Source: Anaerobium acetethylicum (GTDB lineage: Bacteria; Bacillota; Clostridia; Lachnospirales; Lachnospiraceae). Taken from it: DNA of 64,000 nucleotides. The translations under genes and the position numbers were made by a program. Of the stretch, positions 1 to 64,000 are shown one piece after another; within the stretch, counting starts at the first letter, position 1; each line of letters begins with the position of its first letter. The notes beneath the pieces were generated by a model. The model was not told the origin of the DNA, made no database searches, and saw only the letters and a program-made list of their open reading frames with translations. The DNA lies in NCBI RefSeq assembly GCF_900096945.1, contig NZ_FMKA01000002.1:186001-250000 (forward strand), in the 5' to 3' direction.

Positions 1-126
1 TGCGACGAGGCTGGACTGGTTTATTATATGGACAGATTGAATCGTGGAATCAGCAGGGAAGAGATATTTGATGGATTTTCAAATTCCCCTGAATTCCAGG
101 GCCTCCTGGAGAGTTACGGTCTGTAG
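1..126 (+). CDS. DUF4214 domain protein, C-terminal fragment (cut by window edge)
   Basis: Frame 1 is open from the first base to a TAG at 124-126 and encodes about 41 residues that read as the last half-repeat of a DUF4214 domain (GLVYYMDRLN, FSNSPEFQGLL, ending ESYGL). The final residues closely match the end of the next gene (FNGLLQNYGL), so this is the 3' end of a paralog lying in tandem with it. The ORF track omits it because its start is outside the window. DUF4214 modules are found on secreted or surface proteins of exopolysaccharide producers; their exact role is unknown. Only the C-terminus can be seen, so the N-terminal domain cannot be named. Confidence 0.8.
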   Translation, partial: CDEAGLVYYMDRLNRGISREEIFDGFSNSPEFQGLLESYGL

Positions 127-157
127 GAAAAAGTGACAGGAAGAGCAGGTGTATAAT

Positions 158-1939
158 ATGGATAAGATTTTCAGAATCAAGAAGATGGCTGGGCTGCTTG
201 CAGTGACCATGCTGCTGGCATTCGTTACAGCTTTTTCGGGAATTACGGGGAGCGGTCTGAAGGCAGAGGCTGCCGATATGGAACAGCGTGCAGTCTGGAT
301 TTCCTATCTGGACTATGCAGGCCTCAAGGACAAGAGCCAGGCTGAATTCACGGCAAACATAAATGCCATGTACGACAAAGCAAAGTCAGAGAACCTGAAT
401 ACGGTAATCGTTCAGGTAAGGGCTTTCAATGACGCGATCTATCCATCCGCCTATTTTGGATGGTGCTCCTATATCACGTCGAATCCGGCCGGGCCTGGCT
501 ACGATCCCCTTGCAATCATGATCGAAGCGGCACACAGTAAGGGACTCCGTTTTGAGGCCTGGATCAATCCTTACAGGATTGACTCAGCTACAATCCATAA
601 TCCGGGATCAGTGGATACTATATACCTGATTGTCAACGGTGTTGAAGAAATCGTACGCAACTACAATGTGGATGGCATCCATTTTGATGATTATTTTTAC
701 AAAGGTTATCCTGAAGTTTCGGTGGAACAGAAAAAAGCGAATGTCAACGAAATGATCAGGATTGTATACTGGAAAATCAAGACCATAAAGCCGGATGTGG
801 AGTTTGGAATCAGTCCCCAGGGCAACATCGACAACTGCAGGGCTGCAGGGGCTGATGTGGATACCTGGCTCTCAAACAGCGGGTATATCGATTACATCAT
901 GCCTCAGATCTACTGGACAGACAATTACGGAGCGGGCGGGGGCACAGCAATGTACAGCAGCCGGCTGGCGCAGTGGAACGCGCTGAATAAAAACAATACA
1001 AAGATGCATGTAGGGCTGGCACTTTACAGGGTGGCAGACAAATCAGCATACGATATCGGCTGGTCCACAAGCTCTGTGAACCTGCTTGATCAGGCAAACA
1101 TTGCTAAAAATGCCGGAGCGTCCGGATATACACTATTTCGATACAGCTACCTGAATGCAGCAGCTGCCCGGACGGAACTGGACAATTTGAAATCAGTTCA
1201 GGAAGACAGGAGCAAGGTCGAGGCATTCGTTACAAGGCTTTACAGAAATATTCTTGACAGGGAGCCGGATGCGGGTGGCCTGAAGTACTGGAGCGATGCT
1301 CTGCTATACGGAAATCAAACAGGAGCATCTGTGGCAGAAGGGTTCCTGTTCTGCAGTGAATTCGAACAGAAGAATATTGGGGATTCTCAATATGTGGACA
1401 TCCTTTACAGCACTTGTCTTGACAGGGCAGCAGATGCAGCAGGAAAGACCGTATGGCTGGAGTCCCTGACAGCCGGGATGTCTCGCAGAGGCGTGTTTGC
1501 AGGATTTATCAGTTCAAATGAATTTAAAGGCATCTGTCAGAATTGCGGAATTTCAGCTGGAAATGTTGCGCTGACAGAAGCAAGAGACCAGAATGCAGGT
1601 GTTACAAGGTATGTGTACAGATGCTACCAGCAGGCGCTGGGAAGAACGCCGGAAACAGAGGGGCTGAATTACTGGACCGGTCTTATCCTTAATAAGACAG
1701 TAACGCCTGAAGCAGCTGCAAAGGGATTCCTTGAATCAGCAGAATTCAGAAGCAAGAATTATTCTGATACGGAATATGTGAAGACCCTCTACAGACTGTT
1801 CCTGAACAGGGAATATGACGAAGGAGGCCTTGCGTACTGGCTGGAGAAACTGGCCGGTGGAAGCAGCAGGGAAGAAGTGATGTTTGGGTTTTCCAAATCG
1901 CCAGAATTTAACGGATTACTACAGAACTATGGATTATAA
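158..1939 (+). CDS. Secreted GHL10-type glycosyl hydrolase-like protein with C-terminal DUF4214 repeats
   Basis: The protein starts with a signal peptide (basic MDKIFRIKK, then a hydrophobic stretch to about residue 38). A glycosyl-hydrolase-like GHL10/DUF187 TIM barrel follows (AVWISYLDY, FEAWINPYR, DGIHFDDYFY) to about residue 340. The last ~235 residues are two DUF4214 units, i.e. four half-repeats carrying GLxYW and GFxxSxEF signatures. The family is thought to act on cell-wall or extracellular glycans, but no activity can be assigned. The track begins at GTG 149; I prefer ATG 158 because an AGCAGG site sits 8 nt upstream of it. It lies 31 bp after the end of a DUF4214 paralog and ahead of the polysaccharide genes, so a role in displaying or trimming that polymer is plausible. 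Confidence 0.8.
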   Translation: MDKIFRIKKMAGLLAVTMLLAFVTAFSGITGSGLKAEAADMEQRAVWISYLDYAGLKDKSQAEFTANINAMYDKAKSENLNTVIVQVRAFNDAIYPSAYFGWCSYITSNPAGPGYDPLAIMIEAAHSKGLRFEAWINPYRIDSATIHNPGSVDTIYLIVNGVEEIVRNYNVDGIHFDDYFYKGYPEVSVEQKKANVNEMIRIVYWKIKTIKPDVEFGISPQGNIDNCRAAGADVDTWLSNSGYIDYIMPQIYWTDNYGAGGGTAMYSSRLAQWNALNKNNTKMHVGLALYRVADKSAYDIGWSTSSVNLLDQANIAKNAGASGYTLFRYSYLNAAAARTELDNLKSVQEDRSKVEAFVTRLYRNILDREPDAGGLKYWSDALLYGNQTGASVAEGFLFCSEFEQKNIGDSQYVDILYSTCLDRAADAAGKTVWLESLTAGMSRRGVFAGFISSNEFKGICQNCGISAGNVALTEARDQNAGVTRYVYRCYQQALGRTPETEGLNYWTGLILNKTVTPEAAAKGFLESAEFRSKNYSDTEYVKTLYRLFLNREYDEGGLAYWLEKLAGGSSREEVMFGFSKSPEFNGLLQNYGL

Positions 1940-1987
1940 TCAAAATACTGTATTTGATAGGTGAAAATGGAAAATAACGGTTTTCAA

Positions 1988-2016
1988 TTGACAAAGGAAT
2001 TCACCTTTGTTAAACT
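1988..2016 (+). promoter_or_regulatory. Sigma-A-type promoter of the polysaccharide operon
   Basis: TTGACA (1988-1993), a 17-nt spacer and TAAACT (2011-2016) lie about 90 bp upstream of the sugar transferase gene. The spacer carries a short inverted repeat (AAAGG..CCTTT around AATTC) that could be an operator. Assigned by eye only. Confidence 0.6.
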
Positions 2017-2104
2017 AACGACAGACTAAATAAAACTTATAAGTAGATTTTCGAGATCCATTTAAGATGACACATGGTCATAATAAAGATTTGAGGTAAA
2101 AATC

Positions 2105-3472
2105 GTGGAAAAGAACGCACAGTATAAAAGAATTATCTTGTTTTTTGAAGCAATTATAATTCTTGCACTGCAGACAGGAGCCTTCTTGTTTGTATGGTAT
2201 GAATATTATAGCAGGGTAATTCCCCTGCCTTATTGGAGAAGAGGAAACTGGGCGGTAGTAGGCCTGTACGCCATCGTCCTGCTGTTTTTCAGCAGGATGT
2301 ATGGGGCTTTTAAGGTTGGATATCTGAAGGTTACGGATGTGCTTTATTCCCAGATACTGTCTCTTCTCTGCGTGAATTTCATTACCTATTTCCAGATCTG
2401 CCTTATAGGCCGCTGGTTCATGAATCCGTTTCCGATGCTGTGGTTAACTTTGGCAGATGTTGCTGTTATCATCATCTGGGTCATTACGACCAGATTTATC
2501 TACATAAAACTATATCCACCGCGCCGCATGATCCTGATACACGGCGACAGGGAGCCGGATGCACTGATTGAAAAGATGAATGCCCGAAGAGACAAATATA
2601 AGATCTGCAATGCCATTCATATTGAAGAAGGCACAGAAGCTATCCAGGCGGCAATTCTTGATTACGAAGCCGTGATCATCTGCGATGTTCCATCACAGAT
2701 CAGGAATCGAATACTGAAGTTCTGCTTTGTGAAATCCAAAAGGGTATATATGACGCCGAAGATTTCTGACATCATCATCAGGGGATCGGACAGCATACAT
2801 CTGTTTGACACACCTCTTCTTCTTTCCAGGAACCAGGGTCTTACTGCTGAACAGAGGGTAATAAAAAGAGCTGCGGATATCATCATTTCCGTGCTTGGGA
2901 TTGTTGTGGCTTCGCCGTTTATGATGATAATTGCCATATTGATCAAGGCATATGACGGCGGCCCTGTATTCTACCGACAGGAAAGAGTCACCAAAGACGG
3001 AGAACGATTTCAGATATACAAATTCAGAAGCATGATTACAGATTCGGAGAAATCCGGGGCAAGGCTTGCAAAAAAGAATGATGAGAGGGTTACTCCCATC
3101 GGTAAGGTGCTTCGAAACATCCATTTCGACGAGCTGCCTCAGCTGTTCAATATCCTGCAGGGACATATGTCCATTGTAGGGCCGAGGCCTGAGCGGGAAG
3201 CAATCATCAGCGAATACGAAGAGGAGATACCGGAATTCAGATTCAGGCTGAAGGTCAAGGCAGGCCTGACGGGATATGCCCAGGTATTCGGAAAGTACAA
3301 TACGACACCCTATGATAAGCTGAAGCTGGATATGTATTACATAGAAAATTATTCCATATGGCTGGATCTAAAGCTGATGTTCATGACGTTCAAGATCCTG
3401 TTCCAGAAAGAGAATTCAGAAGGCGTCGACGACTGGCAGGTCACTGCCCTCACGAAGGAGTCAGGCAAATGA
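2105..3472 (+). CDS. Polyprenyl-phosphate sugar-1-phosphate transferase (exopolysaccharide initiation)
   Basis: This 455-residue membrane enzyme should transfer a sugar-1-phosphate from a nucleotide sugar to undecaprenyl phosphate and so start repeat-unit synthesis. It has four hydrophobic segments in the first ~130 residues, a soluble nucleotide-fold middle, then a reentrant hydrophobic segment (IIISVLGIVVASPF) and the bacterial sugar transferase domain. The signatures KFRSM, HFDELPQ and GPRPERE are intact, as in the WbaP/WcaJ superfamily. The start is GTG with GAGG about 10 nt upstream. It overlaps the next gene by ATGA. A second enzyme of this class lies at 26616; which one serves which polymer cannot be told from sequence. 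Confidence 0.9.
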   Translation: MEKNAQYKRIILFFEAIIILALQTGAFLFVWYEYYSRVIPLPYWRRGNWAVVGLYAIVLLFFSRMYGAFKVGYLKVTDVLYSQILSLLCVNFITYFQICLIGRWFMNPFPMLWLTLADVAVIIIWVITTRFIYIKLYPPRRMILIHGDREPDALIEKMNARRDKYKICNAIHIEEGTEAIQAAILDYEAVIICDVPSQIRNRILKFCFVKSKRVYMTPKISDIIIRGSDSIHLFDTPLLLSRNQGLTAEQRVIKRAADIIISVLGIVVASPFMMIIAILIKAYDGGPVFYRQERVTKDGERFQIYKFRSMITDSEKSGARLAKKNDERVTPIGKVLRNIHFDELPQLFNILQGHMSIVGPRPEREAIISEYEEEIPEFRFRLKVKAGLTGYAQVFGKYNTTPYDKLKLDMYYIENYSIWLDLKLMFMTFKILFQKENSEGVDDWQVTALTKESGK

Positions 3473-4248
3473 TAGAAAAAAATAAAAAAGAGGAGTCCGC
3501 AGAAAAAGCGGATCCTCTTGTTTCGGTTATTATGCCGGCATTTCAAGTTGCCGGCTACATAGAAAAAGCAATAGAGTCCGTGTTCAGGCAGGATGTCTCC
3601 CTCGAACTAATTGTGATTGATGACTGCTCGCAGGACGGGCTGGAGGAGGTCATGAAAAAATACAGCGATTACGGAAATGTCATTTATCTGAAGAACAAGA
3701 AGAATATGGGCGTGGCAGCCTCCAGAAACAGAGGAGTAGCAGCAGCATCAGGACGATATATTGCATTCCTGGATTCTGATGACTGGTGGGAAGCCGGGAA
3801 ATTATCGAAGCAGCTAAAGGTTATGGAGAAGGAACATGTTGTCCTGTGCTCAACAGGCCGGGAGCTTATGGAGGCGGACGGGAATTCGACAGGAAAAATT
3901 ATTCCGGTCAAGGAGGTGCTGAGTTACAGGAGACTTCTGTATGGAAACAGCATTAACTGTTCTTCAGTAATAGTCAGAGCGGAAGCGGCAAGGGAATATC
4001 CAATGCTCCATGACGACAGTCATGAGGACTATATCACCTGGCTTAAGATCCTTAAAAAATATGGTTCCGGTCGGGCAATCAACGAGCCGCTTCTAAAATA
4101 CAGGTTGAGCGAAAATGGGAAATCAAGAAATAAAATTAAATCCGCCCGTATGACATTTGCTGTTTATCGGTATATGGGGTATGGCTATATAAGGTCAGCA
4201 TGTTTTTTTACAGGCTATGCATTAAATGGAATTAAAAAATATTTGTGA
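3469..4248 (+). CDS. Family 2 glycosyltransferase
   Basis: This is a GT-A fold transferase of 259 residues. SVIMPAFQ opens the nucleotide-binding fold near residue 18, followed by VIDDCS and the acidic DSDDWW metal/nucleotide motif. It resembles EpsH/WfgS-like enzymes that extend lipid-linked repeat units in the cytoplasm. The ORF track starts at 3358, inside the preceding gene. I use ATG 3469 because it forms an ATGA overlap with the upstream stop and has GAAGGAG 8 nt before it, which points to translational coupling. Donor and acceptor sugars cannot be predicted. The C-terminus is basic and partly hydrophobic. Confidence 0.85.
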   Translation: MIEKNKKEESAEKADPLVSVIMPAFQVAGYIEKAIESVFRQDVSLELIVIDDCSQDGLEEVMKKYSDYGNVIYLKNKKNMGVAASRNRGVAAASGRYIAFLDSDDWWEAGKLSKQLKVMEKEHVVLCSTGRELMEADGNSTGKIIPVKEVLSYRRLLYGNSINCSSVIVRAEAAREYPMLHDDSHEDYITWLKILKKYGSGRAINEPLLKYRLSENGKSRNKIKSARMTFAVYRYMGYGYIRSACFFTGYALNGIKKYL

Positions 4249-5374
4249 TTACTTACAAGGGGAAGAGGCACTACAGGGGGCAGGAGAATTGAAGATATTA
4301 GTTGACGCAAGAACAATGGGGAGCAGGCCTAGCGGGGTAGGCATGTACACTTACAATTTCATGAAGGAACTTTTGAAATACCCGGACATCCAGTTTGTAC
4401 TGGCATCTGATATCAGCGTAAGCCGGGAGATGGAAGTCCTTGCAGGGCAGAACATCAGGATTATAGAGTATGGAAACCGGGTTAGCAAAAGCTTCGGTTT
4501 ATTCGGATATTTCAAGTTTATACAGAAATGCATACATCAGGAGAAACCTGATATTTTCTGGGAACCGAATAACCTTATGCCAGTCAGGATAAAGAATCCT
4601 TACGGCAGAATTATGGTTACCATCCATGATCTTTTTCCGATTACAAAACCGGAATACTATGGAAGGGTATATGAAAATTATTTCAGGTACGGGATGACAA
4701 AGACCGCAAAAACAGCGGATATATTCCTGTACAATTCGATGGAAACCAGACAGTTCATGGAGAAATATTATCCTGCTGTTAAACATAAAAAGAACTTTAT
4801 CTCTTATATCATAATCAACAGGATACCGGTCAGCAGTACTGCAGACAACGGGTATTTTCTATATGTAGGCAATCTCGAGAAAAGGAAGGGCGTTGACCTT
4901 CTGCTGAAAGCCTACAGTCTCTACCGGAAAAGCGGTGGCACGAAGGAACTGTACCTTGGGGGAAAAATCAGGGAAGAAGACATACAGAAACTCTACGACG
5001 AAGTCAGCAGCACGACGGAAGGCGTGAAGTATGCCGGTTACCTTGAGGAAGACAGGAAGAAAGAGCTCTATGCTGGATGCTCCTGCTTCGTATTCCCTTC
5101 AAAAGCCGAAGGATTCGGAATGCCGCCGGTGGAAGTTATGAATTTCGGAAAACCGGTTATCTTAAGTAATCTGAATATCTTTCAAGAAATCCTGGGGAAT
5201 CATGTCACATATTTCAATCTTGAGGGGGACGAGGATGCGCAGATTAAGAATCTGTGCATAGCCATGAATGGCTATTCAGAACCCGATCTGGAAGAGTACG
5301 ATAAAATTACCGAAAAATTCGATGCCCCGAATCTGGGACGAAAATTAAAAGAGTTTTTAGAGAAAGTGGAGTAG
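4226..5374 (+). CDS. Family 4 glycosyltransferase
   Basis: This GT-B retaining transferase has the N-terminal start KILVDARTMG followed by GVGMYTYNF, and the C-terminal donor site FPSKAEGFGMPPVEVM with the E-x7-E pair of GT4 enzymes. It has 382 residues from the first ATG, which overlaps the upstream gene by 23 bp and has no clear ribosome site. Homologous proteins usually begin at the KILVDAR position, so TTG 4289 (with AGGAG just before it) may be the true start; AGGAG is unusually close there, so I leave the longer form. It is part of the same operon as the flanking transferases. Confidence 0.83.
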   Translation: MELKNICDYLQGEEALQGAGELKILVDARTMGSRPSGVGMYTYNFMKELLKYPDIQFVLASDISVSREMEVLAGQNIRIIEYGNRVSKSFGLFGYFKFIQKCIHQEKPDIFWEPNNLMPVRIKNPYGRIMVTIHDLFPITKPEYYGRVYENYFRYGMTKTAKTADIFLYNSMETRQFMEKYYPAVKHKKNFISYIIINRIPVSSTADNGYFLYVGNLEKRKGVDLLLKAYSLYRKSGGTKELYLGGKIREEDIQKLYDEVSSTTEGVKYAGYLEEDRKKELYAGCSCFVFPSKAEGFGMPPVEVMNFGKPVILSNLNIFQEILGNHVTYFNLEGDEDAQIKNLCIAMNGYSEPDLEEYDKITEKFDAPNLGRKLKEFLEKVE

Positions 5375-5377
5375 AAT

Positions 5378-6649
5378 ATGTTGTCAAAAATGCTTTTTGG
5401 CTTTTCCAATGAATTTAAACCGTTGCTAAAAAAGGTAGTTCCGATTTCAGTTTTAAGAAAATGCAAGGCCAGGATAGAGAATAAGAGCCTGGCCGAACTG
5501 AAGCAGTACAAAAGGGAGGGATTTTGCAGGGAGAAGTTTCCGGACGGGGTAAACCTAATCGGGAACATCAAATCGGAAATCGGGCTTGGCCAGAGCTGCC
5601 GTCTGGTTGCAGCGGAATTGGAAAACAGCAGTTTACCTTTTACCGTCTATAATTTCATGCTTAGCGGACATACGCGGAATAGCGACTGCACCTTTGACTA
5701 TAAGATAGGTAGCAGTCTGCCGTATAATATTAATCTGATCCATATAAACCCTTATGAAATAGGGGCAGCTTTTTCGCACATGGACAAAAGTATATGGAAC
5801 GAACGTTATAACATAGCATTCTGGCTCTGGGAGCTGGAAGCTTTTCCTGATATATGGACTGGATGGCTGCCCTTATTCGACGAAATCTGGACTCCGTCAG
5901 AGTTTATAAGCAAGGGTATACGAAAAAAGACAAATCTGCCTGTAAAAACAATTCCATATTGCGTTACGGCACCTGTGGACAGCAGGTATGATAGGGAATA
6001 TTTCGGCCTTCCTAAAGGGAGATTTCTTTATCTCGTGATGTATGATTCAAACAGCACAATGAGCAGGAAGAACCCGATGGGTTCGATAGAAGCGTTCAAA
6101 AAGGCTTTCAGTAAGGATGAAGAGGGAATAGGCCTTGTGATAAAGACAAACAATACAAAGCCGGAGGAAATGGAGATCCTGAAAAAAAACTTCGAAGGAT
6201 ACAGTAACATTTATTATATTACTGACGTCCTAGAGAAGATGCAGGTGAACAGTCTGATCAAAGAGGTGGATGTTTTTTGCTCCCTGCACAGAGCGGAAGG
6301 CTTCGGATTGGTCATGGCCGAAGCTATGCTGGTGGGAACCCCGGTAATTGCGACAGACTGGTCTTCCAATACGGAATTTATGAATCGGGATGTTGCCTGT
6401 ATGGTAGGTTACCGCTATGTGGAAATACAGGAAGATGACGGACACTATAAAAAAGGGAACAGATGGGCAGAGGCGGATACGGATCAGGCAGCTTCCTGTA
6501 TGAGGAAGCTTTATGAAGATAGGAATTTTCATGAAGAATTGTCAAGGAAGGCCAAGGAGCACATAGAGGACAAACTCAGCATGGAAAGAGCAGTTTTATT
6601 AGTTGAAAACCGCATTTATGATATATACGGACAGGCCACGATTGAGTAA
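5378..6649 (+). CDS. Family 4-like glycosyltransferase
   Basis: This 423-residue protein has a GT-B architecture. The N-terminal half contains NLIGNIKSEIGLGQS, typical of the GT4 subgroup that begins with a 'G.....GLG' loop, and FWLWELEAFP. The C-terminal half has FCSLHRAEGFGLVMAEAM, the usual GT4 donor-site signature. It starts 3 bp after the previous stop, so it is co-transcribed. It is the last gene before a ~190 bp intergenic stretch with a dispersed repeat and a visible change in base composition, so it probably ends the first transcription unit of the locus. Sugar specificity is unknown. Confidence 0.82.
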   Translation: MLSKMLFGFSNEFKPLLKKVVPISVLRKCKARIENKSLAELKQYKREGFCREKFPDGVNLIGNIKSEIGLGQSCRLVAAELENSSLPFTVYNFMLSGHTRNSDCTFDYKIGSSLPYNINLIHINPYEIGAAFSHMDKSIWNERYNIAFWLWELEAFPDIWTGWLPLFDEIWTPSEFISKGIRKKTNLPVKTIPYCVTAPVDSRYDREYFGLPKGRFLYLVMYDSNSTMSRKNPMGSIEAFKKAFSKDEEGIGLVIKTNNTKPEEMEILKKNFEGYSNIYYITDVLEKMQVNSLIKEVDVFCSLHRAEGFGLVMAEAMLVGTPVIATDWSSNTEFMNRDVACMVGYRYVEIQEDDGHYKKGNRWAEADTDQAASCMRKLYEDRNFHEELSRKAKEHIEDKLSMERAVLLVENRIYDIYGQATIE

Positions 6650-6711
6650 AAAACATCTTGAGATTATGGATGTGTTTAAATGAATTATACGAAAATAACA
6701 AAATTGAACAA

Positions 6712-6810
6712 GTAACAGACTGCACTTTTGCGCATGCAGAACTTGGGTTTTTTATGAAAAACAGGCTAAAAAATGCTTCGATTTGCAGGGCAGGGACTCT
6801 GAACAGTTAC
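6712..6810 (+). repeat. Dispersed intergenic repeat, family E2 (copy a)
   Basis: This element is about 99 bp, starts at GTAAC and ends GACTCTGAACAGTTAC. A central A/T-rich hairpin (TTTTTTATG ... TAAAAAAT) lies between the ends. The same right end and layout occur at 39967-40066, and more divergent copies near 57954-58105 and inside the repeat at 59596-59727. It fills most of the gap before the ABC exporter genes. Function unknown. Confidence 0.55.
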
Positions 6811-6837
6811 AATTAATATAGAGATTGGAGAAAAAGT

Positions 6838-7614
6838 ATGAAAACAATAAAAGAATTATATGCATATAGACATATGATATACAGTTTGGTACGGAGGGAT
6901 TTGCGAGGTCGTTATAAGGGATCTGTCTTGGGTTTTTTATGGACTTTTCTGAATCCTTTATTTCAGCTGATCATATATACGATTTTGTTTTCGGTGATTT
7001 TACCAAGCAACATTGACAAGTTTTATTTGTTTTTATTTGTTGCTCTAGTACCGTGGATATTTTTCAGTACATGTTTAATTGGTGGATCCGCATGTATTTT
7101 AGCGCAACAGGATATGGTTAAGAAAATTTATTTTCCTAGAGAAGTTTTGCCGCTGGCCTATGTAACAAGCCAGTTTATTAACATGATTTATTCTTTTGTC
7201 GTTATTTTTATCGTGGTATTGATATCGGGAAAAGGTATTAATGTTGTTGCATTGCTGTATCTTCCGATAATCATGCTTGTAGAGTATATTTTATGTCTTG
7301 GTATTACGATGCTCTTTTCAGGTCTTACGGTGTATCTTCGGGATTTGGAGTATATATTGGGGATAGTTGGAATGGCTTGGATGTATTTGACGCCAATCGT
7401 ATATTCAATCGATATAATAGATAAAAAGTTTTTGAAATTCTATTACATTAATCCAATGACTCCGATTATTACAGCATATCGCGATATTTTATATGAAAAG
7501 CAAATACCACAATTGAGTACATTAGTTCATGCTCTTGTGTTAGGCATATTGATTCTGGTACTTGGATGCTTTAGTTTTTCAAGGCTAAAAAGACGTTTTG
7601 CGGAGGAATTATAG
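6838..7614 (+). CDS. wzm: Polysaccharide ABC exporter, permease subunit (Wzm/TagG type)
   Basis: This is an ABC-2 membrane protein of 258 residues with about six hydrophobic spans. The family start LVRRDLRGRYKGSVLGFLW and the inner motif YLRDLEYILG are typical of Wzm/TagG/RfbA permeases. It forms the channel through which a lipid-linked polysaccharide made entirely in the cytoplasm is exported. A GGAG site lies 7-8 nt before the ATG. It is followed 2 bp later by its ATPase, so they form one unit. Codons are strikingly A/T-rich compared with the genes on either side of the block, a sign of horizontal acquisition of the 6.8-17 kb segment. Confidence 0.92.
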   Translation: MKTIKELYAYRHMIYSLVRRDLRGRYKGSVLGFLWTFLNPLFQLIIYTILFSVILPSNIDKFYLFLFVALVPWIFFSTCLIGGSACILAQQDMVKKIYFPREVLPLAYVTSQFINMIYSFVVIFIVVLISGKGINVVALLYLPIIMLVEYILCLGITMLFSGLTVYLRDLEYILGIVGMAWMYLTPIVYSIDIIDKKFLKFYYINPMTPIITAYRDILYEKQIPQLSTLVHALVLGILILVLGCFSFSRLKRRFAEEL

Positions 7615-7616
7615 TT

Positions 7617-8966
7617 ATGAAAAATGGAAATGCCATTGAAGTGATTGATGTTAAGAAGAATTTTCGTGTATATCATGATAAGGGAAGAACATTAAAGGAA
7701 AGACTGTTGTTCTTAAATAGAAACAGGTATGAAGAAAGGTGGGTTCTGAAAGGAATTAGCTTTGAAGTGAAAAAAGGAGAAGCAATAGGACTTATTGGTG
7801 AAAATGGGTGTGGTAAGAGTACAACCTTAAAACTATTGACCCAAATTATGTACCCGGATAGCGGCAGTATAGAGATAAAAGGAAGGGTTTCCAGTCTGAT
7901 TGAGTTGGGTGCTGGTTTTCATCCCGATATGAGCGGAAGGGAAAATATATATACGAATGCATCAATATTTGGTCTTACCAAGAAGGAAATTGATATGCGT
8001 ATGAAGGATATCATTGAGTTTTCGGAGCTAGAGGAATTTTTAGATAACCCGGTGCGTACATATTCTTCAGGTATGTATATGCGACTTGCATTTTCGGTGG
8101 CAATCAATGTGGATGCAGATGTTCTTCTGATTGATGAAATCCTTGCAGTGGGGGACTCCAATTTTCAGGCAAAGTGCTTCAATAAACTTCGTGAATTGAA
8201 AGCAGCAGGTATAACAATCGCGATTGTAACACATGATTCTGGAACAATAGAGAAATTCTGTGACAAGGCTGTTTGGATTAGTAAAGGAGAAGTTGTTTCT
8301 AGTGGCAAGGCAGCCAAGGTTGTGGATGCATATCTAAAGCATATGAATGATAAAAAAGTACAATCATTACTGAATAAAGAGGAAAAAGAGAGAGCAATAG
8401 AAGAACAAAATGCAGAAAAGTCTTGCGAGATAGAAATGAGTAGTGAGTCTGTATCAGATGTAGAAACTGAGAATGCTCAAGAGACAGTTTCTTCAGTGGA
8501 TGTGGGGGCGGAAAAGACAAAGCCAGAGATTGACTATAGCGCAAATCACTTTGGGCTTGGCCAGGCAGAAATAGTGCAAGCTTATTTCATAAATGAACAA
8601 GGCAATAAAACACAGGTGCTAAAGGCGGGAGAGAAGGCAGAAGTAGTAATGCACTATAAAGTTAATAAGCAATTAGGGGGATATGTGTTTGGAATAGGTT
8701 TCTATGATTTGGAAGGCCGTTGTTTATTGGGGTCAAATACGCAGTTGGACAGAGTGGAAGTTTTGCATTCGAAAATGAAGGGAATCGTAAAATTCAAGAT
8801 GGAAAACCTTCCACTATTAACGGGAAAATATATATTAAATGTAGCTATTGTTGATGATAATGGCATGCCATTAGATTTCTATCGCGATTATTGCCATTTT
8901 GATGTTGTATCAGATGATCGCAGCGTTGGCTATATGTCAATACCACACAAATGGGAACTGGAATAG
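7617..8966 (+). CDS. wzt: Polysaccharide ABC exporter, ATPase with C-terminal carbohydrate-binding domain (Wzt type)
   Basis: Residues 1-240 form an ABC ATPase: Walker A GENGCGKST, signature YSSGMYMRLAF, Walker B VLLIDEILAVGD. A Glu/Ser-rich linker follows (about 242-305), then a ~140-residue beta-sandwich of the Wzt C-terminal type (YKVNKQLGGYVFGIGF, LPLLTGKYILNVAI). In E. coli O8/O9a and similar systems this domain recognises the modified non-reducing end of the finished chain and couples termination to export. Its presence next to a methyltransferase therefore suggests that a terminal methyl or related cap is the export signal (inference). The GGAGGA ribosome site is strong. Confidence 0.92.
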   Translation: MKNGNAIEVIDVKKNFRVYHDKGRTLKERLLFLNRNRYEERWVLKGISFEVKKGEAIGLIGENGCGKSTTLKLLTQIMYPDSGSIEIKGRVSSLIELGAGFHPDMSGRENIYTNASIFGLTKKEIDMRMKDIIEFSELEEFLDNPVRTYSSGMYMRLAFSVAINVDADVLLIDEILAVGDSNFQAKCFNKLRELKAAGITIAIVTHDSGTIEKFCDKAVWISKGEVVSSGKAAKVVDAYLKHMNDKKVQSLLNKEEKERAIEEQNAEKSCEIEMSSESVSDVETENAQETVSSVDVGAEKTKPEIDYSANHFGLGQAEIVQAYFINEQGNKTQVLKAGEKAEVVMHYKVNKQLGGYVFGIGFYDLEGRCLLGSNTQLDRVEVLHSKMKGIVKFKMENLPLLTGKYILNVAIVDDNGMPLDFYRDYCHFDVVSDDRSVGYMSIPHKWELE

Positions 8967-8989
8967 ATTAATATTTTGGAGGAATAATT

Positions 8990-10141
8990 ATGGAGTTTGG
9001 CAGTATAGAAGAAAAAGTGATATATGAAAAACTGAAAAACGGGATGCAAGTGGATTGTAGAAAGAATAATGGAGTGGGTACGTCAAATACAATTCCTGGA
9101 AGTGATTTTTCAAATGAAACGATAAACCAGTATTTTGATGAAATAACAAGAAATATTGCTGTAATGAATAGTACTAGTTATAATACTTCTAATCGGCTTA
9201 TAAACAGTTACAGAGGGAAACTGGGAATTCTAGCGAAGCGTGCTATACGTAAAATCTTGAGATGGTATATTGAACCGGTTTGTGAGCAGCAGAGTGCCTT
9301 TAATAATGCAGTCACTCCAAGTATTGGAAGAATGACTGAGATTATGGATAAATTGAAAGAACAAAATCACGAAATGCAGACGATATTGAACATGACTAAT
9401 AGTAAGCTAAATGAAATTGCAGATCGTATTGAGGAGGCAGACCTACCTGCTTTACAAAATACTGAGAACAACTTCTGGATTAAGAAAACAGCTGCACAAT
9501 CGGGTGAGGATGCAATTGTTGCCTTTATTTTAATGGAGCTGGGAGTCTCTATGAATGAATGTAAGTATCTCGATTTGGGTGCAAACCATGCTAAGTTTCT
9601 AAGCAACACATTTTATTTTTACTCACAAGGGGCAAGAGGAGTACTGGTAGAGGCAAATCCTGCTTTAATACCTGAATTGAAGTTTTACAGACATGGAGAT
9701 GTTATTTTAAATAAATGTATTACAACAAAATCCAATGATATTGTAGAATTTTATGTTCTGAATGGGGATGGTTTATCAACTCCGGATAAGGATGCCGCAG
9801 AGGAATTTATCAGGAAAAATCCAGCGCTGGAAATAAAAGAAGTTATAAAAGTAGAAACTATATCAGTAAATGATATTATAGAAACTTATTTTGGAGAAGC
9901 TCCAACAATCGTAAATATTGATATAGAGGGAAAAGAGTTAGAGGTATTGGAGTCAATTAACTGGGATAAATATCGACCAGTAATTGTTATTGCAGAAATG
10001 ATAGAATATAAACCCAAAATTGGAATTAGAACAAAAAATTCTGAAATATTAGACTTTATGAAAGATAAAGGTTATGAAGAATATGCATTTACTGGTATTA
10101 ATTCAATATTTATAGATAAAGCCAGACTTGGGGAGGATTAA
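8990..10141 (+). CDS. FkbM-family methyltransferase with N-terminal coiled-coil module
   Basis: The C-terminal ~220 residues are an FkbM/Methyltransf_21 SAM-dependent methyltransferase: YLDLGANHAKFLSN is the SAM loop, VLVEANPALIPELK follows, and IVNIDIEGKELEVL closes the fold. The N-terminal ~150 residues contain a basic helical segment (KRAIRKILRWYIEPV), the pattern QQSAFNNAV, and a heptad-rich stretch from about 105 to 150. A similar basic helix-QN.FN-coil pattern recurs in the separate 149-residue protein at 12867. Lying between wzt and the large GT4-GT4 enzyme, it is a good candidate for O-methylating the polysaccharide, perhaps as chain terminator. FkbM enzymes can also methylate internal sugars, so that role is not proven. 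Confidence 0.85.
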   Translation: MEFGSIEEKVIYEKLKNGMQVDCRKNNGVGTSNTIPGSDFSNETINQYFDEITRNIAVMNSTSYNTSNRLINSYRGKLGILAKRAIRKILRWYIEPVCEQQSAFNNAVTPSIGRMTEIMDKLKEQNHEMQTILNMTNSKLNEIADRIEEADLPALQNTENNFWIKKTAAQSGEDAIVAFILMELGVSMNECKYLDLGANHAKFLSNTFYFYSQGARGVLVEANPALIPELKFYRHGDVILNKCITTKSNDIVEFYVLNGDGLSTPDKDAAEEFIRKNPALEIKEVIKVETISVNDIIETYFGEAPTIVNIDIEGKELEVLESINWDKYRPVIVIAEMIEYKPKIGIRTKNSEILDFMKDKGYEEYAFTGINSIFIDKARLGED

Positions 10142-10143
10142 GT

Positions 10144-12687
10144 ATGAACATAGCATTTGATGCTGCTGCAATATTTGGCCCTATGAGCAAAAATCGGGGC
10201 ATAGGAAATTACGCTGTGGATCAGTTTAAGACAATGATACAAAGGGATACGGAAAACAGATACTTTCTGCTTAATTTTTTTGAAGATGTTAATATGGATA
10301 ATTGGTTGCCGGAAAGTGAAAATTTCTCGTCGCACTATTTTTACTGTGGTAAGGATAACTTTCTTCTGAGTAATCCGGAATATCAGGAGGTAATCGGAGA
10401 TATTATTAAAAAATTTAATCGAGAATACAGTATTGACATTTTCTACATCACTTCCCCATTTGAGTCACGCAATGTGAAATATAAAAAAGAATGGTTTGGA
10501 AACGTTAATGTTGTTGCAACTGTTTATGATATTATTCCATACGTTTTTAAGGACAGATACATTGCTGATTCAGATACATATGAATGGTACATGAGCTGTA
10601 TTGAAATGTTGAAATGGATTGATAAACTATACGTGATATCTAATAGTGTAAAAGATGATATGATCAAATATCTTGAATTTGATCCAAATCAAATAGATGT
10701 AATCTACGGCGCGGTTAGTGAGATGTACAAAGAAATCGAGATTTCTGAAGGACAAGTGAACAGCTTGTTTTCGAAGTTTGGTATCGAAAATGATTATATT
10801 ATGTGTACGGGTGGAGATGATGACAGGAAGAATATAGGCAGCTTGATTTTAGCATATTCAAAAATGCCAGCGGAGCTGATTGAGAAATATCAGTTGGTTG
10901 TAGTGTGTAAACTCTCGGCGGAAGCAGTTGATAAATACATAAAAATCATAAATGAGAATGGGATTGCAGGAAGAGTGATACTCACTAATTTTGTTTCCTC
11001 TTCTGAATTAATTCAGTTATATAATAAAGCTTATCTAATGGCCTTTCCATCTCAGTACGAGGGATTTGGCCTGCCTATTGTAGAAGCCTGGGCGTGTGGA
11101 ACACCTGTATTAACATCTGACAATTCCAGCCTGGGTGAAATAGCAGCTGAGTCTGCTATTCTTGTAAATCCTTTCGAAGTGCAGTCGATAACAGAGGGAC
11201 TGGTTTATGCCCTAAAGAGAGCTGATTTAGATGAGTTTATTGAAAAAGGAAGAAAACGACTGGAAAAATTCCGCTGGAACGTTGTTGCAGATGCAACTAT
11301 CGAGCTGCTGAATCAATTGGTTGAAAAGAAAGTCAGCAATGATACGAAGCAGAAAGCACGCGAGAAAATTGCGTTTTTTACTCCGTTGCCACCGTTACAG
11401 TCAGGAATCTCTGATTATAGTGTCGATATCATTGGAGAACTAAGCCAGTACTTTGATATTGATGTGTATATTGATAATGGTTATAAGGCAAACTGCGAAC
11501 TTGCGGATAATGTAAATATCTATAATCATAAAAAATTCAAAAAGAAAGAAGCAGGGTATTTTGATATTGTATATCAGATGGGGAATTCTGAATACCATGA
11601 ATATATGATGCCTTATATTAAAGCTAATAAGGGAACTGTGGTATTACATGATTATAATCTGCATTCACTGCTACAGTATCTGACTTTATATAAACAGTCC
11701 AATAATATGAAGCAATACGAAAAGTATCTGCTTGAAGATTTTGATATAGAAACGGTAGAAGAATATCTGAAGAATCTTCAGAACCGAACTACTGATATAG
11801 AAATTAGCGGGATGGAGTTGAATGGGTGCGTTTCAAACTATGCGAATAAAATTATCGTTCATAGCGATGAAGCAAGAGAAAAGCTTTTGACACGTAACAT
11901 AGGAAGAAATGTGAGGTGCATAAGACATTATGCAAAAATCGAATCATTGGTTGATAAATCTACACTCAAAACGAAAAATAATTTTTTGGAAGATGAAATA
12001 GTGATTGCATCATTTGGTCATATTCATGAGACCAAAAGGGCTATTCCAATTCTTAAAGCATTTGCTATGCTTTGCAAAAAATATAATAACCTTCGATATA
12101 ATTTCGTTGGTAAATTGGATAAAGGCATTAAAAACAATTTTGAGGATATCGTTCAACAGCATAATTTAGGGGAATTGGTAACGGTAACAGGGTATACGGA
12201 ACTTGAACAATTTGAAGAATTTATTGATTTTACCGATATCTGTGTTAACCTCCGTCATCCTTATAATGGAGAGACTAGCGGCAGTCTTATGCGTGAATTA
12301 GCAAAAGGAAAGTGCGTGCTGATAAATAACCTGGGAAGCTTTAGCGAGATTCCGGATGAGGGATGTGTTAAAATCCCCCCGGTTTCTGAGATGCAGGAGC
12401 ATGAAGAGGTCCAGGCGATCTATGATGCACTTGAAGCTCTCGTTGAAGATAGAGCTCGAATTGATGAAATTGGGATGAAGGCTCGTGAATATGCTATTAA
12501 AAATCTTGCGCTTGATAAAATTGGAATCCACTATAAAAACTTTATCTGCAATCAGGAAAAATCGGCTATTACGGAAAAAATCATGAAAGATATCATAGGG
12601 TATGAATTGATTGATAAGAGCTATAATTCGGAAGAAGTTAAGCAGCTGGCCACAACATTAGGATACAGTAAGAGTTATATGCACTAG
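10144..12687 (+). CDS. Bifunctional tandem GT4-GT4 glycosyltransferase
   Basis: The 847 residues hold two complete GT-B units. The first (1 to about 395) starts NIAFDAAAIFGP, has RGIGNYAV and the donor motif FPSQYEGFGLPIVEAW. The second (from about 400) restarts with IAFFTPLPPLQSGISDYS and ends with a degenerate donor site (NLRHPYNGETSGSLMRELAKG). Such double GT4 proteins occur in polymannan and D-rhamnan loci, where each half makes one linkage of the repeat. The start is 2 bp after the methyltransferase with GGGGAGG upstream. A second protein of the same layout is at 13394; the two share the second-domain opening (P.P.QSGI.DY / PWPDQQTGIANY), so they are paralogs or co-evolved partners. Confidence 0.87.
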   Translation: MNIAFDAAAIFGPMSKNRGIGNYAVDQFKTMIQRDTENRYFLLNFFEDVNMDNWLPESENFSSHYFYCGKDNFLLSNPEYQEVIGDIIKKFNREYSIDIFYITSPFESRNVKYKKEWFGNVNVVATVYDIIPYVFKDRYIADSDTYEWYMSCIEMLKWIDKLYVISNSVKDDMIKYLEFDPNQIDVIYGAVSEMYKEIEISEGQVNSLFSKFGIENDYIMCTGGDDDRKNIGSLILAYSKMPAELIEKYQLVVVCKLSAEAVDKYIKIINENGIAGRVILTNFVSSSELIQLYNKAYLMAFPSQYEGFGLPIVEAWACGTPVLTSDNSSLGEIAAESAILVNPFEVQSITEGLVYALKRADLDEFIEKGRKRLEKFRWNVVADATIELLNQLVEKKVSNDTKQKAREKIAFFTPLPPLQSGISDYSVDIIGELSQYFDIDVYIDNGYKANCELADNVNIYNHKKFKKKEAGYFDIVYQMGNSEYHEYMMPYIKANKGTVVLHDYNLHSLLQYLTLYKQSNNMKQYEKYLLEDFDIETVEEYLKNLQNRTTDIEISGMELNGCVSNYANKIIVHSDEAREKLLTRNIGRNVRCIRHYAKIESLVDKSTLKTKNNFLEDEIVIASFGHIHETKRAIPILKAFAMLCKKYNNLRYNFVGKLDKGIKNNFEDIVQQHNLGELVTVTGYTELEQFEEFIDFTDICVNLRHPYNGETSGSLMRELAKGKCVLINNLGSFSEIPDEGCVKIPPVSEMQEHEEVQAIYDALEALVEDRARIDEIGMKAREYAIKNLALDKIGIHYKNFICNQEKSAITEKIMKDIIGYELIDKSYNSEEVKQLATTLGYSKSYMH

Positions 12688-12866
12688 TCGTTATTTGGAA
12701 GAATGAGTTGTTGACGGAAGAATGAAGGTGGATGTCTATAGTAAGTAGCCGAATATTTCAAAGAACGAATTGGATACAATTTGACAAACCTACAGTAACT
12801 ATGTTGTGTAGAGCACCGTTGAAAAAATCATCATGAATAATTTAGGATTAGAGAGGTACAAACCAG

Positions 12867-13316
12867 ATGTATGATAAAACAATCAATGTAGCAGAGATTA
12901 TGAGAAAAATTAAAATGGAAGCTGTTCCAAAAAATATATGGGGTGATAGTGACGATGTCCAGCCGGAGGAAATAGTCAGATTTACAAAAAATAAATTAAT
13001 CGAGAGTTATAATGTTATAAATGAAACTGTTAATCGTGCAGAAGTATATAAAACTATCGGATATAGGACTCCGGAATTTGAAAGTCTTCCTAAATTCATC
13101 AGGCCGCTTTTTAAACTGGCATTTAAAGTGTTTGCTAAGGTGACACGCTATATCATAAAGGATCAGAATACATTTAATGAAGATATTCAGGCTTCATTGA
13201 AGTCGCTGACAGAAGGTCAGCAGTATATAATAAGAGCTATCGAATACATGGATGACAGGCTCGAAAAATTAACGGATACACAAGGAAAAGATAAGCGAAA
13301 CGAAAAAGAGGAATAG
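12867..13316 (+). CDS. Small helical protein resembling the N-terminal module of the FkbM methyltransferase
   Basis: I do not recognise a named family. The 149 residues are mostly charged and helical, with no signal peptide or clear membrane span. Residues ~80-115 (FIRPLFKLAFKVFAKVTRYI, then DQNTFNEDIQASL) match by eye the methyltransferase segment KRAIRKILRWYIEPV plus QQSAFNNAV, and both are followed by a coil-forming helix. The rest ends in KDKRNEKEE. An AGAGAGG site lies 10 nt before ATG 12867. The gene sits alone between two GT4-GT4 genes, with a 179-bp gap before it and 77 bp after. A scaffolding or membrane-peripheral role in the glycosyltransferase complex is a guess; the basic amphipathic helix could touch the membrane. 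Confidence 0.7.
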   Translation: MYDKTINVAEIMRKIKMEAVPKNIWGDSDDVQPEEIVRFTKNKLIESYNVINETVNRAEVYKTIGYRTPEFESLPKFIRPLFKLAFKVFAKVTRYIIKDQNTFNEDIQASLKSLTEGQQYIIRAIEYMDDRLEKLTDTQGKDKRNEKEE

Positions 13317-13393
13317 AGCAGACTGGGAAGTGGAAATAAGAGGTCAGTATGAAATTACATCGACTGACAATGATATAGGCGGAGGGAAACCAT

Positions 13394-15769
13394 ATGAATA
13401 TTTTGATTGATGGCCAGACGTTGGAGACGATGGAAGTCAATAGAGGAATCGGAGTATATTTCAAAAATATTCTGGCAAATATGATGAAGCAGAGTTATGT
13501 GCATAATTGGTATATTACCATATCGAGAAAAGAATCATTAAAAACTCTGGATCCATGGATTTTAAAAAAAATCAAACCAATTGTTAGTAATAAGTTTGTG
13601 CCGGGAACTGACTATAGCCGTAACAATGTTTTTACACGGGAATTAAATAGAATCATAAAGGAAAAGAAAATTGATGCGGTATGGATACCGAATCCGTTAA
13701 TGATAAATGTATTATTTCCCGATGACAAGCTGGACTGCAAAATGTTTGCGACGATTTATGATCTGATACCAGTTGTGATGCCTGCCCCAGGATGGCCGAA
13801 AGAAATAAAAAAGGAATATGACAGGCGTCTTAATTATTTAAATGAGAAAGAGATAAATTTTTTCTTTATTTCAGAGGCAACAAAGAAGGATTTTGAAAAA
13901 TATGTCGGGATATGCAAAAGTAACAATAAGGTGACACTGCTTGCGGCAGATAGCAAGCTTTTTTACAGGAAAAGAGAAAAAAGTAGCCTTGGAGCTGAAC
14001 CATACATTGTTTTCACGGGAGGCTTTGATTATAGGAAGAATATCGGCGGAGCAATTGAAGCGCTGTCAAAAATGAAAAAAATATATTCAGATGCGGTTGT
14101 GGCAGCCATAAAATTATATATTGTATGCAGATGTTCTGAGGAGCAAAAGACTGAATTTTATAAGAAACTTAAAAAATTGGATCTTGAGAACCAGGTTATT
14201 CTTACAGGATATATTTCTGATGAGGAATTGTCTGAGTTGTATGCAGGAGCAGATGTATTCTTTTTTCCTTCACTGTATGAGGGGTTCGGACTGCCTATTC
14301 TCGAAGCAATGCTCGGAGGCGCATATATTTTAAGTGCCGATAACTCGTCACTGCCGGAGGTGTGTGGAAAACACGGAATGTTATGTAAAGCCGACGATGT
14401 GAATGATATGGCAAATAAGCTGTATCAGGCAATACAAAATGCGAAAAATGAAACAATGGAAGAAAAGCACGCACGACAGGAGTACGCAATGGGATTTTCC
14501 TGGGAGGAAGCGGCCATGGAGAGTCTTTCTGCAATAGAGGGCGTGGAGATTATGGAAGAAGATGGAGAGAAAAAAAAGATAGCAATCGTAACTCCATGGC
14601 CCGACCAGCAAACAGGAATTGCCAATTATGTATTTAAATTCGTTCCATATCTTAGCAAGTACTTTGAGGTTGATATTTTTATCGACAATACGATAGAAAA
14701 AAAATGCCAGTTCAGGCCGAACAACTATGGAAATATTTACAATATAAAAGAACTGGACAGCAGGCATGATGATTATGAGCAGATCCTGTATCAGATGGGC
14801 AATAACAGCAGTTTCCATACCGGAGTCTATAATTATCTGAAGAAATACCCGGGAATTGTTGAAATTCATGATTTCATATTACAGCCTTTTTTCTACCATT
14901 CTTATTTCCTGAAAAAGCAGTACGACGTTTTCGCCGAAGCTATAGAACTAGGATATGGAGAAGAAGGTCTGGATTATTTCAGAAATCTGAAGCAAGGCAA
15001 TATACAGAATGAGAATTTCCAGTTCCCTATGAGCCATTCTGTCAGCAGAGCAGCAAAAAAAACCATTTTCCACAATCACTGGTCGGGTGAACAGATGGGG
15101 GACAGGGAAGATATAGTCATAATCCCACTGCCATGCCATGACAGGTTTGATGTGAATCCAGCTACAGCCGAAAGTATCAGGGAAGGATTTCTAAAAAAAT
15201 TCAACATTCATAGTGGAGAAATCGTAATTGGGTGTTTTGGATTTGTAAATGAGAACAAACGTCCGGACAAAATAATCAGTGCTGTTGAAAAGTTGATTGA
15301 GAAGAATTTGAAATTGAGGCTTGTTTTTTTTGGGAAATCGAATTTTTCGGGGATGAACGATATAATCAGGCAGAAGAACCTGGAGGGTATAGTTCACATC
15401 ACAGGTTATGTAGACTATGACGAATATGCGGTAGGTTTGGAAATGTGCGATATCATAGTGAATCTGAGATACCCTTCCATGGGTGAAGCGTCAGGCACTC
15501 TCTGTGAGGCATTCAAATATGGAAAGCCGGTGCTTGTGAGTGATATAAATCAGTATACGGAATACCCTGACGAAGTCTGCTGGAAGGTGCCGGTTGGCAG
15601 ATATGAAGTTGAGGTTATGGAAAAAATGCTGGAATATCTTATCGCTCATGAGGATGTAAGAAATGCACTAGGAAATAATGCAAAGGCCTATGCTGATACG
15701 GTATTAGCACCTGAAAGCATAGCAAAGATATATTATAACGTAATTCATACTTTTGAAGATATGGAGTGA
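13394..15769 (+). CDS. Bifunctional tandem GT4-GT4 glycosyltransferase
   Basis: This protein has 791 residues in two GT-B units. Unit one (1 to ~385) starts NILIDGQTLETMEVNRGIG, contains FTGGFDYRKNI and the donor signature FPSLYEGFGLPILEAM. Unit two begins KIAIVTPWPDQQTGIANY at ~395 and has the later motif NLRYPSMGEASGTLCEAF. It matches the 847-residue enzyme at 10144 in layout. Together they could supply up to four linkages of a repeat, typical of processive ABC-exported polymers. GGAGGG precedes the ATG. Base composition is A/T-rich like its neighbours upstream, shifting towards the flanking composition in its 3' half. Confidence 0.87.
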   Translation: MNILIDGQTLETMEVNRGIGVYFKNILANMMKQSYVHNWYITISRKESLKTLDPWILKKIKPIVSNKFVPGTDYSRNNVFTRELNRIIKEKKIDAVWIPNPLMINVLFPDDKLDCKMFATIYDLIPVVMPAPGWPKEIKKEYDRRLNYLNEKEINFFFISEATKKDFEKYVGICKSNNKVTLLAADSKLFYRKREKSSLGAEPYIVFTGGFDYRKNIGGAIEALSKMKKIYSDAVVAAIKLYIVCRCSEEQKTEFYKKLKKLDLENQVILTGYISDEELSELYAGADVFFFPSLYEGFGLPILEAMLGGAYILSADNSSLPEVCGKHGMLCKADDVNDMANKLYQAIQNAKNETMEEKHARQEYAMGFSWEEAAMESLSAIEGVEIMEEDGEKKKIAIVTPWPDQQTGIANYVFKFVPYLSKYFEVDIFIDNTIEKKCQFRPNNYGNIYNIKELDSRHDDYEQILYQMGNNSSFHTGVYNYLKKYPGIVEIHDFILQPFFYHSYFLKKQYDVFAEAIELGYGEEGLDYFRNLKQGNIQNENFQFPMSHSVSRAAKKTIFHNHWSGEQMGDREDIVIIPLPCHDRFDVNPATAESIREGFLKKFNIHSGEIVIGCFGFVNENKRPDKIISAVEKLIEKNLKLRLVFFGKSNFSGMNDIIRQKNLEGIVHITGYVDYDEYAVGLEMCDIIVNLRYPSMGEASGTLCEAFKYGKPVLVSDINQYTEYPDEVCWKVPVGRYEVEVMEKMLEYLIAHEDVRNALGNNAKAYADTVLAPESIAKIYYNVIHTFEDME

Positions 15770-15776
15770 ATATTAA

Positions 15777-16994
15777 ATGAAACCAATAGCATTTGTGATT
15801 CCCTGGTATGGTGACGACATTCAGGGAGGGGCTGAGATTGAGTGCAACCACCTTGCACATTGCTTCATGGATTCCGGCATGGAGGTCGAAGTACTTACTA
15901 CTTGTGTCAAAAAAGCAGCCGATGACAAAGGGAAAAATACCCTGCATGCTGGAATATCTAAAGAAAGCGGAGTTTTGGTAAGGAGATTTAAAGTCAGAAA
16001 GCAGAACAAAGACCGGTATAATTGTGCGAATCTGAAACTTTACAATAATATGCCAGTGACCGCAGAGGAAGAAAGGATGTATGTTGAAGAGGACATTAAT
16101 AGTCCTGCCATGTACAGATATATCCGAGATAATAGAGATAAATATGAATGTTTCATTTTCATGCCATACCTCTATGGCCCCACATATAATGGGTCGCGTG
16201 AGTGCCCGGATAATTGCATTATGATTCCCTGCTTTCATGACGAGAGTTATGCATACATGAATCTTACGAAGGAGTGTGCGGCAAGATTTAAGGGAATGAT
16301 ATTCCTTTCAAAACCCGAGGGTGAACTAGCCCACCGTCTCTATGACCTTTCAAAGGTAAAGACGGCTGTCCTGGGTGCCTATGTGGAATCTGGCTGGGAG
16401 GATTCCTGCGACCCACAGGCCTTCAGGGAAAAATATAACATTCAGGATGACTTCATCCTCTATGCGGGCCGCAAGGACAGCGGGAAAAAAGCCGATGAGC
16501 TGATGAAATTTTTTATACAGTATAAAAAATTTCACAAGGAAGAAAAACTCAAGCTTGTCATAATAGGCGGTGGAACGCTTGAAATACCCAGGGAATTCCA
16601 GCGTGAGGTAATCGACCTTGGCTTCGTATCTATCGAAGACAAGCACAATGCATTTGCGGCATCCCTCTTTCTTTGCAATCCATCCTATTTCGAAAGCTTT
16701 TCCATCGTAATCATGGAGAGCTGGCTTGCAAAAAGGCCGGTGCTGGTATCGGAGCATTGCGCAGTGACCACAAATTTCTGCCAGGAAAATAATGGAGGGC
16801 TTTATTATGATAATTTTGGAACATTTTGCGGTTGCCTGGATTTTATGATTAAAAACAAAGAGATTGCCGATAAGATGGGTGAGAATGGTTTTAAGTATGT
16901 TACAGAAAATTTTACACATAAGGTTATCAGTGAAAAATATATACGGTTTTTAAGGGGAATTATAGAGGATAAAAGCACAGCCTTCACAAAGTGA
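15777..16994 (+). CDS. Family 4 glycosyltransferase
   Basis: This is a 405-residue GT-B enzyme. The N-terminus IAFVIPWYGDDIQGGAE with a GGAE acceptor-side loop is typical of a GT4 subgroup in O-antigen and teichuronic-type loci. The C-terminal donor site NPSYFESFSIVIMESWLA keeps the E-x7-E spacing. It starts 7 bp after the previous gene with GGAGTGA upstream, so it is the last gene of this operon, and a strong bidirectional terminator follows 41 bp later. Base composition is already closer to the G+C of the flanking chromosome than that of the exporter genes. Confidence 0.85.
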   Translation: MKPIAFVIPWYGDDIQGGAEIECNHLAHCFMDSGMEVEVLTTCVKKAADDKGKNTLHAGISKESGVLVRRFKVRKQNKDRYNCANLKLYNNMPVTAEEERMYVEEDINSPAMYRYIRDNRDKYECFIFMPYLYGPTYNGSRECPDNCIMIPCFHDESYAYMNLTKECAARFKGMIFLSKPEGELAHRLYDLSKVKTAVLGAYVESGWEDSCDPQAFREKYNIQDDFILYAGRKDSGKKADELMKFFIQYKKFHKEEKLKLVIIGGGTLEIPREFQREVIDLGFVSIEDKHNAFAASLFLCNPSYFESFSIVIMESWLAKRPVLVSEHCAVTTNFCQENNGGLYYDNFGTFCGCLDFMIKNKEIADKMGENGFKYVTENFTHKVISEKYIRFLRGIIEDKSTAFTK

Positions 16995-17035
16995 TTTGTG
17001 ATATTCAAAAGAAAAAGAAATGAAAAATAGAAATT

Positions 17036-17089
17036 AAAAAAGATGGCCACACAAAACTTTAAATTACATTTTGTGTGGCCATCTTTTTT
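17036..17089. terminator. Bidirectional rho-independent terminator
   Basis: Perfect 21-bp arms (AAAAAAGATGGCCACACAAAA and its complement) flank a 12-nt loop. T-runs on both strands let it stop the glycosyltransferase operon on plus and the LTA-synthase-like gene on minus, whose stop codon is only 3 bp away. Confidence 0.9.
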
Positions 17090-17091
17090 AA

Positions 17092-18852
17092 TTATTCATC
17101 GGCATAATTCTTTCCAAATATGCGATCGTACTGTAGCAGTCGATAGTCTTCAATTGCATCGTTTATTGCATCCGGATAATTGTCTCTATAGATATTTCCA
17201 TTTGCATCGACAACATAATTTGCATCTATGGAGTTCACTTCTTCTCTTAAATCCAGTAAAAAATGGAAGTAATCAGGCATGTCCAAACCGATTCTGCTTA
17301 ATACATAGGGAGCCATATAGCTAGCATCAAGCTGTATATTCTGTTCGGTATCCATAGAATAGTTTGCCCACATTAAAAAAGGTGTTGAATAATAGGATAC
17401 AACCTCGTCATTACTCATCTCCCCGATACTATGTCCGAGCAAATCTTCATACGCTCCAATCCAGGGTCTGTGATCGCCAAAGAAAACGATAATTGTTGGC
17501 TCATCACAGTTTCTGAAATAGTTTATCAGCTGTTCTAATGCTTTGTCTGATTTATTCAGAACACTCAGGTAATTGTTCACAGACTCTTTATCAGACAAAT
17601 TATTAATTCCAACCGATACGGTATTGCCTTCGGTAAGAGGCTTATAAGGGGCATGGTTCTGAATTGTCACCTCGAATATAAACTGCTTACTTCCTTTATT
17701 GTTTTCAAAGGTCTCGATTATCTTGTTAAAAGACGTTTCATCTGTTACGTAATCGCCCTCATATAAGGGCTGTATAAAATCCTTGATGTTTATAAATTTG
17801 GAGAAGCCAAAAAGTGGATAAACTTCATCTCTTGACCAAAACATTTCATCATTTGGGTGGATTGCAGTGGAAATGTAACCCTGAGCATTCAGGACGGATG
17901 CAAGTGTTTCTGTATTTTTGTGTACATACTGCTGATAAGGGATAGAGTTTGGTGGCAAGAATACCATGCTGTTTCCTGTTAGCACCTCGTATTCTGTATT
18001 GCACGTGTTTCCGCCAAAACATGAAACCGTAACATGGCCGTAAGTTGTCTCTTCTTTCAAACTATTGAAGAAAGGTGTCGCTTCTATGTTGGTATTCAGG
18101 TCGCCGAACTCGCTTAGGTCTGAATAAGACTCACTCATTATCATAATAATATTAGGATTTATATCTGTATTACAGTCGGTCATCACAATGTCTTTTTTTA
18201 TTGTCTCTATGCTTACATTTGTGTAGTTATCAGGCTTTTCTATGTGAACATAATCCATATTTTTAATAAACGAAGAGACGAATCCACCCTGCTGATAGGT
18301 AGCCTGTTGGCTCCATATTGCAAAAAAGAGAGAGTCGTCAGCTTTGATAATTTCACAGGCGCCTGTAAAGCCGATGACAGATATGACAAGCAGAACAAGC
18401 CTTGCCCATATTTTTGTGATTTTGTGTCTGGCGAATAGGCTTAGTATAATGATTAGTACGAATATAAGTATCATATTTCTTACAGTATCTGATATCTGGA
18501 TGTTCATGCTCCCAGCAATATCGATGCAGGCTTTGTATGCGAAGAAATCGCTTGGCAGCAGAGGCTCGTTCTTCAGTATCCATTTATAATAGTCAACTAT
18601 TCCGAGTAATCCAAATATTAGGTTTAATGATAGCGATGCAATTAGAAAATTGTTCGAAATCGAATAAACAGCTAGTTCCACAAATAAAGCAACTGCATAG
18701 GTATAAAGAAGGATATCCATTCTGTTCTTATAGAACTGGAAAGCTGTGTTCATGCTCAGATGATTTAATGTTTCAATCATAAATGCCGTAAACAGTGGAA
18801 ATAGTGTCAGTGCTGTTATTGTTAATATTAGATTTTTCTTTTTCTTATTCAT
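17092..18852 (-). CDS. LTA-synthase-family membrane phosphoglycerol transferase (sulfatase fold)
   Basis: Five hydrophobic spans in the first ~190 residues are followed by an extracellular alkaline-phosphatase/sulfatase-type domain. The metal/nucleophile segments are visible: NIIMIMSES, GGNTCNTEYEVLTG (Thr nucleophile position), and FFGDHRPW near the C-terminus. The family transfers glycerol-phosphate from phosphatidylglycerol to lipoteichoic acid or decorates other glycans. At 586 residues it is near normal LtaS length. Its place, convergent with the polysaccharide genes, suggests glycerophosphate decoration of that polymer rather than housekeeping LTA synthesis; this is inference. The start ATG has AAGGAG about 15 nt upstream, longer than ideal. 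Confidence 0.85.
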   Translation of the reverse strand: MNKKKKNLILTITALTLFPLFTAFMIETLNHLSMNTAFQFYKNRMDILLYTYAVALFVELAVYSISNNFLIASLSLNLIFGLLGIVDYYKWILKNEPLLPSDFFAYKACIDIAGSMNIQISDTVRNMILIFVLIIILSLFARHKITKIWARLVLLVISVIGFTGACEIIKADDSLFFAIWSQQATYQQGGFVSSFIKNMDYVHIEKPDNYTNVSIETIKKDIVMTDCNTDINPNIIMIMSESYSDLSEFGDLNTNIEATPFFNSLKEETTYGHVTVSCFGGNTCNTEYEVLTGNSMVFLPPNSIPYQQYVHKNTETLASVLNAQGYISTAIHPNDEMFWSRDEVYPLFGFSKFINIKDFIQPLYEGDYVTDETSFNKIIETFENNKGSKQFIFEVTIQNHAPYKPLTEGNTVSVGINNLSDKESVNNYLSVLNKSDKALEQLINYFRNCDEPTIIVFFGDHRPWIGAYEDLLGHSIGEMSNDEVVSYYSTPFLMWANYSMDTEQNIQLDASYMAPYVLSRIGLDMPDYFHFLLDLREEVNSIDANYVVDANGNIYRDNYPDAINDAIEDYRLLQYDRIFGKNYADE

Positions 18853-18916
18853 AATGTTTGTTTCATGCTCCTTGATTTTTTGTTAAATCGCATATGTTGG
18901 ACATACCGACAATCTT

Positions 18917-18952
18917 TTATATCTCATAGGCGAACTTTCATAAGAGATATAA
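18917..18952. repeat. Small hairpin repeat (ATAGG-CGAACTTTC type)
   Basis: TTATATCTC and GAGATATAA pair around ATAGGCGAACTTTCATAA. A close relative (ATCATAGGACGAACTTTCCTATGAT) lies at about 32568-32592. It sits upstream of the LTA-synthase-like gene and downstream of rmd. Probably a dispersed intergenic repeat; no function assigned. Confidence 0.45.
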
Positions 18953-19009
18953 ATGCCCCGCTAGGGGGTGAAGTGGCGAAGTTATTTTGTTCTACTGAAT
19001 GAGATGGAG

Positions 19010-19057
19010 CAAAAAATATCATAGCATAAGAAAAGCCCGCTTTAGCAGGCTTTTCTT
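19010..19057 (-). terminator. Rho-independent terminator of the manC-gmd-rmd operon
   Basis: ATAGCATAAGAAAAGCC pairs with GGCTTTTCTTATGCTAT across a ~10-nt loop. Read on the minus strand the hairpin is followed by GATATTTTTTGC. It lies 11 bp after the rmd stop. Confidence 0.8.
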
Positions 19058-19067
19058 ATGCTATTTG

Positions 19068-20006
19068 CTAAACCATCCCCCGCCAGTAATCCAGCGTTTC
19101 CTCCAGTGTCTGCTCCAGCCCGATCACCGGCTTCCATCCGGTGCAGCTCTTGAGCTTGAAGGCATCCGCCTCGATAACCGGCACATCAACAGGTCTCAGC
19201 CTGTCTGCGTCGATCTCAACCCTGATTTTCTTCTCGGACAGGGAGAGGATGAGTTCGAGTATACTGTTGATTTCCACGGCCCTGCCGCTGCCCACATTGT
19301 AGGTCTCGCCAGGCTTTCCATGCTCCATGAGCGCGGAATAGGATCTGACCACGTCCCGCACGTCGGTGAAGTCTCTTCGGGCGCTCAGGTTGCCTACCCG
19401 GATGACTGGCTCCCGGAGGCCTTTTTCGATTTCTGCCACCTGCTTGCAGAAATCGGCGACTACGAAGATCGGGGACTGGTTAGGTCCGATGTGGTTGAAT
19501 GCCCTTACGGACATGATGTCCATGCTGTAAGCCTGGGCATAGATTTTGCCTATCATGTTCTGGCATGCCTTGGTGGCTGCATAGATGTTTCCGGGACGGA
19601 GGACGTTCTCTTCCCCCACTGGCGTCTCATCTTCCCGGATATGGCCGTATTCCTCGCCTGAGCCGATGAGAAGCACCCTTGGACTGTAATCCAGTTCTCT
19701 GATGGCGTCAAGGAGGTTTACACTGCCCTTGATATTGACGTCTATGGTAAGCCCCGGGTTTTTCCAGGAAAGCGCCACCGAACTCTGGGCTGCAAGATGG
19801 AAAATGCAGTCAGGGCGTATGGCATTCAGCAGTGCTGAGATTTCCTGTCTGTTTAATATATCCAGATCGTACACTGAGGAGCTGCCGGTAAGAAAGGTCT
19901 CATGTTCCATTTTTGTTGCATATACCTGCCAGCCCAGATTGTTGTTCAGATGGTCGGCCAGATAGCTGCCGACGAATCCGGCTCCGCCTATTATAAGTGC
20001 TTTCAT
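19068..20006 (-). CDS. rmd: GDP-6-deoxy-4-keto-D-mannose reductase (GDP-D-rhamnose forming)
   Basis: This is a 312-residue extended short-chain dehydrogenase. The NAD(P)-binding GGAGFVGSYL is at residues 7-16, the catalytic pair NIYAATK follows the usual spacing, and GSGEEYG precedes it. The length and the RPDCIFHLAAQSSVALSW segment fit the Rmd subgroup, which reduces the Gmd product to GDP-D-rhamnose. A GDP-fucose synthase (WcaG/Fcl) is the alternative, but its typical GxxGMVGS start is absent. It is the last gene after gmd, separated by 99 bp with a hairpin. It would feed D-rhamnose to the GT4 enzymes of the locus. Confidence 0.8.
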   Translation of the reverse strand: MKALIIGGAGFVGSYLADHLNNNLGWQVYATKMEHETFLTGSSSVYDLDILNRQEISALLNAIRPDCIFHLAAQSSVALSWKNPGLTIDVNIKGSVNLLDAIRELDYSPRVLLIGSGEEYGHIREDETPVGEENVLRPGNIYAATKACQNMIGKIYAQAYSMDIMSVRAFNHIGPNQSPIFVVADFCKQVAEIEKGLREPVIRVGNLSARRDFTDVRDVVRSYSALMEHGKPGETYNVGSGRAVEINSILELILSLSEKKIRVEIDADRLRPVDVPVIEADAFKLKSCTGWKPVIGLEQTLEETLDYWRGMV

Positions 20007-20068
20007 ATGAGATTCTCCTTGTTTTTAGGATTGTGGGAGCACAAAGTGCGGAACAATCCGTAGGTATC

Positions 20069-20094
20069 AGGGGGCAAAACACCTTTTGCCCCCT
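20069..20094. other. Intercistronic hairpin between gmd and rmd
   Basis: AGGGGGCAAAA and TTTTGCCCCCT pair perfectly around a CACC loop. No T-run follows on the minus strand, so it is more likely an RNA-stability or processing structure than a terminator. Confidence 0.5.
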
Positions 20095-20105
20095 GCAGCA
20101 TGACA

Positions 20106-21191
<1,086 letters not shown>

Positions 21192-21245
21192 TTAAACCGC
21201 ATGTTTCCGCTGGCTGTCTTTCATGGATTATAACCGAACCGTCAT

Positions 21246-22316
21246 CTACAGATACTCATTGCGGTTACAGATTTTCAGGTTTTCAATGACCTTCTTGATG
21301 TCACCGGCATGGTCCTTGCTGCAGATCAGGGTAGCATCATCCGTATCCACGATGATCATGTCTTCGATTCCCACAGCTGCAATCAGCTTCTTAGAGCCTT
21401 CGATGATGCAGTTGCTGCTGTCGATCGTGATGATATTTCCATGGACAACATTTCCGTATTCGTTGGATTTCCTGATGCGGCCTACAGCAAGCCAGGATCC
21501 CACGTCATCCCAGCCAAAAGATCCGGGCAGGATATAAATGTTCTCCGCCTTTTCCATAATGCCGTAATCGATGGATTCGGACTCGAAGGCAGCGAATTCT
21601 TTTTCAAGAACAGAACCTTCTTCGGAGGTCCCGACGGAATCCCTGATTGTCATCAGGCCCTTGTAGGTATCCGGCATATAGATTTCGATATTCTTCAGTA
21701 TCGTGGAGGTCTTCCATACGAACATGCCGCTGTTCCAAAGATATTCTTCGGTTGCCAGATACTCCTTTGCAACTTCAAGGCTCGGCTTTTCTACGAACCG
21801 GTCCACCGCATATGCATGGTCTTCCAGGGAGTCGGAGTTGAATTTGATGTAGCCGTAGCCTGTTTCAGGATAATCCGGAGTGATTCCGATCGTCACGAGA
21901 TTTTCGCCCTTTTCGGCAATGGCGCAGGCATCTTTCAGAGTGGCGATGAACATGCTGTTGTATTTGATCAGATGGTCTGAAGGGAGCACCATCATTGTCG
22001 CATCCTCGTATTTTTTCGTGATGTGGACGGCGCCGAGCCCGATGCACGGAGCAGTGTTCCTGCTCATTGGCTCGCAGAGTATGTTTTCTTCCGGGATCCC
22101 GGGAAGCTGCTTCATAACAAGCGCCTTGTAATCTTTATTTGTCGCGATATAAATATCTTCCATTTCTACGATAGGAAGTATTCTCTCAACTGTATGCTGT
22201 ATCATGGTTCTGCCATCATCAGTCAGAGAAAGAAACTGTTTTGGCAGATCTTTTCTGCTCTTGGGCCAAAAACGCTCGCCGCGCCCGCCGGCCATAATCA
22301 GTGCTGTTTTTTTCAT
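21246..22316 (-). CDS. manC: Mannose-1-phosphate guanylyltransferase
   Basis: This makes GDP-mannose from mannose-1-phosphate and GTP, the first step of the GDP-sugar branch. The pyrophosphorylase signature IMAGGRGERFWPKSRKDLPK is at residues ~8-27, with VLPSDH and the FVEKPS sugar-binding motif further on. The 356-residue length is the monofunctional form without a phosphomannose isomerase domain. The track begins at 22379; the proper start is ATG 22316 (MKKTALIMAGG) with a GGGGG-rich site ~12 nt upstream. A promoter at 22577-22605 and a fold-back leader precede it. Mannose-1-phosphate could come from the divergent phosphohexomutase gene. Confidence 0.93.
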   Translation of the reverse strand: MKKTALIMAGGRGERFWPKSRKDLPKQFLSLTDDGRTMIQHTVERILPIVEMEDIYIATNKDYKALVMKQLPGIPEENILCEPMSRNTAPCIGLGAVHITKKYEDATMMVLPSDHLIKYNSMFIATLKDACAIAEKGENLVTIGITPDYPETGYGYIKFNSDSLEDHAYAVDRFVEKPSLEVAKEYLATEEYLWNSGMFVWKTSTILKNIEIYMPDTYKGLMTIRDSVGTSEEGSVLEKEFAAFESESIDYGIMEKAENIYILPGSFGWDDVGSWLAVGRIRKSNEYGNVVHGNIITIDSSNCIIEGSKKLIAAVGIEDMIIVDTDDATLICSKDHAGDIKKVIENLKICNRNEYL

Positions 22317-22348
22317 GGTGTTCTTATTCCCCCTGTTAAGATTTGAGT

Positions 22349-22508
22349 GCACTGACACATTGATATCTTGACAAATCACTTGCCTTGGTTTCCATCTGCG
22401 GCGTTGTCGTCAATCAGCGTAGCCACCGCTATGCCTCATTCCTCCGTCTTGCAGAATGAAAACCAATTCAGCGTCATTTGTCTAAGTGTCAATGTGTCAG
22501 CACACTAG
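22349..22508. repeat. Fold-back (long imperfect palindrome) element in the manC leader
   Basis: The ends GTGCACTGACACATTGATA and TGTCAATGTGTCAGCACAC are near-perfect inverted repeats. Complementarity continues inwards: CTTGACAAAT with ATTTGTCTAAG, and CTTGGTTTCCAT with ATGAAAACCAATTC. It is about 160 bp and codes for nothing. On RNA it would form one long hairpin between the manC promoter and start codon. MITE-like or leader structure; not distinguishable here. Confidence 0.6.
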
Positions 22509-22576
22509 TGATGTTTATGGTTTATGCTGCCTGGCTATCTGTGAAATGTGTAAAACAGCGTAAGACCATATCTTTT

Positions 22577-22605
22577 ATGATACTATATTGAGAAAAATAA
22601 AACAA
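22577..22605 (-). promoter_or_regulatory. Promoter of manC-gmd-rmd
   Basis: On the minus strand TTGTTT, a 17-nt spacer and TATCAT are present. Transcription from here would run through the fold-back element, giving a leader of ~250 nt before manC. Confidence 0.45.
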
Positions 22606-22701
22606 TAATAACAGGTACGAAAAGTTGGGAAAAAGCGCCATATAAAGCAAAAACCTGGTAGACTTGTTTGGGGTTTTATGGTAGCATATTTAAAGCGACT
22701 G

Positions 22702-22739
22702 CTTATAAATTACAGGATATACGTCCTATGATTTATAAG
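22702..22739. promoter_or_regulatory. Palindrome/hairpin upstream of the phosphohexomutase gene
   Basis: CTTATAAAT (22702-22710) and ATTTATAAG (22731-22739) are perfect inverted repeats, with a second inner pair AGGA/TCCT around TATACG. It sits ~50 bp before the ATG, in the 5' leader or just after a possible promoter. It could be an operator or an RNA hairpin. Confidence 0.5.
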
Positions 22740-22787
22740 TGTTCCACGAGGAAGCATACTTACTTTTTGAAGAGGAGAATTTATAAG

Positions 22788-24512
22788 ATGGGATTTATGG
22801 AAACATACGAATTATGGTGCAGGGATGAATATTTTAATGAAGAAACAAGATCGGAGCTTCTGGCGATCAGAGGCAATGATGCGGAAATAGAAGATCGTTT
22901 TTACAAGGATTTAGAGTTTGGGACCGGAGGACTCAGGGGCGTGATTGGCGCAGGAACGAACCGTATGAACCTTTATACGGTCAGAAAGGCGACCCAGGGG
23001 CTCGCCAATGTCATCCTTTCTGAAAATGGCCAGGACAAGGGAGTGGCAATCGCATACGATTCCAGGAACATGTCACCGGAATTTGCAGACGAGGCTGCCC
23101 TATGCCTGAATGCAAACGGTATCAGGACATACTGTTTTGAAGCCCTGAGGCCTACGCCTGAACTTTCATTTGCTGTAAGGGAGCTTGGCTGCATAGCCGG
23201 CATCGTCATTACAGCCAGCCACAACCCGCCTGAATACAACGGATACAAGGTATACTGGCAGGACGGCGCGCAGATCACCTATCCGAAGGATGAGGAAATC
23301 ATAACGGAAGTCAACAAAGTTAAGGATTTCCACACCATGAAGACTATGACAAAGGAAGCTGCCGTAAAGGCAGGACTCTACAATGTGATGGGCGAAGAGA
23401 TGGATGACAGATATATAGAAGCCCTGAAAAAGCTGATCATCAATCCGGAAGTCATCAAAGCCATGGCCGAGGATATCAAAATCGTATACACACCGCTCCA
23501 CGGCACGGGAAACATGCCTGTCAGGAGGGTCCTGAAGGAACTGGGATTCAAAAACGTATATGTGGTCAGGGAGCAGGAAATGCCGGACGGCAACTTTTCG
23601 ACCGTGTCCTATCCGAATCCGGAAGATCCAGCTGTATTCGAGCTGGCGATCAGGCTGGCAAAGGAAAAGGATGCTGACATCATCCTGGCTACGGATCCGG
23701 ATGCTGACAGGCTCGGCGTCTATGCAAAGGATTCCGCTACCGGGGATTACATCAGCTTTACGGGAAACATGTCGGGCATGCTGATCGCGGAATACATCCT
23801 CAGCCAGAGGAAGGCAAAGGGAACACTTCCGGCAAACGGCGCCCTCGTAAAGACCATAGTGACGACCAGCATGGCTGATGCGGTTGCAAAGGAATACGGC
23901 GTGAAACTGATAGAAGTCCTCACCGGATTCAAATATATCGGCGAACAGATCAAATTCTTTGAAGAGCAGAAGACCTGGGAATATGTATTCGGCCTTGAAG
24001 AAAGCTACGGATGCCTCGTGGGAACCCATGCAAGGGATAAGGATGCAGTCGTTGCCGTCATGGCCCTCTGCGAAGCGGCAGCATACTGCAAGAGCCAGAA
24101 CAGGACCCTGTGGGATGAGATGATCAGCTTATACGAGAAATACGGCTACTACCGCGAAGGCCTGGAATCCATAACACTGAAGGGAATCGAAGGGGTAGAG
24201 AAGATCAAAACCATAATAGAAAAGCTCAGAAGCAACCCGCCAGAACAGCTGGGCAGCCTGAAAGTCCTCAGGGTGCGCGACTACAGAAACGGTAAAGTGA
24301 AGGACATGGAAACAGGGGAGATATCGGAGACGGGACTGCCTGAATCCAACGTGCTCTACTATGACCTGAGCAACAATTCCTGGTGCTGCGTCAGACCTTC
24401 CGGAACTGAACCTAAAATCAAGTTCTACATGGGAGTAAAAGGGAACAGCCTGGAGGATTCGGACAGGGAACTGAAAAAACTGACGGAAGAGATGCTGAAG
24501 CTGGCGGAATAA
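22788..24512 (+). CDS. Phospho-sugar mutase (phosphoglucomutase/phosphomannomutase, PgcA type)
   Basis: This 574-residue alpha-D-phosphohexomutase interconverts hexose-6-phosphate and hexose-1-phosphate, supplying precursors for nucleotide sugars. FGTGGLRGVIGAG starts the fold, ITASHNPPEYNGYK carries the phosphoserine, DPDADRLGVY the metal-binding loop, and RPSGTEPKIKFY the phosphate-binding domain. The track starts at 22668, but MGFMETYELW at ATG 22788 is the family start and has GAGGAG ~9 nt upstream. It is divergent from manC, whose substrate mannose-1-phosphate it could make. Glucose versus mannose preference cannot be decided from motifs. Confidence 0.92.
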   Translation: MGFMETYELWCRDEYFNEETRSELLAIRGNDAEIEDRFYKDLEFGTGGLRGVIGAGTNRMNLYTVRKATQGLANVILSENGQDKGVAIAYDSRNMSPEFADEAALCLNANGIRTYCFEALRPTPELSFAVRELGCIAGIVITASHNPPEYNGYKVYWQDGAQITYPKDEEIITEVNKVKDFHTMKTMTKEAAVKAGLYNVMGEEMDDRYIEALKKLIINPEVIKAMAEDIKIVYTPLHGTGNMPVRRVLKELGFKNVYVVREQEMPDGNFSTVSYPNPEDPAVFELAIRLAKEKDADIILATDPDADRLGVYAKDSATGDYISFTGNMSGMLIAEYILSQRKAKGTLPANGALVKTIVTTSMADAVAKEYGVKLIEVLTGFKYIGEQIKFFEEQKTWEYVFGLEESYGCLVGTHARDKDAVVAVMALCEAAAYCKSQNRTLWDEMISLYEKYGYYREGLESITLKGIEGVEKIKTIIEKLRSNPPEQLGSLKVLRVRDYRNGKVKDMETGEISETGLPESNVLYYDLSNNSWCCVRPSGTEPKIKFYMGVKGNSLEDSDRELKKLTEEMLKLAE

Positions 24513-24546
24513 TGCAGGCTGCGCAGAAGCGGGCAGGGAGATGAAC

Positions 24547-25587
24547 ATGATGTTTTTGTATAAAGCATTTCTGATAGCGCTGCTGCTGGTCATAGCACCG
24601 GCTGTTTTAGGTTCGTTGTTGACGGACTTCAAAAGGAAAGGCGACGGCAGCCTGACAGCGCTCTATGTAAAGGGATGGCTGGTCATGATGGCGGTTTTCC
24701 AGCTGTTTGCAATTCCACTGATTTTCACCAGGGCGGACTTCACCACCCTGGTGCATGCATGGACAGTTGTCATCGTCCTGCTTTCTGTGATCCTGCTTGT
24801 CAGGAACAGGAAGGAATATTATAAAATATGGAAACAGTACCGGTACGGCAGGAGAGAAACCGTATGGCCTTATATTTTTGCCATAGAGCTGATCATCGTT
24901 CTGACCATGGCAATGGTTTTGCTGCAGCATGTAGACGACGACGATGCGTTCTATGTGGGAACTGCCGTTACGACTCTGCAGACCGATTCCATGTATGAAT
25001 ATGATGCTTACACGGGGGATGTATACGGCGCGTTTCCGGCCAGATATGTCCTGTCGCCGTTTCCTGTGTTCGTAGCTCTGATTGCGAAACTGACGATGCT
25101 TCATCCCACTATTATTGCGCATACTGTACTGCCGGTATTTCTGATTCCGCTGGCCTTCATGGTATACGGACTCATTGGAAGGGAGCTGTTCGGCGAGAAT
25201 AAAAAGGCAGTCGGCTTCTTTCTGTTAGCCCTGCTTGCACTGAACCTGTGGGGAAACTTTTCCGTATATACGTCCTCATCCTTTCTGCTGTTCAGGATCT
25301 GGCAGGGGAAGGCGGTGCTGGCAAGCATACTCCTGCCCCTTGTCATCTACAGCGCAGGATGTCTTCTGAATGAAAAAGGAAGAGGACAGGACTGGCTGAT
25401 GGCCCTGGCGCTTGCTCTTTCGAGCTGCATGGTATCCTCAATGGGAATCTTTCTGATGCCCCTGTCGCTGGGGGCATACGCGCTGGTTTATCTGGTTACA
25501 AGAAGAAAAGCTTATGTGATCGGAAGGGTGCTGTCCTGCTGCACACCTTGTATCATATACGGTCTGATTTATATTTTTGCGCTATAG
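24547..25587 (+). CDS. Polytopic membrane protein, N-terminal part (DUF6077-like, ends at in-frame TAG)
   Basis: About eight hydrophobic spans cover ~346 residues. The motif VDDDDAFYVGTAVTTLQTD followed by PARYVLSPFPVF resembles the DUF6077/GT39-like membrane proteins of clostridial polysaccharide loci; in GT-C transferases acidic loops of this kind often bind the lipid-sugar donor. The frame ends at TAG 25585 but stays open for four codons (GGKL) directly into the next ORF, so the two may be one interrupted gene. ATG 24547 is preferred over 24541 because GGGAG abuts 24541. If whole, it could modify the polymer on the outer face of the membrane. Confidence 0.65.
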   Translation: MMFLYKAFLIALLLVIAPAVLGSLLTDFKRKGDGSLTALYVKGWLVMMAVFQLFAIPLIFTRADFTTLVHAWTVVIVLLSVILLVRNRKEYYKIWKQYRYGRRETVWPYIFAIELIIVLTMAMVLLQHVDDDDAFYVGTAVTTLQTDSMYEYDAYTGDVYGAFPARYVLSPFPVFVALIAKLTMLHPTIIAHTVLPVFLIPLAFMVYGLIGRELFGENKKAVGFFLLALLALNLWGNFSVYTSSSFLLFRIWQGKAVLASILLPLVIYSAGCLLNEKGRGQDWLMALALALSSCMVSSMGIFLMPLSLGAYALVYLVTRRKAYVIGRVLSCCTPCIIYGLIYIFAL

Positions 25588-25599
25588 GGAGGAAAGCTG

Positions 25600-26370
25600 A
25601 TGTCTGAAATGGTACGACAAGCCTACAATATGTTTCAGGGTGACAGTACTTATTTAGTACTGTTCTATATAGCGCTGCTCTATGCCTTCATAGCGGACAG
25701 GAAGCTGAGGGAGCTTCTCGTATACCCTTCGCTAACTGTGATGGTGATTGCCTTTATGCCGGTCACTGCAAAAATCATCGCAGAGTATATCATAGGCGCT
25801 GAAGTATACTGGAGGGTGTTCTGGCTTCTTCCTATTATAATCGTAATTGCATATGCAGCCACCCACATGATTATGAGCAGGAAGAAAGCCAGCAGCAGAA
25901 GCATCACATTCCTTGTACTTCTGCTGCTGATCGCCTTATCGGGAAAATTCATCCTGACGGGAGAAAATTTCGAGATGCCGGAAAATTACTTTAAAATCCC
26001 GAATGAGGCAATCTTTATCGCTGAAATGATAAAGGAAGATAAAGGGACGGATATCGAAAGCGCAGCTCCAAAGCTGGCGGTCCCTTATGAACTTGCATGC
26101 ACCATCAGACAGTATGATGCATCGATTCCGCTTCTTTTCGGGAGGCGGCCCCATGATTCCCGTTCAGAAGGAAGCGTAGAAGTTTACGAAACCATCAATT
26201 CGGCAAACCCGGACATCGAAAAAATAGCGGAAATAGCCAGAAGGAACAGATGTGGATATATTGTCCTGGCAGTCAGCCAGCAGCCACTTTCATCTCCGGA
26301 GGACAGCGGCTATATTGAAGTGGGCAGGACAGGAAAGTACATTCTTTATAAAGATGGGACTCTGTTCTGA
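25600..26370 (+). CDS. Membrane protein, C-terminal part of the DUF6077-like protein (or coupled second subunit)
   Basis: Four hydrophobic spans in the first ~125 residues are followed by a ~130-residue soluble tail (MPENYFKIPNEAIFIAEMI, CGYIVLAVS) like the extracytoplasmic tails of GT-C-type sugar transferases. It lies in the same frame as the upstream ORF, separated by TAG and four sense codons. A good ribosome site (GGGAGG, 8 nt before ATG 25600) exists, so separate translation is possible. I cannot tell a genuine two-gene arrangement from a recent nonsense mutation. Confidence 0.6.
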   Translation: MSEMVRQAYNMFQGDSTYLVLFYIALLYAFIADRKLRELLVYPSLTVMVIAFMPVTAKIIAEYIIGAEVYWRVFWLLPIIIVIAYAATHMIMSRKKASSRSITFLVLLLLIALSGKFILTGENFEMPENYFKIPNEAIFIAEMIKEDKGTDIESAAPKLAVPYELACTIRQYDASIPLLFGRRPHDSRSEGSVEVYETINSANPDIEKIAEIARRNRCGYIVLAVSQQPLSSPEDSGYIEVGRTGKYILYKDGTLF

Positions 26371-26412
26371 CCTCATTTGACGGATTTAAGAATATTTTAA
26401 TGAAATTTTTAG

Positions 26413-26441
26413 TTGCCCTTTGATTGCGAATATTGTATTAT
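26413..26441 (+). promoter_or_regulatory. Promoter of the second sugar-transferase operon
   Basis: TTGCCC, a 17-nt spacer and TATTAT. A leader of ~170 nt follows, containing GTGGG...CCCAC then seven Ts (about 26496-26537), a weak attenuator-like structure. Confidence 0.5.
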
Positions 26442-26615
26442 ATAGCCTATGGAAATCATCAGCCGGGCTAATCCTGCCGGTTTTACTGTAACATTGTGGG
26501 AGTTTGGAAGTTTAAGGGACACCCACGTTTTTTTGCTGGACGGATTCAGGAGATCCGCTCACTGTTATCATTATAAATTATGAATGGTAAAGAAATGGAA
26601 ATAAGGTGATAACGC

Positions 26616-28019
26616 TTGATAAAGGACAATCAAAAACATTTTAACAGACTGCATGTAGTCATAGATGCCTTCGTAATTGCTGTCACCTATGCACTTGCAT
26701 GGTTGCTGAAATTTAAAAGCGGTATTTTTTATAACCCGGGACTGTATCTTTCAGTCCAGGTTTATTTTTCTGCATTGGCGTTCATAGTGCCTGTGTACCT
26801 GATACTTTATTATGCATTCAACCTCTATACGCCGAAGCGGGTGCAGGGAAGGCGTCTTGAAGCTGCTAATATCGTCAAGGCGAATACCATAGGCCTCCTT
26901 CTTTTCTTTGTAGTGCTCTATATCATCAAGCAGGTGGATTTCTCGAGATCAATGATCTTCATTTTCTACTGCATCAATATAGCAGCAGAGGTACTTGTAA
27001 GGAACGTCATCAGATACAGTTTACGGAATATCCGCAAGAAGGGCTTCAATCTGAAGCACATACTCCTCGTCGGATACAGCAGGGCTGCGGAGGAATACAT
27101 AGACAGGATCAGGGCGAATCCACAGTGGGGATATGTCGTCAGGGGAATCCTGGATGACAATGTGGAGCGAGGCACCATATATAAAGGGATCAAGGTTCTT
27201 GGACGCATAGACAATCTGTTTGTCATCCTGCCGGAGAACAAACTGGACGAAATTGCGATTACCCTGAGCATCAACGAATATGCAAAACTTGAACATATCG
27301 TAAGCCTATGCGAAAAATCAGGCGTGCATACAAAATTCATTCCCGATTACAACAACATCATTCCTACAAAGCCATATACAGAAGATCTTCTGGGTCTTCC
27401 GGTCATTAATATCAGAAGGGTTCCGCTGACAAATACCCTGAACATGATTTCAAAAAGGATGGTCGATATCGTCGGTGCGGCAGCGGCAATCATCCTGTTT
27501 TCGCCTGTTATGCTCGTGACGGCAATCATTATAAGGCTCACATCGAAAGGCCCTTTGATTTATGCACAGGAAAGGGTCGGGCTTCATAACAAGACCTTCC
27601 GGATGTACAAATTCCGTTCCATGGAGGTTCAGGCACCGAAGGAAGAACAGAGCGCCTGGACTGTAAAGAACGATCCGAGGGTCACCGGAATCGGAAAATT
27701 CATAAGGAAGACGAGCATCGACGAATTCCCGCAGTTCTTCAACGTCCTGATGGGTGACATGAGCCTTGTGGGACCAAGACCCGAGAGGCCTTTCTTCGTC
27801 GAAAAATTCCGCGAAGAGATTCCAAGATACATGGTAAAACACCAGGTAAGGCCGGGGCTTACGGGCTGGGCGCAGGTGAATGGATACAGGGGAGATACCT
27901 CCATAAGAAAAAGGATAGATCATGATCTATATTATATAGAGAACTGGACAATGGGTTTTGATATTAAAATTCTGTTTTTAACAGTATTTAAGGGGTTTGT
28001 AAACAAGAACGCTTATTAG
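26616..28019 (+). CDS. Undecaprenyl-phosphate glucose phosphotransferase-type initiating enzyme
   Basis: This 467-residue enzyme has the full WbaP/WcaJ-like layout. Four membrane spans lie in the first ~125 residues, a CoA-binding-like nucleotide fold (LLVGYSRAAEEYIDRI, GVHTKFIPDY) from ~140 to 265, then a reentrant helix and catalytic domain with KFRSMEV, TSIDEFPQFFNVLMGDM, GPRPERPFF and RPGLTGWAQVNG. It should put the first sugar-phosphate (often glucose) on undecaprenyl phosphate. The start is TTG with AAGGTG 8 nt upstream. With the enzyme at 2105 it makes two initiators in one locus, suggesting two glycans or two primers. Confidence 0.92.
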   Translation: MIKDNQKHFNRLHVVIDAFVIAVTYALAWLLKFKSGIFYNPGLYLSVQVYFSALAFIVPVYLILYYAFNLYTPKRVQGRRLEAANIVKANTIGLLLFFVVLYIIKQVDFSRSMIFIFYCINIAAEVLVRNVIRYSLRNIRKKGFNLKHILLVGYSRAAEEYIDRIRANPQWGYVVRGILDDNVERGTIYKGIKVLGRIDNLFVILPENKLDEIAITLSINEYAKLEHIVSLCEKSGVHTKFIPDYNNIIPTKPYTEDLLGLPVINIRRVPLTNTLNMISKRMVDIVGAAAAIILFSPVMLVTAIIIRLTSKGPLIYAQERVGLHNKTFRMYKFRSMEVQAPKEEQSAWTVKNDPRVTGIGKFIRKTSIDEFPQFFNVLMGDMSLVGPRPERPFFVEKFREEIPRYMVKHQVRPGLTGWAQVNGYRGDTSIRKRIDHDLYYIENWTMGFDIKILFLTVFKGFVNKNAY

Positions 28020-28041
28020 TGTCGGATAGAGAGGTTAGAAA

Positions 28042-29229
28042 ATGTCGGTTGAAGAAAAACAGATGAAAAAGAGAAATAAAAATAGCAGGGCAGCAAAAAG
28101 AAGAAGACGCAGGAGGATCATCCTGGGCGTTGAATTGTTTTTGATCCTGATCCTGGCAGGTGTCCTTTATGGATATACGAAATATGGCATGATGCAGAAG
28201 GAAGAGATTCCGGAAGAAGATGTCATCGTCAACGAAATCGATGATGAGACGACGGTCGAAAAAGAAGGATACAGGAATATCGCACTATTTGGAGTGGATT
28301 CAAGGACAGCAGGTTCCCTGGGTGAAGGAAACCACAGCGACTGTATCATCGTTGCCAGCATCAACAACAAGACAGGGGATATCAAGCTTGTCTCAGTATA
28401 CAGGGACACTTATCTGAACCAGTCGACGGACAGCTACAACAAGGCGACACAGGCTTATTTCTCAGGAGGACCGAAGCAGTCCATCAATATGCTCAACATG
28501 AACCTCGATCTGGATATCAAGGATTATGTTTCGGTGGATTTCGCAGCTCTGGTTGATGTAATTGACCTGTTAGGCGGAATCGAAATCGATATACAGACCG
28601 CTGATGAAGTTGTTCATCTTAATAACTATGCAATCGAGACATCAAAAGTAACGGGAGTCAAGACTACAAAGGTCAAAAAGCCAGGGCTTCAGGTTCTTGA
28701 CGGGGTACAGGCTACTTCCTATGCAAGGATCAGGTATACGGCAGGTGACGACTTCAGAAGAACAGAGCGCCAGAGAGAGGTAATCGAGAAGATTATCGAA
28801 AAGGCGAAAACGGCAAATGTCGTTACCCTGAACAAAGTAATTAATGAAGTATTCCCACAGGTATCAACAAGCCTTTCTATAAAAGAGCTTATCGCACTTG
28901 TGCCGAATGCTGCAAAATACAGCATCAGTGAGACTGCCGGATTCCCGTTCGATAAGACGACAGGTACCGTAGGAAAGAGAGGCAGCTGTGTAATCGCCCA
29001 GGGCCTCGAGCAGAATGTCGTTCAGCTCCATGAATTCCTGTTCGGAGAAAAGGACTATCAGCCATCTGCAACCGTGACGCAGATCAATAATAAAATCATT
29101 AAGGATACCGGAGTCAAAGCGCTGATAAAAGAAGAGACAGAAGAAGAGACAGACGAAGAAACAGATGACAGCGGAGATTCGAAGTCTACAACGGGTTCTA
29201 GTACCAAGACCAGCACAAGCAAGAATTAA
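28042..29229 (+). CDS. LytR-CpsA-Psr (LCP) family glycopolymer transferase
   Basis: LCP enzymes attach undecaprenyl-linked glycopolymers to peptidoglycan on the outer face. A short basic cytoplasmic tail (NKNSRAAKRRRRRR) and one membrane span (~31-48) lead into the LCP domain. NIALFGVDSRT, VYRDTYL and DFRRTERQREVI carry the polyprenyl-phosphate-binding Arg/Asp residues. The C-terminal ~30 residues are a Glu/Thr/Ser tail (EETEEETDEETDD) likely to lie in the wall. It starts 22 bp after the initiating transferase, so wall anchoring is encoded with initiation. Confidence 0.93.
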   Translation: MSVEEKQMKKRNKNSRAAKRRRRRRIILGVELFLILILAGVLYGYTKYGMMQKEEIPEEDVIVNEIDDETTVEKEGYRNIALFGVDSRTAGSLGEGNHSDCIIVASINNKTGDIKLVSVYRDTYLNQSTDSYNKATQAYFSGGPKQSINMLNMNLDLDIKDYVSVDFAALVDVIDLLGGIEIDIQTADEVVHLNNYAIETSKVTGVKTTKVKKPGLQVLDGVQATSYARIRYTAGDDFRRTERQREVIEKIIEKAKTANVVTLNKVINEVFPQVSTSLSIKELIALVPNAAKYSISETAGFPFDKTTGTVGKRGSCVIAQGLEQNVVQLHEFLFGEKDYQPSATVTQINNKIIKDTGVKALIKEETEEETDEETDDSGDSKSTTGSSTKTSTSKN

Positions 29230-29244
29230 AGTAATAGATCAGGT

Positions 29245-29287
29245 AAAAAGGAGATTTCTGCATTGGAAAATTCAGAGTCTCTTTTTT
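29245..29287 (+). terminator. Probable rho-independent terminator after the LCP gene
   Basis: AAAAAGGAGA pairs with TCTCTTTTTT (one G-U), with an inner CTG/CAG pair. The right arm contains the T-run. Confidence 0.4.
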
Positions 29288-29382
29288 GCTGTCTCCTGCC
29301 ATTTTGCAAGGCGGAGTGGAGCAGAACGGGGGCAAAAAGCCGTCCGGGCATCAAAGAGAGCAGCTTCGGAAAGGAAGATAGT

Positions 29383-30303
29383 ATGGAAAAAACATTTACA
29401 GTCGACTTAATAGTGCCTGCATATAAGCCAGGCAGGGAACTGGACCTCCTTCTTGAAAAAATCCAGGAACAGACCCACAAGGTCCGCAAGATCATCCTGG
29501 TCAATACGGAGAAGGCATATCTGGACGAAAACCGGTATAAGGATATCAAAAACCTTCAGATACATCATATAAAGAAGTCAGAGTTCGATCATGGAAGGAC
29601 AAGGGATTTCGGGGCAAAGCTTTCAGATGCTGACATACTCGTATTCATGACCCAGGACGCAGTACCCAAAAACGAAAGGCTTATCGAGAATCTGCTCAGG
29701 CCCTTTGCGAATCCTGAGATCGGAGCGGCTTATGCAAGGCAGCTCCCAGCGGACGACTGCAGGGAGGTGGAGAAATTCACCAGAGCGTTCAACTATCCAG
29801 CCCAGTCTTCGGTCAAGTCCCTGAAAGATCTGGACAGGCTCGGGATCAAGACCTTTTTCTGCTCGAATGTCTGTGCCGCCTACAGGAGGGACTTATATGA
29901 GAGCCTCGGGGGATTCGTGAAGAAAACCATATTCAATGAAGATATGATTTTTGCCGGAAACATTATAAAATCCGGGAAGAGCATTGCCTATGCGGCAGAT
30001 GCAGAGGTTGTCCATTCCCACAACTACGGGAATATGGAGCAGCTGAGGAGAAATTTTGATCTGGCCGTCTCCCAGGAAGATCATCCTGAGGTTTTTGCAG
30101 GGGTGAAATCAGAGAGCGAGGGGATTAAGCTCGTAAAGAAAAGTGCAGCACATCTGGTCAGGATCGGAAAGCCATGGCTCATTCCGGATCTCATCATAAA
30201 AAGCGGATTCAAATTCATTGGCTACAAGCTGGGAAGAAAATACCGCTCCCTTCCCCAGTGGCTCATAAACAGGCTGACAATGAACCGTGCATACTGGCTT
30301 TAA
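29383..30303 (+). CDS. Family 2 glycosyltransferase, rhamnosyltransferase-like
   Basis: This 306-residue GT-A enzyme starts VDLIVPAYKPG. The segment EFDHGRTRDFGAKLS, then VFMTQDAVP and FCSNVCAAYRRDLYESLGGF, with HSHNY downstream, is the pattern of bacterial rhamnosyltransferases of the RfbN/WbbL kind. The upstream extension in the track (from 29263) lacks such similarity; ATG 29383 has AAGGA 6-7 nt before it. A D- or L-rhamnose donor would fit the gmd/rmd genes, but specificity is not visible. The last gene of the polysaccharide region. Confidence 0.82.
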   Translation: MEKTFTVDLIVPAYKPGRELDLLLEKIQEQTHKVRKIILVNTEKAYLDENRYKDIKNLQIHHIKKSEFDHGRTRDFGAKLSDADILVFMTQDAVPKNERLIENLLRPFANPEIGAAYARQLPADDCREVEKFTRAFNYPAQSSVKSLKDLDRLGIKTFFCSNVCAAYRRDLYESLGGFVKKTIFNEDMIFAGNIIKSGKSIAYAADAEVVHSHNYGNMEQLRRNFDLAVSQEDHPEVFAGVKSESEGIKLVKKSAAHLVRIGKPWLIPDLIIKSGFKFIGYKLGRKYRSLPQWLINRLTMNRAYWL

Positions 30304-30360
30304 CGGCATCTGCGCCGTTGTTCGAATGTGAATAGAAGTTCAAAGTTTTTTAATCAATTA

Positions 30361-30398
30361 AACACAAATTGAACACAAACTCTTGTTAAACTTATAAT
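30361..30398 (+). promoter_or_regulatory. htrA promoter with 11-bp direct repeats
   Basis: TTGAAC (30369-30374), 18-nt spacer, TATAAT (30393-30398). The -35 lies within two direct repeats AACACAAAYT spaced 11 bp apart, a layout typical of response-regulator binding sites. Confidence 0.6.
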
Positions 30399-30469
30399 CA
30401 GTTAAAAGATAAGCAGCCCGGATATGCAAGCCTTCATTTGGCAGGGCAAGTTTGAAAGGAGAATCATTT

Positions 30470-32212
30470 ATGTTTGATGAATTTGAAAATAAGAAAAACC
30501 AGAATAACGAGGAACCAGATAGAGAAATGAAAGATAGCACATTGCCGGAGGGCGACGTGCTGTATGGTGAAGTAACGGACAATGCAGCACCAGGTCAGGC
30601 AGTAACGGACAATGCGGTAATTGATAACGAAGTCCCGGTTACAAAAGCGGCTGATCATGAACCAGGCACTAAATCAGGCGGTGAAAGCAGCCAGGGCAGC
30701 ATGCCGATGAGCGATTCCTTCAATTATGGAACAGTCGAGGGAAGCAGCTACAGGTACAGCAATGTAACCGGGGAAAACAGAATCAACGATACGGGCAGCA
30801 ATACGGGCAGCAATACGGGTGACAGCACCCGGAAAGTTTCCGGCAGCAGCACCCAGGCATCCTCAGAAAGCAGCAGGGAAAATGTGTATGCTGCATATAA
30901 TTTTACGGAGGATGGGAATTCGGGATATGCAGGTAACACCGGAAATAATGGAAATAATGGAAATAATGGTGGAAAAAAGGAAAAGACGAAAAAAATAAAA
31001 ACCCATAAAAGCGACAGCTTTGGAAGACGGATCGCCATGACTGCGGCAATAGCGCTAGTGTTCGGATCCATTTCAGGAGCGGCTTTCCAGGGTGTGAATA
31101 TGATTGCAGGATCGTTGCAGAAAGACAGCAGTGCCCAGCAGATTGCACAGACAACGCTTGACTCTGCTGCAGATGCCGGCGATATCATTGCGGCAAACAC
31201 GACCCAGACAACAACTACGGTCAGTGATGTTTCGAGCGTCGTAGAAGCGGTGATGCCGTCCGTCGTCTCGATTATAAACAAAGCTACTGTTTCGCAGCAG
31301 AACATGTTTGGTCAGTCCATGGAATATGAAAGCGAAGGAAGCGGATCCGGCATCATAATCGGTCAGAATGATACGGAAATGCTCATCGTAACAAACAACC
31401 ACGTTATTGATAATGCCAATTCCATTACAGTGACCTTCATAGACGAGCAGACCTATGATGCCCAGGTGAAGGGAACTGATGCCAATATGGATCTTGCTGT
31501 GATAGCAGTTCCGCTCAGTGACCTGACAGAAGATACCATGAGCCAGATCAAGATAGCAGTGCTGGGTGATTCAGATGCCCTTACAGTGGGCGAACCGGCA
31601 ATTGCAATCGGAAATGCATTGGGATACGGACAGTCGGTCACGACTGGAGTCATCAGCGCACTGAACCGGGAAGTCACGGTCGACAACATTACCAACGAAC
31701 TGATCCAGACAGATGCGGCAATCAATCCGGGCAACAGCGGCGGAGCCCTCCTGAACATAAAGGGTGAGGTCATCGGAATAAACGCAGTGAAATTCGCATC
31801 AAGCGACGTTGAAGGCATGGGCTATGCAATACCGGTTTCATCGGCAACCCCTATCATCAACGAGCTTATGAACAAAAAAACCAGGGTAAAAGTAGATGAA
31901 GCGGAAAAAGGATATCTTGGAATCCAGGGCGTTGACGTCACATCAGAAGTGGCAAAAACCTACAGCATGCCAATGGGCGTATATGTTGCGGCAGTTGTCG
32001 AAGGCACAGCGGCAGATGATGCGGGTCTTGTAAAGGGAGATATCATCACTGCCTTTGATGGAAACAGCATTACCTCAATGGAAGGCCTCCAGGGTATTCT
32101 GGAATACTATGCGGCAGGGACGACAGTCGACCTGACAGTGGAGAGAGCATCAAATGGCGGCTACGAAAAAGAGACAGTTTCAGTCACTTTGGGAGAGCGG
32201 ACTGCTCAATAG
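30470..32212 (+). CDS. htrA: HtrA/DegP-like membrane-anchored serine protease with PDZ domain
   Basis: The ~185-residue N-terminal cytoplasmic region is low in complexity (NTGSNTGDST, NTGNNGNNGNNGG). One membrane span follows at about 190-210. The trypsin-like domain has its triad in NNHVIDN (His), MDLAVIAV (Asp) and NPGNSGGALL (Ser). A single PDZ domain occupies the last ~95 residues (GYLGIQGVDV, GLVKGDIITAFDG). It degrades misfolded exported proteins. I start at ATG 30470, which has AAGGAG 8 nt upstream, rather than the track's 30452. The disordered N-terminus is longer than in Bacillus HtrA. Confidence 0.93.
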   Translation: MFDEFENKKNQNNEEPDREMKDSTLPEGDVLYGEVTDNAAPGQAVTDNAVIDNEVPVTKAADHEPGTKSGGESSQGSMPMSDSFNYGTVEGSSYRYSNVTGENRINDTGSNTGSNTGDSTRKVSGSSTQASSESSRENVYAAYNFTEDGNSGYAGNTGNNGNNGNNGGKKEKTKKIKTHKSDSFGRRIAMTAAIALVFGSISGAAFQGVNMIAGSLQKDSSAQQIAQTTLDSAADAGDIIAANTTQTTTTVSDVSSVVEAVMPSVVSIINKATVSQQNMFGQSMEYESEGSGSGIIIGQNDTEMLIVTNNHVIDNANSITVTFIDEQTYDAQVKGTDANMDLAVIAVPLSDLTEDTMSQIKIAVLGDSDALTVGEPAIAIGNALGYGQSVTTGVISALNREVTVDNITNELIQTDAAINPGNSGGALLNIKGEVIGINAVKFASSDVEGMGYAIPVSSATPIINELMNKKTRVKVDEAEKGYLGIQGVDVTSEVAKTYSMPMGVYVAAVVEGTAADDAGLVKGDIITAFDGNSITSMEGLQGILEYYAAGTTVDLTVERASNGGYEKETVSVTLGERTAQ

Positions 32213-32273
32213 GCAGAAGCCAGGAACCAATTAAGAAGCAGATAAAAAAATAATAAATCAGGCGACAAAGCTT

Positions 32274-32318
32274 AACAGCCAGTACCGGGAGCATAATCCG
32301 CAGGAACTGGCTGTTTTT
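32274..32318 (+). terminator. Rho-independent terminator of htrA
   Basis: AACAGCCAGT and ACTGGCTGTT pair around a ~22-nt loop, followed by TTTTTGATTT. Confidence 0.85.
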
Positions 32319-32335
32319 GATTTATAGGACTAGCA

Positions 32336-32724
32336 TGTCAAAAGTCCTCTTACAATGTTCGCTTTCGTTAATTTTCACATTCGCCATCTGTCGCACAGTG
32401 ATGCAAAACATGATTCAATGAGCAGCTTTAGATCAAAGTGGTTTCGCCGCTTCAGCTCCACCCACCTAAAACTTGAAGGCGAAGACATTTTGCAGTGCGG
32501 AGGGCTGATTGACGATAGTCAATCAAATACCACAAGCCCGACTGCACATCTCCCAGAGGGTTTTCATATCATAGGACGAACTTTCCTATGATATGAAGAC
32601 GTTGGTACTTGGCCGCGTACTTTGCGGCCTTACGTACCACTACGTCTTCATCTAAGCGAGAGCGCGCTGCGAATGAACATGTTTTGCATCACGTCCTCAT
32701 TCACGAAACTTAGGCAAATTGACG
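32336..32724 (+). repeat. Fold-back repeat family E1 (copy A), interrupted
   Basis: It starts TGTCAAAAGTCC and reads through CAGTGATGCAAAACATGATT to AATTGACG. It is nearly the reverse complement of copy B (34934-35131) except for a ~163-bp insertion (32431-32593) in the loop, flanked by TA on both sides. The insertion contains nested inverted repeats (TGCAGT/ACTGCA, GATTGAC/GTCAATC) and the ATCATAGG hairpin. The right-end TGTCAAAAG sequence is missing or diverged. No coding potential. This element plus promoter fills 32319-32821. Confidence 0.75.
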
Positions 32725-32759
32725 TTTTTCTGTCAGCATCCAGGCGTCTAAAACATTGC

Positions 32760-32788
32760 TTGAATGATAAAAATAATTAAGATATAAT
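32760..32788 (+). promoter_or_regulatory. Promoter of the clpX-like gene
   Basis: TTGAAT, 17-nt spacer, TATAAT, 33 bp before the start codon. It lies just beyond the end of repeat copy A. Confidence 0.7.
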
Positions 32789-32821
32789 GAAGTCAGAAGT
32801 GGCAGAGAGAGGAGAATAAAT

Positions 32822-34390
32822 ATGTCGCAGCAGAATGATGGCTTTCAAACAACGGATGAAAAGGAAACCGATCTTCCTGATAAAAGCATAGACAATATTC
32901 CGGATGCTGAAGATAATCAGGAAAACCAGGCCGGAACAAATGCGGATGATGATCCAAAAAACGAACCCACAAAGGACTCTGTTCCAGACGGATCCCATAA
33001 ACATGTCCATGAAAAAAAGGACGGACATGAGGATGAATATGAGCAGATCTGCTATATCTGCAGGCGCCCTGAAAGCAAGACGGGAAGAATGATAAAAATT
33101 CCGAACAGCATTACAATCTGCGTGGACTGTATGCAAAAGGCTTTCGATACAATGGACAGCGTCGGAATGGATTATGACAGCATCCTGAAAAATTCGGAAT
33201 TTCCGGGGCTAGGAAACATAAACATGGTGGACCTGTCAAATCTGCAGGAGAGCGTACCGCAGAGGCAGAAACTGAAAAAGAAGAAAGAAGAAAATCCAAA
33301 GCCGGTCGTCGACATCAAGAAAATCCCATCGCCTCACAAGCTGAAAGCCCAGCTTGACGATTATGTCATCGGGCAGGAGCGTGCAAAGAAAGTCATTTCG
33401 GTGGCTGTCTACAACCACTATAAAAGGGTTGCAACGAATACCATGGATGAGATTGAGATCGAGAAGTCGAACATGCTTATGATAGGCCCTACGGGCAGCG
33501 GCAAGACTTATCTTGTAAAGACCCTGGCAAGACTTCTGGATGTGCCGCTGGCCATGGCTGATGCGACGTCCCTTACGGAAGCCGGATATATAGGCGATGA
33601 TATCGAAAGCGTGCTTTCGAAGCTGCTGGCTGCCGCAGACAATGATGTACAGCGTGCGGAGTCAGGAATCGTCCTGATCGATGAGATAGACAAGATAGCA
33701 AAAAAGAAGAATACGACACAGAGGGATGTCAGCGGAGAGTCGGTACAGCAGGGGCTGCTGAAGATGCTGGAGGGCGGAGAAATTGAAGTGCCTGTCGGAG
33801 CCAACAGCAAGAATGCAATGGTTCCCCTGGTCACAATGAATACGAAGAACATTCTGTTCATCTGCAGCGGTGCATTTCCGGATTTGGAGGAAATCATCAG
33901 GGAGCGGCTCAATAAGCAGTCGTCCATGGGATTTGTGGCAGATCTGAAGGACAAGTATGATGATGATGTAAACATCCTTCAGAAAGTGACCCTTGAGGAT
34001 CTGAGGAGTTTCGGCATGATTCCGGAATTCATAGGGCGTCTTCCCATCGTCTATACGTTGGAAAGCCTGAATAAGGATATGCTCGTAAGGATACTGAAGG
34101 AGCCTAAAAATGCCATCCTGAAGCAGTACCAGAAACTTCTGGCGCTGGATGAGGTGAAACTGGAATTCGATGAAGGAGCGCTGGAGGCCATTGCCGAGAA
34201 GGCACTTGAAAAGAAGACCGGCGCCAGGGCATTAAGGGCTATCATAGAAGATTTCATGATGGACATCATGTATGAGATTCCAAAGGATGAGAATATCGGA
34301 AAAGTGACTATTACAAGGGACTATATTGAAAAGCGCGGCGGCCCGCTTATTGACATGAGGGGATACCTTCAGCTGGAAGGCAGGGTTTAA
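32822..34390 (+). CDS. Divergent ClpX-like AAA+ unfoldase paralog
   Basis: The 522 residues begin with a ~75-residue acidic, disordered extension absent from ClpX. A C4 zinc-finger follows (CYICRR ... CVDCM, residues ~77-105), then the AAA+ core: Walker A GPTGSGKT (Lys228), pore loop GYIG, Walker B IVLIDEIDKIAKK, sensor-2 TGARALR. Two ClpX features are changed. The ClpP-docking loop reads MGF (369-371) instead of the usual I/L-G-F-G, and the RKH loop that helps bind ssrA tags is not recognisable. It could unfold a special substrate set with or without ClpP. Annotated by most pipelines as ClpX; I expect a canonical clpX elsewhere. Confidence 0.82.
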   Translation: MSQQNDGFQTTDEKETDLPDKSIDNIPDAEDNQENQAGTNADDDPKNEPTKDSVPDGSHKHVHEKKDGHEDEYEQICYICRRPESKTGRMIKIPNSITICVDCMQKAFDTMDSVGMDYDSILKNSEFPGLGNINMVDLSNLQESVPQRQKLKKKKEENPKPVVDIKKIPSPHKLKAQLDDYVIGQERAKKVISVAVYNHYKRVATNTMDEIEIEKSNMLMIGPTGSGKTYLVKTLARLLDVPLAMADATSLTEAGYIGDDIESVLSKLLAAADNDVQRAESGIVLIDEIDKIAKKKNTTQRDVSGESVQQGLLKMLEGGEIEVPVGANSKNAMVPLVTMNTKNILFICSGAFPDLEEIIRERLNKQSSMGFVADLKDKYDDDVNILQKVTLEDLRSFGMIPEFIGRLPIVYTLESLNKDMLVRILKEPKNAILKQYQKLLALDEVKLEFDEGALEAIAEKALEKKTGARALRAIIEDFMMDIMYEIPKDENIGKVTITRDYIEKRGGPLIDMRGYLQLEGRV

Positions 34391-34465
34391 CACCGGTGCC
34401 GGGAAAAAAAATACCTTTTGCCCCGATATCGTAATATAAAACAAAATGCGAAGGGAATGGTGGAC

Positions 34466-34927
34466 ATGATTTTTTACGTAATGGTTGCAGCAGGGGCTTT
34501 TGTACTGGATTACAAGATCAAGAACTATATTGAAAAGAACAAGGAATACAATGATCCGGAAGAGATTATGGGTGGAAACATCATTATCCGTAAAATTTAT
34601 AACAGGGGTGCCATTATGAATTTCATGGATCACAAACAGAGGCTGGTTTCCAAGGTTTCCGTAATGCTTACCCTTGCGCTGTCAGTGTGCTATGTCTGGG
34701 TGCTTTTGAAAAAAGGGTGGGGCGGTCTGAAATTTGCCCTGAGCCTTGTTCTCGGAGGTGCAATCAGCAACACTTACGACAGGGTAATGCATAATTATGT
34801 CGTTGACTATTTCAGCTTCAACACAAAAATTCAGGGTCTGAAGAAAATAGTATTTAATATTTCAGATATGTTCATCTTTCTCGGGGCAGCAATAGCTGTT
34901 GTCTGGAGCTGGTTTGCGGAGGAGTAA
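34466..34927 (+). CDS. lspA: Signal peptidase II-like lipoprotein signal peptidase
   Basis: This 153-residue protein has four membrane spans and the LspA motifs in order: VLDYKIKNY, IYNRGAIMN, GGAISNTYDRV (first catalytic Asp) and FNISDMFIFLG (second Asp). It removes signal peptides from diacylglyceryl-modified prolipoproteins such as those at 36001, 52656 and 53885. The sequence is more divergent than housekeeping LspA (AISNTYDR for GAxGNxxDR), so it may be a second copy. ATG 34466 with AAGGGA 9 nt upstream is preferred over the track's TTG 34418. It lies 75 bp after the clpX-like gene. Confidence 0.85.
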   Translation: MIFYVMVAAGAFVLDYKIKNYIEKNKEYNDPEEIMGGNIIIRKIYNRGAIMNFMDHKQRLVSKVSVMLTLALSVCYVWVLLKKGWGGLKFALSLVLGGAISNTYDRVMHNYVVDYFSFNTKIQGLKKIVFNISDMFIFLGAAIAVVWSWFAEE

Positions 34928-34933
34928 GAGGGG

Positions 34934-35131
34934 ACGTGATGCAAAACATGTTCATTCGCAGCGCGCTCTCGCTTAGATGAAGACGTAGTGGTACGTAAGG
35001 CCGCAAAGTACGCGGCCTAAGTACCAACGTCTTCATAAAGCTGCTCATTGAATCATGTTTTGCATCACTGTGTGATAGATGGCGGATGTGCAAATTGACG
35101 AAGCGAACGTTACGAAGGGACTTTTGACAGG
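34934..35131 (-). repeat. Fold-back repeat family E1 (copy B), uninterrupted
   Basis: This ~198-bp copy is inverted relative to copy A. It starts GACGTGATGCAAAACATGTT six bases after the lspA stop and ends GGGACTTTTGACA. The inner palindrome GAAGACGTAGTGGTACGTAAG ... CTAAGTACCAACGTCTTC is intact, showing the empty insertion site used in copies A and C. Confidence 0.78.
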
Positions 35132-35149
35132 TTAATCATGAGAGAATTA

Positions 35150-35196
35150 AAAAAAGCAATGGAATGTATGCGAAGCATACATTCCATTGCTTTTTT
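35150..35196. terminator. Bidirectional terminator between lspA region and cold-shock gene
   Basis: A perfect 22-bp stem (AAAAAAGCAATGGAATGTATGC and complement) with a GAA loop. T-runs are on both strands. Confidence 0.9.
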
Positions 35197-35294
35197 AACT
35201 AAGTCTATAAAGAATTAAGCGAAGCGGACGATACTAGCAATCTGCTTTGCATCTCTTCCTTAAAACTTGACCGGCTGAGCCGGACAGGATTTAA

Positions 35295-35495
35295 TTAGAG
35301 TTTACAAACGTTAGTTGCCTGTGGTCCTCTGTTACCCTGTTCGATGTCGAAGCTTACTGCCTGACCTTCTTCAAGAGTTTTGAATCCGTCTGTCTGGATA
35401 GCTGAGAAATGTACGAATACATCTTCTCCGTTTTCTGCAGAAATAAATCCAAATCCTTTTTCGCTGTTAAACCATTTAACTGTACCTTTGTTCAT
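35295..35495 (-). CDS. Cold-shock-domain RNA chaperone (CspA family)
   Basis: This 66-residue OB-fold protein carries RNP1 KGFGFI and RNP2 VFVHF, plus the usual [10 protein letters not shown] start and GPQATNV end. It binds single-stranded RNA/DNA and melts mRNA structure. A GGAGG site precedes the ATG. The promoter at 35614-35642 gives a leader of over 100 nt, as is common for cold-inducible csp genes. A second csp gene is at 47920. Confidence 0.95.
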
Positions 35496-35613
35496 TGTGG
35501 TACCTCCTTAAAAAAATAATATATTGTGCATAAAAAATTTCACATATTTTTACAAATCATATTTTAGAAAACATATAATCTCTAAAAATATGTGAAAATA
35601 TTAATACTTGATT

Positions 35614-35642
35614 ATAATAGCATGCAGGTTAGGAATTGTCAA
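35614..35642 (-). promoter_or_regulatory. Promoter of the cold-shock gene
   Basis: Minus strand TTGACA, 17-nt spacer, TATTAT (an overlapping TATAAT lies 3 nt further). Predicted leader is about 110 nt and A/U-rich. Confidence 0.75.
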
Positions 35643-35832
35643 TACTTTTAGTAAAACTTAAACTATTATGGTGCCTTAGATATATACAAATATAGTGAAA
35701 ATGCCCTTTTTAAGGGCTTCAGGACCTTGAAATTTTTTCTTTTTTTAACTGTATCGAAAGAATATTCAGCTAAAATAATTGTTGTGGCAATATTTTTGGC
35801 AAAATAGTATAATGCAGATATAAGGGGAGTTT

Positions 35833-35968
35833 TTGACTATCCCGGTAGATGTACGTGTTATTGTTTATGTGTTAACTGACGCAAAGTGTTACTGTTCACT
35901 CAGCGAACAGTAACACTTATGCAGCCCCGTGACGGGCTCGATCAGAGAGTCTGCATTTGTATAGTCAA
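35833..35968. repeat. Small element bounded by TTGACTAT/ATAGTCAA with internal hairpin
   Basis: Eight-bp terminal inverted repeats enclose 136 bp. Inside, AAGTGTTACTGTTC (35884-35897) and its perfect complement (35905-35918) form a 14-bp stem, followed by GCCC/GGGC. The stem contains GAACAGTAAC, close to the GAACAGTTAC end of family E2. With a possible -10 (TATAAT at 35808-35813) it fills the gap before the GerMN lipoprotein gene. Confidence 0.5.
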
Positions 35969-36000
35969 CGTGGCAGAGATGCAAAGGGAAGGTGGATAAC

Positions 36001-37209
36001 ATGAGAAAAAAATTACTGGCTTTAGTACTTATCCTGATACTGACTACGGTTCCTGGATGCACCCAAAATGGAAGTGACGGAGAAGAGACAGGCGAGGAAA
36101 CTGGCGAAGAGACCGGAGAAGAAACAGGAGAGGAAACTGGCGAAGAGACCGGAGAAGAAACAGGAGAAGAGACCGGCGAAGAGACCGGAGAAGAAACAGG
36201 AGAAGAGACCGGCGAAGAGACCGGAGAAGAAACAGGAGAGGAAACCGAAGAGGAGACTGAAGAGGAGGGATATGTCCTTGCCGACTACTATCCATTCCTT
36301 GACAACACAGTCTATACCTATCAAGGCGATGGAAATGAATATGCTTCCTTTATCATGAACATTGATGCATATAAGGAAAACCGGATACAGACCAGGACCA
36401 ACAACGGCGGAACGGAAATGGTAAGGGTCATAGAGGTAAAGAATGGGAAAATAACCAGAATTTTTTCGCGTCCGGAATGCTACTACAGAGAAAATTTCCT
36501 GACGAAAGCCGCGGAAGAGGCGGATGTACTGCTTATGGAACCATTGGAAAAAGGCACCGAATGGACGACGCCTGACGGATACAGACGTTACATTTCGGCT
36601 GTGGATGTCGAAGTAGAGACGCCTGCAGGCACGTTCAGGGCGGTGGAAGTAACGACGGAAAGTTCAGGGGATATAAATAAGGATTATTATGCGCCGGAGG
36701 TCGGCCTGGTCAAGACGATATGGGAATCGAAGGAAGGGTACACGGTATCTTCCACCCTCAGCTCGATGACCAGAAATCAGCCTCTTGTTCAGCATATCAG
36801 ATTCTTCTACCCCGATAATAACGTGGAGAAGCTTTATTTCGTCGACAGAAACATATCTTTTGATACAAACGATATCACAAGGATTGTACTGCAGGAGGCC
36901 TTCAAGGAACTCCCCTCAGGAAAGGTTGCCAGGGTCCTTTCTGATAACGTGAAAATAAACTGGCTCTATCTGAACAAGGATGGAATGGTGTATGTGGACT
37001 TTTCAGAGGAACTTGTCAGGGATATGAATGCAGGAGCCGGATATGAATCCCTCATCCTTGCAAGCATAACCAATACACTTGGAAACTACTACGGCGTGGA
37101 GAGGGTGTATCTGACGGTGGCAGGTAAACCATATGCATCGGGACATATCGAGATGGGACGATGGGATTATTTTAAAGTCAATACGGACAATGCTTTACCG
37201 CTTCAATAA
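36001..37209 (+). CDS. GerMN-domain lipoprotein with GEET repeat tract
   Basis: A lipoprotein signal (LVLILILTTVPGC) is followed by ~14 tandem Gly-Glu-Glu-Thr units (residues ~27-82), then a ~150-residue beta-rich domain (YPFLDNTVYTYQGDGNE, VETPAGTFRAVEVT) and a C-terminal GerMN domain (VEKLYFVDRN, GMVYVDFSEELVRD). GerMN domains occur in spore-germination and lipoprotein contexts and bind unknown ligands. ATG 36001 has GGAAGG upstream; GTG 35992 in the track is the alternative. The acidic tract would be a long, flexible, highly negative stalk from the membrane into the wall. Probably its own transcript. Confidence 0.85.
   Translation: MRKKLLALVLILILTTVPGCTQNGSDGEETGEETGEETGEETGEETGEETGEETGEETGEETGEETGEETGEETGEETGEETEEETEEEGYVLADYYPFLDNTVYTYQGDGNEYASFIMNIDAYKENRIQTRTNNGGTEMVRVIEVKNGKITRIFSRPECYYRENFLTKAAEEADVLLMEPLEKGTEWTTPDGYRRYISAVDVEVETPAGTFRAVEVTTESSGDINKDYYAPEVGLVKTIWESKEGYTVSSTLSSMTRNQPLVQHIRFFYPDNNVEKLYFVDRNISFDTNDITRIVLQEAFKELPSGKVARVLSDNVKINWLYLNKDGMVYVDFSEELVRDMNAGAGYESLILASITNTLGNYYGVERVYLTVAGKPYASGHIEMGRWDYFKVNTDNALPLQ
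36079..36246 (+). repeat. 12-bp tandem repeat (14 units) encoding GEET
   Basis: Fourteen 12-bp units of the type GGMGARGARACH, in a partly higher-order 36-bp pattern. Units differ only at third codon positions, so the array grew by duplication and is under protein-level constraint. Length changes would stay in frame. Confidence 0.9.
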
Positions 37210-37249
37210 AATATAATCAGAAAACAAGAGAAGAGATGCTCTTGTCTGG

Positions 37250-37281
37250 TAGCGGGTAGGAAGCTGCTTCCTATCCGCTAT
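37250..37281 (+). terminator. Hairpin between GerMN and ABC genes
   Basis: TAGCGGGTAGGAAG and CTTCCTATCCGCTA pair over 14 bp with one G-U, followed only by ATTTGAC. A weak terminator or processing hairpin. Confidence 0.45.
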
Positions 37282-37305
37282 TTGACATCATGGAGGGAGA
37301 AGTAT

Positions 37306-38193
37306 ATGGCAGATGCAGTTGAAATCAGGGGACTGACAAAATATTATGGGAAATCAAGAGGGATAATCGATGTATCCTTCAATATCGAGGAAGGGGAAAT
37401 ATTCGGCTTCATCGGTCCAAACGGCGCAGGAAAGTCAACCACGATCAGGGTAATGCTGGCACTCCTTTATCCCGATTCCGGATCGGCCAAGATATTCGGC
37501 CTTGACTGCATGAAACAGTCAAGGGAAATCGCGAAGCGGGTAGGATACCTGCCTAGCGAGGTTTTTTATTATGAAGGGATGAAAGTCAGGGAACTTCTGA
37601 ACTATTCGGCAAGCTTCTACAAAAAGGACTGCAGCAAAAGGATCAAAGACCTGTCGGACAGGATGAACCTGGATCTGAACAAGAAAATAGACGAGCTGTC
37701 CTTTGGCAACAAGAAAAAGGTGGGAATCGTGCAGGGGCTTCTCCATTCGCCGGACCTTATCATTCTGGATGAACCTACATCAGGGCTTGATCCGCTGATG
37801 CAGCAGACTTTTTTCGAACTGATTAGGGAGGAGAATAAAAGGGGGGCAGCGGTCCTCATGTCTTCCCATATCCTGGGAGAGGTTCAGCGTCTCTGCGACA
37901 GGGTTGCAATCATTAAGGAGGGGCGGATCATCAAGGTTGAAAAGATTTCTACCCTGAAGGAAAACAGCGTCAGACGTTTTAAATTTGAAGTCGAGAGCAG
38001 CATACCTGAAGATTATTTTGCAATGGAGGGCGTGGATGGACTGAAGGTCGCAGGAAACGTGCACAGCTTCATATACAGGGGAGATGTCAACAGGATCATT
38101 AAAAAACTTTCTGCTGTTGAACTTGTGAATTTGTGGGCTGAGGAACCGGACCTTGAGGAAATCTTCCTGCATTACTACTCGGAAGGGGTGTGA
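37306..38193 (+). CDS. ABC transporter ATP-binding protein (ABC-2 export type)
   Basis: This 295-residue ATPase has Walker A GPNGAGKST, signature LSFGNKKKVGI and Walker B LIILDEPTSGLDP, with an ~80-residue C-terminal extension typical of drug/peptide/Na+ exporters of the CcmA-like class. ATG 37306 has GGAGGGAG 6 nt before it. It runs 4 bp ahead of two paralogous permeases, so the complex is probably one ATPase dimer with a permease heterodimer. The substrate is unknown; bacitracin/lantibiotic-type immunity is one possibility. Confidence 0.92.
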   Translation: MADAVEIRGLTKYYGKSRGIIDVSFNIEEGEIFGFIGPNGAGKSTTIRVMLALLYPDSGSAKIFGLDCMKQSREIAKRVGYLPSEVFYYEGMKVRELLNYSASFYKKDCSKRIKDLSDRMNLDLNKKIDELSFGNKKKVGIVQGLLHSPDLIILDEPTSGLDPLMQQTFFELIREENKRGAAVLMSSHILGEVQRLCDRVAIIKEGRIIKVEKISTLKENSVRRFKFEVESSIPEDYFAMEGVDGLKVAGNVHSFIYRGDVNRIIKKLSAVELVNLWAEEPDLEEIFLHYYSEGV

Positions 38194-38197
38194 TGCC

Positions 38198-38995
38198 ATG
38201 AATATTTACAGACACGAAATCAGGGTGAATCTTCTGACATCGTTTTTGTGGATCTGCGCCATATGCGGCATTTCCATGATACTGATGCTCTTCTACCCGA
38301 TGATAAAAGCGGACATGGACGAATACCTTGTTTTTCTGGACAACTTTCCCCCTGCTGTAAAGGCCTTGATGGGGATCGTGACGGAGAATTTCAGCAGCCC
38401 ATTGGGCTATTATGGATTTGCGTTTACCTATACCCTGCTTTTTGGAGCAATTCAGGCAATGAATCTGGGGGTAGGGATTCTTTCCAAGGAAGAGCGCGAA
38501 AAAACGGCTGATTTTCTGATGACGAAGCCTGTTACCAGGCTGGAAATACTGACTGCAAAACTGGCGGCATCCTTCACCATACTTGCCGTAACGAATGCAT
38601 GCTACGTACCGCTCATGTACCTGATGCTGACCGGATATGCGGACGGGGAATTTGAAACAAAGACGTTCCTGCTGATCAGCTTTTCCCTCTTTTTCAGTCA
38701 GGCTGTCTTTTTCTTCATAGGGCTGGCGGTCTCGACAGTCTTGAAGAAGGTGCGGGCTGTTCTGCCGGTATCACTTGGGATGGTGTTTATGTTTTTTGCG
38801 ATTTCTGCATTTGCTGTGACATCCAAGGATGACAGGCTGCGTTTTGTCACGCCATTCCAGTATTTCAAGGCAGACTACATACTGGCGGAAAAGCATTATG
38901 AAATGGAATACGTGGTCATGGGAGTGGCCGTCATCATGGTCGGAATCGCCCTGAGCTATTTCAGATACAGCCGTAAGGACATACAGGCAGTCTGA
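38198..38995 (+). CDS. ABC-2 type permease subunit
   Basis: This 265-residue protein has six hydrophobic spans, with the ABC-2 family segment GVGILSKEEREKTADFLMTK (coupling region) in the cytoplasmic loop. It starts 4 bp after the ATPase with GGAAGGGG upstream (track start 38153 overlaps the ATPase). The next gene has the same length and the matching segment, so they arose by duplication. Substrate not predictable. Confidence 0.88.
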   Translation: MNIYRHEIRVNLLTSFLWICAICGISMILMLFYPMIKADMDEYLVFLDNFPPAVKALMGIVTENFSSPLGYYGFAFTYTLLFGAIQAMNLGVGILSKEEREKTADFLMTKPVTRLEILTAKLAASFTILAVTNACYVPLMYLMLTGYADGEFETKTFLLISFSLFFSQAVFFFIGLAVSTVLKKVRAVLPVSLGMVFMFFAISAFAVTSKDDRLRFVTPFQYFKADYILAEKHYEMEYVVMGVAVIMVGIALSYFRYSRKDIQAV

Positions 38996-39001
38996 TTATC
39001 A

Positions 39002-39046
39002 TGCATCATTTGTGACTATGAAGGACATGGTCCTGAATAGTAATTA
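39002..39046 (+). repeat. Partial E2-type repeat in the gap between the two permease genes
   Basis: GTGACTATGAAGGACATGGTCCTGAATAGT-type sequence matches the right half of E2 copies near 58063-58105 and 59690-59727. It ends just before the ribosome site of the next gene. Confidence 0.4.
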
Positions 39047-39059
39047 CGGGAGGGAACTT

Positions 39060-39857
39060 ATGAACATCTATTTAAGAGAACTGAAAGCACATATGAAGCC
39101 GCTCATAATCTGGACTGCCAGCATGGCGCTTCTTATTATGGGCGGAATGGCCAAATACTCTGCTACGCTGGGCATTGAGGGGATGAATATGAACGACCTC
39201 ATGAAGACAATGCCGAAATCGCTTCAGAATATTTTCGGAGTAGGGGTGTTCGACCTGTCGATTGCCCTTGAGTATTATGCGGTGCTTTACATGTATATCG
39301 TACTCGTGGCAGCAGTCCACGGGGTCATGCTTGGTGCTGGAATTATTGCAAAGGAGGAAAGGGACAGGACGGTAGAATATCTGATGGTGAAGCCGGTATC
39401 GCGGCAGAGCATAATCACGTCGAAACTTCTTGCGGCGTTGACGAATGTGGCAGTGTTCAATGGCTTCATATATGCTGCATCCTTTGCCATGATCGGGTAT
39501 TATTCGGAAGGGCATCCATATGCAGCAGGCGTGCTTAAACTTTCCCTGGGTTGTTTCGCCCTTGAAATCTTCTTTCTGGCAATGGGAGCTTTTTTTGCAG
39601 CACTCATCAGCCGATCAAAACTGTCATCAGCCGTATCAACGGGGATTCTTCTTCTGACGTTCATGCTGGCTGTCATAATAGATATCAGCGGGAATTACGA
39701 CTATCTGGGATATCTGTCTCCCTTCAAGTATTTCGATGCGGGGAAGATACTGAAGGGAGGGTATAATTATGCATACCCTGTCTTGGCAGCGCTGCTGACA
39801 GTTTCTTTTATAAGCGCAACTTATTATTTTTATAAGAGAAGAGATTTACGCATATAA
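39060..39857 (+). CDS. ABC-2 type permease subunit (paralog)
   Basis: This 265-residue, six-span protein has the coupling segment AGIIAKEERDRTVEYLMVKP, closely parallel to that of the upstream permease. ATG 39060 with GGAGGG 5-6 nt upstream is preferred over the track start at 39012. It ends with a basic tail (YKRRDLRI). It completes the ATPase-permease-permease exporter. No terminator is obvious; the next ~270 bp hold an E2 repeat. Confidence 0.88.
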   Translation: MNIYLRELKAHMKPLIIWTASMALLIMGGMAKYSATLGIEGMNMNDLMKTMPKSLQNIFGVGVFDLSIALEYYAVLYMYIVLVAAVHGVMLGAGIIAKEERDRTVEYLMVKPVSRQSIITSKLLAALTNVAVFNGFIYAASFAMIGYYSEGHPYAAGVLKLSLGCFALEIFFLAMGAFFAALISRSKLSSAVSTGILLLTFMLAVIIDISGNYDYLGYLSPFKYFDAGKILKGGYNYAYPVLAALLTVSFISATYYFYKRRDLRI

Positions 39858-39966
39858 AAGTATTATATTTGTATAATATGGTGAGAAATGATTGCATTAA
39901 TCTTTGAGTTTATGTAAAATGTAAATAATTTATGTGACTTCGCAGAATGCGGTTCCCTAATAGTGC

Positions 39967-40066
39967 GTAACGACTACGGACCAGCAGGCCGGTCTGTGTA
40001 CATTCTGGATTTTTATGCAGATGCAGTATAAAAATGCCTTGCAGGACAGCAATTCTGAACAGTTAC
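39967..40066 (+). repeat. Dispersed intergenic repeat, family E2 (copy b)
   Basis: It begins GTAACGACTACGG and ends ATTCTGAACAGTTAC after 100 bp, with a central hairpin ATTTTTATGCAG/TATAAAAAT. Length and ends match copy a at 6712-6810. It occupies the leader region of carB. Confidence 0.55.
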
Positions 40067-40126
40067 TATAATTCACTTCATATGGATTCATGGCAAATAT
40101 ATTGGACAATTGGTAAGGAGGAAACA

Positions 40127-43100
40127 ATGAAAAAAAGAGAAGATATCCATAAAGTATTGATTATTGGTTCGGGACCTATTATTATCGGACAAGCATGCGA
40201 ATTTGACTATTCCGGCACGCAGGCATGCAAGGCGCTGAGAAAACTGGGTTATGAAATCGTTCTTGTAAATTCAAATCCAGCGACAATCATGACAGATCCA
40301 GAAACTGCTGACGTAACATATATTGAGCCGCTTAATGTTGACAGGCTCACGCAGATTATTGAAAAGGAAAGACCGGATGCCCTTCTTCCGAATCTTGGAG
40401 GCCAGTCTGGACTCAACCTGTGCTCAGAGCTTGACAAGGCAGGTGTCCTGAAAAAGTATCATGTCCAGGTCATCGGTGTCCAGGTGGATGCCATCGAAAG
40501 AGGCGAGGACAGGATCGAATTCAAGAAGGAAATGGATAAACTTGGAATCGAGATGGCAAAAAGCGAAGTTGCCTACACGGTGGAAGAAGCTGTTGCAATT
40601 GCGGAAAACCTCGGATATCCTGTCGTAATCCGTCCGGCATATACCATGGGCGGCCAGGGCGGCGGACTCGTCTATAATGTAGATGAACTGAAAGTGATCG
40701 TATCACGCGGGCTCCAGGCCAGTCTCGTAGGCCAGGTACTGGTAGAAGAATCGATAATCGGATGGGAAGAGCTTGAGCTTGAAGTTGTCAGGGATTCCCA
40801 GGGAAATATGATTACGGTATGCTTTATCGAAAATATCGATCCGATGGGCGTGCACACAGGAGATTCCTTCTGCTCGGCGCCAATGCTTACTATTTCACAG
40901 GAAGTGCAGGACCGTCTCCAGGAACAGGCTTATAAAATCGTAGAGGCAATCCAGGTAATCGGAGGAACGAACGTACAGTTCGCTCACGATCCTGTAAGCG
41001 ACAGAATCGTGGTTATTGAAATCAATCCAAGAACTTCACGATCTTCGGCACTTGCGTCAAAAGCTACGGGATTCCCGATAGCGCTGATTTCGGCGATGCT
41101 GGCAGCCGGACTTGATCTGAGCGATATACCATGTGGAAAATATGGAACATTGGATAAATATAAACCGGGCGGAGACTACATCGTAATCAAGTTTGCACGC
41201 TGGGCATTTGAAAAATTCAAAGGCGCAGAGGACAAACTGGGAACACAGATGCGTGCAGTAGGCGAAGTCATGAGCATTGGAAAGACCTACAAGGAAGCAT
41301 TCCAGAAAGCGATCAGAAGCCTTGAGACAGGACGCTATGGATTAGGACATGCAAAAGATTTCCATAAGAAGACGAAGCTGGAGCTTCTGGAAATGCTCCA
41401 TGTGCCTACAAGCGAAAGGCAGTTCATCATTTATGAGGCCTTACGAAAAGGCGCTACAGTTGAAGAAATCTTCAAGCTTACAAAAATCAAGCATTATTTC
41501 CTTGAGCAGATGAAGGAATTGGTTGAAGAAGAGGAAGCATTAAATGCGTACAGAGGAACCACTCCGCCTGTGGAAGTTTTGCGTAAAGCAAAATCAGACG
41601 GATTTTCGGATAAATACCTGAGTCAGGTTCTCGATGTTTCTGAAACCCAGATCAGGGAAGACAGGACAAAAGCGGGAATCGTTGAAGCATGGGAAGGTGT
41701 CCATGTCAGCGGAACGGAAGATTCCGCCTACTACTATTCGACCTATAATGCAGAGGATAAAAGCGTAGCTCATACAGACAGGCCTAAAATCATGATCCTT
41801 GGCGGAGGTCCGAACAGAATCGGCCAGGGTATCGAATTCGACTACTGCTGCGTACATGCTGCATTTGCATTAAAAGAGATGGGATTCGAAACAATCATCG
41901 TAAACTGCAATCCGGAAACAGTGTCAACAGATTATGATACTTCAGACAAGCTGTATTTTGAGCCTCTGACCCTTGAGGACGTGCTGAGTATACACGAGAA
42001 AGAAAAGCCGCTGGGCGTGATCGCACAGTTTGGCGGACAGACACCTCTCAATCTGGCAGCAGACCTGAAGAAATTCGGCGTAAACATACTTGGAACATCT
42101 CCGGAAACCATCGATCTTGCAGAAGACAGGGATCAGTTCAGGGAAATCATGAACCGTCTTGGCATACCGATGCCGGAATCAGGCATGGCAGTCAATGTCG
42201 AAGAAGCTCTTGAGATTGCCAGAAAAATCGGATATCCGGTAATGGTAAGGCCATCCTACGTTCTTGGAGGAAGGGGAATGGAAATCGTCCATGACGATGC
42301 AAGCCTTGAAATCTATATGAAGGCGGCAGTAGGAGTTACGCCGGACAGGCCGATCCTCATCGACAGGTTCCTGCACAACGCCCTGGAATGCGAGGCTGAT
42401 GCAATCAGCGATGGAGCAAATGCGTTTGTTCCGGCAGTCATGGAACATATCGAACTTGCCGGCGTGCATTCGGGAGACTCGGCATGTGTTCTTCCTTCCA
42501 AAAACATTTCAGACAAAAATCTTGCATTAATAAAGAAATATACCAGGAAGATTGCAAAGGAAATGGACGTGCGCGGCCTCATGAACATGCAGTATGCAAT
42601 CGAAGACGACAAGGTATATGTTCTTGAAGCCAATCCGAGAGCATCCAGGACAGTGCCTCTGGTTTCCAAAGTCTGCGATATCAATATGGTAAAGCTTGCA
42701 ACACAGATCATCACTAGCGAATTCACAGAAATGGATTCTCCTGTACCTGCTCTGAAGGAAAAGATATTCACCCACTGCGGAGTAAAAGAGGCAGTATTCC
42801 CATTCAATATGTTCCAGGAAGTAGATCCGCTTTTGGGACCGGAAATGCGTTCGACCGGAGAGGTGTTGGGAATTGCCCAGACTTTCGGCGAAGCATTCTA
42901 TAAAGCGCAGGAAGCGACACAGACAAAACTGCCCCTTGAAGGAACAGTGCTGATCAGCGTTAACGACAGGGACAAGGCAGAAGTAGTCGAAGTTGCAAAA
43001 GGCTTCCATGACTGTGGATTTAAGATCATGGCGACAGGACGCACCTGCGACATCATTACGGAAAGCGGAATTCCAGCGGAAAAAATCCAGAAGATAAATC

Positions 43101-43351
43101 AGGGGCGCCCTGATATCATGGATGCAATCGCAAATGACAGGATTGATGTCATTATCAATACCCCGAACGATAAAAAGGGAGCTTCGGATGACAGCTACAT
43201 AAGAAAGGCTGCCATTAAGAACCGGATTGCCTATGTGACGACCATGGCGGCTGCAAAAGCTACCATCAATGGAATCAGCGAAGTCAGGAACCAGGGTGTT
43301 TTAGGTGTTAAATCATTACAGGATTTCCATAAGGAAATCAGGGAAGTATAG
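40127..43351 (+). CDS. carB: Carbamoyl-phosphate synthase large subunit
   Basis: This 1074-residue enzyme has the standard layout: first ATP-grasp synthetase half (SGPIIIGQACEFDYSG, RPAYTMGGQGGG), oligomerisation domain (~400-550), second half (GGGPNRIGQGIEFDYCCVHA, RPSYVLGGRGMEIV) and a C-terminal MGS-like allosteric domain (~940-1074). It makes carbamoyl phosphate for pyrimidines and arginine. AAGGAGG lies 6 nt before ATG 40127; the track's 40034 start is not supported. No carA is adjacent, so the small subunit must be elsewhere. Confidence 0.97.
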   Translation: MKKREDIHKVLIIGSGPIIIGQACEFDYSGTQACKALRKLGYEIVLVNSNPATIMTDPETADVTYIEPLNVDRLTQIIEKERPDALLPNLGGQSGLNLCSELDKAGVLKKYHVQVIGVQVDAIERGEDRIEFKKEMDKLGIEMAKSEVAYTVEEAVAIAENLGYPVVIRPAYTMGGQGGGLVYNVDELKVIVSRGLQASLVGQVLVEESIIGWEELELEVVRDSQGNMITVCFIENIDPMGVHTGDSFCSAPMLTISQEVQDRLQEQAYKIVEAIQVIGGTNVQFAHDPVSDRIVVIEINPRTSRSSALASKATGFPIALISAMLAAGLDLSDIPCGKYGTLDKYKPGGDYIVIKFARWAFEKFKGAEDKLGTQMRAVGEVMSIGKTYKEAFQKAIRSLETGRYGLGHAKDFHKKTKLELLEMLHVPTSERQFIIYEALRKGATVEEIFKLTKIKHYFLEQMKELVEEEEALNAYRGTTPPVEVLRKAKSDGFSDKYLSQVLDVSETQIREDRTKAGIVEAWEGVHVSGTEDSAYYYSTYNAEDKSVAHTDRPKIMILGGGPNRIGQGIEFDYCCVHAAFALKEMGFETIIVNCNPETVSTDYDTSDKLYFEPLTLEDVLSIHEKEKPLGVIAQFGGQTPLNLAADLKKFGVNILGTSPETIDLAEDRDQFREIMNRLGIPMPESGMAVNVEEALEIARKIGYPVMVRPSYVLGGRGMEIVHDDASLEIYMKAAVGVTPDRPILIDRFLHNALECEADAISDGANAFVPAVMEHIELAGVHSGDSACVLPSKNISDKNLALIKKYTRKIAKEMDVRGLMNMQYAIEDDKVYVLEANPRASRTVPLVSKVCDINMVKLATQIITSEFTEMDSPVPALKEKIFTHCGVKEAVFPFNMFQEVDPLLGPEMRSTGEVLGIAQTFGEAFYKAQEATQTKLPLEGTVLISVNDRDKAEVVEVAKGFHDCGFKIMATGRTCDIITESGIPAEKIQKINQGRPDIMDAIANDRIDVIINTPNDKKGASDDSYIRKAAIKNRIAYVTTMAAAKATINGISEVRNQGVLGVKSLQDFHKEIREV

Positions 43352-43400
43352 TGGCTTAAGGCATACAGGCTGAGAAATGGGACATAAAGTATAAAAGATG

Positions 43401-43435
43401 AACCGGCAGTTCCTGAGAGGGCACTGCCGGTTTTT
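43401..43435 (+). terminator. Rho-independent terminator of carB
   Basis: AACCGGCAGT pairs with ACTGCCGGTT around a 12-nt loop, then TTTTT. Confidence 0.9.
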
Positions 43436-43548
43436 AAGCGCCTCTTTTAAGTGGATTATTTGCCCAAAAACAAATCACTGCGTTAAAAGGGCACAAGATT
43501 AAATTAATAAAGAAAAATCAAAAAAAGAAAGAAAAATTTCAACAAAGA

Positions 43549-43557
43549 TGATATAAT
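43549..43557 (+). promoter_or_regulatory. Extended -10 promoter of the ior operon
   Basis: TGATATAAT at 43549-43557 is an extended -10 (TGnTATAAT). No good -35 is seen in the purine-rich sequence upstream. The leader to iorA is about 90 nt. Confidence 0.45.
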
Positions 43558-43650
43558 GGGGAGTAAATGAGCAATAATATCCGTCTCGCAGCATCAGGGA
43601 GCCTTAGGAGATTGAGGAGAAAAGCAAAAGCGTAATGGATTTGAGAAAGG

Positions 43651-45408
43651 ATGGAATTTAAAAGAATGTCAGAAAAAATAATTATGCTGGGGAATGAAGC
43701 CATTGCCCGCGGAGCCTATGAAGCAGGTGTCAAAGTGTCAGCTGCTTATCCTGGAACACCAAGTACCGAAATCAGTGAAAACATCATCAAATATAAAGAT
43801 GCCATATATGCAGAATGGTCACCAAATGAGAAGGTTGCAATGGAAGTGGCAATCGGAGCTTCCATAAGCGGCGTGCGTGCCATGGCATCCATGAAGCATG
43901 TCGGCGTCAACGTTGCGGCAGATCCGCTCTTTACGGTTTCCTATATGGGAGTAAACGGCGGACTCGTGCTGGTGGCAGCAGACGATCCAGGCCTTTACAG
44001 TTCCCAGAACGAACAGGATACCAGATGTGTTGCAAGGGCAGCGCAGCTTCCTGTTTTAGAGCCTTCGGACAGCAGCGAAGCAAAGGAATTCACGAAATTC
44101 GCTTTTGAAATGAGTGAAAAATACGACACGCCTGTAATTGTCAGAACTACGACAAGACTTGCACATTCACAGAGCATGGTTGAACTTTTCGATAGGACTG
44201 AGATCGAAGATAAGCCATACGTAAGGAATGCTGCAAAAAATGTCATGATGCCTGGAAATGCAAAACTCAGACATATCGAAGTGGAAAAAAGGACAAACGC
44301 AATGATAAAAGACGGTTCTGATTTCCCAATCAACAGGGTTGAGCTGAAAGATACCAAAATCGGCGTCATTACAAGCGGTATCCCGTATCTCTATGTGAAG
44401 GAAGCCCTTCCGGACGCTTCCGTACTTAAATTGGGTATTGTAAATCCTCTTCCAAGAAAATTAATCGAAGACTTCGCTTCAAAAGTGGATGAATTATACA
44501 TCGTTGAAGAACTGGATCCTGTTATCGAAGAGCAGGTCAAATCCTGGGGAATCAAGGCGACAGGCAAGGAAATCCTCACGGTTCAGGGCGAATACAGCGC
44601 AAACATGCTCCGCAAGGCAATCTTGAAAGAAGAACTGGAAATTAAACCTGCAGCTCAGGTGCCGGCAAGACCTCCTATCCTTTGTCCAGGATGCCCTCAC
44701 AGAAGCACCTATGCAGTACTGAATAAGCTGAAGATCCATGGAGCCGGAGACATCGGATGTTACACACTTGGTGCTGTTGCACCGCTGAGCGTCGTTGACA
44801 CTACTGTATGTATGGGTTCGGGTATCAGCACCCTTCACGGGATGGAAAAAGCCAGAGGAAAAGACTTCATCAAGAACTGGGTAGCCCTGATCGGCGATTC
44901 CACATTCATGCATACCGGCGTAAACTCACTTATGAACATGGTCTACAACCAGGCAACAGGAACAGTCCTGATTCTTGACAATTCCATAACAGCCATGACA
45001 GGCCACCAGGACAGCCCTGCAACAGGGAAAAGCCTTATGGGCGACACTGTTACGCAGATCGATATCGAGGCGCTCTGCCGCGGAATCGGCGTGAAAAACA
45101 TAACGACGGTAGATGCATTTGATCTTGCAGCGTTAGAAAAATCGGTAAAAGAAGAGAATGCGAAAGATGAAGTTTCCGTAATCATCGTAAAAGCGCCATG
45201 CGCCCTTCTTGACAAGAGCAGAAAACCTGTGTACGTGGAAATTTCTGATAAGTGCAAGAAATGCGGCATGTGCCTGAAACCTGGATGCCCTGCAATAACA
45301 AAGAATCCTGATGGAACAATCCATATAAACGATACGATGTGCGCAGGCTGCGGTTTATGTGCAAGTCTTTGTAAATTTGGAGCAATTGAGAAAGCAGGTG
45401 CAAAATAA
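43651..45408 (+). CDS. iorA: Indolepyruvate ferredoxin oxidoreductase, alpha subunit
   Basis: The enzyme oxidatively decarboxylates aryl pyruvates (from Trp, Phe, Tyr transamination) to aryl-acetyl-CoA, reducing ferredoxin, or runs in reverse. The N-terminal pyrimidine-binding domain (SAAYPGTPSTEISEN) is followed by the TPP pyrophosphate domain (GDIGCYTLG, IGDSTFMHTG) and two C-terminal 4Fe-4S motifs (CKKCGMCLKPGCP, CAGCGLCASLCKFG). The length of 585 is standard. ATG 43666 (MSEKIIML) is an alternative start, as the AAGG near 43651 is too close. TAATG links it to iorB. Confidence 0.95.
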   Translation: MEFKRMSEKIIMLGNEAIARGAYEAGVKVSAAYPGTPSTEISENIIKYKDAIYAEWSPNEKVAMEVAIGASISGVRAMASMKHVGVNVAADPLFTVSYMGVNGGLVLVAADDPGLYSSQNEQDTRCVARAAQLPVLEPSDSSEAKEFTKFAFEMSEKYDTPVIVRTTTRLAHSQSMVELFDRTEIEDKPYVRNAAKNVMMPGNAKLRHIEVEKRTNAMIKDGSDFPINRVELKDTKIGVITSGIPYLYVKEALPDASVLKLGIVNPLPRKLIEDFASKVDELYIVEELDPVIEEQVKSWGIKATGKEILTVQGEYSANMLRKAILKEELEIKPAAQVPARPPILCPGCPHRSTYAVLNKLKIHGAGDIGCYTLGAVAPLSVVDTTVCMGSGISTLHGMEKARGKDFIKNWVALIGDSTFMHTGVNSLMNMVYNQATGTVLILDNSITAMTGHQDSPATGKSLMGDTVTQIDIEALCRGIGVKNITTVDAFDLAALEKSVKEENAKDEVSVIIVKAPCALLDKSRKPVYVEISDKCKKCGMCLKPGCPAITKNPDGTIHINDTMCAGCGLCASLCKFGAIEKAGAK

Positions 45409-45977
45409 TGTCAGCAAAAAATATTATGATCGTAGGTGTAGGCGGCCAGGGTACACTTCTTACAAGCAGGATTTTAGGGGGCCTGGCAATAGATTCAGGA
45501 TATGACGTGAAATTATCAGAGGTTCATGGAATGGCACAGCGCGGAGGAAGCGTTGTCACTTTCGTTCGCTACGGCGAAGAGGTTTCAGAACCTATCGTAG
45601 AAGAAGGATGCGCTGACGTCATCATCGCATTTGAGCGTCTGGAAGCTTTGAGATACGCGAACTTCCTTAAAAAAGGAGGCGCCCTCATAATCAACGACCA
45701 GAGGATAGATCCGATGCCGGTCGTAATCGGGGCAGCAGAATATCCGGAAAACATCATTGAAAATTTAAGCAAAGAGTACAATGTGATTCCAGTAAATGCA
45801 ATGGAAGAAGCCAAGAAATTAGGCAATTCAAAAGTATTCAACATCATCGTTTTAGGTGTTGCGGCTCAGCATATGAACTTTACAAAGGAACAGTGGTTTG
45901 ACGTAATTGAAAAAACAGTTCCGCCAAAAACAGTTGAAATAAACAAAAAGGCTTTCGAAATCGGATATCATCTGTAA
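45408..45977 (+). CDS. iorB: Indolepyruvate ferredoxin oxidoreductase, beta subunit
   Basis: This 189-residue gamma-type POR/KOR domain starts NIMIVGVGGQGTLLTSRILG, the family hallmark, and has VHGMAQRGGSV. It pairs with IorA to form the functional heterodimer. It overlaps the iorA stop by one base (TAATG), so translation is coupled. Confidence 0.95.
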   Translation: MSAKNIMIVGVGGQGTLLTSRILGGLAIDSGYDVKLSEVHGMAQRGGSVVTFVRYGEEVSEPIVEEGCADVIIAFERLEALRYANFLKKGGALIINDQRIDPMPVVIGAAEYPENIIENLSKEYNVIPVNAMEEAKKLGNSKVFNIIVLGVAAQHMNFTKEQWFDVIEKTVPPKTVEINKKAFEIGYHL

Positions 45978-46029
45978 GAAGATGGAGTTCCGCCGATTTA
46001 CTTTATAATTCCGGGGAGGACAAGGATCT

Positions 46030-47328
46030 ATGATTTGGAATGAAACGAAAGAATGCATGAGCAGGGATGAAATCTATACGCTGCAGAGTGCCAGATTAGC
46101 AAAAATGGTTGACAGGGTTTACCACAATGTCCCATTCTACCGCAAAAAAATGCAGCAGATGGGAATAGAGCCGGGAGATATCAGGTGCGTGGAGGACGTG
46201 AACAAGCTTCCTTTCACGACAAAGGATGATCTACGTGAAAATTATCCATTTGGTCTGGTTGCCGTGCCGCAGTCGGAAGTGACAAGGGTACATGCTTCGT
46301 CAGGAACCACAGGCAAAGCAACTGTTGTTGCCTATACCAGGAAGGACATCGCGACCTGGTCCGAATGTGTTGCCAGGGTGCTTGCCATGACCGGCATGAC
46401 AAGAGAAGACAGAATCCAGATCTCATACGGATATGGTCTGTTTACAGGCGGGCTTGGCGTACATTACGGTGCCGAACATCTTGGAGCTACGGTAATTCCC
46501 ATGTCGTCAGGGAATACAAAGAAGCAGATTACCATGATGGAAGATTTTGGTGCAACAGTCCTTGCCTGCACACCTTCCTATGCCCTTCACCTTGCAGAGG
46601 CAATCGAAGAGGCAGGAATGCTGGACAGGATCAAACTGAAGACTGCAATCCTGGGGGCAGAACCGTGGACGGATAACATGAGAAGAGAGCTTGAAAAGAA
46701 GCTGAACATAAATGCATTTGACATCTATGGCTTAAGCGAGGTCATGGGACCTGGCGTTGCTGCAGACTGTCTGGAGCACAAGGGTCTTCACGTATATGAG
46801 GATTACTTCCTTCCCGAAATAATCAACCCTGAAACCTTCCAGCCTGTTGCTCCGGGAGAGGTAGGCGAGCTTGTATTCACTACCCTTACAAAGGAAGCAC
46901 TTCCGCTTTTCAGATACCGCACGAAAGATCTTACAAGCATCACATATGACAAATGCAACTGCGGAAGGACGATGGCCCGTATTTCAAAATTCAAAGGCCG
47001 TTCAGACGATATGCTGATCATCCGTGGCGTAAACGTATTCCCTTCACAGATTGAAGCGGCACTTCTGGAAATGGGAGAAACCTCACCTCATTATATGATG
47101 GTAGTGGACAGGGAAGACAACCTGGATACCCTCGAAGTTCTGGTGGAAGTGGACGAATCCTATTTCTCAGATGAAATCAGGGAGCTTGAGAACCTGTCCA
47201 GAAGGATTTCAAAAGTGCTGAAAGAGGCTTTGGGCGTGGCAGTAAAAGTCAAGCTTGTTGAGCCGAAGACTCTTGAAAGAAGCGAAGGAAAGGCAAAACG
47301 CGTTATCGATAAGAGAACACTTTATTAA
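46030..47328 (+). CDS. paaK: Phenylacetate-CoA ligase family protein
   Basis: This 432-residue adenylate-forming enzyme carries [14 protein letters not shown] (P-loop), [12 protein letters not shown] and YRTKDLTS, and a C-terminal ACT-like PaaK extension ([15 protein letters not shown]). It activates aryl acetates to CoA thioesters with ATP, or could run towards ATP in fermentation. Placement 52 bp after iorB indicates joint use: aryl acetate to aryl-acetyl-CoA to aryl pyruvate, or the reverse. GGGGAGG precedes the ATG. Confidence 0.92.
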
Positions 47329-47349
47329 TCCAGCAGGGAGGTATAGGTT

Positions 47350-47781
47350 ATGATCGTAAAACAGTTATCAGTTTTTCTGGAAAACAAAGAAGGCAGGCTC
47401 TGTGATGCCATAGAGACCCTCAGCAGCAACGGTATCAACATCAGTGCTCTGAGTCTCGCTGATTCCACCGAATACGGGATGCTCCGCATGCTGGTTTCGG
47501 ATCCGGAATCGGGGGTTAAGGTGCTGAAGGCAGCGGGAATTCCTGCAAAGCTTACTGATGTAATCTGTCTGAAGGCTGCACACAAGACAGGGGCCCTCAG
47601 CAGAATACTGAAGGCATTTATGGGAAAAGGAATTGCAATCGAATATATGTATGCATTTGCAGCAGGCGAAAATGCTTCTGTCGTTATGAAGACATCCGAT
47701 ACGGAAAAAGCGATAGAAGTCATTAAGGAAAGCGATATTGAAGCCTGGGAAGCAGAAACCATATATAATATCAATGCTTAG
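47350..47781 (+). CDS. Tandem ACT-domain protein
   Basis: The 143 residues contain two ACT modules: KQLSVFLENKEGRLCDAIE at the start and AHKTGALSRILKAFMGKGIA at ~75. ACT domains bind amino acids. Genes of this kind regularly follow iorAB-paaK and may sense aromatic amino acids or modulate the ligase. No catalytic domain is present. It starts 22 bp after paaK with GGGAGG upstream and ends the operon at a strong terminator. Confidence 0.9.
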   Translation: MIVKQLSVFLENKEGRLCDAIETLSSNGINISALSLADSTEYGMLRMLVSDPESGVKVLKAAGIPAKLTDVICLKAAHKTGALSRILKAFMGKGIAIEYMYAFAAGENASVVMKTSDTEKAIEVIKESDIEAWEAETIYNINA

Positions 47782-47797
47782 GCTCAGTTATAGCCGC

Positions 47798-47829
47798 AAA
47801 AAAAGCTGTCCGGATGGACAGCTTTTTTT
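47798..47829. terminator. Bidirectional terminator (ior operon / second cold-shock gene)
   Basis: AAAAAAAGCTGTCC pairs perfectly with GGACAGCTTTTTTT around GGAT. It serves both convergent units. Confidence 0.92.
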
Positions 47830-47919
47830 GTAATCATATGTTTAAAACAATACTGCTTTATTCTTAATAAAAAATCGAAATTTATATTATAGAAAAAGGC
47901 ACACTGAAAAACTAGCTGA

Positions 47920-48120
47920 TTATAATTTTACTACGTTAGTAGCCTGTGGGCCTTTTGCTCCGTTTACAACTTCAAATTCAACTTCAGCGCCTTCTTCTAA
48001 GGATTTGAAGCCTTCCATTGAAAGACCTGAGTAATGAACGAAAACATCGTTGCCCTGTTCGTCAGAAATAAATCCGTAACCTTTTTGGTTGTTAAACCAT
48101 TTAACTGTACCTTTGTTCAT
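47920..48120 (-). CDS. Cold-shock-domain RNA chaperone (CspA family), second copy
   Basis: This 66-residue OB-fold has RNP1 KGYGFI and RNP2 VFVHY, and the same [10 protein letters not shown] start and QATNVVKL end as the csp at 35295. It differs mainly in the central loop (QGNDVF, GAEVEF). GGAGG lies 7 nt before the ATG. A sigma-A promoter is at 48182-48210 with a leader of ~55 nt, shorter than that of the other copy, suggesting different regulation. Confidence 0.95.
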
Positions 48121-48181
48121 AATAATACCTCCAAATAAATTAAATAATTATACTCGGTGCAACCATTTGCGACCTAAAAAA

Positions 48182-48210
48182 AGGATACCATACTATGAAT
48201 AGTCTGTCAA
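48182..48210 (-). promoter_or_regulatory. Promoter of the second cold-shock gene
   Basis: Minus strand TTGACA, 17-nt spacer, TATCCT. From here to 48513 on the plus side (~300 bp) I see no further gene, repeat or convincing promoter for the sensor operon. Confidence 0.7.
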
Positions 48211-48513
48211 ATGAAAATTAACAGTATTTAGTGAAATATTCTAAAAATTACATAAAAGCATAAAAAAAATTATGCATTTGTTGTATGCGGAGCTATGGGA
48301 TCAGCAAAACCAAATGATATAACGCATAAACGGGTGCCTGTATTGGAAGGGTTTGTGGTAATGTCGTCGTGGGAAGGCTTCAGTTGCTTCTTCGAGTATT
48401 GTGATTTGATTTTATCCGTGATATGATAAGCAGAATGGTGACAATCTGGCGAACAATTCGTGGATAGAAAGAACGCAGAATTGAATTGATAGGAAAAGAC
48501 AGGGTATTGTGAA

Positions 48514-49530
48514 ATGATAAAGGAAAAAATGGACAGGTTAAAGGATATGCGGGGCGGGAACCTGATTCTGATTGCAATTTTCAGCAGTATTATTGTAGCA
48601 GTCATGATTACCGGGCTCGGAATGGCATATTATCAGACGAAAATCAGGGATATGGGTCTTGTGGATGAGCAGACTAATAAAAGCTATGCACAGCATTATG
48701 CCCTGATTGCCGGAGATGACGACGATTATTTCTGGGATTCAGTCTATAAGGGTGCCCTTGAAAAAGGCAAAAATCAGGACGTTTATGTGGAAAGATTCGG
48801 GGAAAATCTACCGCTGGATTATTCAGTCAGGGAACTTCTGAAAATGGCAATTGCTGCAAGGGTAGACGGCATTATTCTGAAGGCCGGCGACGACAGTGAG
48901 ACAACAGCGCTCATCGATAAAGCGACAGATGCCGGGATACCGGTGGTAACGGTGCTTCAGGATGCTCCAAAGAGCAAAAGGCAGAGTTTTATTGGTGTAA
49001 ACCATTACAGCTTCGGGAAAAAATACGGAAAACAGGTGCTTGATGCTGCGGATCAAAGCTTCAGCAAGGTGCTGGTCCTTCTCGATGAGGATGGCGCTGG
49101 AAAGAATCAGAATATCATTCTGTCAGGAATCCGCGAGGTCCTGGATGGTGCCAAAATCGCGACCGAAACCCTTGCAATTGACAGGCAGAGTGCATTCAGT
49201 TCAGAAGAGGCCATAAGAGAGGTCATTGTAGATACGGAAAATATGCCGGATGCAATCATTTGTCTGAATACGGTTGATACGGTTTGTGCATATCAGGCCC
49301 TGGTAGATCTGAATAAAGTGGGAGAAGTGGAAATTATCGGCTATTATGATTCAGACATTGTTCTGGAAGCAGTAAATAAAGGGATCATACATTCGACAAT
49401 CGCTATAAACACGGAGCAGATGGGCTCTTATTGTGTAGAGGCTCTTGTTCAGTATAAGAAAACAGGAAATGTAAACAAAAATATTCTTGTGAATTCCCAA
49501 CTCATAACCAGGGAGGAGGGACGCAGGTGA
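48514..49530 (+). CDS. Membrane-tethered sugar-binding sensor protein (Peripla_BP_4 type)
   Basis: A short basic start and one membrane span (~13-35) anchor a ~300-residue periplasmic-binding-protein fold outside the cell (YALIAGDDDDYFWDSV, DGIILKAGDDS, VVTVLQDAPKS). No cysteine lipobox is present, so it is a membrane anchor rather than a lipoprotein. It shares a GTGA overlap with the histidine kinase gene, so it probably presents ligand occupancy to the kinase, as XylFII does for LytS in Clostridium beijerinckii. ATG 48529 is an alternative start with AAAGGA 5 nt upstream. Confidence 0.83.
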   Translation: MIKEKMDRLKDMRGGNLILIAIFSSIIVAVMITGLGMAYYQTKIRDMGLVDEQTNKSYAQHYALIAGDDDDYFWDSVYKGALEKGKNQDVYVERFGENLPLDYSVRELLKMAIAARVDGIILKAGDDSETTALIDKATDAGIPVVTVLQDAPKSKRQSFIGVNHYSFGKKYGKQVLDAADQSFSKVLVLLDEDGAGKNQNIILSGIREVLDGAKIATETLAIDRQSAFSSEEAIREVIVDTENMPDAIICLNTVDTVCAYQALVDLNKVGEVEIIGYYDSDIVLEAVNKGIIHSTIAINTEQMGSYCVEALVQYKKTGNVNKNILVNSQLITREEGRR

Positions 49531-51053
49531 GTCTCAAATTGAAATCAGATTTTACAATCAGGACGAAGCTGGTTCTGATCTTTACGTTTGCCTCAGTAAT
49601 CGTATTCGGGGTAAATCTTTATATGTATTCCAACATAAACAGCGATCTTAAGGTGATTGAAAATGTATATTTAAGCAACAGAAGTCTGAATGAACTCGGC
49701 GGCGTATTGGGAGAAGTGCAGGACAGCATGTATGAATACCTGAATACGAAAAGCTCTGCGGCGTTGGAGGAGTATTACCGCAGCGGCCAGGAGTTCAGCA
49801 GCTATCTGGATGACATGAATGGAGCGGCATCGGAGGATTATGCCAGCCTCATGGAAAAGAACATCAGAAATATGTCGCTGGAATATCTTGAGGAAGCTGA
49901 AACGGCGGTTACGGCAAAGCGGGGCAGGAATATTGAAAAATACAAGGAAAGTTATGAGAATGCAACAGATACGTATCAGTATATCAGCACTTATATCTAT
50001 AGCCTGAATAATGAGCAGTTCAGAGACAATTCAAATAATTATGAGATTCTGTTAGTCTCTCTGAAATATCTGGAAATCATAACCACGGTAATTCTGTTCG
50101 TGATAACGGCATTGAATATCATACTGATCATGTTCTTTACAAACAGCATAACGACGCCTCTCAGGAGGCTTGCCAAAGCGGCTGATGAGGTCGCGGGGGG
50201 TAACCTGGATGTATTGCTTGCAGATACGCAGTATAACGACGAAGTGGGTGTCGTGTCAAAAGCATTCAATAAAATGACAGTGAGCATCAGGGATTATATC
50301 GCAAAGCTGAAGGAAAGCATGGAATCCGAGAGCCGGGCGAAGGAAAAAGAGCTTGTTATGGAAACCCATCTGAAGGATGCCCAGCTGAAATATCTTCAGG
50401 CCCAGATCAACCCCCACTTCCTTTTCAATACCCTGAATGCGGGCGTACAGCTGGCCATGATGGAAGAAGCCGAGAATACGGGGATCTTCATCGAAAAGAT
50501 GGCTGAATTTTTCAGATATAACATCAAGAAGATCAGTGAAGATGCAAGCCTGAGGGAAGAAATCGAACTTGTGGAAAGCTATATCTATATTATGAATGTG
50601 CGTTTTTCAGGCGAAATCGATTTCAGGAAGGAAATAGATGAAAGCCTGCTTGAAGCCAGGATTCCGAGCATGGTACTCCAACCGATCGTTGAGAATGCTG
50701 TAAGTTATGGAATCAGGGGTATAGAATGGGCGGGGCTTATAACTCTTTCAGTATCCTCCACGGAAAGCGGAGTGCTTATTCGCATTCAGGACAACGGAAG
50801 GGGAATGACGGAAGAGACTATTGCGAAGGTAATGAATGGAGAGCTGAAAAAAGAGGATTCCGATAAAAATTCCAATGGTATAGGGCTTGGTAACGTAATC
50901 AGCCGCCTGAAACTTTATTTTGGAACGGAAGATGTCTTTGAAATCAGAAGCGGAGGAACCGATCATGGAACGGAAGTCCTGATCAGTATTCCGGCCAGCG
51001 GTATATCGGGGCTTTCAGAGGCGGACCGGCGGATTGAGCAAGTTAGTAAGTGA
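49527..51053 (+). CDS. LytS/YesM-type sensor histidine kinase
   Basis: The 508 residues have two membrane spans (~15-35 and ~180-205) enclosing a ~150-residue extracellular helical domain. HAMP follows (NSITTPLRRLAKAADEVAGG), then the His_kinase domain with QINPHFLFNTLN (His297) and the ATPase motifs QPIVENAV, DNGRGM and GIGLGNV. It should phosphorylate the YesN regulator encoded next. The GTG start overlaps the upstream stop (GTGA) and follows GGAGGAGGG. Confidence 0.93.
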   Translation: MSLKLKSDFTIRTKLVLIFTFASVIVFGVNLYMYSNINSDLKVIENVYLSNRSLNELGGVLGEVQDSMYEYLNTKSSAALEEYYRSGQEFSSYLDDMNGAASEDYASLMEKNIRNMSLEYLEEAETAVTAKRGRNIEKYKESYENATDTYQYISTYIYSLNNEQFRDNSNNYEILLVSLKYLEIITTVILFVITALNIILIMFFTNSITTPLRRLAKAADEVAGGNLDVLLADTQYNDEVGVVSKAFNKMTVSIRDYIAKLKESMESESRAKEKELVMETHLKDAQLKYLQAQINPHFLFNTLNAGVQLAMMEEAENTGIFIEKMAEFFRYNIKKISEDASLREEIELVESYIYIMNVRFSGEIDFRKEIDESLLEARIPSMVLQPIVENAVSYGIRGIEWAGLITLSVSSTESGVLIRIQDNGRGMTEETIAKVMNGELKKEDSDKNSNGIGLGNVISRLKLYFGTEDVFEIRSGGTDHGTEVLISIPASGISGLSEADRRIEQVSK

Positions 51054-51063
51054 GGGAAGATGT

Positions 51064-52659
51064 ATGTATAAAATAATGTTAGCTGATGACGAAGGCATTG
51101 TGATTGAATCTCTGAAGCGGATCATAGAGAAGAATTTTGGCGAATCCTGCGAGATCAGGGCTGCGAAGACCGGAAGGGCAGTGATCGAACTGGCGGAGGA
51201 ATTCAGACCGGACATTGCATTCATGGATATACAGATGCCTGGAATAAACGGTATCGAGGCAATGAAGGAAATTAAAAAATTTAACAATTCCACAATATTC
51301 ATCGTGATGTCGGCCTATGATAAATTTGTCTACGCGAAGGAGGCCATCAATCTTGGCGTGATGGAGTACCTTACAAAACCGGCAAATCAGGGGCGGATTG
51401 TGGAGACGATTGAAAAAGCAATGAAGATCGTGGATGGCGAGAAGGAGAAGAGAAGAAGAGACCTCAGAACGAAGGAGAAGCTGGAGACGGTCATTCCGAT
51501 TATTGAAAGCGGGCTTATCTATACGATTCTTTGCAGGGACGATTATACTGATGAGGCTGAAAACTTCAAGGAACTGCTCAGCATAGAATCAGACTATGGC
51601 TTTGTTCTGGTTGTACAGTACGGGGACATCAATGAAAGGGGCGATTTGGGAAATCCCGTGGGTGCCAGCGTGAAAGCCCAGTCCTTTTACCTGGAATTCA
51701 GGGAGATCGTGAAGGAATTCTTTCCTGCCATTATCGGACCAGCCATGGTAAATCAGATCGTAATCTTTATTCCGTGGGACCAGTCGAAAATGGAATACAA
51801 CGAGCGCATTCAGACGATTGAGAAGAGCAGGAATCTGGTAAGGAAGCTGATGCGCCGCATTGAGCTGAACTTCAGGATCGGAATCGGTTCGGTCAAACCA
51901 TTGGACGAACTTGTAGTTTCCTACAAGGAGGCGGCCAGGGTCATGCGTCTGAACAGAGGCAAGGTAGTCCATATCAGCGATACGGTTTCGGAAGCAGGCC
52001 AGGCAAGAGATTTCCTTGCAGAACTGGAGGATATCCTTGTGCAGTACATCCGGAGGGGCGACCTGGGAAGGGTAAAAGGAGAAGCCGACGCCTGCTTTGA
52101 CCTGATGGAAGAACAGGCTGAAAAATATGGAACAGACATAAGGACGAAGGTATTGTCCTTCCTGCTCAGGATAGAAAATGAGCTGTTTCACGGAATCCGG
52201 AGAGACTGCGATTTCATTGGCGGGAATGATGTTCTGGAAACCGTTATGGGGTATCAGGATACGTCGAAGCTGAGAACATGGTTCCTGGAAAAAGTAACGG
52301 AAATCTGCAGGAATGTCCTGACAAGCCGGGAGGAAAAATCAGACGGCATCATTTCAACGGCAAAGTCGTATATCCTTGAAAATTACCATAAAGACATTTC
52401 GCTGGATGAGGTTTCAAAGGAGGCTGACATCAGCCCCTATTATTTCAGTAAGCTTTTCAAGGAGGAGGCGGGCGAGAACTTTATCGAATATCTGACGAAG
52501 ATCAGGATAGACAAAGCAAAGCAGCTGCTGAACAACAAGGAATTGAGCATTAAGGAAATCTGCGTGGCGGTAGGCTATGGGGATCCCAATTACTTCAGCC
52601 GCATATTCAAGAAATACTCAGGCAGGACACCTACAGAATACAGGGAGGGAATACTTTGA
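51064..52659 (+). CDS. YesN/AraC-family response regulator
   Basis: The receiver domain has the phosphoacceptor in AFMDIQMPGINGIE (Asp55). A ~280-residue middle region follows, and an AraC-type double helix-turn-helix closes the protein (ISLDEVSKEADISPYYFSKL; CVAVGYGDPNYFSRIFKKYSG). It is expected to activate the downstream importer genes when sugar is present. ATG 51064 has GAGGGAAG upstream; the track start 51034 lies inside the kinase gene. The gene end overlaps the next start by 4 bp. Confidence 0.93.
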   Translation: MYKIMLADDEGIVIESLKRIIEKNFGESCEIRAAKTGRAVIELAEEFRPDIAFMDIQMPGINGIEAMKEIKKFNNSTIFIVMSAYDKFVYAKEAINLGVMEYLTKPANQGRIVETIEKAMKIVDGEKEKRRRDLRTKEKLETVIPIIESGLIYTILCRDDYTDEAENFKELLSIESDYGFVLVVQYGDINERGDLGNPVGASVKAQSFYLEFREIVKEFFPAIIGPAMVNQIVIFIPWDQSKMEYNERIQTIEKSRNLVRKLMRRIELNFRIGIGSVKPLDELVVSYKEAARVMRLNRGKVVHISDTVSEAGQARDFLAELEDILVQYIRRGDLGRVKGEADACFDLMEEQAEKYGTDIRTKVLSFLLRIENELFHGIRRDCDFIGGNDVLETVMGYQDTSKLRTWFLEKVTEICRNVLTSREEKSDGIISTAKSYILENYHKDISLDEVSKEADISPYYFSKLFKEEAGENFIEYLTKIRIDKAKQLLNNKELSIKEICVAVGYGDPNYFSRIFKKYSGRTPTEYREGIL

Positions 52660-53711
52660 AAAGAAGCAGGGGAAACACGGTTGGCATTTTGATATGCATA
52701 TTGATTCTGTGTACCACTCTGGGTGGATGCGGTCCTTCAGAAACTGGCAGGCAGGCTTCTGGCGGGGAAGCAGAGAGGAAAATACGCATCGGAATGAGTT
52801 TTGATTCTCTTGTAATCGAACGATGGCAGAAAGACAGAGATGCCTTTGTTGCAACAGCTGAAGAACTTGGGGCGGATGTGGAGATTGCGATCGCAAACGG
52901 AAGCGTGGAAAAGCAGAATGCTCAGATTGCGGATTTTGTGAAGGATAAAATGGATGTAATCGTCATAGTTCCCACCGATTGCGAGAAGATCAGCGAGGCC
53001 GTCAGAAAGGCAAAGGACAAAGGAGTAAAGATTATCTCTTATGACAGGCTGATCAGGGATGCGGGTGTGGATCTTTACATTTCCTTTGATAACGAAGAAA
53101 TCGGAAGGATGATGGCAGGAGCCCTGATTGAAAGTGTTCCGGAAAACGGAAGCATAGCGGCTGTTTTTGGACCTGACACGGACGGGAATGCCGCCATGGT
53201 GGAAAAGGGATTCAATGAAGTGATAGCGGAAATCGGTCTGAAAGTCATCTACAAGACCTACGCAGAAAAGTGGCTTGCCGAAAAAGCATTCGATGCTGTG
53301 GTTGAGGCACTGGATACGGCAGGCAGTTTCGATGGTATCGTCTGTGGAAATGATAATCTGGCGGGATATGCGGTGAAGGCGCTTTCAGAGCACAGGCTGG
53401 CTGGAAAGGTGAGTGTAGCCGGGCAGGATGGAGACCTGGATGCATGCCAGAGGATTGTTGAAGGAACCCAGACAGTGACCGTATATAAACCGGTGGAAGA
53501 ACTGGCTGAAAAGGCGGCCAGATATGCTGTAATGCTGGCGGCGGATGGTACAATAGAGGCAGATGAGACTATTTTTGACGGCAAGCAGGCAGTCCCCTAT
53601 GAAAAGCTGGCGCCTATAGCAGTTACAAAAGAAAATATTGAGGAAGTAATTATAGATGGAGGCGTCCATTTGAGAGAAGACGTATATCTGAATATGCCAA
53701 AAGGCCAATAG
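52656..53711 (+). CDS. XylF-like D-xylose-type sugar-binding lipoprotein
   Basis: The lipobox ILCTTLGGC makes this a membrane-anchored binding protein. The mature part follows D-xylose-binding XylF closely by eye: FDSLVIERWQKDRDAF near the start, then ISYDRLIRDAGVDLYISFDN, and QTVTVYKPVEELA near the end. It is co-transcribed with the sensor, kinase and regulator (TTGA overlap) and not with a permease. It could deliver sugar to the importer at 55112-57809, or act as a second signal input. The start is TTG with GGAGGG 6 nt upstream. Confidence 0.85.
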   Translation: MKRSRGNTVGILICILILCTTLGGCGPSETGRQASGGEAERKIRIGMSFDSLVIERWQKDRDAFVATAEELGADVEIAIANGSVEKQNAQIADFVKDKMDVIVIVPTDCEKISEAVRKAKDKGVKIISYDRLIRDAGVDLYISFDNEEIGRMMAGALIESVPENGSIAAVFGPDTDGNAAMVEKGFNEVIAEIGLKVIYKTYAEKWLAEKAFDAVVEALDTAGSFDGIVCGNDNLAGYAVKALSEHRLAGKVSVAGQDGDLDACQRIVEGTQTVTVYKPVEELAEKAARYAVMLAADGTIEADETIFDGKQAVPYEKLAPIAVTKENIEEVIIDGGVHLREDVYLNMPKGQ

Positions 53712-53725
53712 AAGGACGGAGTCAG

Positions 53726-53768
53726 AGGAGTAGCATTTTTTTGCACAAAAAAATGCTACTCCTTTTTT
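53726..53768 (+). terminator. Terminator of the sensor operon
   Basis: AGGAGTAGCATTTTTTTG and its complement form an 18-bp stem with a tiny loop, followed by TTTTT. Confidence 0.9.
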
Positions 53769-53884
53769 GTCGTGTGGAACCCGGGATGAAAATGTGCAGA
53801 TAGTGACAATCTATTCCTATTTCCCCCGTGATATATTTTACATGTAATAAATAACGGAACGCAAAGAAAAGGGAGGATTTAGTT

Positions 53885-54994
53885 ATGAAAAGAAGTATCA
53901 GGAAAGTGTTATCTCTGTGTGTTGCAATGGTAATGGTATTTTCATTAGCAGCCTGCGGAAGCAGCAAAACAGACAATACCTCATCAGACGGATCGGCATC
54001 AACGGAAGCAGGCAAGAAAATCGGTGTTGCCATGCCTACCAAAGATTTGCAGCGCTGGAACCAGGATGGCGCCAATATGAAGAGCGAACTGGAAGCAGCA
54101 GGATATAAAGTAGATTTACAGTATGCAAATAATGAAATCGCAACACAGGTCTCACAGATTGAAAACATGATTACTGCAGGATGTGAAACTCTTGTCATAG
54201 CAGCAATTGACGGAAGCGCTTTAGGAACCGTTCTTGCACAGGCAAAAGATGCAGAAATCCAGGTTATTGCATATGACCGCCTGATTATGGAAAGCGATGC
54301 AGTATCCTATTATGCTACATTTGATAACTATATGGTCGGAACGATACAGGGAACATTTATCCGTGATGCGCTTGATTTAGAGAATGCGGAAGGCCCTTTC
54401 AATATCGAACTCTTCACAGGATCATCTGATGATAACAATGCACGTTTCTTCTTTGGAGGAGCGATCGACATTCTTCAGGAATACATCGACAGCGGGAAAT
54501 TAGTAGTAGTTTCAGGACAGACAGAATTTGAAGAAGTGGCAACACCAAACTGGTCAACTGAAGAAGCGCAGAAGCGTATGGATAATATCATTACAGCATA
54601 TTATGCAGACGGAGAAAAGCTGGATGCAGTTCTCTCATCAAACGATTCCGTTGCAAACGGAATCACAAATTCACTTGTGAGTGCCGGATACACAGGCGAA
54701 GACTTCCCGGTACTGACTGGACAGGATTGCGACATCACATCAGTAAAGAATATCTTAGCAGGAAAACAGTCTATGTCGATCTTTAAGGATACCCGTACTT
54801 TAGCAAGCCAGGTTGTAAAAATGGTGGATGCGATCATGCAGGGAACTGAAGTGCCTGTAAATGACACTGAGTCTTATGACAACGGAACGGGAATTATCCC
54901 TACATTCCTTTGTGAACCAGTATTCGCGGATAAAGATAATTACAAAGAACTTTTAATCGATTCAGGATACTACACGGAAGACAAGTTAAAATAG
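53885..54994 (+). CDS. chvE: Multiple-monosaccharide ABC transporter substrate-binding lipoprotein (ChvE type)
   Basis: The lipoprotein signal ends in FSLAAC. The fold is Peripla_BP_4 of the ChvE/MglB-like group: IGVAMPTKDLQRWNQDG, AYDRLIMESDAVSYYATFDN, FTGSSDDNNARFFFGGA, LTGQDCDITSVKNI. ChvE-type proteins bind several aldoses (xylose, arabinose, glucose, galactose). It has a strong GGGAGG site and its own promoter region (TATATT at 53832-53837, no clear -35), consistent with activation by the YesN protein. A GC hairpin separates it from the ATPase gene, favouring excess binding protein. Confidence 0.92.
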   Translation: MKRSIRKVLSLCVAMVMVFSLAACGSSKTDNTSSDGSASTEAGKKIGVAMPTKDLQRWNQDGANMKSELEAAGYKVDLQYANNEIATQVSQIENMITAGCETLVIAAIDGSALGTVLAQAKDAEIQVIAYDRLIMESDAVSYYATFDNYMVGTIQGTFIRDALDLENAEGPFNIELFTGSSDDNNARFFFGGAIDILQEYIDSGKLVVVSGQTEFEEVATPNWSTEEAQKRMDNIITAYYADGEKLDAVLSSNDSVANGITNSLVSAGYTGEDFPVLTGQDCDITSVKNILAGKQSMSIFKDTRTLASQVVKMVDAIMQGTEVPVNDTESYDNGTGIIPTFLCEPVFADKDNYKELLIDSGYYTEDKLK

Positions 54995-55002
54995 CAGGTC
55001 CG

Positions 55003-55027
55003 GGGCGGGTGATATCATTGCCCGCCC
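55003..55027 (+). other. Intercistronic hairpin between chvE and mmsA
   Basis: GGGCGGG pairs with CCCGCCC around TGATATCATTG. There is no T-run. Such hairpins after binding-protein genes commonly protect the upstream mRNA. Confidence 0.55.
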
Positions 55028-55111
55028 AAGTGTCTTCGCACTCAGAATCGATGGCTATGGGAGTTAAAAATGGCGAGGCCGCTTTGTTAAAGGCATGAAG
55101 GAGGAATTGGA

Positions 55112-56650
55112 TTGGCTGAATTGTTATTGGAAATGAAAAATATTACGAAGCTTTTTCCGGGCGTACGTGCCCTGGATAATGTGAATCTCAAGGTGGAAAA
55201 AGGAGAAATCCACGCCCTGGTCGGGGAAAACGGAGCAGGCAAATCCACGCTGATGAATGTCCTGAGCGGAATATACCCCTTTGGCAGCTACGAAGGCGAG
55301 ATTTTCTACAACGGAGAGCTGTGCAGGTTTAAGGAAATCAATGACAGCGAAGAAAAGGGAATTGTAATCATACATCAGGAACTGGCGCTGGTACCGTATA
55401 TGACAATCGGTGAAAATATGTTTCTTGGCAATGAACGAGGACGAAAGGCCGCAATAGACTGGAATGAAACATATGCGAAGGCAGACGGACTGCTGAAGAC
55501 AGTAGGGCTTAATGAATCTTCACGTACACTGATCAAGGACATCGGGGTCGGAAAGCAGCAGATGGTCGAGATTGCAAAGGCGCTTGCCAAGAATGTAAAA
55601 CTGCTGATACTCGATGAACCGACGGCTTCCCTGAATGAAACAGATTCGAAACAGCTGCTGGACCTGCTTCTGGAATTCAAGAAGTCAGGAATGACATCAA
55701 TCATAATATCGCATAAACTGAATGAAATCTCCTATGTGGCGGATAAGATAACGGTTATCCGTGACGGTTCGACAATAGAGACGCTTGACAAGAAAACGGA
55801 TGATTTCAGTGAAGAAAGAATCATCAAAGGAATGGTTGGCCGTGATCTGGTAGACCGATTCCCGAAACGTGAAAAGAAAAATATCGGAAAAATCAATCTT
55901 GAAGTAGAAAACTGGACTGTTTACCATCCTTTATACAGCGACCGCAAGGTGGTAGATCATGTATCCATCAATGTGCGCAAGGGCGAAGTGGTCGGGATAT
56001 CCGGACTTATGGGTGCCGGCAGGACTGAACTTGCAATGAGCATATTCGGCAGGAGTTATGGCACCAACATCAGTGGTACTTTGAAAATCAACGGTGAGAC
56101 TGTCAATTTGAAAAATGCGCAGCAGGCCATAGAAAAGAAACTGGCATATGTTACGGAGGACAGAAAAGGAAACGGGCTCATACTTTCCAATTCCATCCGC
56201 ATCAACACGACTCTGGCAAAAATGGACAAAATCAGTCATTATAATATAATCGACAGGGATCTTGAAATAAAAGTCGCAAATGAATACAAGGAAAAACTGA
56301 GGACAAAATGTCCTTCCATAGAGCAGAAGGTAGGCAATCTGAGTGGCGGAAACCAGCAGAAGGTGCTGCTGAGCAAATGGATGTTTGCAGATCCGGATGT
56401 CATCATCCTGGACGAGCCGACCCGAGGCATAGACGTGGGTGCTAAGTATGAAATCTACTGCATCATCAACAGGCTGGTGGCAGAAGGGAAATCGGTCATT
56501 ATGATTTCTTCGGAGCTTCCGGAAGTACTGGGAATGTGCGACCGCATCTACATCATGAACGAAGGCAGGATAGCAGGGGAGCTCAGCCAGGCTGAAGCGA
56601 CCCAGGAATCTATCATGCAGCATATCATTAAATCAGGCAAAGGAGAGTAA
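55112..56650 (+). CDS. mmsA: Multiple-monosaccharide ABC transporter ATPase (two ABC domains)
   Basis: This 512-residue tandem ATPase has the first Walker [10 protein letters not shown] with [11 protein letters not shown] and a second, naturally degenerate Walker [10 protein letters not shown] with LSGGNQQKV and [12 protein letters not shown]. This is the XylG/MglA/GguA layout. It powers uptake of the sugar bound by ChvE. The start is TTG with AGGAGG 7 nt upstream. Confidence 0.94.
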
Positions 56651-56651
56651 A

Positions 56652-57809
56652 ATGAATAAAACAATAGAACTACTTAAAAAGAATACCATGCTGATTGCAC
56701 TGGTAATCGTAACCCTGTTTTTTGCAGCTACAACAGGCGGGACTCTGCTTGCACCCCAGAATATTGCGAATCTGATCGCACAGAACGGCTATGTCGTTAT
56801 TCTTGCAGTCGGCATGCTGCTGTGTATCCTCACCGGCGGAAACATTGACCTTTCGGTAGGATCGATCGTTGCCCTGGTAGGAGCACTGGCAGGACAGCTG
56901 ATCGTAAACCAGAAGGTAAACATCTATGTATCCATCCTTATTTGCCTCGTGGTAGGCCTTGCAATCGGCGCATGGCAGGGATTCTGGATTGCCTATGTCA
57001 GGATTCCGGCATTCATCGTAACCCTGGCCGGCATGCTTTTATGGCGCGGTGTCGCACTGATCATCCTGGACGGACTGACGATTTCACCTTTCCCGGACAA
57101 CTATCTGAACATCTTCAACAGTTTCGTTCCGGATCCTTTCGGCGGGGAAATCAATATCCTGTGCGTGGCAGTGGGCGTTGGAATCAGCATACTCTACGTG
57201 GTGCTTCAGCTTGTTGACAGGGCGAAAAAATCGAAAAAGGGATACGAAATGGAGAGTATTGCGGCAATGGCAGTAAAATCTGTGCTGATCTGTGCCGTGA
57301 TCATCGTATTGGCTTATATGCTTGCACAATATAAAGGAATCCCGGCAATTCTGATCCTGCTTACTGTCATCGTTCTGGCATATGCATATTATACTTCAAG
57401 GACTGTTCCCGGGCGTCATTTCTATGCGCTTGGCGGAAATGAAAAAGCAGCAAAGCTGAGCGGTATTCATACCGACCGGGTTTTATTTACAGCATATGTG
57501 AATATGGCACTGTTGAGCGCGGTTGCTGCAATGGCCTGCGTTGCGAGATTCAATTCCGCAGCTCCGACAGCAGGGCAGAACTATGAAATGGACGCAATCG
57601 CATCATGCTATATCGGCGGCGTTTCCGCATACGGCGGAATCGGTACAGTACAGGGTGCTGTTATCGGTGCCATCTTCATGGGCGTACTGAATAACGGTAT
57701 GTCAATTATGGGTATCGACGCAAATGTACAGAAGGCAGTAAAAGGTCTTGTGCTTCTGGCAGCAGTTGCATTTGATGTCATCTCCAAAAAGAGAGCAAAG
57801 ACAGCCTGA
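56652..57809 (+). CDS. mmsB: Multiple-monosaccharide ABC transporter permease
   Basis: This 385-residue BPD_transp_2 permease has about ten hydrophobic spans, with LCILTGGNIDLSVGSIVALVG and GVSAYGGIGTVQGAVIGAIF as family motifs. The extra central loop and spans are typical of the GguB/XylH group. It begins 1 bp after mmsA with AAAGGAGAG upstream. It completes the importer. Confidence 0.94.
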   Translation: MNKTIELLKKNTMLIALVIVTLFFAATTGGTLLAPQNIANLIAQNGYVVILAVGMLLCILTGGNIDLSVGSIVALVGALAGQLIVNQKVNIYVSILICLVVGLAIGAWQGFWIAYVRIPAFIVTLAGMLLWRGVALIILDGLTISPFPDNYLNIFNSFVPDPFGGEINILCVAVGVGISILYVVLQLVDRAKKSKKGYEMESIAAMAVKSVLICAVIIVLAYMLAQYKGIPAILILLTVIVLAYAYYTSRTVPGRHFYALGGNEKAAKLSGIHTDRVLFTAYVNMALLSAVAAMACVARFNSAAPTAGQNYEMDAIASCYIGGVSAYGGIGTVQGAVIGAIFMGVLNNGMSIMGIDANVQKAVKGLVLLAAVAFDVISKKRAKTA

Positions 57810-57879
57810 CGGGAAACAGGCAGTGCATGAACGGCAGATATACAAGGGGAAAATGTAAAAAAACATATCAGTTATAAAC

Positions 57880-57913
57880 GAAAACGGCCAGGAAAAACTT
57901 CCTGACCGTTTTC
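57880..57913 (+). terminator. Hairpin terminator of the importer operon
   Basis: GAAAACGGCCAGGAA pairs with TTCCTGACCGTTTTC (one mismatch) around AAAC; only a short T-run. Confidence 0.65.
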
Positions 57914-57953
57914 CGATTGACATAAATAATCCTGAATTATATAATATGGTCTA

Positions 57954-58105
57954 GTAAACCGGAATCCGATTAGCATATGAGCTGGCACTCGTGGGATCCT
58001 GGTTCTGCAATTTTTATGCATTACGAAGTACTGTTGGAGACAGAGTCCTGAACAGGTGCCGTGTGCATCATATGTGACTATAAGGACATAGTCCGGAACA
58101 GTTAC
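57954..58105 (+). repeat. Dispersed intergenic repeat, family E2 (copy c, composite)
   Basis: The segment contains GAGTCCTGAACAGG and then CATAGTCCGGAACAGTTAC, i.e. two E2-like right ends in a row, and the central ATTTTTATGC. It fills most of the ~400-bp gap between mmsB and the ROK gene. Confidence 0.5.
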
Positions 58106-58218
58106 TAAAATCTGTATAAACAGCTCGCATAGACCGGAAACCGTATGGTGGATGGTGCGATATCAAAAGACAAGCAGCGTGGCGGGTCTGGCAGCCGATT
58201 TCGCGCGGAGAGGTATAT

Positions 58219-59355
58219 ATGGCATATAATACTAAAAAATTATCCAACCAGGAATTGAGACAAATAAATAAAAATGTGATATTCAGATATCTGTATGATA
58301 ACGACTGCGTATCAAAACAGGATATTTCAACTGCCCTTTCATTAAGCATGCCGACCGTCAATCAGAACATCAAGGAACTGACGGAGGACGGCCTGGTTGT
58401 GGCAGCCGGCAATTTCGAATCCACAGGCGGCAGGAAGGCGGTAGCCATCACATACAACAAAAGCGCAGTATTCTCAGTGGGGATTGCAATAACCATGAAC
58501 AACATCAGGATTGTGGTTGTGGATCTTTCGGGGGAGCAGCTCTACTACAGGAAATATAAATGCGGGTTCGAAGTATCGGATTCCTATGCGGAGAAACTGA
58601 CAGGATATCTGAATGCCAGCATAGAGGAGTCAGGCGTCGACAGTACAAAAATACTGGGCGTGGGCATTTCGGTTCCGGGCATTATTGAGAACGAGAAGGA
58701 CTTCATCATAAAAATAGCCCCTTCCCTGCATGCTAAAAACCAGCCGCTTACCTATATCACTGAGAAAATAGAGTATGAGGTCATGGTAGATAACGATGCC
58801 TATCTGGGCGGAGTTGCCGAGCTGTGGAACGGAAAAAGCGAAAAGACCGTGGCTTATATTTATGTGGATAAGGGCGTCGGCGGGACTATTTTCATAGACA
58901 ATAAGCCATTCAAGGGCGAGAAGAATATGAGCGCCGAGTTCGGCCATATGGTGATACATCCCCATGGGAACAGGTGCAACTGTGGGAAAACGGGCTGCTT
59001 TGAAGCCTACATATCAACTGACAGGCTGTCTGAAGATCTCGGAATCAGCCTTGCTGAATTTTTCAAGAGGCTTGATGCAGGCGACGGGGAAGTAAAGGAG
59101 AGGTTTGAAAAATATCTGGATGACCTGTGTATCGGGCTGAGCAACATCAACACGATCCTGGATGCGGATGTGGTGCTCGGAGGAAGCATCGTGGAGTATA
59201 TAGACGATTACATCGGGGAAATCGACAGGAAACTGTCAGAGATGAATCCCTTTGAAAAGGACAGGTATTTCCATATTGCGAAAATCAAAAGGGCGAAAGC
59301 CAGCGCGATAGGCGCTGCCCTGTATTTCATCGAAAGATTTATTGAAAATATTTAA
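58219..59355 (+). CDS. ROK-family sugar-responsive repressor (XylR-like)
   Basis: The N-terminal winged helix (QDISTALSLSMPTVNQNIKE) precedes a ROK sugar-kinase-like domain with YVDKGVGGTIFI and the zinc site CNCGKTGCFEAY. At 378 residues it is a regulator rather than a short ROK kinase. It sits between the importer and the xylulokinase operon, whose promoter carries a palindrome just downstream of -10, a likely target. GGAGAGG precedes the ATG. Confidence 0.88.
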   Translation: MAYNTKKLSNQELRQINKNVIFRYLYDNDCVSKQDISTALSLSMPTVNQNIKELTEDGLVVAAGNFESTGGRKAVAITYNKSAVFSVGIAITMNNIRIVVVDLSGEQLYYRKYKCGFEVSDSYAEKLTGYLNASIEESGVDSTKILGVGISVPGIIENEKDFIIKIAPSLHAKNQPLTYITEKIEYEVMVDNDAYLGGVAELWNGKSEKTVAYIYVDKGVGGTIFIDNKPFKGEKNMSAEFGHMVIHPHGNRCNCGKTGCFEAYISTDRLSEDLGISLAEFFKRLDAGDGEVKERFEKYLDDLCIGLSNINTILDADVVLGGSIVEYIDDYIGEIDRKLSEMNPFEKDRYFHIAKIKRAKASAIGAALYFIERFIENI

Positions 59356-59377
59356 TACTGAACAGAAACCAGTTTTT

Positions 59378-59409
59378 GGGGGCGCATGTCATATGCGGCC
59401 TCTTTTTTT
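59378..59409 (+). terminator. Rho-independent terminator of the ROK gene
   Basis: GGGGGCGCAT pairs with ATGCGGCCTC (one mismatch, one G-U), followed by seven Ts. Confidence 0.75.
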
Positions 59410-59426
59410 CGGCCATAGGTGTGGAG

Positions 59427-59833
59427 TGTCAAAAGCCCCTATACAAAATGGTATGCGTCAATTTGCACAGTTTTCGACAATTCGGACGCGATGGAAAACA
59501 TGTTCATTCGCAGCGCGCTCTCGCTTAGATGAAGACGTAGTGGTACGTAGGGCTGCGCTTTCAGCGGTCCTATGTACTAATGGTTTGCCTGTTCAGTAAC
59601 CTAGTGACGCGAGGTGTTTTTATGCTGCTTTTGCATAAAAACCCGAGTTCGGCGTGCGCCAAATTGCAGTTCTTGCAATTTGTGTGCATCATATGTAACT
59701 ATGAAGGACGTAGTCCGGAATAGTTACCAACGTCTTCATAAAGCTGCTCATTGAACCATGTTTTCCATCGCTGTGCTGTAGCTGGCGAATGTGCAAATTA
59801 ACTAAGCCGAAGGTTACAAGAGGGCTTTTGACA
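59427..59833 (+). repeat. Fold-back repeat family E1 (copy C), full length with nested E2 insert
   Basis: Perfect 12-bp terminal inverted repeats TGTCAAAAGCCC / GGGCTTTTGACA bound 407 bp. Both arms also share CATGTTTTCCATCGC and TTTGCACA. The central loop, intact in copy B, is broken here by an E2 element (59596-59727, ending GTCCGGAATAGTTAC) with TAC on both sides. It fills most of 59410-59893. Confidence 0.78.
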
Positions 59834-59893
59834 TGCTGATCTTCATAGGAAAGATCTTTGAGAAAAACCCTCCAAAAAATATCAGAAAACAGA

Positions 59894-59922
59894 TTGACAT
59901 TCAGACAAAATCTATATATAAT
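59894..59922 (+). promoter_or_regulatory. Consensus promoter of the xylB operon
   Basis: TTGACA, exactly 17 nt, TATAAT: a perfect sigma-A consensus, so the operon must be held by a repressor or roadblock. Confidence 0.88.
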
Positions 59923-59937
59923 AACTTACAGAAAGAG

Positions 59938-59949
59938 CTTTTGCAAAAG
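59938..59949 (+). promoter_or_regulatory. Candidate operator CTTTTGCAAAAG
   Basis: A perfect 12-bp palindrome starts 16 bp after the -10 hexamer, i.e. at about +10. It could bind the ROK protein or CcpA; neither is proven. Confidence 0.45.
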
Positions 59950-60068
59950 ATGTTTTGTAAAGTTTTTTGATGGGTATGACAGCACGATAAAAGTGGTCAG
60001 GAAAACAGGATGAAAAGCAGCCATAAAAATGAATTTTCAAATCAAGAATAGAAAAGGAGTATGGGTAT

Positions 60069-61592
60069 ATGAATTATCTGATTGGTATCGATATAGGAAC
60101 ATCTGCTACAAAGACAGTCCTGTTCGATGAAAAGGGTGCGGTAATTGCATCGGCTTCCCAGGAATATCCACTGTACCAGCCAAAGAACGGCTGGGCTGAA
60201 CAGAAGCCTGAAGACTGGAAGGAGGCTTCCCTGGAAACTCTGAGCCGGGTTGTCAGGGAATCTGGCGTAAAGGCAGAGGACATAAAAGGAATCGGCCTTT
60301 CAGGCCAGATGCACGGTCTCGTAATGCTGGATGAGGCAGGAGAAGTGATCAGGCCATCAATCATCTGGTGCGATCAGAGGACTGCGGCAGAGGTGGAAGA
60401 CATGAACCGCCTGATCGGAAGGGAACGCCTGATTGAAATCACTGCGAACCCTGCATTGACAGGATGGACTGCAGCGAAGATCCTCTGGGTCAAGAAGAAC
60501 GAGCCTGAGAACTATGAAAGATGCAGACATATTTTACTTCCAAAGGATTACATCAGATATGTGCTGACAGGCGTATTTGCTACGGAAGTATCTGATGCAA
60601 GCGGAATGCAGCTTTTAGACGTGCCGAACAGATGCTGGTCAGATGAAGTCCTTCAGAAGCTTGATATAGACAGGAGCCTTCTGGCAGATGTTTATGAATC
60701 CTGTGAGGTCACTGGAAAGGTGCTTCCGGAGATTGCAGAGATGACTGGACTTTCTGTGGATACGGCAGTGGTCGGAGGCGCAGGCGACAATGCGGCAGCG
60801 GCTGTTGGAACCGGAATCGTAAGGGACGGAACGGCGTTTACCACAATCGGAACCTCCGGCGTGGTATTTGCCCACAGCAGCAAGGTGACGATCGATCCAA
60901 AAGGAAGGGTGCATACATGCTGCTGTGCAGTACCGGGCGCATGGCATGTAATGGGCGTTACCCAGGGCGCAGGCCTTTCCCTCAAGTGGTTCAGAGACAA
61001 CTTCTGCCAGGACTATATGGAAGAGGCAGATAAGCAGGGAGTGGATGTCTACGACCTGATGGGAAGGGATGCTGCCGAAAGGGAAATCGGAAGCAACAAG
61101 CTCATCTTCCTTCCTTACCTGATGGGAGAAAGAACTCCGCATCTTGATCCGGACTGCAGAGGCGTGTTCTTCGGACTGTCCGCAATCCATACAAAACCGG
61201 ATATGATCCGTTCCGTCATGGAGGGCGTGTCATTTTCCCTTAACGACTGCAATCATATACTGCAGGAGATGGGCATCAACGTGGAAAAAATGATGGCCTG
61301 CGGAGGCGGAGGAAAGAGCCCGCTGTGGAGACAGATGCTTGCAGATATGTACAGGTGTGAGGTGAATACCGTAAGGCAGACAGAAGGTCCGGCACTTGGT
61401 GCAGCAATACTTGCAGGAGTAGGAACCGGAATTTACGAAAGCGTGGAACAGGCATGTGATGCGCTGATATCCGGAGACAAGAAGAGCGAGCCTGTATCAG
61501 AACAGGCGGATGCATATGAAAAACTCTACGAAGTATACAAGGATCTCTATGTCGACTTAAAGGATTCATTCAAAAAACTGGCTAACATTTAA
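60069..61592 (+). CDS. xylB: Xylulokinase (FGGY family)
   Basis: This 507-residue sugar kinase phosphorylates D-xylulose, or a related ketopentose, for the pentose-phosphate pathway. IGIDIGTSATKTVLFD and GLSGQMHGLVMLD begin the first actin-like domain, IIWCDQRT lies in the substrate pocket, and GGAGDNAAAAVG holds the catalytic Asp. CGGGGKSPLWRQMLADM closes the ATP site. AAGGAG lies 9 nt before the ATG. It is followed 18 bp later by the DUF4867 gene. Confidence 0.93.
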   Translation: MNYLIGIDIGTSATKTVLFDEKGAVIASASQEYPLYQPKNGWAEQKPEDWKEASLETLSRVVRESGVKAEDIKGIGLSGQMHGLVMLDEAGEVIRPSIIWCDQRTAAEVEDMNRLIGRERLIEITANPALTGWTAAKILWVKKNEPENYERCRHILLPKDYIRYVLTGVFATEVSDASGMQLLDVPNRCWSDEVLQKLDIDRSLLADVYESCEVTGKVLPEIAEMTGLSVDTAVVGGAGDNAAAAVGTGIVRDGTAFTTIGTSGVVFAHSSKVTIDPKGRVHTCCCAVPGAWHVMGVTQGAGLSLKWFRDNFCQDYMEEADKQGVDVYDLMGRDAAEREIGSNKLIFLPYLMGERTPHLDPDCRGVFFGLSAIHTKPDMIRSVMEGVSFSLNDCNHILQEMGINVEKMMACGGGGKSPLWRQMLADMYRCEVNTVRQTEGPALGAAILAGVGTGIYESVEQACDALISGDKKSEPVSEQADAYEKLYEVYKDLYVDLKDSFKKLANI

Positions 61593-61610
61593 CATTTTGG
61601 AGGTATACAA

Positions 61611-62237
61611 ATGGCTTTAACAATAAAGAGCGTGGAAGACAGGGACTTCCGTAAATATGGAAGGATCGTAAAAGGATACGGGATCGCACAGCTTCTCCAG
61701 GCAATGGAAAGCACACCGGTTCCTGAAGATGTCATCTATACAGCTTCAGTCAGGGAAATGGAAGACACTGCTGATGCAGCCGGATTCAGGGATTTTGTTT
61801 TCGGCGGGATGCCAATCCAGATCGGATTCTGCAACGGGCATAACAATATGCTGAACGCCCTGGAATACCACAGGAATTCGGAAATAAACATCGCGGTTAC
61901 GGATATGGTCCTGCTCCTTGGAATGCAGCAGGATATGGAAGATGATTTCACCTATGATTCTGCGAAGGTCGAGGCCTTCCTGGTGCCGGCGGGAACTGCA
62001 GTTGAGCTGTATGGGACCACCCTTCACTATGCACCATGCGGCGTGGATGGAAAAGGCTTCAAGGGCATCGTCATTCTTCCGGAAGGAACCAATACAGAGC
62101 TGGAAGCAGTTCCAGAAAAAAACGGAGAAGATGCACTGCTGTTTGCAAAGAACAAGTGGCTGGTTGCACACCAGGAATCAGGTCTTGAGGCAGATGGAGC
62201 CTTTATCGGACTGAAAGGTGAGAACCTGAGCATATAA
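61611..62237 (+). CDS. DUF4867 family protein, probably cupin-like
   Basis: The family has no known function. This 208-residue protein is soluble, without signal or membrane segment. The middle (KVEAFLVPAGTAVELYGTTL, then HYAPCGVDG and GIVILPEGTN) looks like a double-stranded beta-helix (cupin) with a His that could bind metal. Encoded between a ketopentose kinase and an isomerase, it may act on the sugar itself, for example as mutarotase or an isomerase/epimerase. GGAGG lies 8 nt before the ATG. The fold and function are inference. Confidence 0.8.
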   Translation: MALTIKSVEDRDFRKYGRIVKGYGIAQLLQAMESTPVPEDVIYTASVREMEDTADAAGFRDFVFGGMPIQIGFCNGHNNMLNALEYHRNSEINIAVTDMVLLLGMQQDMEDDFTYDSAKVEAFLVPAGTAVELYGTTLHYAPCGVDGKGFKGIVILPEGTNTELEAVPEKNGEDALLFAKNKWLVAHQESGLEADGAFIGLKGENLSI

Positions 62238-62300
62238 AAGTTCAGAAAACGATATTAAAAAACAATTTTAATAATAGATAAAATATGGAGGTAACAGAAT

Positions 62301-63782
62301 ATGAACAACATTCCAGCATTAAAATTAGGAATCGCAGCAGTAAGCAGGGACTGTTTCCCAATGAGCCTTTCAGAAAACAGAAGGAAAGAAGTTGCCAGTG
62401 AATATGCGAAAAAGGGTCTCGAAATTTTCGAATGCCCTACAGTAATTGAAAACGAGAAACATATGAGACAGGCTCTTGCAGAACTGAAGGAAGCCGGCTG
62501 CAACGCACTCGTAGTTTTCCTTGGAAATTTCGGACCTGAAACAGCGGAAACCCTTCTTGCAAAGGAATTCGACGGTCCGGTCATGTTCGCGGCAGCTGCC
62601 GAGGAATCCGGAGACAGACTCATGGACGACAGGGGAGATGCATACTGCGGAATGCTGAATGCAAGCTACAACCTCAAGCTCCGTAACATCAAGGCATATA
62701 TTCCGGAATATCCGGTAGGAACTGCAAAAGAAGTTGCTGACATGATCGAGGAATTTGTGCCAATCGCAAAATCCATAATCGGCCTGAACAACCTGAAGAT
62801 CATTTCCTTCGGACCACGTCCACAGGATTTCCTTGCCTGCAACGCTCCTATCAAGCAGCTCTATAACCTTGGCGTTGAAATTGAGGAAAATTCAGAACTG
62901 GATCTTTTTGCAGCATTCAACGAACATAAGGATGATCCGCGTATCCCGGCTGTCATGAAGAGCATGGAAGAGGAACTGGGCGAAGGCAATAAAATGCCTG
63001 GCATACTTCCGAAACTTGCACAGTATGAGATTACCCTTCTTGACTGGGTTGAGCAGCACAAAGGATCAAGGGAATTCGTCGCTTTTGCAAATAAATGCTG
63101 GCCTTCTTTCCAGACCCAGTTCGGTTTCGTTCCATGCTATGTGAACAGCCGCCTTACTGCTATGGGAATACCGGTATCCTGCGAAGTTGATATCTACGGC
63201 GCATTGAGCGAATACATCGGAACATGTGTAAGCGAGGATGTTGTAACCCTTCTTGATATCAACAACACTGTACCTGCAGATATGTATGAATCTGAAATCA
63301 AGGGAACCTTCGATTATACAATCAAAGATACATTCATGGGCTTCCACTGCGGAAATACAGCAGCTTCAAAACTTTCTTCATGCGAAATGAAAAACCAGAA
63401 GATTATGGCGAGAGCCCTTGAACCAGATCAGGAACCGAATATCACAAGGGGAACATTAGAGGGAGATATCCTTCCGGGAAAAATCACTTTCTTCCGTCTT
63501 CAGAGCACAGCTGACGCAAAGCTCACTGCATACGTTGCAGAAGGTGAAGTACTTCCGGTTGCTACAAAATCATTCGGCGGAATAGGAATATTTGCAATTC
63601 CTGAAATGGGCAGGTTCTACAGACATGTCCTCGTTGAAAAAAATTATCCACATCATGGAGCAGTAGCATTTGGTCATTTTGGAAAAGTGCTGTTCGAAGT
63701 ATTCAAATACCTTGGTGTTGAAGAATTAGGATTCAACCAGCCAAAAGGAATGCTTTACAAATCAGAAAATCCATTTGCTTAA
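62301..63782 (+). CDS. L-fucose/L-arabinose isomerase-family protein
   Basis: The 493 residues follow the FucI/AraA fold. The expected Mn2+ ligands are visible as Glu295 (SCEVDIYGALSEY), Asp319 (LLDINNTVP) and His349 (GFHCGNTAASK). An N-terminal Rossmann-like part (GCNALVVFLGNFGPETAETL) binds the substrate tail. It interconverts an aldose and ketose; together with XylB it should feed a ketopentose to phosphorylation. It is not the XylA TIM-barrel enzyme, so the real sugar (arabinose, xylose, lyxose, ribose, a deoxyhexose) is open. GGAGG precedes the ATG. Confidence 0.88.
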   Translation: MNNIPALKLGIAAVSRDCFPMSLSENRRKEVASEYAKKGLEIFECPTVIENEKHMRQALAELKEAGCNALVVFLGNFGPETAETLLAKEFDGPVMFAAAAEESGDRLMDDRGDAYCGMLNASYNLKLRNIKAYIPEYPVGTAKEVADMIEEFVPIAKSIIGLNNLKIISFGPRPQDFLACNAPIKQLYNLGVEIEENSELDLFAAFNEHKDDPRIPAVMKSMEEELGEGNKMPGILPKLAQYEITLLDWVEQHKGSREFVAFANKCWPSFQTQFGFVPCYVNSRLTAMGIPVSCEVDIYGALSEYIGTCVSEDVVTLLDINNTVPADMYESEIKGTFDYTIKDTFMGFHCGNTAASKLSSCEMKNQKIMARALEPDQEPNITRGTLEGDILPGKITFFRLQSTADAKLTAYVAEGEVLPVATKSFGGIGIFAIPEMGRFYRHVLVEKNYPHHGAVAFGHFGKVLFEVFKYLGVEELGFNQPKGMLYKSENPFA

Positions 63783-63794
63783 GTAAGGGATGCC

Positions 63795-63909
63795 GGATGG
63801 TACTGCCAGGTACCCTCCGGATTAAAGGATCTGCATAACAGGATGGTATTGCCAGGTGCCCTCCGCATGAAGGATCTATAAGACAGGATGATATTGCCAG
63901 GTATCATCC
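63795..63909 (+). repeat. Three tandem 45-46 bp hairpin repeats with conserved TGCCAG loop
   Basis: Hairpins at 63795-63818, 63841-63864 and 63886-63909 have 9-bp stems around the same loop TGCCAG. Stems differ but stay paired (GGATGGTAC/GTACCCTCC, GGATGGTAT/GTGCCCTCC, GGATGATAT/GTATCATCC). AAGGATCT recurs in both spacers. They lie 12 bp after the isomerase stop. Confidence 0.8.
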
Positions 63910-63931
63910 TGAATAGAAGTTTTACAAGGGG

Positions 63932-64000
63932 CTGTTGCAAAACTAATGAACCGCTCCCCGTCAAGCAGATATTTAAAATAATAAAAATCTTTTCTGCCAG
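63932..64000. other. Possible end of an insertion-sequence or MITE remnant
   Basis: GGGGCTGTTGCAAAACTAATGA resembles the outer ends of IS1182-like elements and their MITE derivatives (GGGCTGTTGCAAAA). Only one end is in the window, so this cannot be confirmed. Confidence 0.3.

Follow-up and report, generated by a model that had tools for sequence, protein, structure and literature searches.

A short protein module, free or joined to enzymes in clostridial Wzm/Wzt polysaccharide loci, as a candidate docking adaptor

Introduction

The 64,000 nucleotide stretch of the Anaerobium acetethylicum genome analysed here (the window) carries, between the genes for two giant glycosyltransferases, a gene for a protein of 149 residues, and the question that this locus raises is what such a protein might do in the synthesis of a polysaccharide. 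The original prediction regarded it as a free copy of a domain otherwise fused to an enzyme, akin to residues ~75–150 of a nearby FkbM protein, and proposed for it the role of an assembly adaptor, a ruler or a membrane-docking module. Tethering of polymerase, terminator and exporter is known for only a few Gram-negative O-antigens. If the reading developed below is right, a single gene of ~150 codons would provide a testable handle on enzyme tethering in gut Clostridia, and its sequence signature would mark the enzymes belonging to one assembly complex.

Results

The gene and its neighbours

The open reading frame at 12867–13316 (plus strand) is intact, with an ATG start, 149 amino acids and a TAG stop. 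Its codon usage score was 0.196 per codon in frame (neighbouring genes, 0.08–0.21), and the other five frames over the same positions scored no higher than 0.10; this is a real coding gene. It lies downstream of, and on the same strand as, genes for a Wzm-type ABC permease (6838–7614; PF01061, E 5e-18), a Wzt-type ATPase with a C-terminal carbohydrate-binding domain (7617–8966; PF00005 and PF14524, Wzt_C, the latter with E 2e-29) and the FkbM protein (8990–10141), in which the methyltransferase domain occupies residues 195–363 (9572–10078; PF05050, E 5.9e-18). The claim that it sits between two giant glycosyltransferases was correct: both flanking proteins are of GT4-GT4 type with two stretches matching PF00534, one of 847 amino acids directly after the FkbM protein (10144–12687, plus strand) and one of 791 amino acids directly after the small protein (13394–15769, plus strand). 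A Pfam scan of the 149-residue protein found no domain; it has neither the FkbM catalytic domain PF05050 nor the methyltransferase domain, with or without a kinase, of the WbdD terminators. Two marginal matches, to PMT2_N in Pfam (E 0.08) and to an R2-like oxidase in NCBIfam (E 0.0095; 15 bits, where the cut-off is 274), were dismissed as noise.

Several other genes in the vicinity are worth recording. Just upstream of the polysaccharide operon, 149–1939 encodes a GHL10 hydrolase-like domain with four DUF4214 stretches. On the minus strand, 19068–22379 holds adjacent genes for a nucleotidyltransferase with a ManC-type beta-helix domain, a GDP-mannose dehydratase and a second GDP_Man_Dehyd/epimerase protein, a trio that could supply the locus with a GDP-6-deoxyhexose, for example GDP-D-rhamnose. 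A second Wzt_C protein is encoded upstream of the window on the same contig (G000:C49:168412-168822), and its match to PF14524 is much stronger than that of the Wzt in the window; this strong Wzt_C type is present in most genomes of the taxonomic family, and the modules described below usually lie beside weaker Wzt_C types.

Relationship to the FkbM N-terminus

Direct comparison of the small protein with the FkbM N-terminus by BLASTP gave a weak match (20 bits, E 0.03), and a scan of genome contigs with the single sequence gave none. Since the direct comparison was marginal, relatives were collected stepwise, beginning with one in genome G030, then through profile surveys of the taxonomic family and the phylum, and then from 80 named loci. 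G030 represents another genus, in which a free module (26% identity, E 2.5e-4) occupies the same slot ahead of a GT4 protein sharing 55% identity with the product of 13394–15769 over the first 382 residues. A full-length profile built from 16 free modules of other genomes aligned end to end with residues 4–138 of the window protein at 18.1 bits, whereas no shuffle out of 3000 scored above 16.3, and a profile of the protein with its three nearest relatives matched the enzyme-fused modules with 94.6% probability (E 7e-8). The FkbM N-terminus itself (residues 1–154; 8990–9451, plus strand) scored 60.7 bits with the free-module profile, and the profiles of free and enzyme-fused modules matched one another with 99.3% probability (E 1.9e-20); the profiles behind these last two values exclude both the window and G030. 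Judged by these profiles, the 149-residue protein and the N-terminus of the FkbM protein belong to one family of modules, of which the former is a divergent member. Thus the profile–profile comparison proposed as a check bore out the suspected likeness, although the extent given for it was too small, as the module spans all 149 residues, including the N-terminal sequence INVAEIMRKIK that had been missed.

This sequence (residues 6–16; 12882–12914) is the counterpart, in the full-length profile and in the alignment of the 16 free modules, of the family consensus [IV][ND][VI]E-x-IM-x-EIR. The core of the family, K[KR]x[IV]R[KR]....[FWY]..P[IV]..Q[NQ]..[FY]N, aligns without gaps in most members, and its terminal Q-x-x-[FY]-N had an invariant Q and N in 24 sequences; in the window protein they are Q100 and N104 of QNTFN (13164–13178). 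The proline five residues before the Q is common but not universal: the window protein has tyrosine there, and three G030 modules and some others also lack it, so that its absence is treated as a subfamily difference. Immediately before the motif lies a basic amphipathic helix (residues 75–99, PKFIRPLFKLAFKVFAKVTRYIIKD; 13089–13163) with a hydrophobic moment of 0.59 and a net charge of +5 over 18 residues, and nearly all members have a basic, amphipathic segment at this constant position. The helix is suggestive only, because 17% of the background proteins in these loci reach the module-median basic-amphipathic score somewhere. After the Q, the family as a whole shows a periodicity of 3.5 residues (power 4.34 against 1.01 when shuffled, shuffle maximum 1.65), corresponding in the window protein to a predicted coiled-coil segment at residues 105–148 (13179–13310; AlphaFold2 pLDDT ~90). 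AlphaFold2 predicted helices at 8–19, 41–54 and 79–148 for the window protein (pLDDT 80) and at 6–25, 42–61 and 77–154 for the FkbM protein (pLDDT 71); in these models the helices of the two are laid out alike, and the long helix contains the invariant Q and N. The likeness that the original prediction described between the two proteins, in a basic helix, a QN/QQ..FN motif and a following coil, is real.

It is conceivable that this resemblance reflects nothing beyond a shared coiled-coil composition, which, like a lack of profile similarity, had been named in advance as the outcome that would speak against a relationship. The marginal BLASTP value fits such an explanation, as does the behaviour of profiles of the core alone, built without the window, with which the protein scored no better than its own shuffles. 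However, the full-length match takes in the N-terminal motif, the Q and N are invariant, the predicted helix layout is the same in both proteins, and the G030 module stands in the same slot ahead of a related GT4 gene; we consider an explanation by composition extremely improbable.

Searches of Pfam and NCBIfam returned no named relative of the module, as had been anticipated, and it represents a family worth naming for genes that are unannotated in the libraries searched. A profile search of PDB sequences listed generic coiled coils only, Foldseek gave no match at E <= 0.001, and no WbdD entry was among the matches listed for the PDB-chain profile search, in which the C-terminal docking region of WbdD was absent from the comparison.

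Distribution and gene context

The module was found in 24 of 299 genomes of the taxonomic family, and Wzt_C was present in 23 of these 24 genomes compared to 148 of the 275 others. The 80 named loci, which by record title come from Lachnospiraceae, Ruminococcus flavefaciens, Butyrivibrio and other Clostridia, hold 83 free modules and 10 fused or longer reading frames. Fusion partners recognised by Pfam were Methyltransf_23, FkbM and GT4, so that the suggested survey of clostridial loci did reveal fusions to other enzymes, namely class-I methyltransferases and GT4 enzymes. On the strength of these matches the module recurs in Clostridia, either free or enzyme-fused, in agreement with the idea of a detachable copy. 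A tblastn search of plasmids with a methyltransferase-fused module gave no match. Early matches at L003, L012, L016, L017, L019, L020 and L021 were judged to be chance or to lie on the other strand from the reading frames; at two of the early-match places, in G091 and G110, real modules were found on the opposite strand with a better profile. The match at L065, to a sigma-factor-like protein, was also due to chance.

The gene following the module encodes a GT4 protein in 79 of 85 cases; for the other genes of these loci the figure is 143 of 501 (Fisher p ~1e-30, a value inflated by related strains). GT4 genes are common in such loci, and the median distance from the module stop codon to the next start is 1 nt. 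The gene preceding a free module encodes Wzt, a methyltransferase or a further GT4 protein. The gene at 12867–13316 likewise has a GT4 gene immediately downstream in a Wzm/Wzt locus, with a gap of 77 nt in place of the near-overlap usual in the family. Several loci, like the window, carry two or three modules, each preceding its own GT4 gene, and about a quarter of the module loci have no Wzt inside the stretch examined, partly owing to contig ends. Very large glycosyltransferases, which exceed both GT4-GT4 proteins of the window in length, directly follow a module in the Wzt slot at L005:10414-13716 (1100 amino acids) and from L081:11011 onward (~1026 amino acids).

So tight a link could also mean that the 149-residue protein stays off the membrane as a soluble companion of the adjacent GT4 enzyme, or assists its folding, by forming a helical bundle with it. 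The near-absolute presence of a downstream GT4 gene, the spacing suited to translational coupling and the fusion of the module to GT4 N-termini would all be accommodated in this way, but a helper of this sort has no need of the conserved basic amphipathic helix and leaves the fusions to methyltransferases unexplained, which makes it decidedly improbable.

The slot after Wzt was found in two ARRANGEMENTS, fused and split. In the fused form, seen in the FkbM protein of the window and in most matches elsewhere in the phylum, the order is Wzm, Wzt, a single protein of module, coil and methyltransferase, and GT4; in the split form, seen in R. flavefaciens and many Lachnospiraceae, it is Wzm, Wzt, a coil–methyltransferase protein, a free module and GT4. 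The split methyltransferases retain a coil of their own of 92–245 residues, some with repeats, and of 34 methyltransferases directly upstream of a free module, one (L107) had a weak module match. In the fused proteins that were measured, 70–191 residues separate Q..FN from the methyltransferase, and in others the coil is longer, judging by Pfam start positions. Methyltransferases with tandem-repeat coils occur at L135:4580-5959, L141:4568-5959, L129:4851-6011 and L173:4514-5902 (a repeat being, for example, LEENTRNNNEALLQQQELWQAVRS), as expected if gain and loss of repeats adjusts coil length.

This wide spread of coil lengths, across fused and split proteins and with tandem repeats in some, would suit a function of the free module as a chain-length device, either pairing with the methyltransferase coils or competing for GT4 docking and so setting the number of polymerases per terminator. 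We regard this as unlikely, because the coils of the free modules themselves are short and because in several loci, with no methyltransferase in reach, each GT4 gene has one free module. Of the roles named in the original prediction, docking and assembly are favoured here, whereas that of a ruler would suit the coils of the fused or split methyltransferases better than the short free protein.

A relative of the FkbM protein in G130 (L080:14140-14805; E 4.5e-11 to the FkbM protein of the window) has an eroded SAM-binding region, with ~100 residues missing, and retains both the N-terminal module and the operon slot. Its retention of the module despite this loss suggests that the module is useful without catalysis. 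The same eroded protein might instead be taken as a hint that the 149-residue protein is a functionless remnant of a methyltransferase gene that has lost its enzyme domain. Against this, many genera have intact free modules, dozens in all, in which the Q and N are conserved, the codon usage of the window copy is normal, and the 77 nt before the next gene are too few to hold a methyltransferase relic, leaving a remnant very improbable.

Discussion

We propose, with a probability of roughly 60%, that the 149-residue protein is a non-catalytic membrane-docking and assembly adaptor of Wzm/Wzt-dependent polysaccharide synthesis. We favour this because the family is recurrent, is followed by a GT4 gene, co-occurs with Wzt_C and is found fused to Methyltransf_23, FkbM and GT4; because the slot after Wzt is filled by either the fused or the split form; and because the module outlives catalysis in G130, combines an amphipathic helix with coil periodicity, has matching AlphaFold2 layouts in its free and fused forms and has a precedent in WbdD. 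Counting against it are the background proteins that are equally basic and amphipathic, the divergence of the 149-residue copy, the 77 nt gap and the loci without Wzt.

A docking and assembly module is the most economical reading of these observations. The basic amphipathic helix (~residues 75–99) would sit at the inner membrane face, and beyond the invariant Q-x-x-[FY]-N the helix may run on as an oligomerising coiled coil. Coil and N-terminal helices together would bind the adjacent GT4 polymerase and hold it near the membrane and the exporter, and a chain-terminating methyltransferase would be held likewise at another place in that complex. Of the two modules in the window, the one that forms a single chain with the FkbM methyltransferase (the presumed chain terminator) would serve the first GT4-GT4 protein and the free one the second. 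More tentatively, and in our view with somewhat less than even odds, the module could be a detachable, non-catalytic docking subunit, with a copy for each GT4 polymerase and each terminator. The coils of these copies would join into a multi-enzyme assembly at the exporter, and anchor, ruler and terminator, which WbdD holds fixed in one protein, would be exchangeable on separate genes.

The closest known system is WbdD, in which a terminator and a coiled-coil ruler are followed by an amphipathic helix for the membrane and a site that recruits the polymerase (PMC11231755, PMC3482155). Known from E. coli O9a/O8 and K. pneumoniae O3/O5, it likewise works in a Wzm/Wzt pathway with a carbohydrate-binding Wzt, has a methyltransferase linked through a coiled coil to a region with an amphipathic helix and belongs to a system with a multi-domain glycosyltransferase polymerase, WbdA. 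By analogy, the clostridial module would have a role like that of the C-terminal end of WbdD in E. coli. The clostridial order is, however, reversed, with the module N-terminal, the proteins have no kinase, the methyltransferase family of the FkbM protein differs from that of WbdD, and the anchor, in hosts that are Clostridia, often stands as a protein of its own, additional copies of which precede other GT4 genes. In ORF6 of K. pneumoniae O7 and WbbB of O12, where terminator, coil and glycosyltransferases share one chain, modules are similarly spread in variable fashion over at least one protein to make one complex, but there the coil protein is always catalytic, whereas the non-catalytic clostridial module can be free. 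The FkbM family (PF05050, TIGR01444) is represented by the domain at residues 195–363 of the FkbM protein of the window; the 149-residue protein lacks it, and the module, appended to FkbM, does not belong to that family. No description of the module was found in the open-access literature, which is weak evidence of absence. Set beside these systems, the pathway is a known one, and a free, non-catalytic anchor module within it appears to be new.
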